DNA of 38,410 bases from Lactiplantibacillus xiangfangensis (lineage in GTDB: Bacteria; Bacillota; Bacilli; Lactobacillales; Lactobacillaceae), in assembly GCF_001438845.1 (NCBI RefSeq), contig NZ_JQCL01000019.1, forward strand, positions 1 through 38,410, read 5' to 3'. Below the pieces are notes generated by a model, which was not told the DNA's origin, made no database searches, and worked only from the letters and a program-made list of their open reading frames with translations. The position numbers and the translations under genes are program-made. The number at the start of each line of letters is the position of its first letter. Positions within the stretch are counted from its first letter, which is position 1. Shown one piece after another: positions 1-38,410 of this stretch.

Positions 1-4
1 TGAT

Positions 5-78
5 GGCGGTATTGGCGAAGTGGTTAACGCACCGGATTGTGGCTCCGGCACGCGTGGGTTCGATTCCCACATACCGCC
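5..78 (+). tRNA. tRNA-His (GTG)
   Basis: Full cloverleaf with a 7-bp acceptor stem (GCGGTAT with ATACCGC). An extra 5' G at position 5 faces C78, the hallmark of tRNA-His. The anticodon is GTG and the T-loop is TTCGATT. CCA is not encoded. It is the first of four host tRNAs in a same-strand cluster. Confidence 0.95.
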
Positions 79-85
79 CTTTGAT

Positions 86-157
86 TGGGTTATAGCCAAG
101 TGGTAAGGCAATGGACTTTGACTCCATCATGCGCTGGTTCGAATCCAGCTAACCCAG
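86..157 (+). tRNA. tRNA-Gln (TTG)
   Basis: Cloverleaf with acceptor TGGGTTA pairing TAACCCA, anticodon TTG, T-loop TTCGAAT and discriminator G. CCA is not encoded. It lies 7 bp after tRNA-His. Confidence 0.94.
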
Positions 158-179
158 TTGGGTTTGGGCAAAAAATGAT

Positions 180-250
<71 letters not shown>

Positions 251-296
251 TTCCTGAAAAGGTTATAATCCTGATCAGTATTAATAGTTTTATTTT

Positions 297-381
297 GCCG
301 GCGTGGCGGAATTGGCAGACGCGCTGGACTCAAAATCCAGTTCCCGTTGAGGGAGTATCGGTTCGACCCCGATCGCCGGTA
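297..381 (+). tRNA. tRNA-Leu (CAA)
   Basis: Class II tRNA with a long variable arm. Acceptor GCCGGCG pairs CGCCGGT, the anticodon is CAA and the discriminator is A381. It is the last tRNA before the phage integrase. The 3' end of a tRNA gene is the classic attB for tyrosine integrases, so this is the likely insertion target. That is inference, because no duplicate of its 3' end is found at the other end of the window. Confidence 0.94.
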
Positions 382-407
382 CTAAGAGGTTTTCAGATAG
401 CTCTCAG

Positions 408-466
408 TACCTTTAGGAAGTCTTCATATCGTTGATATGAAGGCTTTTTTGTTTTTTCTAAAGGTA
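408..466 (+). terminator. tRNA-cluster terminator nested in a second inverted repeat
   Basis: A 13-bp stem (418-430 with 434-446, one G-T pair, GTT loop) is followed by two runs of six T, a strong Rho-independent terminator for the tRNA operon. It is flanked by 9-bp arms TACCTTTAG (408-416) and CTAAAGGTA (458-466). The outer arms could be part of the attachment-site structure; that is inference. Confidence 0.8.
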
Positions 467-492
467 TGCGAAGGTATGGAAAGTACTTTTGG

Positions 493-646
493 GGTGCACA
501 TTGGTGCACATTTCACGTTTTCTAACATTACAGAGTAGGGGACGCCGGTAAAAGTTTAACCGTGTCCGCTAACCCCTTGTCTGATAAGTGATACAACAAT
601 CGTGGTGCACATCAATGGTGCACATCGGTGCACATTTGGTGCACAT
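493..646. repeat. Six copies of GGTGCACAT, candidate integrase arm-type sites
   Basis: Exact 9-mers GGTGCACAT lie at 493-501, 503-511, 604-612, 617-625, 627-635 and 638-646. Start-to-start distances within the clusters are 10, 13, 10 and 11 bp, close to one helical turn. The array sits between the tRNA-Leu gene and the integrase stop codon. That is where the N-terminal domain of lambda/Tn916-type integrases binds arm sites. The role is inferred from position and periodicity. Confidence 0.6.
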
Positions 647-656
647 TTTGTAACAT

Positions 657-1775
657 TTAAAAGTTCTCAAGCGCATCGCTAATTAGGTCAACTTGCTCAT
701 GCCGTAATTCAGCGATAACGTGCGCATAGACGCGTTGCGTGATTCCCACGTCTGAATGTCCAAGGCGCTGTGAAATGACGTAAATTGACACGTTTTTGTA
801 GATTAGATAACTAGCGTGAGTGTGACGCAAACCATGAAAGGTAATTTTTTTAATGCCTAGCTTTTTATGTGCAGTACGCAGTAGCTTGTTAACTGCATTA
901 TCAGTAGGAACCTTAGTACTATGCTTACCAATAAAAATCAAGTGAAGGTCATTCTGAACACCGGCAGCTACTTGCTCCTGGTGCAAATCGCCTAGAACTT
1001 TAATTAGACCGTCAGTAATTGTAATGACCCGATTAGATGCTTTTGTTTTTGTCGGCAAGAAATCGCCATCACCTTTATAGTCCAACGTTTTATTGATACG
1101 TATCGTCTTAGCTTTATAGTCAATATCACTCCAGGTTAAACCGGCAACTTCGGAGTAGCGGGCACCAGTTAATAGGCTAGTCAGTATCATGACTGCACTC
1201 ATATTATTGATGGATGCTTTAGGAGCAATAAAATCTTTTAGTTTAGACATGTCCTGCACATCTAAATAATTATTGCCTACTTCAGATTCGGCATCGATAC
1301 AATTAGGCACAGTAGTTCTATTTGTGAAATTGTGCCGGATGACACCATCTTCAACAGCATCAATAATGCACGCACGGCAGTGACCCGCAATTTTTGCGAC
1401 TGTCTCACGCGAATAAGTGTCAGCAAGTCCATTCAGAAATTCCTGATACATAGATCGTGTAATATTACCGATTTTCATATCATCAAAGTAATTGGTTATC
1501 TTATCTTTTGTAAATAAATAGTTCTTTTTAGTAGCTGCTGCAATAGTTGGCTCTTTAAAAGTTTGATACCATTCGGTAAAATAGGCCACGAACGATTTAG
1601 TGGAGCTAAGAATATCATCGCCCTGAAGTTTGCTGACCTCATTTTTGTGGGCGTAATATTCGGCTTCCTTTTTTGTTTTAAAGCCAGCCTTATTCTTATA
1701 GTGACGTTTTCCTGATGCATCATAAAACGAAATTCTTACGGCCCATGATGAGCCACGTTTATTTATACTTGCCAT
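657..1775 (-). CDS. int: Phage integrase (tyrosine recombinase)
   Basis: This 372-residue protein catalyses site-specific integration and excision of the prophage. Residues about 8-50 look like the AP2-like arm-binding domain (GSSWAVRISFYD, then a basic stretch). Residues about 60-160 fit the SAM-like core-binding domain. The C-terminal half carries the catalytic set: R206 (TGARYSEV), a lysine near K243/K245, H314-x-x-R317 (HGLRH), H340 (RLGHSD) and the nucleophile Y350 (RVYAH). The length is usual for phage integrases of Gram-positive bacteria. It is the last gene of the leftward lysogeny block. It lies next to a tRNA-Leu gene and the GGTGCACAT array, which fits a tRNA-targeting integrase. 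No separate excisionase was identified with certainty. Confidence 0.96.
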   Translation of the reverse strand: MASINKRGSSWAVRISFYDASGKRHYKNKAGFKTKKEAEYYAHKNEVSKLQGDDILSSTKSFVAYFTEWYQTFKEPTIAAATKKNYLFTKDKITNYFDDMKIGNITRSMYQEFLNGLADTYSRETVAKIAGHCRACIIDAVEDGVIRHNFTNRTTVPNCIDAESEVGNNYLDVQDMSKLKDFIAPKASINNMSAVMILTSLLTGARYSEVAGLTWSDIDYKAKTIRINKTLDYKGDGDFLPTKTKASNRVITITDGLIKVLGDLHQEQVAAGVQNDLHLIFIGKHSTKVPTDNAVNKLLRTAHKKLGIKKITFHGLRHTHASYLIYKNVSIYVISQRLGHSDVGITQRVYAHVIAELRHEQVDLISDALENF

Positions 1776-1796
1776 TGTTATTATCCTTTCTATTTT

Positions 1797-1812
1797 TCCC
1801 GGGCAGGATTCA
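1797..1812. repeat. 16-bp repeat TCCCGGGCAGGATTCA, copy 1
   Basis: This exact 16-mer recurs at 6386-6401. Copy 1 lies in the 5' leader of int, just downstream (on the minus strand) of an AAGGAGGTG sequence at 1835-1843. On the minus strand it reads TGAATCCTGCCCGGGA, which resembles the 3' half of a tRNA T-arm plus acceptor strand. Function unknown. Confidence 0.6.
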
Positions 1813-1901
1813 TAAAATCGGATATTGTAGGCAACACCTCCTTAAATTGTGATAAAATTATGTATATAAAAAGTGTGGAGTTATCCACGAATTTTATTTG
1901 T

Positions 1902-1944
1902 AAGCACATCCTAGTATCTTGGCGGGTAGGGGGATGTGCTTTTT
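1902..1944. terminator. Hairpin downstream of the leftward secreted-protein gene
   Basis: A 10-bp inverted repeat AAGCACATCC (1902-1911) and GGATGTGCTT (1932-1941) has a 20-nt loop. It lies 6 bp past the stop codon of the leftward gene and upstream of int. The clean T-run lies on the plus-strand side; on the minus strand the 3' tail is only T-rich. It could end the repressor operon and give int its own transcript. Confidence 0.5.
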
Positions 1945-1949
1945 AGTAA

Positions 1950-2771
1950 CTAGTCGGCTTTTGGATCATTTTTTAGATGTCCACGCCATACCCAGCCACG
2001 TAAAGAATGGTTGGAATTAGTAACATAATAATAAATAGCGCCACTACGAACTTTTTGTGAACGAGTAGCAGTCCAAACGTAGGAAGACTTAAAGTTTTTT
2101 AGATTATACCGTTTCTTTTTACCAGGATTGTTGTAAATCCAGGCATTTTTAGCGGACTTGCGAACTAATTGTTTATCTACTGATAGGCTGTCATTGTAAA
2201 CGGTCCAATATTTAGAATAAGGAGTGATCCAATTAGCTTTACTTGATCTGTCCATTACCCAGAAGTAACGGCTGTTATGCGCGTATCCCGCTTTTTTCAC
2301 AGACCAATCGTAGTTTGACGTATGCTGTACAGTGATGACGGTACCACGTTTTAATCTTGATCTTTTAACAATATAGTTATTTTTAGAAGACTTATGATTG
2401 CGAATCTTGTAGATTATTGTTGACTTAGTAACTATTGCTTTACGTGGAGATGACCACCATTTACGACTATGCGTATTGTCTGAAATGTAAATGGGCTTTG
2501 TCGTAACATCAGAACTACGAACATATTTATATGTTTTGTCCTTGGTAATTAGAGTAATCCACGGTTTTGCATTGGGATTGTAAGTTTTCATTACTTCCCC
2601 ATATGCATCACCATCATCTAAAAAGTAGTTCCTATTTGCTGCGTACGTGTCAAGAAAACTGTTCTTGGCATATATTTCTGTTGCTTTTTTTGCCTGCGCA
2701 GTAGTTTGGAACATTCCAAACGATGCAATCACAACCCCCGCGGCTATTAATCCATGTTTCAAGTAATTCAT
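1950..2771 (-). CDS. Secreted lysogeny-module protein, function unknown
   Basis: This 273-residue protein has a clear Sec signal peptide: basic start MNYLKHG, a hydrophobic core around residues 8-22 and cleavage after AQA near residue 27. The mature part is very basic and rich in Tyr, Trp, Ser and Lys, with W/Y-rich segments reminiscent of bacterial SH3-like or surface repeats. No catalytic motif was recognised. It lies between the ImmA/small-membrane genes and int, so it is probably expressed in the lysogen. Secreted products in this position are candidates for lysogenic conversion or blocking of superinfection. This is inference from context; the family was not identified. Confidence 0.8.
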   Translation of the reverse strand: MNYLKHGLIAAGVVIASFGMFQTTAQAKKATEIYAKNSFLDTYAANRNYFLDDGDAYGEVMKTYNPNAKPWITLITKDKTYKYVRSSDVTTKPIYISDNTHSRKWWSSPRKAIVTKSTIIYKIRNHKSSKNNYIVKRSRLKRGTVITVQHTSNYDWSVKKAGYAHNSRYFWVMDRSSKANWITPYSKYWTVYNDSLSVDKQLVRKSAKNAWIYNNPGKKKRYNLKNFKSSYVWTATRSQKVRSGAIYYYVTNSNHSLRGWVWRGHLKNDPKAD

Positions 2772-2817
2772 CCCCGAATATTTCAGCTTTTAAGGACATC
2801 AGTATTTGGTCACAAAA

Positions 2818-3036
2818 TTATTTTCCTCGGTGCATTTCTCGAAAGTGCGCAAATAGTAGTACAAAACATCCTAGCGAAATCGTAAAACAGATAATCATCC
2901 AAATAATCCATCCGTAGGTGGTAAGCCAATTAATAATTGCAAACAATATCATTAGTCCGATATACCACCACATCCATTTAGTGAAAAACTTGTACACTAA
3001 CCATCCAAAAATGATCATGAATCCTAAAATAGCCAA
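2818..3036 (-). CDS. Small three-helix membrane protein
   Basis: This 72-residue protein is almost entirely hydrophobic, with about three membrane segments (residues 2-17, 20-38, 42-63) and a basic tail ending HFREMHRGK. The start is TTG at 3036, preceded by AGGAGA at a 7-nt spacing; no in-frame ATG upstream is possible. It lies 11 bp after the ImmA-like gene in the leftward operon. Small membrane proteins here often act in superinfection exclusion, but nothing in the sequence proves it. Confidence 0.72.
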   Translation of the reverse strand: MAILGFMIIFGWLVYKFFTKWMWWYIGLMILFAIINWLTTYGWIIWMIICFTISLGCFVLLFAHFREMHRGK

Positions 3037-3047
3037 ATGAACATCTC

Positions 3048-3557
3048 CTAGTTGATAGCTATTCTTTCCTTACTGCGAACTTTAGTGAACGTAATCGTAT
3101 TACTTAAATTTACCCGGTAGCCCTTGTAAACTGTTCCATTGGACACCTGAGTTTTAAAGTAGTTGATTGCGTTTAAAACGAAATCTTCTGGTAATTCAAG
3201 TTCGGCTGCAATTTCATAATTGGTTTGTAGTCCTAAGTTATAGCATTTGATTAAATCGTCAATTGAAATTGCAGACTTATATGCCAATCTGCGTGCAAGC
3301 AGTTCTTGCTTCCGGTTGTTTAGTTGTTTTTGGTTAACAATTAAGCCTACCGATGTGAGAAAGTGCATGAACTCTTCGCGTAGGATAACCTGTTTATCAA
3401 TCTCTGGTTGGTCAGGTTCTAGTATTATGTATGGCTTACCTTTTATATTCTTGTAAGCACCATAAAGACCTGTATCACGTTTTAATCCCCGAAATTCGAT
3501 AATAGTTGCGTATTGTTCATACGTCGCTTCTAGCTCTTCCAATTTTGACAATGCCAT
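3048..3557 (-). CDS. ImmA/IrrE-type protein (probable repressor-inactivating metallopeptidase)
   Basis: This 169-residue protein lies 11 bp downstream of the CI-type repressor, the usual place of ImmA-like proteases that cleave the repressor on induction. The core motif is degenerate: around residues 59-66 it reads LREEFMHF, with E61-E62-x-x-H65 where the family consensus is HExxH. Family members in lactobacilli commonly carry an EExxH-like variant, so activity is not excluded. The neighbouring FLTSVG also fits the family. The neighbouring repressor is short and has no LexA-like peptidase domain, so an external protease is a sensible route for induction. Confidence 0.75.
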   Translation of the reverse strand: MALSKLEELEATYEQYATIIEFRGLKRDTGLYGAYKNIKGKPYIILEPDQPEIDKQVILREEFMHFLTSVGLIVNQKQLNNRKQELLARRLAYKSAISIDDLIKCYNLGLQTNYEIAAELELPEDFVLNAINYFKTQVSNGTVYKGYRVNLSNTITFTKVRSKERIAIN

Positions 3558-3568
3558 TGAATCACACC

Positions 3569-4000
3569 TTACTTATCACCATTAAATTTATTAATTCGAT
3601 CATCAAGATACTTGCTGATTTTATCAGCTTCAGTATCATTTATATTGTGACTAGAATCAGCCTGGTGAGCGGCCAATGTTTCGATGAAGGCATTATCATT
3701 TTGAGCGCCCAGTTGGTCAGCTGCAAAGTTCAATACTTTTTTCTGTCTATCATAATGGAGCTTAGATACTACTGTATTTATTTGATTAGCCGTGTCTGTA
3801 TTTTTAATTCCCATCAAATATGTGAGATCTACATCTAGTGCATCAGCTATATTAGAAATAACTTCAACCGGAACTTTTTCAATGTCGCCTTTTTCATAAC
3901 GATAAATAGTTGAACGGGAAACGCCAATCTTTTTAGCAAGCTGATCAGCAGTTAATCCTTTTTCTTCACGGATATGCTTCATTCTTTCCCCAACGCTCAT
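3569..4000 (-). CDS. CI-type phage repressor (XRE family)
   Basis: This 143-residue protein has an N-terminal helix-turn-helix (residues about 8-60; LTADQLAKKIGVSRSTIYRY is the reader helix region). The C-terminal part, about 75 residues, is helical and polar with no S24/LexA peptidase. It is the first gene leftward from the divergent promoter region and has a strong AGGAGG site before ATG 4000. It should bind the GTCGCA-N4-TGCGAC operators upstream, one of which overlaps its own -35 box, implying autoregulation. The short length and the ImmA-like neighbour point to proteolytic induction by a separate protein. Confidence 0.9.
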   Translation of the reverse strand: MSVGERMKHIREEKGLTADQLAKKIGVSRSTIYRYEKGDIEKVPVEVISNIADALDVDLTYLMGIKNTDTANQINTVVSKLHYDRQKKVLNFAADQLGAQNDNAFIETLAAHQADSSHNINDTEADKISKYLDDRINKFNGDK

Positions 4001-4030
4001 AAGTAATGCCTCCTCATATAATATAAATAA

Positions 4031-4058
4031 AGTATATACCTGTGTCGCAAAATTGCAA
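4031..4058 (-). promoter_or_regulatory. Repressor promoter (leftward)
   Basis: On the minus strand: TTGCAA (4058-4053), 16-bp spacer, TATACT (4036-4031), 31 bp before the repressor start. Operator O1 (4044-4059) covers the -35 box and half the spacer. Confidence 0.6.
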
Positions 4059-4059
4059 C
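4044..4059. promoter_or_regulatory. Operator O1
   Basis: GTCGCAAAATTGCAAC, a 16-bp near-palindrome with one mismatch in the outer arms. It overlaps the repressor promoter -35 box. It is one of four sites with the same half-site GTCGCA. Confidence 0.65.
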
Positions 4060-4067
4060 GGTTTTAT

Positions 4068-4083
4068 GTCGCATTATTGCGAT
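4068..4083. promoter_or_regulatory. Operator O2
   Basis: GTCGCATTATTGCGAT, a 16-bp near-palindrome 24 bp from O1 (start to start), just upstream of the rightward -35 box. It is placed to act on either promoter. Confidence 0.7.
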
Positions 4084-4090
4084 TTTTATA

Positions 4091-4119
4091 TTGACAAACG
4101 CAATTATAGGCCTTATGCT
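4091..4119 (+). promoter_or_regulatory. Rightward early promoter
   Basis: Consensus TTGACA (4091-4096), 17-bp spacer, TATGCT (4114-4119). It lies between operators O2 and O3 and 44 bp before the cro start. It should drive cro, the antirepressor and the early genes. Confidence 0.8.
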
Positions 4120-4130
4120 TGATTCATCAA

Positions 4131-4146
4131 GTCGCAGGAATGCGAC
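4131..4146. promoter_or_regulatory. Operator O3
   Basis: GTCGCAGGAATGCGAC, with perfect 6-bp arms and a 4-bp centre. It lies about 11-27 bp after the rightward -10 box, so bound repressor would block the start of transcription. Confidence 0.75.
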
Positions 4147-4163
4147 AAGAGGGAGGAGAGAAT

Positions 4164-4412
4164 ATGTTAGATATGAATATGGACCGCCTGAGAGGTTTGT
4201 TAGTTGAACGTCATGTGACCCAGGATGAATTAGCTGTTGCATTAGGAATTAATCGAAGCACTCTCTACCGGAAAATTAGTGAGGGCGGGAAGAGATTTAC
4301 TGCTGAGGAGATATTTAAAATGAAAGATTTTATTCCATTAAGTGATCAAGAGGTTATTGATATTTTTTTAACTAAGAAAGTCGCATTAATGCGACGAAAA
4401 GAGGCGATTTAG
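4164..4412 (+). CDS. Cro-like regulator (HTH)
   Basis: This 82-residue protein has a helix-turn-helix at about residues 16-38 (TQDELAVALGINRSTLYRKI). ATG 4164 is chosen because GGGAGGAGAG lies 4-13 nt upstream; an upstream in-frame ATG at 4119 overlaps the promoter -10 box and has no ribosome site. It is the first rightward gene, divergent from the repressor. It probably competes for the same operators and favours lytic growth. Operator O4 lies within its last codons. Confidence 0.85.
   Translation: MLDMNMDRLRGLLVERHVTQDELAVALGINRSTLYRKISEGGKRFTAEEIFKMKDFIPLSDQEVIDIFLTKKVALMRRKEAI
4380..4395. promoter_or_regulatory. Operator O4 inside the cro coding end
   Basis: GTCGCATTAATGCGAC is a perfect 16-bp palindrome, the best of the four copies. 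It lies within the last codons of cro, 18 bp before the antirepressor start. A bound repressor could act as a roadblock or in DNA looping with O1-O3. Confidence 0.7.
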
Positions 4413-5210
4413 GTGAATAAAGTTAAATTATTCAATTTTGAACAAAATCGGGTTCGAACAATTGAGGTTGATGATGAACTGTATTTTATTGGCTCAGATG
4501 TTGCTCGTGTCCTTGGGTATTCAAATAGTAGTAAGGCTGTAATCGTTCATGTAAGCAAGGAAGACAAACGGATGAAAATGATTGCACATTCCCAAAATGG
4601 GAAGGTGTCTGAATCTAAAACGACAATCATCAATGAGTCAGGTCTATATGACTTAATTTTTGACGCTGCCCGTCAAGGTAAGAACCAACTAATACGTATG
4701 AAGGCTAAACGGTTCCGCCATTGGGTAACAAACGAAGTCTTACCATCAATTCGTAAGCATGGTGCTTACATGACTGATGAGAAGGCATATGACATTACGC
4801 ATAACAAGGATGCACTGGCCGACTTGCTGATGCAGGCCGGGAACCAGTTAAAGCAGAAGGACTTGGTAATCCAAGAATTGAAGCCCAAAGCATTGTTTGC
4901 TGACGCGGTAGCTACTAGTAAGACTGATATCTTGATTGGTGACTTGGCTAAGATGTTGCGCGGCAACGGCATTGATACCGGCCAGAATCGCTTGTTTGAA
5001 TGGATGAGGGTCAATGGGTACCTGATTAGTCGCTACGGTTCAAGCCGTAACATGCCGACACAGAAAGCAATGGACTTAGGGCTGTTCAAGGTTAAAGAGA
5101 CCAGCATTACCCATGCGGACGGTCATGTGACAGTAAATAAGACCACTAAGGTTACTGGCAAGGGGCAGCAGTATTTTATCAATAAGTTTTTGGCAGTAAC
5201 AGAAGCTTAG
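4413..5210 (+). CDS. Phage antirepressor (BRO-N + KilA-C/ANT)
   Basis: This 265-residue protein is an antirepressor. The N-terminal BRO-N domain spans about residues 3-115 (VKLFNFEQNRVRTIE ... VLPSIRKHGAYM). The C-terminal KilA-C/ANT domain (about 150-262) includes LAKMLRGNGIDTGQNRLFEW and ends with TGKGQQYFINKF, typical of Gram-positive phage antirepressors. The start is GTG 4413, directly after the cro stop, with AAAAGAGGCG upstream. It is cotranscribed with cro. It is expected to counter the repressor after infection or induction, although the target was not shown here. Confidence 0.92.
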   Translation: MNKVKLFNFEQNRVRTIEVDDELYFIGSDVARVLGYSNSSKAVIVHVSKEDKRMKMIAHSQNGKVSESKTTIINESGLYDLIFDAARQGKNQLIRMKAKRFRHWVTNEVLPSIRKHGAYMTDEKAYDITHNKDALADLLMQAGNQLKQKDLVIQELKPKALFADAVATSKTDILIGDLAKMLRGNGIDTGQNRLFEWMRVNGYLISRYGSSRNMPTQKAMDLGLFKVKETSITHADGHVTVNKTTKVTGKGQQYFINKFLAVTEA

Positions 5211-5224
5211 AAGGGATGATTGAA

Positions 5225-5452
5225 ATGAAAAGAAAGCCAGAAAATGTACGTGAAGCATTAGATAGATTGCTTGTTTACAATGATGCGTTGCATAATCCGT
5301 CACCAGCACACTTGAGTGGAACAGTAGTAGTCGATGACACAGTCAAGGAAGTTCAGGACAGCAATTATGAAATGTTAGCCGATTTGGCTGATCTGTTGGG
5401 GATGCAGGAGTTATACGAGGAAGTAGGTTCTGAGCCAACAATTTTACGATAG
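5225..5452 (+). CDS. Small early protein, unknown
   Basis: This 75-residue acidic protein starts MKRKPENVREALDRL. ATG 5225 is preferred over ATG 5216 because AAGGG (5211-5215) is 9 nt before it and would abut the earlier codon. The C-terminal part, ADLADLLGMQELYEE, looks helical. No family recognised. It lies 14 bp after the antirepressor in the early operon. Confidence 0.7.
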   Translation: MKRKPENVREALDRLLVYNDALHNPSPAHLSGTVVVDDTVKEVQDSNYEMLADLADLLGMQELYEEVGSEPTILR

Positions 5453-5460
5453 GGAGAGAC

Positions 5461-5616
5461 ATGTATACAAATATTGTTTTCGCTACTATTTGGATTGTTA
5501 CGATTAGTGGAATAGTCATGATGAAAAAAATAGACCCAAGTAATAGATTCTACTGGGTCTACGCACTAACGGTCGCAATTGTATTTACAATTTATCGATT
5601 TCTGCACGTATGGTAG
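5461..5616 (+). CDS. Small two-helix membrane protein (51 aa)
   Basis: This frame encodes 51 residues with two hydrophobic segments (MYTNIVFATIWIVTISGIVM and YWVYALTVAIVFTIYRFL) joined by a charged loop. GGGAGAG precedes ATG 5461. Its 3' end overlaps the leftward gene at 5585-6028 by 32 bp, and the leftward gene's terminator hairpin lies wholly within it. The membrane topology and ribosome site support a real gene; the overlap with a terminator is a caution. Confidence 0.55.
   Translation: MYTNIVFATIWIVTISGIVMMKKIDPSNRFYWVYALTVAIVFTIYRFLHVW
5524..5561 (-). terminator. Leftward terminator inside the small membrane-protein gene
   Basis: The stem TAGACCCA-A-GTA (5531-5542) pairs with TACTGGGTCTA (5551-5561): 11 bp with one bulged A. 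On the minus strand it is followed by seven T (5530-5524). It lies 24 bp past the stop of the leftward gene 5585-6028, a textbook Rho-independent terminator for that gene. Confidence 0.8.
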
Positions 5617-6028
5617 GCAGGATGTGCTTACCAAGTAAGCTGGCTAGCTTATTATACGAATCGGCACTGAAATCCATTTTGCATGTTTCAGAAGAATACT
5701 CAGCAAAGTAGTTATGCTCCTTAGCAGGAATATAAGGAAGAATCAGATAGTAAGCTTGTGTGAACTCATTCAACCGTTCTCCCATGTCTGAAAAGTTAGT
5801 GATTTTTTCATCAGTAACCGGGACAACCGAAAGGGCCCCGACAGCTAGCAGATAGTTTTCTAGCAGTTTCCGCTTATGCAAGACCAATTCCCTATGGTTT
5901 TCTTGTGAGTAGTCTAATTTCTTTATTACAGATAAATGATGATTATTTATTAGTGTAGTGATTACTGGTGACAGTAAGGCAATTACAGCGATGATTGCGG
6001 TAATAGTATATGACGTGTCGAAAGTCAT
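5585..6028 (-). CDS. Leftward membrane-anchored protein (moron candidate)
   Basis: This 147-residue protein has one N-terminal membrane helix (about residues 6-26, SYTITAIIAVIALLSPVITT) and a cytoplasmic-type helical remainder (LDYSQENHRELVLHKRK onward). ATG 6028 is chosen because GAGGTG lies 9 nt upstream; a GTG at 6040 would overlap that site. The gene runs against the early operon and has its own terminator at 5524-5561. A minus-strand TATAAT (6068-6063) lies upstream without a clear -35 box. An independent gene inside an opposite operon is typical of a moron expressed from the prophage. No family recognised; exclusion or host-fitness roles are only inference. Confidence 0.75.
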   Translation of the reverse strand: MTFDTSYTITAIIAVIALLSPVITTLINNHHLSVIKKLDYSQENHRELVLHKRKLLENYLLAVGALSVVPVTDEKITNFSDMGERLNEFTQAYYLILPYIPAKEHNYFAEYSSETCKMDFSADSYNKLASLLGKHILPTIRAEIDKL

Positions 6029-6098
6029 GGAATGTATCACCTCGGTTAGTTGGATTAACTAAATTATATCGCATTGCAAAGTGAGAGGCGGTGAGTAC

Positions 6099-6383
6099 AT
6101 GAACCATTTTGGTTTAAACCTGGACCCTAAAGAAACAGACTCATTCCTGCAACGCATGGTGGGGAAAGTAATTACCGCGATGCTACCAGTTTTAAACGAT
6201 CGGTTGCTGGGGGATGAGTTGATGACACGTCAAGAGCTGGCTGATTGGCTAGGAATTTCCTTAAAAATGACGGATGAAGCATTTATTTTTAAGCCTGGAT
6301 TTCCTTATTACATGGTTGGAACTAAGAAACGGTACTGGAAGCGGTCCGTGATTAAGTGGATTGATGATAATCAACGTTCTTAA
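6099..6383 (+). CDS. DNA-binding (MerR/excisionase-like) helper protein
   Basis: This 94-residue protein has a winged-helix segment around residues 43-90: MTRQELADWLGIS, then a pocket reading FIFKPGFPYYMVG, then KRYWKRSVIKWID. This is the layout of phage helix_turn_helix_17/excisionase-type proteins. ATG 6099 has GAGGCGGTGAG just upstream; a GTG at 6081 is in frame but lacks a site. It could be an excisionase or an early regulator, but the distance from int favours a general DNA-binding role. Confidence 0.7.
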   Translation: MNHFGLNLDPKETDSFLQRMVGKVITAMLPVLNDRLLGDELMTRQELADWLGISLKMTDEAFIFKPGFPYYMVGTKKRYWKRSVIKWIDDNQRS

Positions 6384-6410
6384 TATCCCGGGCAGGATTC
6401 AACGTTGATT
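6369..6410. repeat. 10-bp inverted repeat presenting the 16-bp repeat (copy 2) in its loop
   Basis: AATCAACGTT (6369-6378) and AACGTTGATT (6401-6410) form a perfect 10-bp stem. The 22-nt loop contains all but the last base of TCCCGGGCAGGATTCA (6386-6401), the 16-mer also found upstream of int. There is no T-run downstream, so it is not an ordinary terminator. It overlaps the end of the preceding gene. Confidence 0.6.
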
Positions 6411-6436
6411 GTCAGATTTGAGAGGAAGCTAATTTT

Positions 6437-6547
6437 ATGAATGTTTTAGCCATTATTGGTATAGGAATTGCTTGTTTCCTGATTATGGCGGATGCAATTG
6501 GTTGGCGGGAAGCGTTCAAGCGGATTCAGAACATGTTTGGAATTTAG
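6437..6547 (+). CDS. Tiny membrane protein (36 aa)
   Basis: This 36-residue frame starts MNVLAIIGIGIACFLIMADA and ends with an amphipathic basic helix (WREAFKRIQNMFGI). AGAGGAAG lies 8 nt before ATG 6437. It has one membrane helix. The stop is followed at once by the ribosome site of the next gene, as expected in this compact operon. Confidence 0.6.
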   Translation: MNVLAIIGIGIACFLIMADAIGWREAFKRIQNMFGI

Positions 6548-6557
6548 AAAGGTAGGT

Positions 6558-6821
6558 ATGTCTGCTATGGGTAATGCTCAAACTATATTTGAGGGGCTAC
6601 ATGACCAAATACAAAAGAATCGTGATCTATTTGAGCTCAGAAAACTTAGGGATGCCATCATTGATGCAAGCAAACAGGGGAAAATGGGAATGACATGGGG
6701 TCACTCAGTAATTGATGATGACGTCGCTAACGCTTTGCTAAGTGAAGGGATTGTAGTCATCAAGTGTACAAGTAAAAATGACTATTTACTTGATTGGTCG
6801 GAAATTTATGAGGAGATGTAG
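6558..6821 (+). CDS. Small early protein, unknown
   Basis: This 87-residue protein starts MSAMGNAQTIFEGLHDQIQ. ATG 6558 has AGAAAGG 5 nt upstream; the reading frame is open further back but overlaps the preceding small gene. It is helical, with a polar centre (RKLRDAIIDASKQGKMGMTWG) and no recognised domain. It ends 4 bp before the next start. Confidence 0.65.
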   Translation: MSAMGNAQTIFEGLHDQIQKNRDLFELRKLRDAIIDASKQGKMGMTWGHSVIDDDVANALLSEGIVVIKCTSKNDYLLDWSEIYEEM

Positions 6822-6825
6822 CAGT

Positions 6826-7005
6826 GTGAATTACAAAATAGTACCACGTAAACCATTTGAAAGATGGTCAAAGATGCAAAGTAAAACCTGTCACCGGCGG
6901 CAACCAGTGGCAGGCACAACTGACGATCTGCTTAGAATCGTATCCAAGGTCTATTTTAAATCAAAGCTAACTTGGCGGCAACGCTTATGGAGGTGGTTGC
7001 GATGA
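6826..7005 (+). CDS. Small basic early protein, unknown
   Basis: This 59-residue, strongly basic protein ends in a Trp/Arg cluster (LTWRQRLWRWLR). The start is GTG 6826, 9 nt after AGGAGA. Its stop overlaps the SSB start in an ATGA arrangement (7002-7005), so translation of the two is probably coupled. No family recognised. Confidence 0.65.
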   Translation: MNYKIVPRKPFERWSKMQSKTCHRRQPVAGTTDDLLRIVSKVYFKSKLTWRQRLWRWLR

Positions 7006-7502
7006 TTAATCGTGCAGTGCTAGTAGGCCACTTGACGCGTAATCCTGAACTACGCTACACGAGTGGTGGCGCAGCCGTTGCGACGTTCACCATTGCAGTG
7101 AATCGGAGCTTTACAAGTCAAAATGGCGAACGACAAGCCGATTTCATTAATTGCGTAATTTGGCGCAAGCCTGCGGAGAACTTCTCTAATTTCACTAGCA
7201 AAGGTTCACTGGTTGGTATTGATGGTCGTATCCAAACCAGAAACTACGAAAACCAACAGGGACAACGGGTTTACGTCACAGAAGTCGTCGTTGATAACTT
7301 CTCATTATTAGAATCACGAGCAGAGGCCGATAAGCGACGTGAGGAAAGCAACAGTTACTCACAACACCAGCCTGGCTCAACGGTACCTACAAGTGATTCT
7401 GGGGAAAACAGCAGTGCTCCTAGTTCAGCTGGCAATCAGAACGACTCATTTGCTAATGATGGTGCTGAAATTGACATCAGTGATGATGACTTGCCATTTT
7501 AG
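7002..7502 (+). CDS. ssb: Single-stranded DNA-binding protein
   Basis: This 166-residue protein is a clear SSB. The OB-fold spans residues 1-105 (MINRAVLVGHLTRNPELRYT, FTIAVNRSF, ADFINCVIWRKPAENF). A Ser/Asn-rich linker follows, and the acidic tip ends DDDLPF, the partner-docking tail. ATG 7002 is chosen because GGAGGTGG lies just upstream and the first residues match the family start. It coats single-stranded phage DNA in replication and recombination and precedes the initiator gene in the same operon. Confidence 0.97.
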   Translation: MINRAVLVGHLTRNPELRYTSGGAAVATFTIAVNRSFTSQNGERQADFINCVIWRKPAENFSNFTSKGSLVGIDGRIQTRNYENQQGQRVYVTEVVVDNFSLLESRAEADKRREESNSYSQHQPGSTVPTSDSGENSSAPSSAGNQNDSFANDGAEIDISDDDLPF

Positions 7503-7514
7503 GAGGTGGATGAG

Positions 7515-8369
7515 ATGGCCAGAATACGGAAATTGGCCCAAAACAACTACACGGTTATTGATAACGCAATAATCCGTGATAAGTCATTGAGCTGGAAGGC
7601 TAAAGGTGTATTTGCCTACTTATGGTCCATGCCTGATGATTGGGAATTCTATGAGACCGAGGTTATGACGCATGCTAAAGACGGTCGCGACTCATTACGA
7701 AGCGCGATTAAAGAATTGCAGGACCACCATTATATGCAACGAACACGATCCCGAAATGAAAAAGGTCAAGTTAAGACTAGTGATTGGGAATTGTCGGATA
7801 AGCCTATGTTGGAAAAACCTACACAGGATAAACCTATGCAGGATGACCCGACACTACCAAGTACTAATGGACTAAGTACTGATTTACCAATTACTGATGG
7901 TACTAATGATGATGATGAAGGCCATCCCCAAACGGATGATCCTGTTAAAAAGAGCTGGGTAAACCTATGGACCGATGAACCTAATACGGTTGTTGGCGCT
8001 AAGTTGCGAGAATGGTCTCAGAATCTCAATCCTGAATTAGTTTGTTTTGCTATCCAAGTAGCTGGTGAGCATTCGGTTAAGCAAACAGGAGCCCTCAAGT
8101 ACTTAACTGCTGTTATCGATGGCTGGTTGAAACGTAAAATCACAACCTTAGATCAGGCTAAGAAGGCTGCTGAAGAACACGATAAACGGCGATCACAAAG
8201 AAAGCCTCATGGCGGTAAGAGTCATAAGAAACAAGAGATAAAACCACATTGGATGGAAGACCAAAAGACTGGTTACCAGGCTAAGCCCAAAAGTAAGTTG
8301 ACTGACCAACAGCGCAAAGAATTAGAGGAACGTGTAAAGAGGCTAGATAAGCCGAAAGAGGTGGTATAG
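7515..8369 (+). CDS. DnaD-like replication initiator (replisome organiser)
   Basis: This 284-residue protein has an N-terminal winged helix (about residues 1-85; VIDNAIIRDKSLSWKAKGVF is the standard phage initiator opening). An acidic linker (about 100-145) follows. The DnaD-type helical domain is at about 155-220 (LREWSQNLNPELVCFAIQ, YLTAVIDGWLKR). The C-terminus is Lys/Arg-rich. ATG 7515 follows AGGAGGT by 7 nt. Proteins of this kind bind the phage origin and recruit the host helicase loader. No phage helicase or loader gene follows, so host factors are probably used. Confidence 0.85.
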   Translation: MARIRKLAQNNYTVIDNAIIRDKSLSWKAKGVFAYLWSMPDDWEFYETEVMTHAKDGRDSLRSAIKELQDHHYMQRTRSRNEKGQVKTSDWELSDKPMLEKPTQDKPMQDDPTLPSTNGLSTDLPITDGTNDDDEGHPQTDDPVKKSWVNLWTDEPNTVVGAKLREWSQNLNPELVCFAIQVAGEHSVKQTGALKYLTAVIDGWLKRKITTLDQAKKAAEEHDKRRSQRKPHGGKSHKKQEIKPHWMEDQKTGYQAKPKSKLTDQQRKELEERVKRLDKPKEVV

Positions 8370-8371
8370 GG

Positions 8372-9067
8372 ATGTTACAGGATTACAGTGCTGTCGTACG
8401 TGCTGAAGGTGATTTGGTTGTCATTCGGTTAAGCGATGACCACAATGCTAAATTTATCAAGCCTGGGGATGTCGTTGAACTTGGGTTTGAAGATGGTCGG
8501 ACCATTACAGCAAAGCAGCGCGCTAAGTGTTATGCAATTTTTAATGAAGTTGATGACTGGAATGGCAATCATGATCGTGAACTCACTAAGCGGCAGCTGA
8601 AAAACACGTTCTTAAGTAAGAATCACATTGCTACGCCATTTTCATTAGCAAATTGTTCAATGACGAGAGCCAATAATTTTATCGAATTTTTGATAGATTT
8701 TTGCATGGATATGGATGTTCCGTTTGGCAGTAGGACCTTGGACCAGATTCAGGGCCAGTATGGATGGGAACGAACGTGCTTGAAGTATAAAAAGTGCTGT
8801 ATTTGCGGCAAGCATGCAGACATCGCCCATGTTCACGCGGTTGGTATTGGTCGGGACCGAAATCATATTAATAACGTAGGTAACCGTGTAATGCCACTGT
8901 GCCGAATGCACCACGTTATGCAGCATAAGGTCGGTATTAAGAGCTTTATGAACGAGTTTCAAGTTAAAGGCGTGGAGGTTACGCCTGAGCTCCAACGAGA
9001 ATTAAAAATTGGTAACTGGCACGTTGACTACGGCGAAGACATCAACATGACGAGAGAAGATGCTTAA
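8372..9067 (+). CDS. Putative HNH-type nuclease of phage recombination/replication module
   Basis: This 231-residue protein has its catalytic part at about residues 142-190: paired Cys CCICGKHADIAHVHAVG, then NVGNRVMPLCRMHHVMQHK. This Cys/His-rich HNH pattern is seen in the putative HNHc nuclease family found beside initiators in lactobacillus phages. The N-terminal 100 residues resemble the Gram-positive NinB-like accessory region (TAKQRAKCYAIFNEVDDW). It starts 2 bp after the initiator stop. It may process branched DNA; the substrate is unproven. Confidence 0.75.
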   Translation: MLQDYSAVVRAEGDLVVIRLSDDHNAKFIKPGDVVELGFEDGRTITAKQRAKCYAIFNEVDDWNGNHDRELTKRQLKNTFLSKNHIATPFSLANCSMTRANNFIEFLIDFCMDMDVPFGSRTLDQIQGQYGWERTCLKYKKCCICGKHADIAHVHAVGIGRDRNHINNVGNRVMPLCRMHHVMQHKVGIKSFMNEFQVKGVEVTPELQRELKIGNWHVDYGEDINMTREDA

Positions 9068-9397
9068 ATGCCAAGAATTGATAGTCGAATGTTACTTGAG
9101 AGCGTTCAGGAAGTGGAAAACGAATACCATTCAGTGAATATTGCACCAGCTAAGGCCATGACAAAAGTTTGGCATTTATCTGGGGCTGTCATCCCTGATG
9201 ATCCACAAAGAGTATTTGTAACCAAACGGACGTACACGGTTATACGAGTGAGCGTTAATCATGGGTTGTCAGTTTCAGCAATAGCAAGCCTTTTAAATCG
9301 TAGCCCAAGCGAAATTGACAAAATGGTGCGGGCATACAAATGCAATGAGTTAAAGATTACGAAGAGGGGTTATAAACATGACAGAGAAAAGTATTAA
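9068..9397 (+). CDS. Small HTH-type early protein
   Basis: This 109-residue protein has a likely helix-turn-helix at about residues 65-95 (VNHGLSVSAIASLLNRSPSE). It starts directly after the nuclease gene stop. Its last 20 bp overlap the next gene, whose ribosome site (GAGGGG) lies inside it. Possibly a regulator of early genes; the family was not recognised. Confidence 0.65.
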   Translation: MPRIDSRMLLESVQEVENEYHSVNIAPAKAMTKVWHLSGAVIPDDPQRVFVTKRTYTVIRVSVNHGLSVSAIASLLNRSPSEIDKMVRAYKCNELKITKRGYKHDREKY

Positions 9398-9827
9398 TTT
9401 TAATTTATCAGAAATTAGTGGTGGTGCAGTTCAAGAAAAGCTTGACCGGGAAATGAAGCGGGTGGCTGCTAACATCATTGATCCAAATACCGATGCTAAG
9501 AAGAAACGTAAAATCACACTGACTATTACCCTTGCACCTAATGATTCTAGGACAGTGGTTGATGTTGATACCGAAGTTAAGTCAGTTCTGGCACCACAGT
9601 CAGCAGTACCAACGACGATTATGACTGGCCGTAATTTAGATACTGGTGAAATTGCAGTGAATGAACTTAAATCTGGTACGCCAGGGCAAACGTACATTGA
9701 TGACGATGGCACGGTTAAAACGGATACGGGTCAGCCGGTTGAAGAAGTTGAGAAGGAACAAGCTACTGCTAAAAGTGGTTCTAACAAATTAGTTGATTTT
9801 CAAGCACAGAAGAAACAGGAAAACTAG
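9378..9827 (+). CDS. Replication terminator protein-like
   Basis: This 149-residue protein matches in style the phage family annotated as replication terminator protein: N-terminal MTEKSINFNLSEISGGAVQE, then NIIDPNTDAKKKRKITLTIT. The C-terminal third is acidic and Gln/Lys-rich and looks disordered. The name comes from databases; its biochemical role is not established. GAGGGG lies 8 nt before ATG 9378. Confidence 0.65.
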   Translation: MTEKSINFNLSEISGGAVQEKLDREMKRVAANIIDPNTDAKKKRKITLTITLAPNDSRTVVDVDTEVKSVLAPQSAVPTTIMTGRNLDTGEIAVNELKSGTPGQTYIDDDGTVKTDTGQPVEEVEKEQATAKSGSNKLVDFQAQKKQEN

Positions 9828-9839
9828 GAGGAATTAATC

Positions 9840-10601
9840 ATGGATATGACTACTGAAACACTACAACACATTGAAAGCCAAGCCTTAACGGCGGCAGGTA
9901 AAAAGGTTTATACGGATGAAAGTGGCAAACAATTCTTAATTGGCGATGATGTGCGACCTTACCACCGTGATGGTCACGCAGATGAGGCAATCGAGACAAG
10001 CACGTTATCTAGTATTGTGACTTACATCAAGTCAGGAATGGATAATCGGAAACATGTATTGATTCATGTAGTTTCGCCAACTCGAGTTGATTTGTTAGGA
10101 GATTTAGATGACTACGGCGCTCGTGAAGAATTAATGACAGCGGCGCCGACTAATGACGCAATTCGTTGGGGACACTTTTATGATCGTGAATCGATGAATA
10201 TTTTACTTCAGTCCGGTTTCCGGTCAACCAGCGATGGTATGACTACGGATGACCGGGATGCCATTGTTAAGTTTATTGGTAACTTGGTCCAGGACAACAA
10301 CTCGGTTCACGTTCAAGACGATGGTGTAACTCAATCGGCAAATGTACGCCAAGGGGTTGCCAATCAAGCAGAAGCTAAGGTGCCTAATCCAGTACTGCTA
10401 AAGCCATATCGAACATTTACGGAAGTCGACCAACCAGAAAGCCATTTTATTTTTCGGATTGATGCGGATATGGAGGCTGCGCTGTTTGAAGCTGATGGTG
10501 GTGCTTGGCGACAAGTAGCAATCAACAATGTGAAAGACTATCTAAGTAAGGCGCTTGCTGACTTAGCGGACGTTGAAAATAAAGTAACAATCCTAGGCTA
10601 A
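9840..10601 (+). CDS. DUF2303-like early protein
   Basis: This 253-residue soluble protein resembles the DUF2303/YfdQ group by its central FYDRESMNILLQSGF, its DDRDAIVKFIGNL and a C-terminal ESHFIFRIDADMEAALFEAD. It lies 12 bp after the replication-terminator-like gene, with AGGAGG before ATG 9840. The function of this family is unknown. Genes of this type often sit with recombination genes; none is evident here. Confidence 0.6.
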   Translation: MDMTTETLQHIESQALTAAGKKVYTDESGKQFLIGDDVRPYHRDGHADEAIETSTLSSIVTYIKSGMDNRKHVLIHVVSPTRVDLLGDLDDYGAREELMTAAPTNDAIRWGHFYDRESMNILLQSGFRSTSDGMTTDDRDAIVKFIGNLVQDNNSVHVQDDGVTQSANVRQGVANQAEAKVPNPVLLKPYRTFTEVDQPESHFIFRIDADMEAALFEADGGAWRQVAINNVKDYLSKALADLADVENKVTILG

Positions 10602-10604
10602 GAC

Positions 10605-10739
10605 ATGGAGCGAATGAAGAGATTGATCAATGCAGTAGTGGACCGATTTAAAGTGGCAATAGTTATTATTGCGTTCACTGCGGCACTGATATTACTAGCA
10701 AAGGTGGCAGCGCTGTGGTATTACACCGCGCTGTTTTAA
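10605..10739 (+). CDS. Tiny membrane protein (44 aa)
   Basis: This 44-residue frame has a basic start (MERMKRLINAVVDRFK) and one long membrane helix (VAIVIIAFTAALILLAKVAAL). It starts 3 bp after the previous stop and fills the gap exactly. The ribosome site is weak, so translation may be coupled. Function unknown. Confidence 0.5.
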   Translation: MERMKRLINAVVDRFKVAIVIIAFTAALILLAKVAALWYYTALF

Positions 10740-10752
10740 GAAGGCGTTGAAG

Positions 10753-10965
10753 ATGGAATTAACTGAAGTTGTAATTAAGTGCTATCAAAAATTGTTGAGA
10801 CTTGGCACAAAGTCAGATGCAGATGCGATTTTACTATATGCGTATCTATTATTGTGGAACAGGACTGGTAGTCCGGTTCATGTTAATCATTTTCATGATG
10901 ATGTAGTCAATGAGGACGTATTTATTGCGCGTTTCTCAGATAGTAAGCAGGAGGAAACAGAATGA
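10753..10965 (+). CDS. Small early protein, unknown (70 aa)
   Basis: This 70-residue protein has a central helix (SDADAILLYAYLLLWN) and an acidic tail. ATG 10753 has AAGAAGG about 8 nt upstream. Its stop overlaps the next tiny gene by 4 bp (ATGA). No family recognised. Confidence 0.6.
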   Translation: MELTEVVIKCYQKLLRLGTKSDADAILLYAYLLLWNRTGSPVHVNHFHDDVVNEDVFIARFSDSKQEETE

Positions 10966-11048
10966 AACGAGGGGATGACGGTATTTTAATCCCAGAATTA
11001 ACACCGGAAATTATCGAACAGGCATTTGAAACGTTTGGAGATGACTAA
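10962..11048 (+). CDS. Tiny acidic protein (28 aa)
   Basis: This 28-residue frame starts MKRGDDGILIPELTPEII. It overlaps the preceding stop (ATGA) and has a perfect AGGAGG 7 nt before ATG 10962. Unknown function; the strong site and coupling support translation. Confidence 0.5.
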   Translation: MKRGDDGILIPELTPEIIEQAFETFGDD

Positions 11049-11051
11049 TAA

Positions 11052-11219
11052 ATGAAAATTAAGATAGTTCCACCAAAAGGCAGCAGTGAAAAACCATATG
11101 TAAAAGAATTTAATAATTGGGATGAAGTTAACGCCTACTTATTGCGTAAAAACGAGCCAATATGGGAAGCCATCCCGCAAAATGAAGCAGTTAACTTTGA
11201 TATGAATGAAATAAACTAG
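11052..11219 (+). CDS. Small early protein, unknown (55 aa)
   Basis: This 55-residue protein starts MKIKIVPPKGSSEKPYVKEF and contains NNWDEVNAYLLRKNEPIW. It starts 3 bp after the previous stop, with GGAGATGA upstream. No family recognised. Confidence 0.55.
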   Translation: MKIKIVPPKGSSEKPYVKEFNNWDEVNAYLLRKNEPIWEAIPQNEAVNFDMNEIN

Positions 11220-11268
11220 AATCAAACTTTCATGATTAATATTCTTGTTTTATGAAGAGGGTAAAAAT

Positions 11269-11535
11269 ATGACACCCGAAGATATTGTAGAAGGCCAAAA
11301 ACTTTTTGCTGTTTATATTTTGCAAAGCGAAAAATATCAGACTGAAAAAGTCGAAGTTATCAAGGTTAGTACTTATTTTATTTATGTGAAGGATGAGCAT
11401 GGACATTTGGCACGATACATCAAGAAAAAGTCATTTCCGCTTCAATATGATATTGGCTTATCTGCTTGGTTCAATAAAGTTTACCTGACTGATAATAAAA
11501 ACCAGGCGAAGCTATGGGAGCATTGTGCTAAATGA
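11269..11535 (+). CDS. Small early protein, unknown (88 aa)
   Basis: This 88-residue protein starts MTPEDIVEGQKLFAVYI and looks like a small beta-rich fold. ATG 11269 is chosen because GAAGAGGG lies upstream; an in-frame ATG at 11245 has no site. No family recognised. Confidence 0.6.
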   Translation: MTPEDIVEGQKLFAVYILQSEKYQTEKVEVIKVSTYFIYVKDEHGHLARYIKKKSFPLQYDIGLSAWFNKVYLTDNKNQAKLWEHCAK

Positions 11536-11563
11536 AATTTCTAATATACGAGGAGAGAAAAGT

Positions 11564-11749
11564 ATGAAAAAGAAGTTTAAGATTCGTGATTTGTTATCAA
11601 TTGAAGTTCATCTTGATACTGATGATGAAGATGAAGAAATGCAGTGGTTTCCCGTATTTATTAATACTCCCAATGGTGTTATTTCTCAGTTCTCACATCC
11701 AGGAGACTTGGATGATGCATTGGAATTTAGAATGAATGAAGCTAAATGA
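11564..11749 (+). CDS. Small acidic early protein, unknown (61 aa)
   Basis: This 61-residue protein has a basic start (MKKKFKIRD) and a run DTDDEDEEM. ATG 11564 lies after AGGAGAG; the longer frame start overlaps the upstream gene and has no site. No family recognised. Confidence 0.6.
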   Translation: MKKKFKIRDLLSIEVHLDTDDEDEEMQWFPVFINTPNGVISQFSHPGDLDDALEFRMNEAK

Positions 11750-11788
11750 GATTCCTGTACTTGATGCTGAAAGCAAGGAGAGAATGCT

Positions 11789-12400
11789 TTGAAAAAGAAA
11801 GTAGCTTACGGAATTGTGACTGCAGCCATTGCATTACTGCTAGGTGGCTGCCAATGGATTGATGATTGGACATCTGATTTTAAGCAGCAGATGGTTGGTC
11901 TACCAATGACGGTTGAAACCTATGATGACAATGCGCAAAAGATAGATAATATTCGCGGGAAATCATTATCAATTAAACGTGACACAAAGTTTGATCAGAC
12001 CAATGAAAAAGGCACCACCACGAAAGAATCTAAGGTTTTAGATATTACGCTAGGTGGTAAGCAAATCACACACGTTGGTAGTAGCCTTATTGCTTACCAA
12101 AACGGACTAACCAATGTGTTAGATAAATACCCTAAACGCGCCGAGGTAACCAATAATAATCCCTCATTACCGTTTATGAATAGATTTGTTAATGAGTATA
12201 AAAACTATTTCACCGGAGCAAAGAAGGTCATCCTGATTAGGTCACAGACAGGACAACCCCTTGCAACCTTTGCGGGTAATAAGGTTAGCTATAAAGCAAC
12301 GAGTGTTCCAAGTAGTACATCGTTATTGATAGATGGCAAGCGTCTGTTCGTATATCGCTGTGACTACACGATTTATACGAGGGATGCACTGCTAAATTAA
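11789..12400 (+). CDS. Phage-encoded lipoprotein, DUF5052-like
   Basis: This 203-residue protein has a lipoprotein signal: KKK at the start, a hydrophobic core at residues 8-18 and lipobox LGGC with C21 as the lipid-bearing residue. The mature part (FKQQMVGLPMTVETYDDNAQKI, NIRGKSLSIKRD) resembles the DUF5052 lipoproteins of lactobacilli. The start is TTG 11789 with AAGGAG 8 nt upstream. It should sit outside the cytoplasmic membrane. In other lactic phages a lipoprotein (Ltp of TP-J34) blocks DNA injection by competing phages. The same role is possible here, but this gene is in the early operon, not beside the repressor. Confidence 0.75.
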   Translation: MKKKVAYGIVTAAIALLLGGCQWIDDWTSDFKQQMVGLPMTVETYDDNAQKIDNIRGKSLSIKRDTKFDQTNEKGTTTKESKVLDITLGGKQITHVGSSLIAYQNGLTNVLDKYPKRAEVTNNNPSLPFMNRFVNEYKNYFTGAKKVILIRSQTGQPLATFAGNKVSYKATSVPSSTSLLIDGKRLFVYRCDYTIYTRDALLN

Positions 12401-12429
12401 TAATATGATTTTCAGAGGGAGATTAAATA

Positions 12430-12696
12430 ATGAGCGAATTAGTTGATCAATCTGGATACTACTTAATCAATCAGGGAACACTTAAAGGAAAATTTTGTGC
12501 CATGATTTACGATTTGGATATTATGAAATATATTGCGTTTAACGATAAAGGAACACCAATCACAGTATTTGGTATAAATGAAATCGTTAGATCAGTTAAT
12601 CTTGGTGAGATAAGCCTGATAAAAGAAACTAACGATACGATTCAGTCCATGATAGCCAGGCAGAAGCAAGAGAATAAAGATTCACTGCTAGATTAG
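12430..12696 (+). CDS. Small early protein, unknown (88 aa)
   Basis: This 88-residue protein starts MSELVDQSGYYLINQG and has a beta-rich front and a helical Gln/Lys tail. GAGGGAG precedes ATG 12430. It lies between the lipoprotein and the late regulator. No family recognised. Confidence 0.65.
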   Translation: MSELVDQSGYYLINQGTLKGKFCAMIYDLDIMKYIAFNDKGTPITVFGINEIVRSVNLGEISLIKETNDTIQSMIARQKQENKDSLLD

Positions 12697-12713
12697 CAAC
12701 CGGGGTGAGAGAA

Positions 12714-13244
12714 TTGACGGAACTAACGGATGAACACATTATCAAAGTTGCAGCGCGTGCTGGCGCTTTGGCGTTTAGAGATTATCAGTTAAAAATCAAA
12801 AAGTCTAATTATGAAAAAAAGTGTCGCAATATTAAATTGATTCTTGAAAATTATCACTACTTGGAAAAACATGTCAATGTTGATTTGCCTGAGTTGAATG
12901 CTAAGGATCAAGAGACAGTGGCAGTCATCCCTAAGTGGGAGCTTAGTGTGTATGCCATGCTTGGGTTCAAAGCACGATCTAAGTTGATGATCGAGTATAT
13001 TAATTTAGTACTCAAGGCCTACAAAGAAGATTGTAGTTACAGTACTGATGAAGCAGTGAAGCGGCGGTACCTGGTTATTAAATCGCTGTATTTAAATAAC
13101 CCGACAATTAATCGAGAAAGATGTGCAGAATTATTTCATGTCAATCATCGAACGATTGATAGGGATGTAACCGCGTCACTGCAAGACTTGTCAGTGTTAT
13201 TGTTCGGAGCGGATGCTATTAACGACATGAGTATGATGTCGTAA
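12714..13244 (+). CDS. ArpU-type late transcription regulator
   Basis: This 176-residue protein is the last early gene, the usual position of ArpU/RinA-type activators of phage late genes. The N-terminal half is helical and basic. The C-terminal part (about residues 120-165) looks like a sigma-factor-like helix-turn-helix (INRERCAELFHVNHRTIDRDV). TTG 12714 is preferred because GGGGTGAGAG lies just upstream; a GTG at 12705 would lie within that site. The likely target is the late promoter region at 13236-13280 immediately downstream. Confidence 0.8.
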   Translation: MTELTDEHIIKVAARAGALAFRDYQLKIKKSNYEKKCRNIKLILENYHYLEKHVNVDLPELNAKDQETVAVIPKWELSVYAMLGFKARSKLMIEYINLVLKAYKEDCSYSTDEAVKRRYLVIKSLYLNNPTINRERCAELFHVNHRTIDRDVTASLQDLSVLLFGADAINDMSMMS

Positions 13245-13280
13245 ACATGTCGCAACAACGCCCCAAAAGCCTGTTATATT
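13236..13280 (+). promoter_or_regulatory. Candidate late promoter with tandem activator sites
   Basis: Two near-identical 9-mers, ATGTCGTAA (13236-13244) and ATGTCGCAA (13247-13255), lie 11 bp apart. They are followed 19 bp later by an extended -10 element TGTTATATT (TATATT at 13275-13280). No good -35 box is present, as expected for an activator-dependent promoter. This would drive the tRNA-like region and, past the terminator, the late genes. Inference from layout. Confidence 0.45.
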
Positions 13281-13324
13281 AGTAGTATCAGCAAGTGACA
13301 GAGATACTAGTTATTTCCTTGAGT

Positions 13325-13385
13325 GTCATCGTGGGCTAATTGGTTAAGCCACAATGAGATGCAGGTTCGAATCCTGCCGATGATA
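13325..13385 (+). ncRNA. tRNA-like element lacking the anticodon arm
   Basis: A 61-nt element. The 7-bp acceptor stem GTCATCG (13325-13331) pairs CGATGAT (13378-13384; one G-T pair). The D arm is GGCT/AGCC with loop AATTGGTTA. The perfect 5-bp T arm is GCAGG/CCTGC with loop TTCGAAT. Only 9 nt (CAATGAGAT) lie where the anticodon arm and variable loop should be, so it cannot decode. All tRNA elbow features are intact, so it may be an RNase P substrate or RNA mimic. No CCA is encoded. Confidence 0.65.
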
Positions 13386-13390
13386 TAGGT

Positions 13391-13412
13391 GATTGGAAGC
13401 TAAGAGCCAGTC
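13391..13412 (+). repeat. Small hairpin between the two tRNA-like elements
   Basis: GATTGG (13391-13396) pairs CCAGTC (13407-13412), 6 bp with one G-T pair and a 10-nt loop. There is no T-run. It may separate the two folded RNAs. Confidence 0.35.
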
Positions 13413-13418
13413 ACTAAG

Positions 13419-13492
13419 TGTAGCTTGAGCTCGGTTGGGTGGAGCACTGAACGTATGTTTAGGAGCGTAGGTTCGAGACCTACAAGTTACAT
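13419..13492 (+). ncRNA. Second tRNA-like element (irregular cloverleaf)
   Basis: A 74-nt near-complete cloverleaf. The 8-bp acceptor TGTAGCTT pairs AAGTTACA (one G-T). The D stem is GCTC/GAGC with GG in the loop. The anticodon stem CTGAA/TTTAG (one G-T) closes a 6-nt loop CGTATG instead of 7. A perfect T arm GTAGG/CCTAC has loop TTCGAGA. The extra acceptor pair and short anticodon loop make charging and decoding doubtful, so no amino acid is assigned. No CCA is encoded. Confidence 0.6.
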
Positions 13493-13528
13493 ATGGGAGG
13501 TGAGCAGCCTCTTTAATTCTCAGTAATG

Positions 13529-13557
13529 AAGTCCAGTTAATAGCTGGGCTTTTATGT
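13529..13557 (+). terminator. Terminator after the tRNA-like region
   Basis: AAGTCCAG (13529-13536) pairs CTGGGCTT (13544-13551), 8 bp with one G-T pair and a TTAATAG loop. It is followed by a T-rich tail. It lies 47 bp before the HNH gene, dividing the tRNA-like transcript from the packaging genes. Confidence 0.7.
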
Positions 13558-13597
13558 TTATAAGGCAATTAAGTCAGCAAGTTAGGGATGATTAGTG

Positions 13598-14107
13598 ATG
13601 CGTATTAAAGTTTGTCGTAAGTCGGGATGCACCAACAAGATTCCATATGACCAGAGCAATCCGTTCTGCGATGAGCACCGTAACCTGTATCATCCCTCAA
13701 CTTGGAAACAGACAGAGCGACGTCAGTCTTATAGCAAGTACAATCGATTCAAACGCGATAAGGAAGCTAACCAGTTCTATCATACTAAGCAGTGGTCAGG
13801 TATTAGTAAGGCGCTAAAGACTCAGGCTTGTAATACATGTGCTATTTGCGGTCACACGTACGACAAATCAGGGTATCTTGTAACTGACCATATTATTCCT
13901 AGACGCGTTGACAAGCGACGACAGCTAGACCTGAGCAACCTATGGGTTATTTGCAAGAGGTGTCACTATTGGAAAGGTGAACTTGAGTCACAGGTTTATA
14001 ATTCTGATTCGTTGGTTGCAAACATAGATGCTAGTCATCGATGGAACCGACAGAAAGTTACACACTGGATTTTAGAAAAAGAAAATCAGACGCAGAATAA
14101 AAAGTAG
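13598..14107 (+). CDS. HNH endonuclease (packaging-associated)
   Basis: This 169-residue protein has the HNH core at about residues 78-127: zinc-binding Cys pairs CNTCAICG and CKRC, the catalytic TDHIIPRR (D97-H98), and NLWVICKRCHYWKGE (N114, H123). An extra Cys-rich N-terminus (CRKSGC, CDEH) may bind another metal. HNH proteins next to the terminase are required for cos cleavage in HK97-like phages, so this suggests cos packaging. ATG 13598 is preferred over the adjacent GTG 13595; AGGGATGA lies upstream. Confidence 0.9.
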   Translation: MRIKVCRKSGCTNKIPYDQSNPFCDEHRNLYHPSTWKQTERRQSYSKYNRFKRDKEANQFYHTKQWSGISKALKTQACNTCAICGHTYDKSGYLVTDHIIPRRVDKRRQLDLSNLWVICKRCHYWKGELESQVYNSDSLVANIDASHRWNRQKVTHWILEKENQTQNKK

Positions 14108-14218
14108 CTGCGATAATTCGTTGATGGGGCCCGCCTATGTGCGTCAGAGAAGAGCTCACACATTGCCGTCTCTTTCTTTCACGAACAGAAGTCAAAAAAA
14201 TATTGCTTTTTTAAAGGT
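14108..14218. other. Non-coding region, possible cos site
   Basis: About 110 bp without an ORF between the HNH gene and a terminator, immediately before the terminase. It holds a GC-rich block (GGGGCCCGCC near 14125-14134). This is the expected site of cos in phages with an HNH-terminase pair. The cut positions cannot be deduced from the sequence alone. Confidence 0.35.
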
Positions 14219-14255
14219 GCTTAATGCTGATATATCGGCGATTAAGCCCTTTTTT
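14219..14255 (+). terminator. Strong terminator between HNH and terminase
   Basis: A 13-bp stem with one bulged G (14219-14231 with 14234-14247; a G-T pair and an AT loop) is followed by CC and a run of six T (14250-14255). Finding it just upstream of the terminase genes means late transcription must either read through it or start again downstream. Confidence 0.75.
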
Positions 14256-14324
14256 AGTGGCGAAAATTAGCCATGAATCGACAAAAATCACAACGAAATT
14301 AGTTGAAAGGAGGTGTAAATCACG

Positions 14325-14792
14325 ATGGATTCCAAGAAAAAGGCGCTTAAAGTCATTACTAACGATAAAAAAATTACAAAGATGAACGGGACCGTTGATT
14401 TGGATGATATCCAGATTACACCCCCGGCTCACTTGCTGAAAAATGCGCAGGCCCTTTGGCGAATTTTGATACCAGAAATTAAAAAAATGGGCTATTTGAA
14501 GCGGGTAGATCAGTCTAATTTAGAATTGTACTGCACATACTACGCGCTTTATTTAGATGCTGAAGATGAGCTTCGGGATAATGGGGCATATTTAAGGTCA
14601 AAAACAGGTAAACCCTTAAATAAGGCGCCTCAGGCTATTCAACTAAATGATTGTGTTCGTAATATGAAATCCTTGGGGTATGAAATGGGTTTTTCGTTCG
14701 ATGCAGGGCTACGACAGCTAACTATTGCTAAGCCACATGAGAAAAAAACAAAAACTCCACTGAAAGAGGTGAAATTCGGTGCAGACGTATGA
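14325..14792 (+). CDS. terS: Terminase small subunit (P27 family)
   Basis: This 155-residue protein fits the P27-type small terminase (Terminase_4): LDDIQITPPAHLLKNAQALW near the start, LKRVDQSNLELYCTYYALY in the middle and LGYEMGFSFDAGLRQL near the end. It recognises the packaging site and passes DNA to the large subunit. AAAGGAGGTG precedes ATG 14325. Its end overlaps the large subunit gene by 14 bp. Confidence 0.9.
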   Translation: MDSKKKALKVITNDKKITKMNGTVDLDDIQITPPAHLLKNAQALWRILIPEIKKMGYLKRVDQSNLELYCTYYALYLDAEDELRDNGAYLRSKTGKPLNKAPQAIQLNDCVRNMKSLGYEMGFSFDAGLRQLTIAKPHEKKTKTPLKEVKFGADV

Positions 14793-16659
14793 TTTTACAG
14801 GTGTCAGAACCATTAAGGCAAAAGTTAAGCCATTTCAGGCAGAGTATGAGCCACTTTTAAAACAATATGATGATCCTGCCACTAAATATGCGTACCGTGT
14901 CATGTTCACTGATGATTTTGTTACTGGCCGTGATTGCCAACTTGCATGTATTAGGCATTTAAACGATTTGCTAAGAATCGGAACTGATGGTTTTAGCTAT
15001 CAATACAGTGTAGATATGGTTAATGCAATCGAATATTTTACGAGGCTGCTACCTAATCCTGATAATATGGCACAAAAGATTGAACCACAATTATGGGAAT
15101 CATTTATTCTTGATAGTTTAATCGGCTGGCGTACTAAAAATGGGACGCGTTATAAAACGGCAAATATTTCAGTTGCACGTAAGCAAGGAAAAACCTGGAT
15201 TGCATCTATGTTAATCAATTTCTATTATTTCGTTGTTTGTGCTCAGGCATCTTCACAAGATTTGCTTGTTGCCAGCTATGATAGTGATCATGCAAGTAAG
15301 TTATTTAATGATGTTTCGATTCAAGCTAAGCAAATTATGAGATTAGATGATTTTAAGGACTGGGTGGCTGAAAATGACGTGGAAGCACAGTCCTATCAAA
15401 TTATTGGTAAAGAGAACAAAAACACAGTGCGCAAAGGTACATCACAAGGTGGCGGATTTGATTCTTTCCATAATGCTATTGCTGTTTTTGATGAAATAGG
15501 TAATCTACGACCGGCATTAAATGAAACTTTGAATCAGATTACATCTGGACAAAATGGAATTCATAACAAATTGTTTGTAAAAATTTCAACGGCTTATCCG
15601 GATATCAAAGTTAAATTCAAAAGTGACCAGGACACAATGCGTTCAGTTATTGAGCATGATGCAGATCGTGATGGTGATGATGTTTTTCAAATCCTTTATA
15701 ACCAGGATTCGGAGGAAGAGGTGTTTAAGCCTGAAACCTGGGCTAAATCGAATCCTTTACTCAACGAATATCCAAAAGAAAAATCCGACAGCTTACTAGA
15801 ATCACTAATTGCGGACCGTGACCAAAACGAACGTGAAAGCACTTTGGAGACTTTTGTAAATAAAACGCTGAACTTATGGAGCCGCCGCTTTCAAAACAGC
15901 TTTTTATCGTTGGATGTTATTCAGAAAAACATCATCGATGATTTCGATGTGGCTGGCAGGGATGTCTATATTGGATTTGATGGTAGTCAGACAAACGATA
16001 ATTCATCATTTGGCATGGAGTTTCCGTTCATGAACGGTAGCAGCTCGATGTTTTACGCCATGGAACATAGTTTTATACCGTTTGCCCAGGCCAAGACCAT
16101 TGAAGCAAAATCAAAGCAAGATGGTTTGGACTATCGCAAGTTGGAACGTGAGGGATTCGTTGACGTGACCAATTTGCCTAGTGGGGTAATTAATAAGGAC
16201 CAGGTCTATCAATGGTTGATAGACTTTGTTCGACGATATAACTTGAAAGTTAAAGCTATTGTTGCTGACCCTAACCTTGCAAGCTGGTTCGTCAATAAAA
16301 TTACGAATTACCAACCTGAATGGCCAATTTTAACCTTAGCGCCAACATCATTCAATTTATCAACGCCGACCAAGGACTTTCAAAATAATTTCATCAATGG
16401 CAGCATCAATATTTTGAATGACCCACTGCTGATTGATGGGCTAAATAACGCCATTTTAAAGGAAGATAACGGTGGTGCGATTAAGATTGACCGTCAGAAC
16501 CGCACTAATGATCATATTGATACGACTGATGCGTTAATCAATGCACATTCAGAGGCGCAGAATTATTTTGAGGACTTTCATCAAGACGGAAACAATCCGC
16601 TTAATGACATGAACAAAAAACAGCGCCGTAACTTTTTCAAATCAATGTTTGGCGCTTGA
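14779..16659 (+). CDS. terL: Terminase large subunit
   Basis: This 626-residue packaging motor has an ATPase domain with a Walker A-like ARKQGKT at residues 133-139 and Walker B AIAVFDE at 233-239. The C-terminal RNase H-like nuclease has acidic residues in YIGFDGSQTND (D401), IVADPN and HIDTTDALINAH. The length is usual for the P27-associated Terminase_1 type. The start is GTG 14779, after GAGGTG, overlapping the small subunit end, so expression is coupled. Confidence 0.97.
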   Translation: MQTYDFTGVRTIKAKVKPFQAEYEPLLKQYDDPATKYAYRVMFTDDFVTGRDCQLACIRHLNDLLRIGTDGFSYQYSVDMVNAIEYFTRLLPNPDNMAQKIEPQLWESFILDSLIGWRTKNGTRYKTANISVARKQGKTWIASMLINFYYFVVCAQASSQDLLVASYDSDHASKLFNDVSIQAKQIMRLDDFKDWVAENDVEAQSYQIIGKENKNTVRKGTSQGGGFDSFHNAIAVFDEIGNLRPALNETLNQITSGQNGIHNKLFVKISTAYPDIKVKFKSDQDTMRSVIEHDADRDGDDVFQILYNQDSEEEVFKPETWAKSNPLLNEYPKEKSDSLLESLIADRDQNERESTLETFVNKTLNLWSRRFQNSFLSLDVIQKNIIDDFDVAGRDVYIGFDGSQTNDNSSFGMEFPFMNGSSSMFYAMEHSFIPFAQAKTIEAKSKQDGLDYRKLEREGFVDVTNLPSGVINKDQVYQWLIDFVRRYNLKVKAIVADPNLASWFVNKITNYQPEWPILTLAPTSFNLSTPTKDFQNNFINGSINILNDPLLIDGLNNAILKEDNGGAIKIDRQNRTNDHIDTTDALINAHSEAQNYFEDFHQDGNNPLNDMNKKQRRNFFKSMFGA

Positions 16660-16672
16660 AGGTGGTGATCGG

Positions 16673-16852
16673 ATGTCTAAAGTAATTGAAACATGGCTGT
16701 CTAATTGGTTTACGGTCGTGTTGTTTATTGGCGGTGCCGTCTTAATTGCGGTAGCTGCCTTTTTATTTAACTTAGTACTAGGGTATTTGGCTAGTGGCGT
16801 TGAGTTATGTGTAATTGCTTACATTCTGGATAAAGAACGGGGTGGGCAATAA
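16673..16852 (+). CDS. Small membrane protein, DUF1056-like
   Basis: This 59-residue protein has two hydrophobic helices (WFTVVLFIGGAVLIAVAAFLF and LVLGYLASGVELCVIAYIL). Its position between terminase and portal is that of DUF1056 proteins in lactic phages. ATG 16673 has GGTGGTGAT upstream; a longer frame overlaps the terminase end. It overlaps the portal start by one base. Confidence 0.7.
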   Translation: MSKVIETWLSNWFTVVLFIGGAVLIAVAAFLFNLVLGYLASGVELCVIAYILDKERGGQ

Positions 16853-18018
16853 TGGGGCTATTAACACCACGCAATTATAAGCAACATAAAATTAATAACT
16901 ACGTCTATCCAAGTGGAGGAGGATTTACGCCCCTGTTATCTTCAGTAGGTGGTAAGCAAATTAGCTATGTTAGTGCAGGCGGAGCCCTGCGTAATATCAA
17001 TGTTTTTAGTGTGATTAACCGCATTGCCAGTGACGTCGCATCAGCTCATTTTAAAACTGAGAACGTTGCGGCATTACGACGATTAGAACAACCTAGTTTG
17101 CTGATTAGCCGTTTTTCTTTTTGGCAAGGCGTTATAATTCAACTTTGCTTGGGTGGAAATGCATACGTACCCCTTGTTGGCCACAATTTAGAGAATGTAC
17201 CGCTATCGGATGTACAGGTCAATTACTTACCAGGAAACGTTGGAATTAGCTATACCGTAGCTGAAAGTAACGAACGCCCTCGAATGGAACTGAGTCAAGA
17301 CCAGATGCTCCATTTTCGATTGATGCCAGACCCTAGTTATCGTTTCTTGATTGGTCGTTCACCGTTAGAAAGCTTGAGGGATGCGTTAACTGTTGATGCT
17401 AAAAGCAATGAGAGCAACCTTAAAACTTTGGAAAATCAGATGAGTCCGGCCGGCAAGCTTAAAATATCTGGGCTGATTAACAGTGATCAAGATTTAAGTG
17501 ATGCCCGTGATATGTTTGAGAAAGCTAATGGTGGTGCTAATGCCGGCCGATTAATGACGTTACCGGATGGATTCGACTATGAACAGTTTGAGATGAAATC
17601 AGATGTATTTAAGGCACTGAACGAGAATGCTAGTTACTCTGCAGCTCAAATCTCACAAGCATTCGGTGTTCCCAGCGACATTCTGGGAGGCGGTACATCC
17701 ACAGAGTCCGCTCATAGTAACATCGAACAGATTAAAGCAACGTATTTATCTAATTTAAATACTTATGTTAATCCAATTGTTGACGAGCTGCGCAATAAGT
17801 CACAGTCACCCGATTTAGAGCTAGATATCAAGGATATGCTAGATGTTGATGACTCAATTTTAATTAGTCAAATCAAGGATTTACGTTCTGCTAATGCTAT
17901 TGACCCGGTGCAGGCCCAGTACATCTTGAAGCGTAATGGATTCTTACCTGAAGATATGCCGGAATTCAATCCTAATTTAACAATGAAAGGAGGTGACTCA
18001 AGTGCTGATAAGGGTTAA
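16852..18018 (+). CDS. Portal protein (HK97 family)
   Basis: This 388-residue protein forms the dodecameric ring through which DNA enters and leaves the capsid. Family traits are an N-terminal INVFSVINRIASDVAS, the central FLIGRSPLESLRDAL, and C-terminal AQISQAFGVPSDILGG with IKATYLSNL. It starts at ATG 16852 on the stop of the small membrane gene and overlaps the protease gene by 17 bp. This is the usual portal-protease-capsid order. Confidence 0.95.
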   Translation: MGLLTPRNYKQHKINNYVYPSGGGFTPLLSSVGGKQISYVSAGGALRNINVFSVINRIASDVASAHFKTENVAALRRLEQPSLLISRFSFWQGVIIQLCLGGNAYVPLVGHNLENVPLSDVQVNYLPGNVGISYTVAESNERPRMELSQDQMLHFRLMPDPSYRFLIGRSPLESLRDALTVDAKSNESNLKTLENQMSPAGKLKISGLINSDQDLSDARDMFEKANGGANAGRLMTLPDGFDYEQFEMKSDVFKALNENASYSAAQISQAFGVPSDILGGGTSTESAHSNIEQIKATYLSNLNTYVNPIVDELRNKSQSPDLELDIKDMLDVDDSILISQIKDLRSANAIDPVQAQYILKRNGFLPEDMPEFNPNLTMKGGDSSADKG

Positions 18019-18703
18019 CGGAATGATTACAAATAATGATGATGCACCTATTTACCGTGATTGGCTAGGAATGAACGTTATAGCACCAAATGACGTGATT
18101 GATGCGTTACCAAACGATAATTCGCCGGTCACACTTGAAATTGCAAGTAATGGTGGTGAGGTTGATCCAGCTACTGAAATTTATACGGTACTTCATAATT
18201 ATAATGGCCAAGTAACTGCCTCAATTATATCTAATGCGTACTCTGCCGGGACAATTATTGCGATGGGGGCGGACAAGGTTCAGATGTCTCCGGGAGCAAA
18301 AATGATGATTCACAATGCCTCAAGTGGTACGGAAGGCAATTATCACGATATGGATAAAGCATCCGGGATGCTTAAAGCAACAAATCAAGCAATTGCTAAC
18401 ATGTATGCTGAAAAGACTGGCAAACCAATTCAGGATTTCTTGGATTTAATGGATCAAGAAACGTGGTTGACAGCGGATGATGCTATTAAGCTCGGATTGG
18501 CCGATGAAAAGCTGGACTTTAGTCCTGAACCCATTACTAACGCAGTTGGGAAGTTAATGCCACGACAAGTAATGGCCAAGATTCATGATCTATTAAATGA
18601 AAATCAAAAATTAAAACAGAGTAGCCAAATGAATAGGCAACCGAGTGAACACCAGAAACTGGTGGACGCAAAGTTGGCTATTTTTTATGGAGAGGATGAG
18701 TAA
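18002..18703 (+). CDS. ClpP-type prohead protease
   Basis: This 233-residue serine protease of the ClpP/S14 fold cuts the scaffold part of the capsid protein. The nucleophile is S81 in NAYSAGT and the base is H104 in MMIHNASS; an acidic residue follows in the MDQETWLTADDAIKLGLAD region. GTG 18002 is chosen because AGGAGG lies 8 nt upstream; a GTG at 17993 lies within that site. It overlaps the portal end. Confidence 0.93.
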   Translation: MLIRVNGMITNNDDAPIYRDWLGMNVIAPNDVIDALPNDNSPVTLEIASNGGEVDPATEIYTVLHNYNGQVTASIISNAYSAGTIIAMGADKVQMSPGAKMMIHNASSGTEGNYHDMDKASGMLKATNQAIANMYAEKTGKPIQDFLDLMDQETWLTADDAIKLGLADEKLDFSPEPITNAVGKLMPRQVMAKIHDLLNENQKLKQSSQMNRQPSEHQKLVDAKLAIFYGEDE

Positions 18704-18705
18704 AA

Positions 18706-19890
18706 GTGAAACCAAATGAATTACAAGTATTATTCAATAAAGTAAGTGCCCATTGTGCCGACTTGAATGCACAGTTAAATGTCAAATTGGCCGATGATCA
18801 CTCTACACCAGAAGACTATCAAAAGATTAAGGACGAGCTTACTGCTGAAAAGGTTCGTCGCGATACCATTGATAAGCAGCTTCAATCGCTGTCAGAAGCC
18901 ACTGGTAACGATAATGATAATCAAAAAAATTCCGGTAACGGGATGCAATTGGGTAGTAATTCTAAGGATTCTCAATTGAATACTCAGAAGCAGGAATTAC
19001 TGGATTATATGAAGCGCAAGCCAGCTAAGAACCAGGTTAGCTCAACAGAAATGTCTCCAGTTGTTCCAGAAACCATTATTTATAATCCTTCATCGGAAGT
19101 TAATAGTGTTGTTGACTTAGCCAATTTACTAACTAAAACGCCAGTTACTACCAAAAAGGGAACATATCCAGTTAAAAAGCGTGCTGATGATTATTTACCA
19201 AGTCAAGATGAGCTGAAAGCAAACAATGAATTAGCAGCGCCAAATTTTGATGATGTTGATTGGTCTGTTGAAACGCATCGTGGGGCACTTACTATCTCAC
19301 AAGAAGCTATTGACGATGCAGAACCATCTGTACTAGACATTGTAGGCCAAGATATTTCAGAAAAAGCTGTGAATACGCATAACCATGTGATTGCACCAAT
19401 TTTAAAGCAGTTTACAGCAAAATCTGTAACTCTAGATACTTCTCATTCAGTGGATGACGTTAAGCATATTCTTAATGTTGATTTAGATCCCGCCTACGTA
19501 CCAGTAATCATTGCCTCACAGTCATTTTACAATTCATTAGATACCTTAAAAGATAAGAACGGCCAATACATTTTCCATCAGGATATTACCACTCCTTCCA
19601 AGGGGACATTGTTAGGAGTTCCAGTTTACCGAGTGGGTGATAAATTATTTGGTGATTCTGGTGACAAGAATGCATTTATCGGGGATATCAATCGTGCTGT
19701 ATTCTTTGCTGATCGTAAGGAAGTTAACTTGTCTTGGGAATATGATCAGGTTTATGGGCAATACTTAGCAGCGGTTTTACGTTTTGGGGTTAGTGTAGCA
19801 GATTCAAATGCTGGCTTCTTCGTTAGTGTGACGGATGGCACGAGTACTGGTGCAACCACCAGTACAACCACTGATGCATCTACAAAATAG
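18706..19890 (+). CDS. Major capsid protein (HK97 fold)
   Basis: This 394-residue protein has a helical, charged delta region (about residues 1-105; KDELTAEKVRRDTIDKQ) that the protease should remove. The HK97 core follows (VPETIIYNP, ALTISQEAIDDAEP, IASQSFYNSLDTLKD, VNLSWEYDQVYGQYLAAVLRFG). The C-terminus is a Thr/Ser-rich tail. The start is GTG 18706, 2 bp after the protease stop. The order and lengths match HK97-type heads. Confidence 0.95.
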   Translation: MKPNELQVLFNKVSAHCADLNAQLNVKLADDHSTPEDYQKIKDELTAEKVRRDTIDKQLQSLSEATGNDNDNQKNSGNGMQLGSNSKDSQLNTQKQELLDYMKRKPAKNQVSSTEMSPVVPETIIYNPSSEVNSVVDLANLLTKTPVTTKKGTYPVKKRADDYLPSQDELKANNELAAPNFDDVDWSVETHRGALTISQEAIDDAEPSVLDIVGQDISEKAVNTHNHVIAPILKQFTAKSVTLDTSHSVDDVKHILNVDLDPAYVPVIIASQSFYNSLDTLKDKNGQYIFHQDITTPSKGTLLGVPVYRVGDKLFGDSGDKNAFIGDINRAVFFADRKEVNLSWEYDQVYGQYLAAVLRFGVSVADSNAGFFVSVTDGTSTGATTSTTTDASTK

Positions 19891-19963
19891 TGGTGTTGAG
19901 AGGCGTGTTCTAAGGATGCGTTCGTTTAAATGATGGCCAACTGTATTGAATTGAGGTGAGAGG

Positions 19964-20284
19964 ATGGCAGACGTTGCAGGGGTTAGTCCTAAAGATATGC
20001 AGGATTACCTATCACTAGATGATGACGTTGATACATCAATTTTGAAAGACCTGATTGAAGAAGCTGAAGACGGAATTATCAGTGACATTGGCTTAGATGT
20101 TAATGTTGATAAATATCGCAGCTATAAGCAGTTTAATCAGGCAGTTAAAACGATGGTTGATTTCAATTACTTCAATCGAGGAAATCTAGCTGAACTGAAA
20201 CTTGCTTATCCGCCTAGCTATCTTCTGATGATTAACAGAATCCGGTGGAAAATTCGGAGGGACAGCAATGAAGATGTCAGTTAG
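19964..20284 (+). CDS. Head-tail connector (gp6-like adaptor)
   Basis: This 106-residue helical protein (VSPKDMQDYLSLDDDVDTSI, then NQAVKTMVDFNYFNRGN) fits the Phage_connect_1/gp6-like adaptor that extends the portal ring. GAGGTGAGAGG lies right before ATG 19964. It overlaps the next gene by 17 bp. Confidence 0.85.
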   Translation: MADVAGVSPKDMQDYLSLDDDVDTSILKDLIEEAEDGIISDIGLDVNVDKYRSYKQFNQAVKTMVDFNYFNRGNLAELKLAYPPSYLLMINRIRWKIRRDSNEDVS

Positions 20285-20600
20285 CCGGTTTTCGGAGCGA
20301 GTTACGCTGGGTAGTTACCAACCAGTTCCGAATGACAATACTGGAGATTATGATAATAAATTTGTACCAGGCTTTGACCTTCATTGTGCGCGCTATCAGC
20401 GGACCATGGAGCAAAAGGTTCAAATAATCGGTACAGCGTATGAGGAAACTATCATACTGGCTGTTCGAAGAAATTCCAAAATTGATAAATCGATGATTGC
20501 CCAGTACCAGGGCAACAAGTATCAGATTGTTGATTTTTCAAAGGATAGTTCTGGATTGCCGGTTGGGTATGATCTGATGACGTTGAAGCTTAAAAAGTAG
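20268..20600 (+). CDS. Head closure protein (SPP1 gp16-like)
   Basis: This 110-residue beta-rich protein has the pattern of head-tail joining proteins: opening RFSERVTLGSYQPVPND, central EETIILAVRRN and closing YQGNKYQIVDFSKD. It should seal the capsid exit and dock the tail. It lies directly after the adaptor gene. Confidence 0.85.
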   Translation: MKMSVSRFSERVTLGSYQPVPNDNTGDYDNKFVPGFDLHCARYQRTMEQKVQIIGTAYEETIILAVRRNSKIDKSMIAQYQGNKYQIVDFSKDSSGLPVGYDLMTLKLKK

Positions 20601-20608
20601 GTGATTGA

Positions 20609-20998
20609 ATGGAACTGCCAGTAGTGACAATGGCTAAGGTAATCAATTCGTTTAGTTTGCCTTGGTTAGATAATGTTTTTCGCGGGTCAATCCCGCCAGC
20701 ATACCTTGAAAAAACGGATAATACGACGATGCTAATTACTGAATCAATGAATGAACCTCAGGTGAGTCTTAATGGGCGGCACAAGGGATGGTTAATGGGT
20801 ACTGAGTTACAAATTTTTTATAAAGTTGGCGCGCAGTTCAATACTCAGGATGCCGAAATTGATTTAACTAGCCGACTAGAGCAACTAGGATATAAGACTG
20901 AAACCCGAGCGCGCGTGAAGGACCCTGACACCAATCAAGTGACCAAGGTCCTTTTTGCTACTTGGGATTTATTAGGAGGAACAGGTAATGAGACATAA
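20609..20998 (+). CDS. Tail terminator-type protein (DUF806)
   Basis: This 129-residue protein resembles DUF806 of lactic phages (MELPVVTMAKVINS, then ESMNEPQVSLNGRHKG). It probably caps the tail tube at the head side. It ends 11 bp inside the next gene, whose ribosome site AGGAGG lies within this frame. Confidence 0.75.
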   Translation: MELPVVTMAKVINSFSLPWLDNVFRGSIPPAYLEKTDNTTMLITESMNEPQVSLNGRHKGWLMGTELQIFYKVGAQFNTQDAEIDLTSRLEQLGYKTETRARVKDPDTNQVTKVLFATWDLLGGTGNET

Positions 20999-21611
20999 TA
21001 TTTCGCGGGCAACTATTGCACAACTTGATGATACAGGGAAACTGCTAAGCGGTGAAAAAGGGCTTTCTACAGATGGTCTATATGTTATTGATCATAATGA
21101 AGAAGGGTTTGCGACCCTTAATATTACTGGGATTGAAGCTGCCGGGGTTGCTGTCTGGTTAAACGGGCAACTTAAGCATAATTCCTATGGAAAATCACAG
21201 CCAGTCATTGCAATGACTGGAGCAATTGATTTTGAAATGAAACAAAAAATTAAAGGCTTCGTGAAGACTAAGAATGGCGGTTGGATGCGGAAATTACCTA
21301 AACCACATATTGCCATGATTGCTGAATCAGAGGGTTGGGATGGTGAAGTCTACTATGAATGTTTTGCTAACTTAGATTTTATTGAAGAAGCATCTAACAA
21401 TTCAACCGATAATAACAATGAAGTTGATTCAATGGATACATTGAATGCTACTGCGAATGCACCACTCTCCAAGGATGTCTTTACCGATGGAATCACACAA
21501 GAACCATATATGATTGCTATGAGTAGTGATGACTTTGACAAGGATAAGCTTTGGGGCGAAGTGTTTGGCGGCTATACTGCACCGGCTAGTGGTTCAACTC
21601 AAGCTGGCTAG
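20988..21611 (+). CDS. Major tail tube protein
   Basis: This 207-residue protein has a beta-rich body (GLYVIDHNEEGFATLNITG, KPHIAMIAESEGWDGEVYYE). The C-terminal TLNATANAPLSKDVFTDG ... EPYMIAMSSDDFDKD is typical of phage major tail proteins of lactobacilli. AGGAGG lies 9 nt before ATG 20988. A strong terminator one gene later would favour high production relative to the tape measure. Confidence 0.88.
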   Translation: MRHNISRATIAQLDDTGKLLSGEKGLSTDGLYVIDHNEEGFATLNITGIEAAGVAVWLNGQLKHNSYGKSQPVIAMTGAIDFEMKQKIKGFVKTKNGGWMRKLPKPHIAMIAESEGWDGEVYYECFANLDFIEEASNNSTDNNNEVDSMDTLNATANAPLSKDVFTDGITQEPYMIAMSSDDFDKDKLWGEVFGGYTAPASGSTQAG

Positions 21612-21613
21612 TC

Positions 21614-22012
21614 ATGGCAGCCAATGACTTGGACAAGCAATTAGATAATTGGTTAGGTCAAGTGAAAGACCTAATTCCCGACGTTGAGACCAAGCGAAAA
21701 ATGACTGCTGCGGGTGGTGAGGTGCTAAAAAAGAATTTGGTGCAAGAGACTAAGTCAAAGCATTATACCGACAGAAATGGGACTAGTCAAAATCCACATT
21801 TGGCGGATGAGTTGGCAGTTGACCATGATGACGATGGTAATTCTGGGGTCGGATTTCATAAGAAAGCGTACATTGCCCGTTTTCTTGACGAAGGTACAAA
21901 ATACCGACCAGGCGATCACTTTTACGAAGCCACCATTAACCGTAGTAAGAAAGACGTTTTGGATGCAATGCGGACAGTCTACGATAAAAGTACTAGTGAA
22001 AAGCACTCTTAG
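21614..22012 (+). CDS. HK97 gp10-like tail protein
   Basis: This 132-residue protein has the gp10-like pattern: N-terminal helix, AAGGEVLKKNLVQETKSKHY, then VGFHKKAYIARFLDEGT and a C-terminal helix. The usual place of this family is before the tail tube gene; here it follows it. Its stop codon sits in the loop of the terminator hairpin at 21999-22023. Confidence 0.75.
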   Translation: MAANDLDKQLDNWLGQVKDLIPDVETKRKMTAAGGEVLKKNLVQETKSKHYTDRNGTSQNPHLADELAVDHDDDGNSGVGFHKKAYIARFLDEGTKYRPGDHFYEATINRSKKDVLDAMRTVYDKSTSEKHS

Positions 22013-22023
22013 GAGTGCTTTTT
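21999..22023 (+). terminator. Terminator with the gp10-like stop codon in its loop
   Basis: AAAAGCACTC (21999-22008) pairs perfectly with GAGTGCTTTT (22013-22022), loop TTAG. The stem strand supplies the T-run. The TAG stop codon of the preceding gene lies at 22010-22012, in the loop. It is placed to cut transcription before the tail-chaperone and tape-measure genes. Confidence 0.8.
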
Positions 22024-22056
22024 GCATACATAAAATAAATTTAGGAGTGGTAAATA

Positions 22057-22515
22057 ATGAAAACTGTAAAAATTAATTGCAAAAAATATTTTGGCGTTAA
22101 TAAGGCAACTGCTGTGTTTGTAAGTGTTGAAATGATGCAAAAGAGTACCAAATTCAAGACCTTGATGCTGGAATCTGAACTTGAAGCGACTAAGGCGCAG
22201 CTAAAGATTAAAAATGAAGCTGATCAGGTTGATGATTCAAATCCCGATGAAGCTCCAGAACTTTCCCTGGAGGAGCAAATTGCAGAAATCGAAAAACAAA
22301 TTGCCACTGATGAAAAAGACACAGCGCAACGTAATAAGGTCTTAGCGTTCATCCAAGAAACTATGCGCTATTCCGAAAAACAAATGACACAAATCGCTGA
22401 TAATCATGATGATTTGGAGCTAGTACAAGGCGCTGTCTATATTTATTACCGAATCCAAGGGATGACTGACAAAGATTTAGATAATGCACAGGAAGTGGAA
22501 GCGTCAAAAAAGTAA
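22057..22515 (+). CDS. Tail assembly chaperone G
   Basis: This 152-residue protein has an ordered front (MKTVKINCKKYFGVNKATAV) and an acidic helical middle (SLEEQIAEIEKQIATDEKD). It precedes the tape-measure gene, where siphophages encode the G and GT chaperones that hold the tape measure. AGGAGTGG precedes ATG 22057. The last codons form the slippery sequence A-AAA-AAG directly before the TAA stop. Confidence 0.85.
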   Translation: MKTVKINCKKYFGVNKATAVFVSVEMMQKSTKFKTLMLESELEATKAQLKIKNEADQVDDSNPDEAPELSLEEQIAEIEKQIATDEKDTAQRNKVLAFIQETMRYSEKQMTQIADNHDDLELVQGAVYIYYRIQGMTDKDLDNAQEVEASKK

Positions 22516-22763
22516 AACCTCTGAAGGCCCAGATTGCCGAACTAAGAAGTGAAATTGCAGACTCTAAAAATCAGGATGAAGACATTGATTTGTTTAAGCA
22601 ACAGCTATTGATGAAAGGGGTTTTCCCGGAGGACGTTGACAAACAACCGTTCTTTGAATTTATTCAAACTTTGAAGGCGCGGGAACGTAAAGACCGGACT
22701 GAATTGATTGACCCGGCCGAAGCAATTTCACAGACGTACGGCAATAAGGCTAAAAGGAGGTAA
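22057..22763 (+). CDS. Tail assembly chaperone GT by -1 ribosomal frameshift
   Basis: Slipping back one base on A-AAA-AAG (22506-22512), directly before the G stop, opens a frame of 83 more codons to TAA 22761-22763, giving a 235-residue GT protein. The extension begins VKPLKAQIAELRSEIADSKN and ends YGNKAKRR. It has no start codon with a ribosome site of its own. AGGAAG (22490-22495), 10 nt before the slip site, is placed like the stimulatory Shine-Dalgarno sequence of dnaX. No strong downstream stem-loop is seen. Its end abuts the tape-measure ribosome site. Confidence 0.8.
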
Positions 22764-22768
22764 TTAAA

Positions 22769-25700
22769 TTGGCGACTGTTCAGAACGAACTTAAAACCAA
22801 GATTTCGGTGGATGGCGTCGGTGCCATCCATACTTATAAAGAATTAAAGAGTGTTATTAGCGGAGTTACCGCTGAATACCGTGCTGAGGAAGCTCAGCTA
22901 AAGTCTCAGGGTAAATACACTGAAGCAGCTGTCGTTAAAGCTAAGGGCCTTTCCAAGGCATTAGAACTTCAAAAGGCTAAGGTCAATGAGCTTAAATCAC
23001 GGCAGAAAGATTTAGACCTGACTACTCAAAAGGGTATTGAAGCTAATGCCAAACTGGGCACTGAAATTAGTAACGCTGAGCGTAAGTTATCATCATATAC
23101 TCAGCAGCAGGACAAGGCTAAAAATAGTCTTAAATACTACGCAAGCGGTTTATCTGAACTGCAGCACAATTATCAGCAAAGCTCTAAGCTGAGTGAATCT
23201 TTTGTGACCCGCTTGATGGCGGAGGGCAAGACTGCCGAAGCAAATAAGCAGAAGTTGAAGGGCTATGAAGGTTCTGTTAGCAACCTTTCAAAACAATTTA
23301 AGATTCAAGAATCAGAATTGTCAAAGTTGGCCAGTTCAAGCGGTAAGTCTAGCGAGGCGTATAAGCGTCAGCAGTTGCGTGTCAACGAAACAGCCACATC
23401 GCTTGCTAAATTAAAAGGTGAGACTAACTCGCTTGAAGACTCAATGCGTAAGGCCAGTGCCAGTCCGTTTGCTAAAGCGATGGATAGTGCACGTCATAAA
23501 CTCGGGTTATTAAACAGTGAAGAACGTAAGAGTACTGAAAACGTTAAGCATTTCGCATTAGGAAGTGCAATTGGTAACAGTCTAGCTAATGCTGCGGGCA
23601 GTGCGATGAATCTGGTTAAAGAAGCTGGCGCTGGAATCATTCATGCCGGTTTGGAATTCAATAAAGAAACTCAAAAAATGAATGCCGCATGGACAACATT
23701 AACCGGTAGTGCCAAAAAAGGTACTGGATTTGTTACATCAATTAATAAAATGTCATCGGCATTTGGCCAATCTAATGATCTCGTTAATGAACTGGATCAA
23801 CAGTTCTATCACGTTTTGGATAAGAAGGCACCAACCGAGCATTTAACTAAGTCATTACTTACCATGGCTGATACTTTGGGGATGTCTGGCGACCAAGTTC
23901 AAAGACTTGGCCTTAACTTTACTCATATGATGTCTTCTGGGCGTATGCAATTAGGCGACTTTAATATGATTAGTGATCAACTGCCGATGTTTGGTGAGCG
24001 ATTGCTTGATTATGAACGTAAAGCACAGAAAAACACTAAACTTAATATGTCTGATCTGCGCAAGCAGATGAGTGCCGGAAAAATCAGTGCTAAGGATGCA
24101 GAGGCCGTTATGAATGGCCTTGGTAACAAGTATAAAAAAGCTTCAGAGAACATGATGGCAACGGCTTTTGGCGCTGAACGGTCCATTAAATCCCAGTTTT
24201 CAAAACTATCTGGTGATTTGGTGGCCCCTTTTAGTAAGGTACAAAATCATATTTTTACATCGGTGTCTAAATGGGTAAGTGATAAGAAAACTGAAAAGGA
24301 ATTCACTAAGGTTGGGACATCTGCATCTAAGGGATTCTCAACTATTTCGACAGCTTTTGAAAAAGCCATGAATGTTAAATCTATTCCGCGCAGCATGAAT
24401 AAATTTATGGAGAACCTGGCCAAGGGTGTTACTAGTACTTCTAAAGCAATTGCCAAACATGCACCCGCTATTATTGGATTCTTTAAAGATTTATGGTCAA
24501 CCACTAAGATTCTTGGTTCGATTGGAACCGGATTTTTCAAAGGAATTGCAAGTGGTATTTCATTTGTCGTCTCACCATTATCAAAGATGGGAACCAGTAG
24601 TAAGCATGTCAGTACCTTAACCAAGGGATTGGAGAACCTTTCAAAGAAAAAGTCAGGATTACAAACTTTTGGTCGCGTGCTAGCAGGAATTTGGGCGACA
24701 ACTAAGGTAATCAAGTTTATTGGTGCTGTTCAGAAGGCTGGTACAGTTTTGAAGTCAACATGGGCTGGACAGGCAATAATTTCTGGCATGTCTACCATGA
24801 TTAAAAATGTGAAGCTATTTACTGAGGTTACCAAGGGAGCAACATTAGCTGAAAAAGCCAGTTTTGCCATTCAAACGGCAATGGAAGCAGTTAACCCATT
24901 CGGTTGGGTTGTGCTTGCTGTTGCTGGATTAGCGGCACTGGGTACTGGGATTTATGAGGCCTACAAGCATTTCAAGCCATTTCGGGATGCTGTAAATGGC
25001 GTAGGCCATGCGATGAGCAAATTATTTACTGGTAAGTATGGTTGGGAAAAAACCATCGGTAAGAAATTATCAAAGGTGGGCTCAACCATCAGTAAGTGGG
25101 GTAAAGGTGCCGGTAAATTTGTTTCTAAGCATAAAAAGGAAATCTTGGCAGGCATTGTTAGCCCGTTCGCTGGTTTGTCAGCTTGGTTCTTAAAAGATAC
25201 GAAGACTGGTAAGAACGTCCAAAAGTGGGCTAAGGGATTTAGCAAAGACGTTAAGAAAATGGGACTTAAAAAGGCGATGGATAAGCAGATTAAGTCTGCC
25301 GGCAAAGCCTTTAGTAAGTCTAAGTTTGGCAAGTGGTTTGCAACGATGTCTGATGCGTTTAACTCATGGAAAAAGAAATTTTCTAAGAGTTGGAGTTCGC
25401 ACTGGTCCGCTATGACTAAGAAACTGCATAATGGCTGGAAGGATTCAGTCAAAAACACTAAGAACTTCTTTTCATCGATGGGGTCGCATTTTAGCTCATT
25501 TAAAAAGTCCTGGTCACATAACTGGGATAAACATTGGAATGATATGCGGTCAAACCTACATTCCTATTGGAATAAAGACCTAAAGCATACTAAAGTATTC
25601 GGGACTTCTATGGGCAAGTGGCTCGATGACTTTAAGAAGATGTTCAAAGGTGGCTGGCGTGGCCTTGGCAAAGGTGTTTCAAGTATCTTTTCGGATATGT

Positions 25701-27586
25701 GGAAAGGATTAAAGCAAGCTGCACAAGGCGGGATGAATGGTACGCTCGATATTGTCAACGGCGGTATTAAAGCAGTCGATGCTGTAATTCATACGTTTGG
25801 TGGTAAAAGTCAAACTATAAAGCCGTTGAACCACGTTAAACTAGCAACTGGGACTGGTTTCTTTTCTGGCATGCGTAAGCCCATCACCAAGCCAACGCTT
25901 GCCGTTTTAAATGATGGTCATGATTCCCCAGAGACTGGTAATAAAGAAATCCTCATGAAACGTGACGGTCGTGCCGGGGTCGTTCAAGGTGTTAACACTG
26001 AAATGATGTTGGAGGCTGGGGATGAAGTTTTTAACGCCTCAGAAGCAAAGAACATTATGGCAATGCAAGGTGTGACGAGGTTTGCAAATGGGACTGGCTT
26101 CTTTGGTTCTATCATGCACAGTGTCTCCTCAACGGTAGGCGGTGCAGTTGACTGGGTCGGTAATAAGGTAAAAGGGCTGGAAAAGTACTTCAAAACCGCT
26201 GAGAATGTCATTGCGCACCCGGTTAAGTCGTTAGAAGGCCTTTTTAAGTGGACTAATGGCAAGACCAAGGGCGTTATGACTGATATTGGGGAAGGCCTGT
26301 TTAAGGACACGACAAAGCAAGCCAAGACTTGGTGGAGTACTTTATGGGGTGCTGTATCAAGTAAACTAGATGGAGGTACTGGATCGGATTCAGGATTAGT
26401 AAATGCAATGGAAAAGTATGGCGCTACCAATAAGTATGTTTGGGGTGCTGCGGGTCCTAGTGCATTCGATTGTTCCGGATTGGTTGAGTATACGCTAAAG
26501 AAGATGGGTATCAGTTTTCCACGTACTTCTGGTGAGCAATATCGGGCATCTAAGCACGTCTCTGACCCGAAGCCTGGTGACTTGGTATTCTTTGGCCCCG
26601 GCGGTAGCGAACACGTTGGTGTTTATACGGGTAACGGAAAATTTTATAGTGCTGAAAACGAGAAGGATGGTATGGGAATTAGCAGCGTTCATGGCGGTGG
26701 CTATGGTTCATTTGCTGGCTACGGACGTGTTCCTGGACTGTCGTCTGGTGGTGGTAGCTCAAGCAAATCAGAGCCGAAGTCTAAAGGCTTGTTAGGCACA
26801 ATCAAGAATCAAGTTGGCGGTGGCTTTTGGTCGTTCATCAGTAAACTTGCTGACATGTTTGGTGATGATGGCAGCGGTTCAATTGAGGGTGGCGCAATCA
26901 CCCACAGCATGATTAATCGGGCGCTAGGCATGGCAAAGGTGCCACGCCGATACTGGTCTAAAATGCAATCGGCTATCATTAAAACGGCTGACTCTGAAAG
27001 TGGTAACCGCAATATTACGCAAACAATCTCAGACGTTAACTCTAAAAACGGCAATCCCGCTGGCGGGCCATTACAGTTTACTAAGACGACATTTGACGCT
27101 TTTGCGTTCCCAGGCCATCATAATTTTCGGTCAAGTTTTGACCAGGTCTTGGCATTTTTGAATAATTCTGATTATTTAAACGCTACCGGCAATACGTCAA
27201 TTTGGAATCACGCTAAGTACGATTGGCTGCACAGTGGTCCTCAAGGTCACAAGCGCTTTGCGAACGGCGGTCTTGTCAGCACCAATCAACTAATTGAAGT
27301 TGCTGAGAAGAACCGGCCAGAAATGGTAATTCCACTCACGCTAAAGACCCGAGCTAACCAGTTGATTAAACAGGCTAGCTCAATCGTTAATGGCAATCGT
27401 GATGAAAATCAGGTTGCTGGTGTTGGTGGCAATGACGGTAAATTGGATAAACTAATTAAATTAGTGACGGCATTGTTGGCTGGTCAAGGTAACGTCAATG
27501 CGATTGTTGCAAAAAGTGATGTTGTGAATGCTGTCAAAGCAGACAATTTAGCTAAAGCACAATACAGCCAGATGATGGGTTACTAA
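22769..27586 (+). CDS. Tape measure protein with NlpC/P60 and lysozyme-like domains
   Basis: This 1605-residue protein sets tail length. Residues about 1-240 are coiled coil. The centre is helical with hydrophobic stretches (about 690-735). Residues about 865-965 hold Trp-spaced repeats of roughly 44 residues (FNSWKKKFSKSWSSHW; FSSFKKSWSHNWDKHW). An NlpC/P60 peptidase domain follows, at about 1210-1330, with C1235 in FDCSGL and H1282 in SEHVGVYTG. A lysozyme/transglycosylase-like domain is at about 1385-1500, with E1410 in TADSESGN and NPAGGPLQFT. The C-terminus has FANGGLVS and RPEMVIPL, standard tape-measure motifs. The hydrolases probably open the cell wall during DNA injection. The start is TTG 22769, 8 nt after AAGGAGG. 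Confidence 0.95.
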   Translation: MATVQNELKTKISVDGVGAIHTYKELKSVISGVTAEYRAEEAQLKSQGKYTEAAVVKAKGLSKALELQKAKVNELKSRQKDLDLTTQKGIEANAKLGTEISNAERKLSSYTQQQDKAKNSLKYYASGLSELQHNYQQSSKLSESFVTRLMAEGKTAEANKQKLKGYEGSVSNLSKQFKIQESELSKLASSSGKSSEAYKRQQLRVNETATSLAKLKGETNSLEDSMRKASASPFAKAMDSARHKLGLLNSEERKSTENVKHFALGSAIGNSLANAAGSAMNLVKEAGAGIIHAGLEFNKETQKMNAAWTTLTGSAKKGTGFVTSINKMSSAFGQSNDLVNELDQQFYHVLDKKAPTEHLTKSLLTMADTLGMSGDQVQRLGLNFTHMMSSGRMQLGDFNMISDQLPMFGERLLDYERKAQKNTKLNMSDLRKQMSAGKISAKDAEAVMNGLGNKYKKASENMMATAFGAERSIKSQFSKLSGDLVAPFSKVQNHIFTSVSKWVSDKKTEKEFTKVGTSASKGFSTISTAFEKAMNVKSIPRSMNKFMENLAKGVTSTSKAIAKHAPAIIGFFKDLWSTTKILGSIGTGFFKGIASGISFVVSPLSKMGTSSKHVSTLTKGLENLSKKKSGLQTFGRVLAGIWATTKVIKFIGAVQKAGTVLKSTWAGQAIISGMSTMIKNVKLFTEVTKGATLAEKASFAIQTAMEAVNPFGWVVLAVAGLAALGTGIYEAYKHFKPFRDAVNGVGHAMSKLFTGKYGWEKTIGKKLSKVGSTISKWGKGAGKFVSKHKKEILAGIVSPFAGLSAWFLKDTKTGKNVQKWAKGFSKDVKKMGLKKAMDKQIKSAGKAFSKSKFGKWFATMSDAFNSWKKKFSKSWSSHWSAMTKKLHNGWKDSVKNTKNFFSSMGSHFSSFKKSWSHNWDKHWNDMRSNLHSYWNKDLKHTKVFGTSMGKWLDDFKKMFKGGWRGLGKGVSSIFSDMWKGLKQAAQGGMNGTLDIVNGGIKAVDAVIHTFGGKSQTIKPLNHVKLATGTGFFSGMRKPITKPTLAVLNDGHDSPETGNKEILMKRDGRAGVVQGVNTEMMLEAGDEVFNASEAKNIMAMQGVTRFANGTGFFGSIMHSVSSTVGGAVDWVGNKVKGLEKYFKTAENVIAHPVKSLEGLFKWTNGKTKGVMTDIGEGLFKDTTKQAKTWWSTLWGAVSSKLDGGTGSDSGLVNAMEKYGATNKYVWGAAGPSAFDCSGLVEYTLKKMGISFPRTSGEQYRASKHVSDPKPGDLVFFGPGGSEHVGVYTGNGKFYSAENEKDGMGISSVHGGGYGSFAGYGRVPGLSSGGGSSSKSEPKSKGLLGTIKNQVGGGFWSFISKLADMFGDDGSGSIEGGAITHSMINRALGMAKVPRRYWSKMQSAIIKTADSESGNRNITQTISDVNSKNGNPAGGPLQFTKTTFDAFAFPGHHNFRSSFDQVLAFLNNSDYLNATGNTSIWNHAKYDWLHSGPQGHKRFANGGLVSTNQLIEVAEKNRPEMVIPLTLKTRANQLIKQASSIVNGNRDENQVAGVGGNDGKLDKLIKLVTALLAGQGNVNAIVAKSDVVNAVKADNLAKAQYSQMMGY

Positions 27587-27595
27587 ATGAAAAAT

Positions 27596-27623
27596 AGGCG
27601 TCTCTTAACTAGGGGCGCTTTTT
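27596..27623 (+). terminator. Terminator after the tape measure gene
   Basis: GCGTCTC (27598-27604) pairs GGGGCGC (27612-27618) with two G-T pairs, extended by two outer pairs, loop TTAACTA. It is followed by TTTTT. It lies between tape measure and distal tail genes. Confidence 0.65.
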
Positions 27624-27656
27624 ACATAGGTAAATTTTAATAAGGAGGTAATAAAT

Positions 27657-29411
27657 GTGACGCTAGAATACGATGATTTTGAGTATGCAGGATTGAACAG
27701 CCGCGAAACATTGCAGGTAGAGATGGGGAATGTAATCCTTCCGAGTGCACCCGCAATGGCAGAGCAAACAACTGACATTCCCGCAAAGTATGGGACACAG
27801 TTTCTGGGGACGGACTACACAGGACGGACAATCAATATTCCGGTTACCGTCTATTGTGCTGATAATCAAAGACTTTTTAATCAGGTGATGCATAATCTGG
27901 CCGGATTATTACTGAGTGACGATCCAGATAAGAATGGCGAAGAATACCCGCTAGTATTTGGATTTGAACCTGATGTCACATACTGGGGGCATATTACAGC
28001 AATCAGTGACCCTTCCCCGATTAATACCGGGATGTTTGACGCAACGTTAACAATTACTTTTGTTCAATCAGACCCGCGGGCAACTAAGCCGCAAGTCGAA
28101 ACGCCACTTAAAGAAGGATTGAACACGATTACCGTTGGTGGGACGGCTAGAACAGAGCCAGTCATCCAAGCAGTCGCAAAACGTGATCTGAAGTATATCG
28201 GTTTTTCCCTGAATGGTGGAATATTTGGGCTAGGACCGGAAACGGATGAGGACCAAGCTGATGCCGTACAACCGGATGTCAGAGTAGTTGATGACCCCAT
28301 TGCGACAATGGCGATGTGGACAAATGATTCAACAGCTGTTTCCGGAATGCAAACCAGCGGTAGTAATGTCTATCAAGGTAGCTGCGAAATTAGTAGTAAG
28401 AGCACCGCTATGATGGTCAAAGACTTTGGCAAGATGCCGACAAAACTTGGGGATACTTCGTATGGTCCGGCTTATCGGTATACCGGCCTTACGAATGCGT
28501 TAACTGACTGGCGGGTGCGTGCGGGTTTACACCATATTAAGTATTCTGGTACACATAATGGCCGCGCAATGGGGCGTTGTGAAATCTTGTTTCTAGATGC
28601 TAACGGTAATACTATTTTACGGTTTGGGTTCGTAGATATTAGCAAGGGTGCGCGCCCGCTACTACGTTTACAGCTGTGTGAACCTGGTAGCAAATTAGCC
28701 AAGGGTGATGGCACTCATCATAATCTTTATCATGACTATGGTCCCACTGGTTCGTTTAACCATCCTACGCCACAAAAGTTCAAGGTGAAAACGGGGACTA
28801 AAACTAAAACCGTTGTAAAGAAATCAAAGAATAAAAAAGGTAAAGTCGTTAAGAAGACCATCAAAGAGAAAAAGAAACAATATGTAAATGTCGTCAATAA
28901 GGAGGAAAAATCAGCTTTAACCTCTGCTTGGATTGTATTAGATATTACAAAGAAGGGTAATGTTTTCATATGGTCCTTAACGCAGTACAACACTAAAACT
29001 GGACAGCCCTACAAAGATACAACCAACCATTTAGTTGTAAAAGGAAAGTATGTAGACACAGCAGGCAAGTACACGACGGCGCTTGGTGGCGTCGGTGCCG
29101 TTTTTTTAAAGCGGCCAATTACTGAAGACATCAGCAAAATTAAGTATAAGGATCCATACATGACGATTACTGGTATCCAAATTTGGCAGCATACCGAGCC
29201 AGAAGCTTCCCAGCCGACCTTCATTGCAAACGCGGGTGAAGAAATCGTGATGGATTGTGAAACGGACACAACTACCGTTAACGGCCGGTTAGTCTCACCA
29301 GTATGGAGTACTGATTATCCTAAATTACGCCCCGGTGTGAATAATTTAACGATGGTTGGCGACTTAAGTGATGCTCAGATTACACTTAAATATTTACCAC
29401 GCATACTATGA
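27657..29411 (+). CDS. Distal tail protein (Dit), evolved type
   Basis: This 584-residue protein has the Sipho_tail/Dit N-domain in the first 150 residues (YDDFEYAGLNSRETLQ, DYTGRTINIPVTVYC, GMFDATLTITFVQSD). Classical Dit proteins are about 250 residues. The extra 300 or so residues form an inserted jelly-roll/lectin-like module, with a Lys-rich hinge around residues 370-415 (KTGTKTKTVVKKSKNKKGKV). A final part then returns to the Dit C-terminus (MDCETDTTTVNGRLVSP, TDYPKLRPGVNNLTM). Such evolved Dits carry carbohydrate-binding modules that help bind the host wall. The start is GTG 27657, after AAGGAGG. Confidence 0.88.
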   Translation: MTLEYDDFEYAGLNSRETLQVEMGNVILPSAPAMAEQTTDIPAKYGTQFLGTDYTGRTINIPVTVYCADNQRLFNQVMHNLAGLLLSDDPDKNGEEYPLVFGFEPDVTYWGHITAISDPSPINTGMFDATLTITFVQSDPRATKPQVETPLKEGLNTITVGGTARTEPVIQAVAKRDLKYIGFSLNGGIFGLGPETDEDQADAVQPDVRVVDDPIATMAMWTNDSTAVSGMQTSGSNVYQGSCEISSKSTAMMVKDFGKMPTKLGDTSYGPAYRYTGLTNALTDWRVRAGLHHIKYSGTHNGRAMGRCEILFLDANGNTILRFGFVDISKGARPLLRLQLCEPGSKLAKGDGTHHNLYHDYGPTGSFNHPTPQKFKVKTGTKTKTVVKKSKNKKGKVVKKTIKEKKKQYVNVVNKEEKSALTSAWIVLDITKKGNVFIWSLTQYNTKTGQPYKDTTNHLVVKGKYVDTAGKYTTALGGVGAVFLKRPITEDISKIKYKDPYMTITGIQIWQHTEPEASQPTFIANAGEEIVMDCETDTTTVNGRLVSPVWSTDYPKLRPGVNNLTMVGDLSDAQITLKYLPRIL

Positions 29412-29416
29412 GTTTA

Positions 29417-29445
29417 GAGGGTGCCTTAGTGGGCAGCCTCTTTTT
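29417..29445 (+). terminator. Terminator after the distal tail gene
   Basis: GAGG-G-TGCC pairs GGCA-G-CCTC around one G-G mismatch, loop TTAGTG, followed by TTTTT (29441-29445). It lies 6 bp after the Dit stop and 22 bp before the next start. Confidence 0.7.
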
Positions 29446-29466
29446 ACATAGAAAGGGGGATGACAA

Positions 29467-31866
29467 TTGTCTTTAACAAATCAGTATTTGATTCTTGATA
29501 AAAATTTAAAACGAGTTGGAACACTGACTATTGATGGTGCCACCCAGTTTTCAAATGATAGTATCAAGATTCAGTTAGCGGATAGTGATAACACCAGCAC
29601 TAGCTATGATGATGACGTTAATGTGGGGACTCAAGATAATTTTAGTGGAACTATTAACCTTAATGCGCAATCCAAAAAGTTTGACCACAGTGGCTCCGTG
29701 GACGTCTTGCAGGGTCAGCCTGACAGTGATAAAGCAATTGCTGGCAATAACTTAGCCTACTATGACGCTGTGGCCGGTCACTGGTACGTGATGCGGATTT
29801 ACAGTACTGATGAGGCGAATACGGGAGCTGTAAAGCATATTACAACGCTAAATCTAACGAACTTAATGCTGTACACTTTGGCGCACCATTACCCGATAGC
29901 CATGCCGACGACTAGCACGAGCATTCAGGATGCGTTCAAAGAAGTGTTCAGTAGCACGGGCTGGACGCTCAAGTTTAATACTAATAACACTATGGTTAGT
30001 TCTTTTAGCATTGACGGAAAAAGCAAGGCTAGCACATTACTACAAACGTTGCTGCAGACTTATAACGTTGAAATTGATGCGTACGTTGAAATTGATAGTC
30101 AGGGAAATATTCTTAGTAAAACATGTGAAGTGGTTGATCAGCTAAATGTAAATGTTGTTTACAATGAAGCCATTTTTGGCCGAAACATGACTAGCATTAA
30201 GCGGACGACGGTCTTTAATCCCATTACGAAGCTAATTCCGTATGGTCATAATGGCAGCACGATTGCGAAGGCTAATGGCGGAAAAGCGTACATTGTCGAT
30301 GAAGATGCTAACCGTGAATATAATCCTGACTGGCAACTGGGAATGTATTATGAAGGCGTAATTACCGCCAATTCAATTGAACATCCGGCCGGATTGAAGG
30401 CTTGGGCTCAGGAGATTATGAAACTTTATAACCACCCGCGGAGCTACTACGAAGTTGCGGTTACGCCTGATTTCAACCCGCCCCTAGGTGCCACAATTCG
30501 TTTTAAAGACGAATTGATTAAGCCCGTTTTAGATGCACAGGGACGAGCCATTCAACGGACAATGAGCTTTGCGAACCCTTATGGGAATACTGTTGGTTTT
30601 GGTGAATACGTGACCGTTATTGCTAGTACGCCTGCCTGGTTAACGGGATATCAGAATGCCTTATTGTCAGCGCTAGATAAAGCACGAACTGATGCCAGTT
30701 CAGTTCGTCCGGTCGCATCAACTCCTGATGGTGTGAACTTTAATGATGCGGGCCAAACTAAGCGGGTTATTTTAGGTGCTTGGGAATCTGGAACTAATAT
30801 CAGTTCGTATATTGATAGCAAAGGTTTTATCTGGCGTCGTTACAACACGGATGGCACTGTTGATCCTGGATATAAGGCAACCGGGTATTTGATTAATGCA
30901 CCGCGGTCTGCTGTTGGTACGTTGCACGGAACCATCGAAACTGGATACATTCAAGATTCGCCAGAGGTTAGCCTAGATACAACTGAAATTACTCATTTGG
31001 GAGACTTTAACCCAATAAATACAACGGTTGGCACCATGAATGCCGTCCAATATATGTGCAAGCTAAGCAATGGACAGTATATTACGTCGCGTGCCATTAA
31101 CAAAAAAACAACCAAGGATACCTTGTACGTCCTTCATAATGCGGACTTTTCGACCGTAAGCATGATGAAGATTACAAATGGTGGTCACGGCGCGAGTTTC
31201 TCCATTGAAGAAACAAGTAGCGGCACCTATATTTGGGCATCAACATGCATTGATATGAGCAGTGAAAGCTATGCCATCAGTCGCTTTCCCTATGTAGCTG
31301 GAGCAATAATCACGCCAAGCGATAGTAGAGTATCTAAATACTATGACACCGGGAAAAAATGTTTTGTGAATGCTGATATCAAACACGGTTATGTATTATG
31401 CGGTTATCCAGATGGCCATCAAGATATTTTGAAACTGGCAGCCATTCAATCTGGAAACTATGACGTTTTGTATTCGTTCAATATTACCAATTATGGCTTT
31501 GAAATTGGAAAAGGGAAGCAGACCTATCAATCCCAGGTTTTGGATTTTCCATACGTTTACTGGCAGTCCGGAAATGTGGATATGCATGATTCACGTATGG
31601 TTTACGGCATTAATGTAGTCCATAAAGGACAAGAGTTCGCGATGAATTACTTACTTGATATGGATTTGAAAATGACTGATGACGCCCAAGAACCAGAAAC
31701 TTGTAATGTGCTTTACGACGGACAAGGCAACAGGAAGCTTTTAGTGACCTTCAATTGTATGAACGCTGCGGGAACAGAAACGGAACGAGTATTCACAATT
31801 CCGATTAAAGTACGCCCCACAGCAACTGAAATCAATACGGAAATCATTGAGACAGATGAAGAATAG
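29467..31866 (+). CDS. Tail endopeptidase-like protein (Tal / tail spike base)
   Basis: This 799-residue protein has the Prophage_tail/Tal hub fold in the first 400 residues (SLTNQYLILDKNLKRVG, MPTTSTSIQDAFKEVFS, GRNMTSIKRTTVFNPITKL, AWAQEIMKLYNHPRSYYEV). The C-terminal half (about 420-790) looks like a beta-propeller or lectin domain (KRVILGAWESGTNISSYID, YMCKLSNGQYITSRAIN). It forms the tip below Dit and anchors the fibre. No clear peptidase residues were recognised. The start is TTG 29467, 7 nt after AAAGGGGG. Confidence 0.85.
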   Translation: MSLTNQYLILDKNLKRVGTLTIDGATQFSNDSIKIQLADSDNTSTSYDDDVNVGTQDNFSGTINLNAQSKKFDHSGSVDVLQGQPDSDKAIAGNNLAYYDAVAGHWYVMRIYSTDEANTGAVKHITTLNLTNLMLYTLAHHYPIAMPTTSTSIQDAFKEVFSSTGWTLKFNTNNTMVSSFSIDGKSKASTLLQTLLQTYNVEIDAYVEIDSQGNILSKTCEVVDQLNVNVVYNEAIFGRNMTSIKRTTVFNPITKLIPYGHNGSTIAKANGGKAYIVDEDANREYNPDWQLGMYYEGVITANSIEHPAGLKAWAQEIMKLYNHPRSYYEVAVTPDFNPPLGATIRFKDELIKPVLDAQGRAIQRTMSFANPYGNTVGFGEYVTVIASTPAWLTGYQNALLSALDKARTDASSVRPVASTPDGVNFNDAGQTKRVILGAWESGTNISSYIDSKGFIWRRYNTDGTVDPGYKATGYLINAPRSAVGTLHGTIETGYIQDSPEVSLDTTEITHLGDFNPINTTVGTMNAVQYMCKLSNGQYITSRAINKKTTKDTLYVLHNADFSTVSMMKITNGGHGASFSIEETSSGTYIWASTCIDMSSESYAISRFPYVAGAIITPSDSRVSKYYDTGKKCFVNADIKHGYVLCGYPDGHQDILKLAAIQSGNYDVLYSFNITNYGFEIGKGKQTYQSQVLDFPYVYWQSGNVDMHDSRMVYGINVVHKGQEFAMNYLLDMDLKMTDDAQEPETCNVLYDGQGNRKLLVTFNCMNAAGTETERVFTIPIKVRPTATEINTEIIETDEE

Positions 31867-31883
31867 AAAGAAGGTGTGATGAA

Positions 31884-34547
31884 ATGACAGAATCAAATCC
31901 GGTTCAAGTCACTTTATCGGATGATGGCATCAGAATTAACGCAGTTACAGATCAGGCTAAGTCTACTGATCAAGATGTGAAAAACTTGTATGATCCTAAT
32001 ATGATGTCAGTCATCGAAAAACAAGGTACTACAGCACGATTTGCTGGGGAAACGTCGCGCTACAACGTCCTTTTAGCCCGTGCCAAAGATGCTGGTATTG
32101 ATACTAAGGAGCTAGAATCTTCTTATGCAACCTTGAACACCTTCATGGGGACGGTTATCGGCACCGGTGACAAGGCAAGTGATATAGACCGCGACAAATA
32201 TGCGGAGGCTTTAGCCAACTTTAATAACAAAATGGCATTGATTCAGGACGCGCTTCAATCGTCTTTTGATAAGGATATAGCAAACGCAAAATCAGACGTC
32301 GCGGTTGCTAGTCAAGTCGCGTCAAACGCTGAAATCGTAGCGTCGCAAGCAGTAGTTAAAGGTAATCAAGCCAGTGCCGCCGCTACTACTGCCATACAAG
32401 CCGGCAAGGACGCCAGTAATGCGTATGACAAACTTAAAATCAGTAACCGAAATTTAGCGTTAATGACGGGGCCGGGCTTTGTCGACACTAATAATTCTAC
32501 CGATATTTTTCTAGACCAAGACGTTTTAACTTTGAGTGATCCAGTGTGGGTTAGTTTCGATTGGTCTACTGAAAAGGCGGGAGCATGGCGACTTAATCAG
32601 GTTCAATATTTGAGTGCCGGGACACCCCTTTGGCACGACATTTTTGTCGATTCAAACAACGGCGAAACCGATATTTCAGTAACTAATCAACTTTCTGGAC
32701 ACTATTCGGGACTAATATATTGGTACCCTATTCAAAACAACACAACGTCGGTTAGATTACACGTAAACCAGCATGTAAGTGTTGGTAAAGTCACGATTAA
32801 AAATTTCATTTTGTCCAATTCCTCGAAAGAAGTAATGTATACCCCTGCCGAAACAGTTTTAAGTAACGCGGTTATAGGCAACGCGCAAATTAAAGATGCG
32901 TCAATCAACACCGCTAAAATCAGCGAATTGAGTGCTAATAAACTAAGCGCCGGGACAATCGACGCAAATTTGATTAATGTTAAAAACTTGAACGCGTCTA
33001 ACATTACCGCCGGAAAAATCGGCGCTAGTCACCTAGACGTGGGTTCTTTGTCTGCTTTATCTGCAAATATGGGGACGGTTACGGCCGGCACCATCAAAGG
33101 AGTTGACATCGTTGCGAACACCTTCAGTACTGCAAACGGTACATTTACCGTAGATGATAAGGGTAACGTTACGGCCACTTCGTTGTCATTGATTGGAAAC
33201 AAGAACTTCGTTTACAACTCTGAACTAATGGCTAACGGAGCGGGATGGAATATAACTAACGGTGGGTATGTAACAACAACATCAGCGCACAACGGAACAC
33301 CAGGAATTGGAATAAATTCAACGGCGGGTGCCGGTGTGTGGAACGTGTTCGGAGAATCAAAAAAAGTACCTTTTACCAATTCCAACAGTCATAAGTACAG
33401 TGCCTCAGCCTGGTTCATTGATTGGGGTTCACAGGCCGGTGCGGCTTACCAATTTACACTTGCCTTTAATGATTCAAATGGTAATCGCTTGCCTGGATTT
33501 GGTGGGTATAGGTACTATGCAACTGGTCGATTCCATGATTGGCAACTGTTTACGATTAACGGTGTAACCCCGCCCGCTGGCTCAGCTACAGTAAGTGTTC
33601 AATATTGGCTCTCTAATGGACAAGGCCACGCAGCGTTTAGCCAACCGATGCTAACTCAAAGTGATAGATATCAAGGCTATACATCCGATACCGGTAATAT
33701 CTTATCTGCTGGTCAAGTAATCTTAGATAATAACGGAACTTTAACAACTACCTATGATGGGGTTGATCAAGATTCCAACAATCATTATCATGCTTGGAAA
33801 CTTAACACGGGTACTTTAAAAATAGGTAGCGGTTATATCGTTGCAAACTCAAACGGTTCAAGAACAATTGATGGTGCGACTCAGAATGTGGGTAATGTTC
33901 AAAGCACACTTGCCGCTTCATATATTAAGTTCACCAGTGCAACCGGTGGGCGTACATATATGGACGCTGATCTGATTTCACTTTCCACCGGAAGCCTAAA
34001 TGACTTGGTGGTTATTAACTCTAACGGTATCCATATTGCGGACCAAGGCATCGAAATCAAAGGTGGGGTTAACGCATCGACAACATGGGGTCAATTTAAT
34101 CAGATTCGGATTGGACAGTCAGCCCACACGATTAACTCAGTTGATGGATCTTTGATTGGTTTCCAAAGTGGTTACGGTAATACAGGTAATTTTGTCCGGG
34201 TAAAGGCAGCAGGTTATGATATGCCCAGTTTAGCATCTCTAAAGAAGGAAGTTATTCCATACGATGATAAAGGTAGTGTAGTTGCAAATACTGACCTGGC
34301 TACGTACAAATACAAAGCTGAAGGAAACACGGACGGGCAACATATGGGACCGATTCTTGACGATGTGAATGATAAAAAAGCTTATTACACGCGACAGGAA
34401 ATTACCGCTTTTGACGGTTCTGGAATTGACACAACTAGATCACTATTCTATGGCTGGTCGGCAGTTAAGGCATTGCAGCGTGAGAATGAACAAATGCAGA
34501 TTCGCTTGAGAAAACTTGAAATTACGGAGGAAACAAATAATGGCTGA
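31884..34547 (+). CDS. Tail fibre / receptor-binding protein
   Basis: This 887-residue protein has a helical shaft with coiled coil (about residues 1-185; ASQVASNAEIVASQAVVKGN). Carbohydrate-binding-like beta domains follow (about 190-310 and 440-590). A stalk of short repeats lies at about 320-410 (IKDASINTAKISELSANKL; GTIDANLINVKNLNASNIT). The last 110 residues (LASLKKEVIPYDD, GNTDGQHMGPILDDVND, YGWSAVKALQRENEQMQ) resemble the S74 intramolecular chaperone that folds phage fibres and cuts itself off. It overlaps the next gene by 8 bp. Confidence 0.8.
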   Translation: MTESNPVQVTLSDDGIRINAVTDQAKSTDQDVKNLYDPNMMSVIEKQGTTARFAGETSRYNVLLARAKDAGIDTKELESSYATLNTFMGTVIGTGDKASDIDRDKYAEALANFNNKMALIQDALQSSFDKDIANAKSDVAVASQVASNAEIVASQAVVKGNQASAAATTAIQAGKDASNAYDKLKISNRNLALMTGPGFVDTNNSTDIFLDQDVLTLSDPVWVSFDWSTEKAGAWRLNQVQYLSAGTPLWHDIFVDSNNGETDISVTNQLSGHYSGLIYWYPIQNNTTSVRLHVNQHVSVGKVTIKNFILSNSSKEVMYTPAETVLSNAVIGNAQIKDASINTAKISELSANKLSAGTIDANLINVKNLNASNITAGKIGASHLDVGSLSALSANMGTVTAGTIKGVDIVANTFSTANGTFTVDDKGNVTATSLSLIGNKNFVYNSELMANGAGWNITNGGYVTTTSAHNGTPGIGINSTAGAGVWNVFGESKKVPFTNSNSHKYSASAWFIDWGSQAGAAYQFTLAFNDSNGNRLPGFGGYRYYATGRFHDWQLFTINGVTPPAGSATVSVQYWLSNGQGHAAFSQPMLTQSDRYQGYTSDTGNILSAGQVILDNNGTLTTTYDGVDQDSNNHYHAWKLNTGTLKIGSGYIVANSNGSRTIDGATQNVGNVQSTLAASYIKFTSATGGRTYMDADLISLSTGSLNDLVVINSNGIHIADQGIEIKGGVNASTTWGQFNQIRIGQSAHTINSVDGSLIGFQSGYGNTGNFVRVKAAGYDMPSLASLKKEVIPYDDKGSVVANTDLATYKYKAEGNTDGQHMGPILDDVNDKKAYYTRQEITAFDGSGIDTTRSLFYGWSAVKALQRENEQMQIRLRKLEITEETNNG

Positions 34548-34830
34548 TAATTTGCAAATTACACGAGTTGAAAAGAATCGTAATGGGGACGGCACGAGTG
34601 TATATTATACGTTTGCTTTTCCGGTTACCCAGGACAACATGGATGGTTACGTGGTTTTGGACAATGGAACCTATTTAGCAGCTATGCGTGAAGGAACAAT
34701 CGAAGATCCAAATATGGGTCTGTACAGTGCTTGTATGAATAAAATTGTTAGTGATATTACACCATATCTAACTACAACTGACAGTGAGAACGGTGTGAAT
34801 ACTGACACGGCAGATACAAAGGAGGCTTAA
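34540..34830 (+). CDS. Small baseplate-region protein, unknown (96 aa)
   Basis: This 96-residue protein starts MADNLQITRVEKNRNGDG. ATG 34540 overlaps the fibre stop and has GGAGGAAA upstream; a longer frame start lacks a site. It looks beta-rich (YYTFAFPVTQDNMDGYVVL). No family recognised; its place between fibre and BppU suggests a tail-tip part or an assembly helper. Confidence 0.65.
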   Translation: MADNLQITRVEKNRNGDGTSVYYTFAFPVTQDNMDGYVVLDNGTYLAAMREGTIEDPNMGLYSACMNKIVSDITPYLTTTDSENGVNTDTADTKEA

Positions 34831-34833
34831 ATT

Positions 34834-34995
34834 ATGAATATTGATGCACAAGCTTTAATTAACAAGCTAACGAGTAACTATGCCCAAGCAATTGCCGTTA
34901 AAGACCAGCAACTAGCGATGGCTCAAGTGCAAATTGACCAGCTAAATGCCAAGTTGGCTGAAAAGGAGGCGCCTAAAGATGGCAAAAACGCTTAG
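34834..34995 (+). CDS. Small helical protein (53 aa)
   Basis: This 53-residue frame starts MNIDAQALINKLTSNYAQ and is a single helix with heptad-like Gln/Leu spacing (QLAMAQVQIDQLNAKL). GGAGGC lies about 8 nt before ATG 34834. It overlaps the next gene by 17 bp and contains that gene's AAGGAGG site. Possibly an XkdX-like small tail protein, but no family is clear. Confidence 0.6.
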   Translation: MNIDAQALINKLTSNYAQAIAVKDQQLAMAQVQIDQLNAKLAEKEAPKDGKNA

Positions 34996-36055
34996 TTTTG
35001 CTGATACTTCACCACAGACGGTTAAAATCGGTGATACTACCACTAGCTTCACGCTAGTATGTGGTAATGATAATGTGGCCACTGACTTAACTAACGCCAC
35101 TTCAATTACCGTTAAATTGGGCAATGATAGTGGTTATCTTAAATCGGCCACAGTTGACCCAGCTAGCTTAACAGACCCAACGACTGGTCAAGTTACCGTT
35201 AACTTTAATGCTGACTTAATGACTAGCCTAACCGCTGGTAGCTATGCCATTGAAGTATGGGTGGTTGATCCTACCGGGACGTCAATCTACCCTAGTGATG
35301 GGTCAACTGGTTTCACCATTACCAATAACATTCAGAGCACTAATGGTAGCACAATTACCACCATTACTTTTGATGACTTTGTGAAAGAACTGAATAAAGT
35401 CGCAAGCACGATTAAGGGTGATAAAGGTGACAAGGGTGACAAAGGCGACACAGGTGCAACTGGTCCACAAGGCCTTAAAGGTGATAAAGGTGATAAAGGT
35501 GATACAGGGACTGTTGATAACGCTGGATTAATTAATGCACCTGCATTTCAGAGTTTACAAACGCAGGTGCAAAACAGTGCTGTTGGGACTAATCTATTAA
35601 CAGGAACAAGCAATGCACAAAACTATACTGCGTCCGGTTCTGGGTGGGTACTCAGAAGCCAGTCAAGCAATGGCACAAACGTATCAATTCCATGCACTCC
35701 GGGGGCAAGTTATACGTATTCTGCAATCGTTAAAAGTACGACATATGATTGCTACCCAGAAATCAAGTTTTTCGACAGCGGTAAAAATTTGATTACAAAT
35801 TCTCCTAATGTTACTGGTAAAGATATTGGCATGCGAAAAACTACAGCAGTAGCTCCGGAAAATGCGGCTTTTGTGGTAGCGCATATGGTATTAAATAACC
35901 CGTCGGATTCGCAGACGATGGTATTTAATAGTGAAAAGCTAGAAAAAGGCAGTGTAGCTACTGATTGGTGTCTTAATCCATCAGACATTTTGACGCAATC
36001 GGATTACGCAAAAATAAAAGCTGCTATTGTAGCGCTAGGGGGGGCATTGTCATGA
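34979..36055 (+). CDS. BppU-type baseplate protein with collagen-like repeat
   Basis: This 358-residue protein has a BppU N-terminal domain (about residues 1-115; TSPQTVKIGDTTTSFTLVC, GYLKSATVDPASLTDPTTG, AGSYAIEVWVVDPTGTS). A short helix follows. An unbroken run of 11 Gly-X-Y triplets occupies residues 147-179 (GDKGDKGDKGDTGATGPQG and so on), which should trimerise as a collagen-like rod. The last 170 residues look like a carbohydrate-binding jelly roll (NLLTGTSNAQNYTASGSGW). ATG 34979 follows AAGGAGG by 7 nt. It probably displays a second cell-wall-binding module on the tail tip. Confidence 0.85.
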   Translation: MAKTLSFADTSPQTVKIGDTTTSFTLVCGNDNVATDLTNATSITVKLGNDSGYLKSATVDPASLTDPTTGQVTVNFNADLMTSLTAGSYAIEVWVVDPTGTSIYPSDGSTGFTITNNIQSTNGSTITTITFDDFVKELNKVASTIKGDKGDKGDKGDTGATGPQGLKGDKGDKGDTGTVDNAGLINAPAFQSLQTQVQNSAVGTNLLTGTSNAQNYTASGSGWVLRSQSSNGTNVSIPCTPGASYTYSAIVKSTTYDCYPEIKFFDSGKNLITNSPNVTGKDIGMRKTTAVAPENAAFVVAHMVLNNPSDSQTMVFNSEKLEKGSVATDWCLNPSDILTQSDYAKIKAAIVALGGALS

Positions 36056-36297
36056 GTTTTGATTTAAGCGAATTTTTAACAGAAGGATTAATTAGCAGTG
36101 TTAACAACGGGTTGATTCCATCGGACTTAGCAACTGTATATGCTGGCAATTATCTAGTAAAATCACTGATTACCCAAGCTCAGGTTACTCAGGTATCTGA
36201 TGCAATTACAGCCTACAAGGCCGCACAGGCAGCAGCGGATCAAGCGCAGCAGCAAGAGGTAAATCAGACATCTGCACCGGAAGACACATTAAAATAG
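36052..36297 (+). CDS. Small tail-region protein, unknown (81 aa)
   Basis: This 81-residue protein starts MSFDLSEFLTEGLISSVNNG. It is helical, with an Ala/Gln-rich C-terminal part (AYKAAQAAADQAQQQEVNQ). It overlaps the BppU stop in an ATGA arrangement, so translation is coupled. No family recognised. Confidence 0.65.
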   Translation: MSFDLSEFLTEGLISSVNNGLIPSDLATVYAGNYLVKSLITQAQVTQVSDAITAYKAAQAAADQAQQQEVNQTSAPEDTLK

Positions 36298-36308
36298 GAG
36301 GCAGACAA

Positions 36309-37487
36309 TTGAATAAACACAAGTTAAAGGCACTCATCTTAACGATGGGCGCCATTTTTATGGCCTTTTTAATGGTCAATGTTACCAGTCAGGCTTCAAC
36401 TAGTCGTGAACAGGGGGTTGATTGGTCTAAGTATAACGGCAATAGTGGGACATTCGGCTATAGCACCGATAAGTTTGTACTATCACAGGCGGGCGGCTTT
36501 TATGGCGGTACTAATATCCCTCAGACCACGTATGACAGCCAAGTTAAATCAGCTCAACAGGCTGGTAAACGAGTGCACACCTATTTATGGGACGGTGTTG
36601 GTGGCAATATAATCAACGCCAAGGCAATGATGGCATATTACTTGCCACGGATTAGGACGCCCAAGGGTAGTATTGTCGCACTGGACTATGAGGATGGTGC
36701 TTCTAATAGTGTTACAGCCAACACTAATGCCATTCTAGCCCAGATGAAGCTGATTAAGGACGCTGGGTATACACCGATGTATTACAGCTATAAGCCATAC
36801 ACATTGGCACATGTTGACTATAAACGGATTGTACAACGGTTTGGTACATGTCTTTGGATTGCGGCTTATCCTGATTATAGTGTCCGTAGCACACCATATT
36901 GGGGAACTTTCCCAACTATGAACGGTGTTGCAATGTGGCAGTTCACTTCTACCTACCGTGCTGGTGGATTAGATGGCAATGTTGATTTAACAGGCATTAC
37001 TAAGTCGGGCTATACGACTGCTAGCAAGGCTAAAGCACAGACCAATGTTAAGAAGGCTCATAAACAGGCAACTAGGAAGGCCACCTTTAAGGTCGTTAAA
37101 TACAGCCAACGAGGGGTGTTCTATCCTAGCCGTACTCTGGCCGTACGATACACGGATAGCGACAAAGTTAGCCAAGTGGCTACCTACTACAAGGGTGAAA
37201 GCGTGACTTACAATGCAGTCATCATTGAACACAACTATGTATGGGCACGTTATACCCGTTCAAATGGACTGTATGGCTTTATCAAGCTAGGTGTCACCAA
37301 CGGGACAGCCTATGGGAAGCGAGTTACTGATCGGCTGGTTAGCCATACGTATTACACAGTTAAGTCTGGCGACAGCTGGTGGACAATCGCGCAACGCAAC
37401 GGCCTAAGTATGACTACATTAGCTAGCCAGAATGGGAAGTCAATTTACACCACTATCTATCCTAGTCAGCGATTGGTGGTGCGGTAA
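36309..37487 (+). CDS. lys: Endolysin: exported GH25 muramidase with SH3 and LysM domains
   Basis: This 392-residue lysin has a Sec-type signal: KHKLK, a hydrophobic core at residues 8-25 and a likely cut after SQA near residue 29. The GH25 muramidase domain (about 35-235) has D38 in GVDWS, the D126-x-E128 pair in ALDYEDG, WIAAYPDY and MWQFTS. An SH3b-like segment follows (about 265-335). A LysM domain closes the protein (about 343-392, YTVKSGDSWWTIAQRNGLS). A signal peptide means export by Sec, with timing set by the holin through membrane depolarisation, as known for Lys44 of phage fOg44. The start is TTG 36309 after AGGAGGC. Confidence 0.95.
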   Translation: MNKHKLKALILTMGAIFMAFLMVNVTSQASTSREQGVDWSKYNGNSGTFGYSTDKFVLSQAGGFYGGTNIPQTTYDSQVKSAQQAGKRVHTYLWDGVGGNIINAKAMMAYYLPRIRTPKGSIVALDYEDGASNSVTANTNAILAQMKLIKDAGYTPMYYSYKPYTLAHVDYKRIVQRFGTCLWIAAYPDYSVRSTPYWGTFPTMNGVAMWQFTSTYRAGGLDGNVDLTGITKSGYTTASKAKAQTNVKKAHKQATRKATFKVVKYSQRGVFYPSRTLAVRYTDSDKVSQVATYYKGESVTYNAVIIEHNYVWARYTRSNGLYGFIKLGVTNGTAYGKRVTDRLVSHTYYTVKSGDSWWTIAQRNGLSMTTLASQNGKSIYTTIYPSQRLVVR

Positions 37488-37488
37488 T

Positions 37489-37848
37489 GTGCTTTCTAAG
37501 TTTGAAATGGCTGTAATTGGAATGATGACACATCAATATTTAGTACCACCACATTACATCATGGGATACTCATTTACTGAATGGCTAACTTTATTTTCAA
37601 TCATTGGAATGTTTATCGCTGCACTTTCATGGTTAATCAAGACAATCATTGTCTCACCACTAAATGCACAGATCAGCATTTTGTCATCTAAGATAAGTGA
37701 CATGAATGTGGACCGCGAAAAGACAGCCAAAATTACTGATGAGTTATTAAAGCAACATTCAGAAATGCTGCGAGACCATGAAGCGCGTTTGATCAGACAC
37801 GATGAAGATATCAAAACGCTATTTAAAAAGGGAGATTCACAATTATGA
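37489..37848 (+). CDS. Small membrane protein of the lysis module (XhlA/holin-like)
   Basis: A frame of about 119 residues with a membrane helix (WLTLFSIIGMFIAALSWLIKTI) and a long charged coiled coil (ISILSSKISDMNVDREKTA onward). This layout is like hemolysin XhlA-type lysis helpers. The start is uncertain: GTG 37489 follows the lysin stop after GGTGGTG, but ATG 37507 is also possible. It overlaps the holin start by 4 bp. Confidence 0.75.
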   Translation: MLSKFEMAVIGMMTHQYLVPPHYIMGYSFTEWLTLFSIIGMFIAALSWLIKTIIVSPLNAQISILSSKISDMNVDREKTAKITDELLKQHSEMLRDHEARLIRHDEDIKTLFKKGDSQL

Positions 37849-38201
37849 AAAAGAGTACTTTAAAAAATCCAGATGGCACCTTAAATGGCAAATTACTTGC
37901 GGCGTTTATTTCACTGGCAATTATTGCTATTCAATTACTGCTTTCTATTTTCCACATCAAGTTTACGGGTGATTGGGGAACAATTATTTTACTGATTGAT
38001 ATTATTTTAATCATGCTAGGGATGCTAGGTGTGGTTACTAATGTTCAATTTGTAAATTTACCATCAACGGATGATGAAGCAAAGCAAATCACGAAAATTG
38101 CGAATGATGTAGCGAACGATGAAAAAAGTACGTCAATTTCAGAGACTAGTTCGGGTACTTCTACGGGTTCATCCCTGAACGATGGCTCAAAACACGCCTG
38201 A
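37845..38201 (+). CDS. Holin
   Basis: This 118-residue protein has two membrane helices (LLAAFISLAIIAIQLLLSIF and GTIILLIDIILIMLGMLGVV) separated by a short turn (HIKFTGDW). The C-terminus is hydrophilic and Ser/Thr-rich. This matches the class II holins of lactobacillus phages in size and layout. It lies last in the late operon, after the lysin, and starts within the previous stop (ATGA). With an exported lysin it would act mainly by collapsing the membrane potential. Confidence 0.85.
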   Translation: MKKSTLKNPDGTLNGKLLAAFISLAIIAIQLLLSIFHIKFTGDWGTIILLIDIILIMLGMLGVVTNVQFVNLPSTDDEAKQITKIANDVANDEKSTSISETSSGTSTGSSLNDGSKHA

Positions 38202-38215
38202 CAACACTGAAAAAT

Positions 38216-38260
38216 GGCCTAACACTGGTGACATGACTGGTGTTAGGCCGTTTTTATTTT
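38216..38260 (+). terminator. Late operon terminator
   Basis: A perfect 10-bp stem GGCCTAACAC (38216-38225) and GTGTTAGGCC (38240-38249) is followed by GTTTTTATTTT. It lies 15 bp after the holin stop and ends the phage late transcript. Confidence 0.9.
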
Positions 38261-38410
38261 GTTGCATCCCTTTTGTAATAACTCCATCCGAGTCAGCAGG
38301 ATGTGGAACTATTCAGTAAACCAAACGCGAGTTCTTTGCACCTGTCGCTGGCTGTGTGGTGTAGTAGAAAACTACCTCCTTCGTCCGCCCATTTTACACC
38401 GCAAGCGGTG
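38261..38410. other. Right-end non-coding block with overlapping hairpins
   Basis: No supported gene. GGTGTA (38358-38363) can pair TACACC (38395-38400), with GTAG-AAAA-CTAC stacked inside. The perfect palindrome CACCGC-AA-GCGGTG (38397-38410) overlaps the 3' arm, so the two folds exclude each other. On the minus strand ATG 38392 opens only MGGRRR before TAG. No copy of the tRNA-Leu 3' end is seen. Confidence 0.35.

Follow-up and report, generated by a model that had tools for sequence, protein, structure and literature searches.

The question raised by this locus is what a tRNA-like element without an anticodon arm may be doing ahead of the late genes of a phage. The window, i.e. the whole 38,410-nt stretch of Lactiplantibacillus xiangfangensis DNA analysed here, carries such an element (element A) at 13325-13385, as the preliminary description had stated. 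Read directly, it has a seven-pair acceptor stem (GTCATCG/CGATGAT), a four-pair D stem (GGCT/AGCC) with GG in the D loop, and a five-pair T stem (GCAGG/CCTGC) with the T loop TTCGAAT. The discriminator is the A at 13385 and the CCA is not encoded. The D and T stems are separated by a 10-nt linker, an A followed by CAATGAGAT. The three helices had been described as perfectly paired; all stems are indeed fully paired, but pair 1:72 is a G-U wobble.

The Rfam tRNA model (RF00005) gave element A 48.8 bits against a cut-off of 29 (E 1.3e-7 in the search of the window), which confirmed its tRNA-like nature; the alignment matched the acceptor, D and T arms and left the middle arm missing. With a functional decoder tRNA it shares these arms, the TTCGA of the T loop, the D-loop GG and a covariance-model score above the cut-off. 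In contrast to a tRNA, it has no anticodon arm and was not called by ARAGORN, whose only calls in the window were four tRNA genes, all at the window start. An anticodon stem with a seven-base loop was found neither in element A nor in any of 68 related sequences (68/68, collected with a pattern that admitted short gaps only). Because there is no anticodon arm, element A cannot decode. The isolated fold is only moderately better than that of shuffled sequences (z -1.80; 10 of 200 shuffles fold equally well), therefore the significance of the element has to be sought in the tRNA model and in its relatives.

The features around element A are collected in Table 1. The location near the packaging region, which had also been claimed, was borne out: HNH, terS and terL genes lie downstream, and the portal gene comes after terL. 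To the earlier account must be added a second tRNA-like element (element B) downstream of element A. The 179-aa protein encoded upstream of element A has no Pfam or NCBIfam match and no similarity to RinA of phage Sha1, which matches TIGR01636 (RinA family); it is a candidate regulator by its position only, at which a late regulator is encoded in related phages. A sigma-70 scan gave no promoter on the plus strand of the window. Positions 1-1775 of the window contain tRNA genes for His, Gln, Cys and Leu, then an integrase gene on the minus strand; since the integrase gene comes after the four tRNA genes, the tRNA-Leu gene at 297-382 is a likely attachment site.

Table 1. Features of the window around element A.
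Feature	Position	Strand	Basis
179-aa protein, late-regulator position	12705..13244	+	phrog_1558, function unknown
TAGTAGTAT, promoter-like motif common to related phages	13280..13288	+	motif, not a shown promoter
Element A, tRNA-like, without anticodon arm	13325..13385	+	direct reading, Rfam tRNA, relatives
9-bp hairpin between A and B	13388..13415	+	ViennaRNA, -11.5 kcal/mol for 13386-13420
Element B, second tRNA-like element, irregular middle	13420..13491	+	Rfam tRNA, 35.1 bits (cut-off 29); fold z -3.16
Terminator-like hairpin, then T-rich tail	13528..13552	+	-8.7 kcal/mol; 1 found vs 0.9 expected in shuffles
HNH endonuclease gene	13595..14107	+	PF01844, E 2.2e-8; phrog_144
Terminase small subunit gene, terS	14325..14792	+	PF05119; phrog_83
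Terminase large subunit gene, terL	14779..16659	+	PF20441 and PF03354; phrog_9

By blastn, element A was found in five records, which belong to the three named phages Sha1, phiJL-1 and zrk29-2. A DNA pattern for the A family matched at least 120 viral contigs (two loci, L079 and L125, were chance matches and were dropped), and a stricter pattern yielded 68 distinct sequences, the window included. When all 16 pairs of these sequences are counted, standard pairs fill 1076 of 1088 cells (after shuffling, 1060 on average and 1067 at most); the complete set of pairs is present in 56 of the 68. Most of the D arm, the GG in the T stem and the range of gaps allowed were set beforehand by the search pattern; in the ten pattern-free pairs (seven acceptor and three outer T-stem pairs) 668 of 680 cells are standard, and all 12 misses are found here. 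Every one of the 68 sequences has a 10-nt linker from the D to the T stem, the pattern having allowed 8-20 nt between its anchors. It must be noted that the invariance of T8, A14, A15 and the D stem is partly built in because the pattern fixes them, and so is the lack of arm-bearing members, because the pattern sets the allowed gap. In a 16-sequence subset of the family 7 of the 16 pairs show both-sided changes, and four of five measures were reached by 0/500 shuffles, the fifth by 10/500. RNAalifold lengthened the D stem of the family by pairs 8-29 and 9-28, which would compete with the canonical U8-A14 elbow contact.

A model built from element A (R1), which unlike the DNA pattern has no fixed letters, matched 173 of 350 Lactobacillaceae genomes. 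Most of the matches listed are of ordinary tRNA size (72-86 nt); among the matches listed, those not longer than 62 nt come from 13 of the 19 genomes of the window's genus and from at least 9 genomes of other genera. Sixteen diverged elements have both-sided changes in 13 of the 16 pairs, 99.2% of their cells pair and 0/500 shuffles reach any of the five measures, although pairing is favoured here by the fitting of the alignment to the model. When the order was searched with a generic model (R2), the short matches among those listed were all in the window's family; this says little on the range of the element, because ordinary tRNAs of 70-86 nt fill the matches listed. In two likely relatives a stem with a loop of four bases takes the place of the middle arm, and there is no anticodon loop: L171 has an 8-bp stem with the loop TCCG (reported by ARAGORN as tRNA-???), and L172 a 4-bp stem with the loop GTGA. 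The absence or uncompensated disruption of the element in related phages was mostly not seen; the exceptions, judged by eye, are two damaged copies in one genome (G227), one without a T arm (L158) and the other with additional bases separating the acceptor from the D arm (L157).

Some further short elements were noticed. One of 57 nt, tRNA-like and again lacking the anticodon arm (L161:885-941), lies between tRNA-Tyr and later tRNA genes in an array that is partly masked, and L168:4858-4917 and L169:6001-6060 form a near-identical pair of arm-less elements. The element of L168 is possibly part of a different kind of mobile element, as it is flanked by genes for a 301-aa protein without a match and for an FtsK-like protein. 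Two 68-nt tRNA-like elements, at L251:9634 (plus strand) and in L280 (minus strand, 7589 on that strand), seem by eye to have a four-base-loop stem as the anticodon arm.

The same build also occurs with a different D arm, in elements of other viral contigs that are unrelated to the A family. A second pattern matched at least 120 viral contigs, and 54 of the 120 listed passed a test of acceptor, T stem and length; in 299 Bacilli genomes there were 6 matches (3 in the reversed control), one of which passed the structure test. The 55 passing elements were reduced to a wider set of 49 by taking out near-copies. None of the 49 was called by ARAGORN, and 32 have no other ARAGORN tRNA inside 1.5 kb. 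The commonest gap is 9-10 nt (22 of 48 measurable elements). Positions 15:48 are G-C or A-T in 41 of the 49, compared with 25.5 expected, and none of 10,000 permutations was as high; in the sequences this covariation is of the tRNA type, and it could have been inherited from parent tRNAs. A scan of 2.13 Mb of viral DNA gave 144 normal tRNAs, 40 bait elements, 39 A-family elements and 6 further distinct candidates without an anticodon arm or loop, five of them 66-68 nt long; some, judged by eye, retain a short stem. Elements that had lost the D arm were not found in the same DNA, and the reversed control yielded none, the tests for the loss of the two arms not being equally strict. Because this DNA was chosen by bait, no rates can be derived from the scan.

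One explanation would be decay, i.e. that element A is a tRNA gene caught after a single deletion of its anticodon arm. Real tRNA genes do lie beside element A in some phages and near 17 of the 49 members of the wider set. One annotator labelled a comparable element of phage 3-SAC12 pseudo tRNA-OTHER, and the two copies in G227 are damaged. But the loss has hit one arm, the 6 further anticodon-arm or loop losses standing against 0 D-arm losses (in tests of unequal strictness), and the compensatory changes over the 68 and the 16 sequences require that pairing was kept long after the arm had been lost. Simple decay is therefore very unlikely. In the sequence comparison it is the acceptor, D and T fold that has been kept by compensatory change, which suggests that selection retains the acceptor and the elbow and removes the decoding part; covariation and conservation in relatives thus support the selection that the preliminary description had proposed.

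The genomic setting was compared over 139 oriented loci by tblastn, the queries being proteins of the window and of Sha1. As many of the loci are close relatives, the locus counts cannot be treated as independent. A regulator of either kind was matched in 67 of the 139 loci, always upstream of element A, whereas HNH (90 loci), TerS (40), TerL (39) and portal (26) matches were all downstream; all were on the strand of element A. Nine diverged loci were searched with PHROGs. Seven of them (L156, L159, L160, L162, L167, L171 and L172; L162 and L172 are from the same genus, with equal scores) have a phrog_248 transcriptional activator as the nearest gene upstream; in L158 this gene is phrog_1558, and in L168 it is unmatched. 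A large terminase is among the downstream genes in 8 of the 9, and the downstream gene of L168 has an FtsK-like family as best match and a terminase family second. The motif T[AG]GTAGTAT was found in 30 of 67 loci (0 after shuffling), 50 nt before element A in 28 of them. Some of the 37 loci without it inside 220 nt have near variants at the same place, three have the motif about 350 nt upstream, and in several of the motif-less loci tRNA-Asn and tRNA-Trp genes are in its place; it is absent from the phiJL-1 group. Within the family the neighbourhood of element A thus varies: it may follow the motif directly or stand behind tRNA-Asn/Trp genes, and it is also present in phiJL-1, a virulent phage, about 6.6 kb before terS if the record ends are joined.

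In 41 of 47 loci a terminator separates element A from the first late gene found, compared with 0/47 in mononucleotide shuffles (these shuffles, like those for the motif, preserve base composition only; the window's own terminator, at -8.7 kcal/mol, is weaker than the -9 cut-off applied in this count). Such an arrangement could mean that element A belongs to a signal in the nascent RNA which lets RNA polymerase pass a leader terminator into the late genes, for which lambda pR'/tR' and the put RNA of HK022 are phage antitermination models. In the window only 42 nt separate the terminator hairpin from the HNH start, therefore there is little room for a further promoter, in keeping with such leader control. 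The distance from element A to the terminator varies widely, however, from 38 to 667 nt, similarly built elements in other contigs show no clear position before terminase genes, and element A of phiJL-1 is far from terS. We consider control of the leader in cis improbable.

Element B and the tRNA genes bring in another possibility, that element A serves as processing punctuation: a minimal substrate at which RNase P and RNase Z would cleave the late leader, releasing B, neighbouring tRNAs or the late mRNA, the excised piece itself having no job. The two enzymes require an acceptor and a T arm, and element A has both. In 60 of the 107 loci with at least 700 nt of downstream sequence (L001, L134, L029 and L072, from the same phages as others, were left out) element A is followed by a B-like, tRNA-Leu-like frame, and many loci have tRNA genes before element A. 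These frames (L004, L101, L024 and L123 are among the loci) have the T loop TGCAAAT, from which the T loop of the window's element B differs, and inserts of 34-105 nt at the anticodon region, 37 of them distinct; all seven acceptor pairs are present in 56 of the 60, six in 2 and two in 2. In B, the frame is retained and the middle exchanged. But no B frame was found by the pattern used in the other 47 of the 107 loci, the constant linker and the conserved D arm exceed the needs of a minimal substrate, and in L136 the terminator comes about 40 nt after element A with little else in that short RNA, which leaves nothing downstream to be freed. On this evidence punctuation is a serious but rather unlikely explanation.

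Another odd tRNA-like gene was seen in L160, not more than about 250 nt downstream of the arm-less element on the minus strand: it is tRNA-Ile-like with, by eye, a hairpin in the D loop. ARAGORN called no tRNA in the L160 locus.

Two other functions were also considered. Transfer RNA genes are common attachment sites, and element A might be a recombination or attachment site derived from one; Lactococcus phage ul36 has an element of the same build in a 551-nt stretch where the annotated feature is an integrase gene. In the window, however, the integrase and the host tRNA genes are about 12 kb from element A, compensatory pairing is a feature of RNA and not of DNA sites, and phiJL-1 has the element although it is virulent, which makes such a site most improbable. 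The preliminary description had suggested a structural signal near the packaging region; a packaging signal was not supported and was rejected as a general function: the wider set has no clear terminase link in other viral contigs, and element A of phiJL-1 is far from terS. When proteins of at least 330 aa inside 5 kb of the wider set were scanned, terminase matches were few on both sides (among the family matches listed, Terminase_6N in 3 and Terminase_3 in 2 of 40 downstream proteins, Terminase_6N in 2 and TerL_ATPase in 1 of 32 upstream proteins).

It is useful to compare element A with RNAs of related shape or size. Like skipping-rope RNA (RF02924), it has an outer stem with two inner arms, and the two have a GAGATGC stretch in common, but the T-loop region is different. 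Identity with this RNA was rejected on account of the score (25.7 bits, below the family cut-off of 36.7), the genomes (in Lactobacillales, 19 of 295, none in the window's family) and the genomic setting, a comparison of our own and no published criterion, no terminase family having been found among the matches of the 18 downstream and 19 upstream proteins scanned at skipping-rope loci. The tRNA-like domain of tmRNA and the mascRNA of MALAT1 use a tRNA acceptor and elbow without decoding; mascRNA, which is cut by RNase P, is similar to element A in size, and both, as they are described, have other hosts and other partners. The CI RNA of P4 and the C4 RNA of P1/P7 are, like the putative RNA of element A, small phage RNAs, and they are matured by host RNase P; they are described, however, as antisense regulators of immunity.

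Our preferred reading, held tentatively, is that element A is a selected, non-decoding tRNA mimic of the prophage, made in a short late-leader RNA, trimmed by tRNA enzymes and acting in trans. An RNA acting in trans is favoured because element A is kept in several neighbourhoods and because the terminator of L136 follows it so closely. A mimic is further supported by the pairing kept in the family, by the stems of L171 and L172 that have tetraloops where an anticodon loop would be, by the unrelated elements of like build with their 15:48 covariation, 32 of the 49 being distant from other tRNAs, and by the lack of D-arm losses in the scanned viral DNA. The element would be transcribed from a late promoter as part of a short leader RNA. 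Trimming is probably the work of tRNA enzymes: RNase P and RNase Z would cut the RNA, and the CCA enzyme would complete the 3' end. Cleavage by RNase P and a decoy action had already been proposed in the preliminary description. The product, of about 61 nt, may then occupy a host factor that recognises the acceptor or the elbow of tRNA. AbiEii/MenT-type toxins modify tRNA 3' ends, and a defence toxin of this type is a candidate for such a factor. Having no anticodon, the mimic would stay out of decoding and would offer nothing to anticodon nucleases. Some observations argue against a mimic, namely the damaged copies L157 and L158, the different setting of L168, the position of L161 in a tRNA array, the RNAalifold pairs 8-29 and 9-28, and the possibly parental origin of the 15:48 covariation.

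It is conceivable, though doubtful, that the phenomenon is general, i.e. that many unrelated phages carry anticodon-null tRNA mimics consisting of acceptor and elbow, and that those of Lactobacillaceae phages are made at the start of late transcription as trans decoys that engage tRNA-binding or tRNA-modifying host factors, among them defence toxins. In our literature search we did not find phage tRNAs without an anticodon arm described, although, with subscription journals thinly covered, such a description may exist in print. Pseudo-tRNA annotations, or sequences missed by ARAGORN, may conceal a conserved class of phage RNAs, and the short linker, with 10 nt in the A family and most commonly 9-10 nt in the wider set, provides a simple signature for annotation. 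If the elements act in cis, phages would be putting the processing or the shape of tRNA to unusual use as late transcription begins. Decoys would direct attention to host factors by which the acceptor or the elbow of tRNA is sensed, and the elements would constitute a ready test set.
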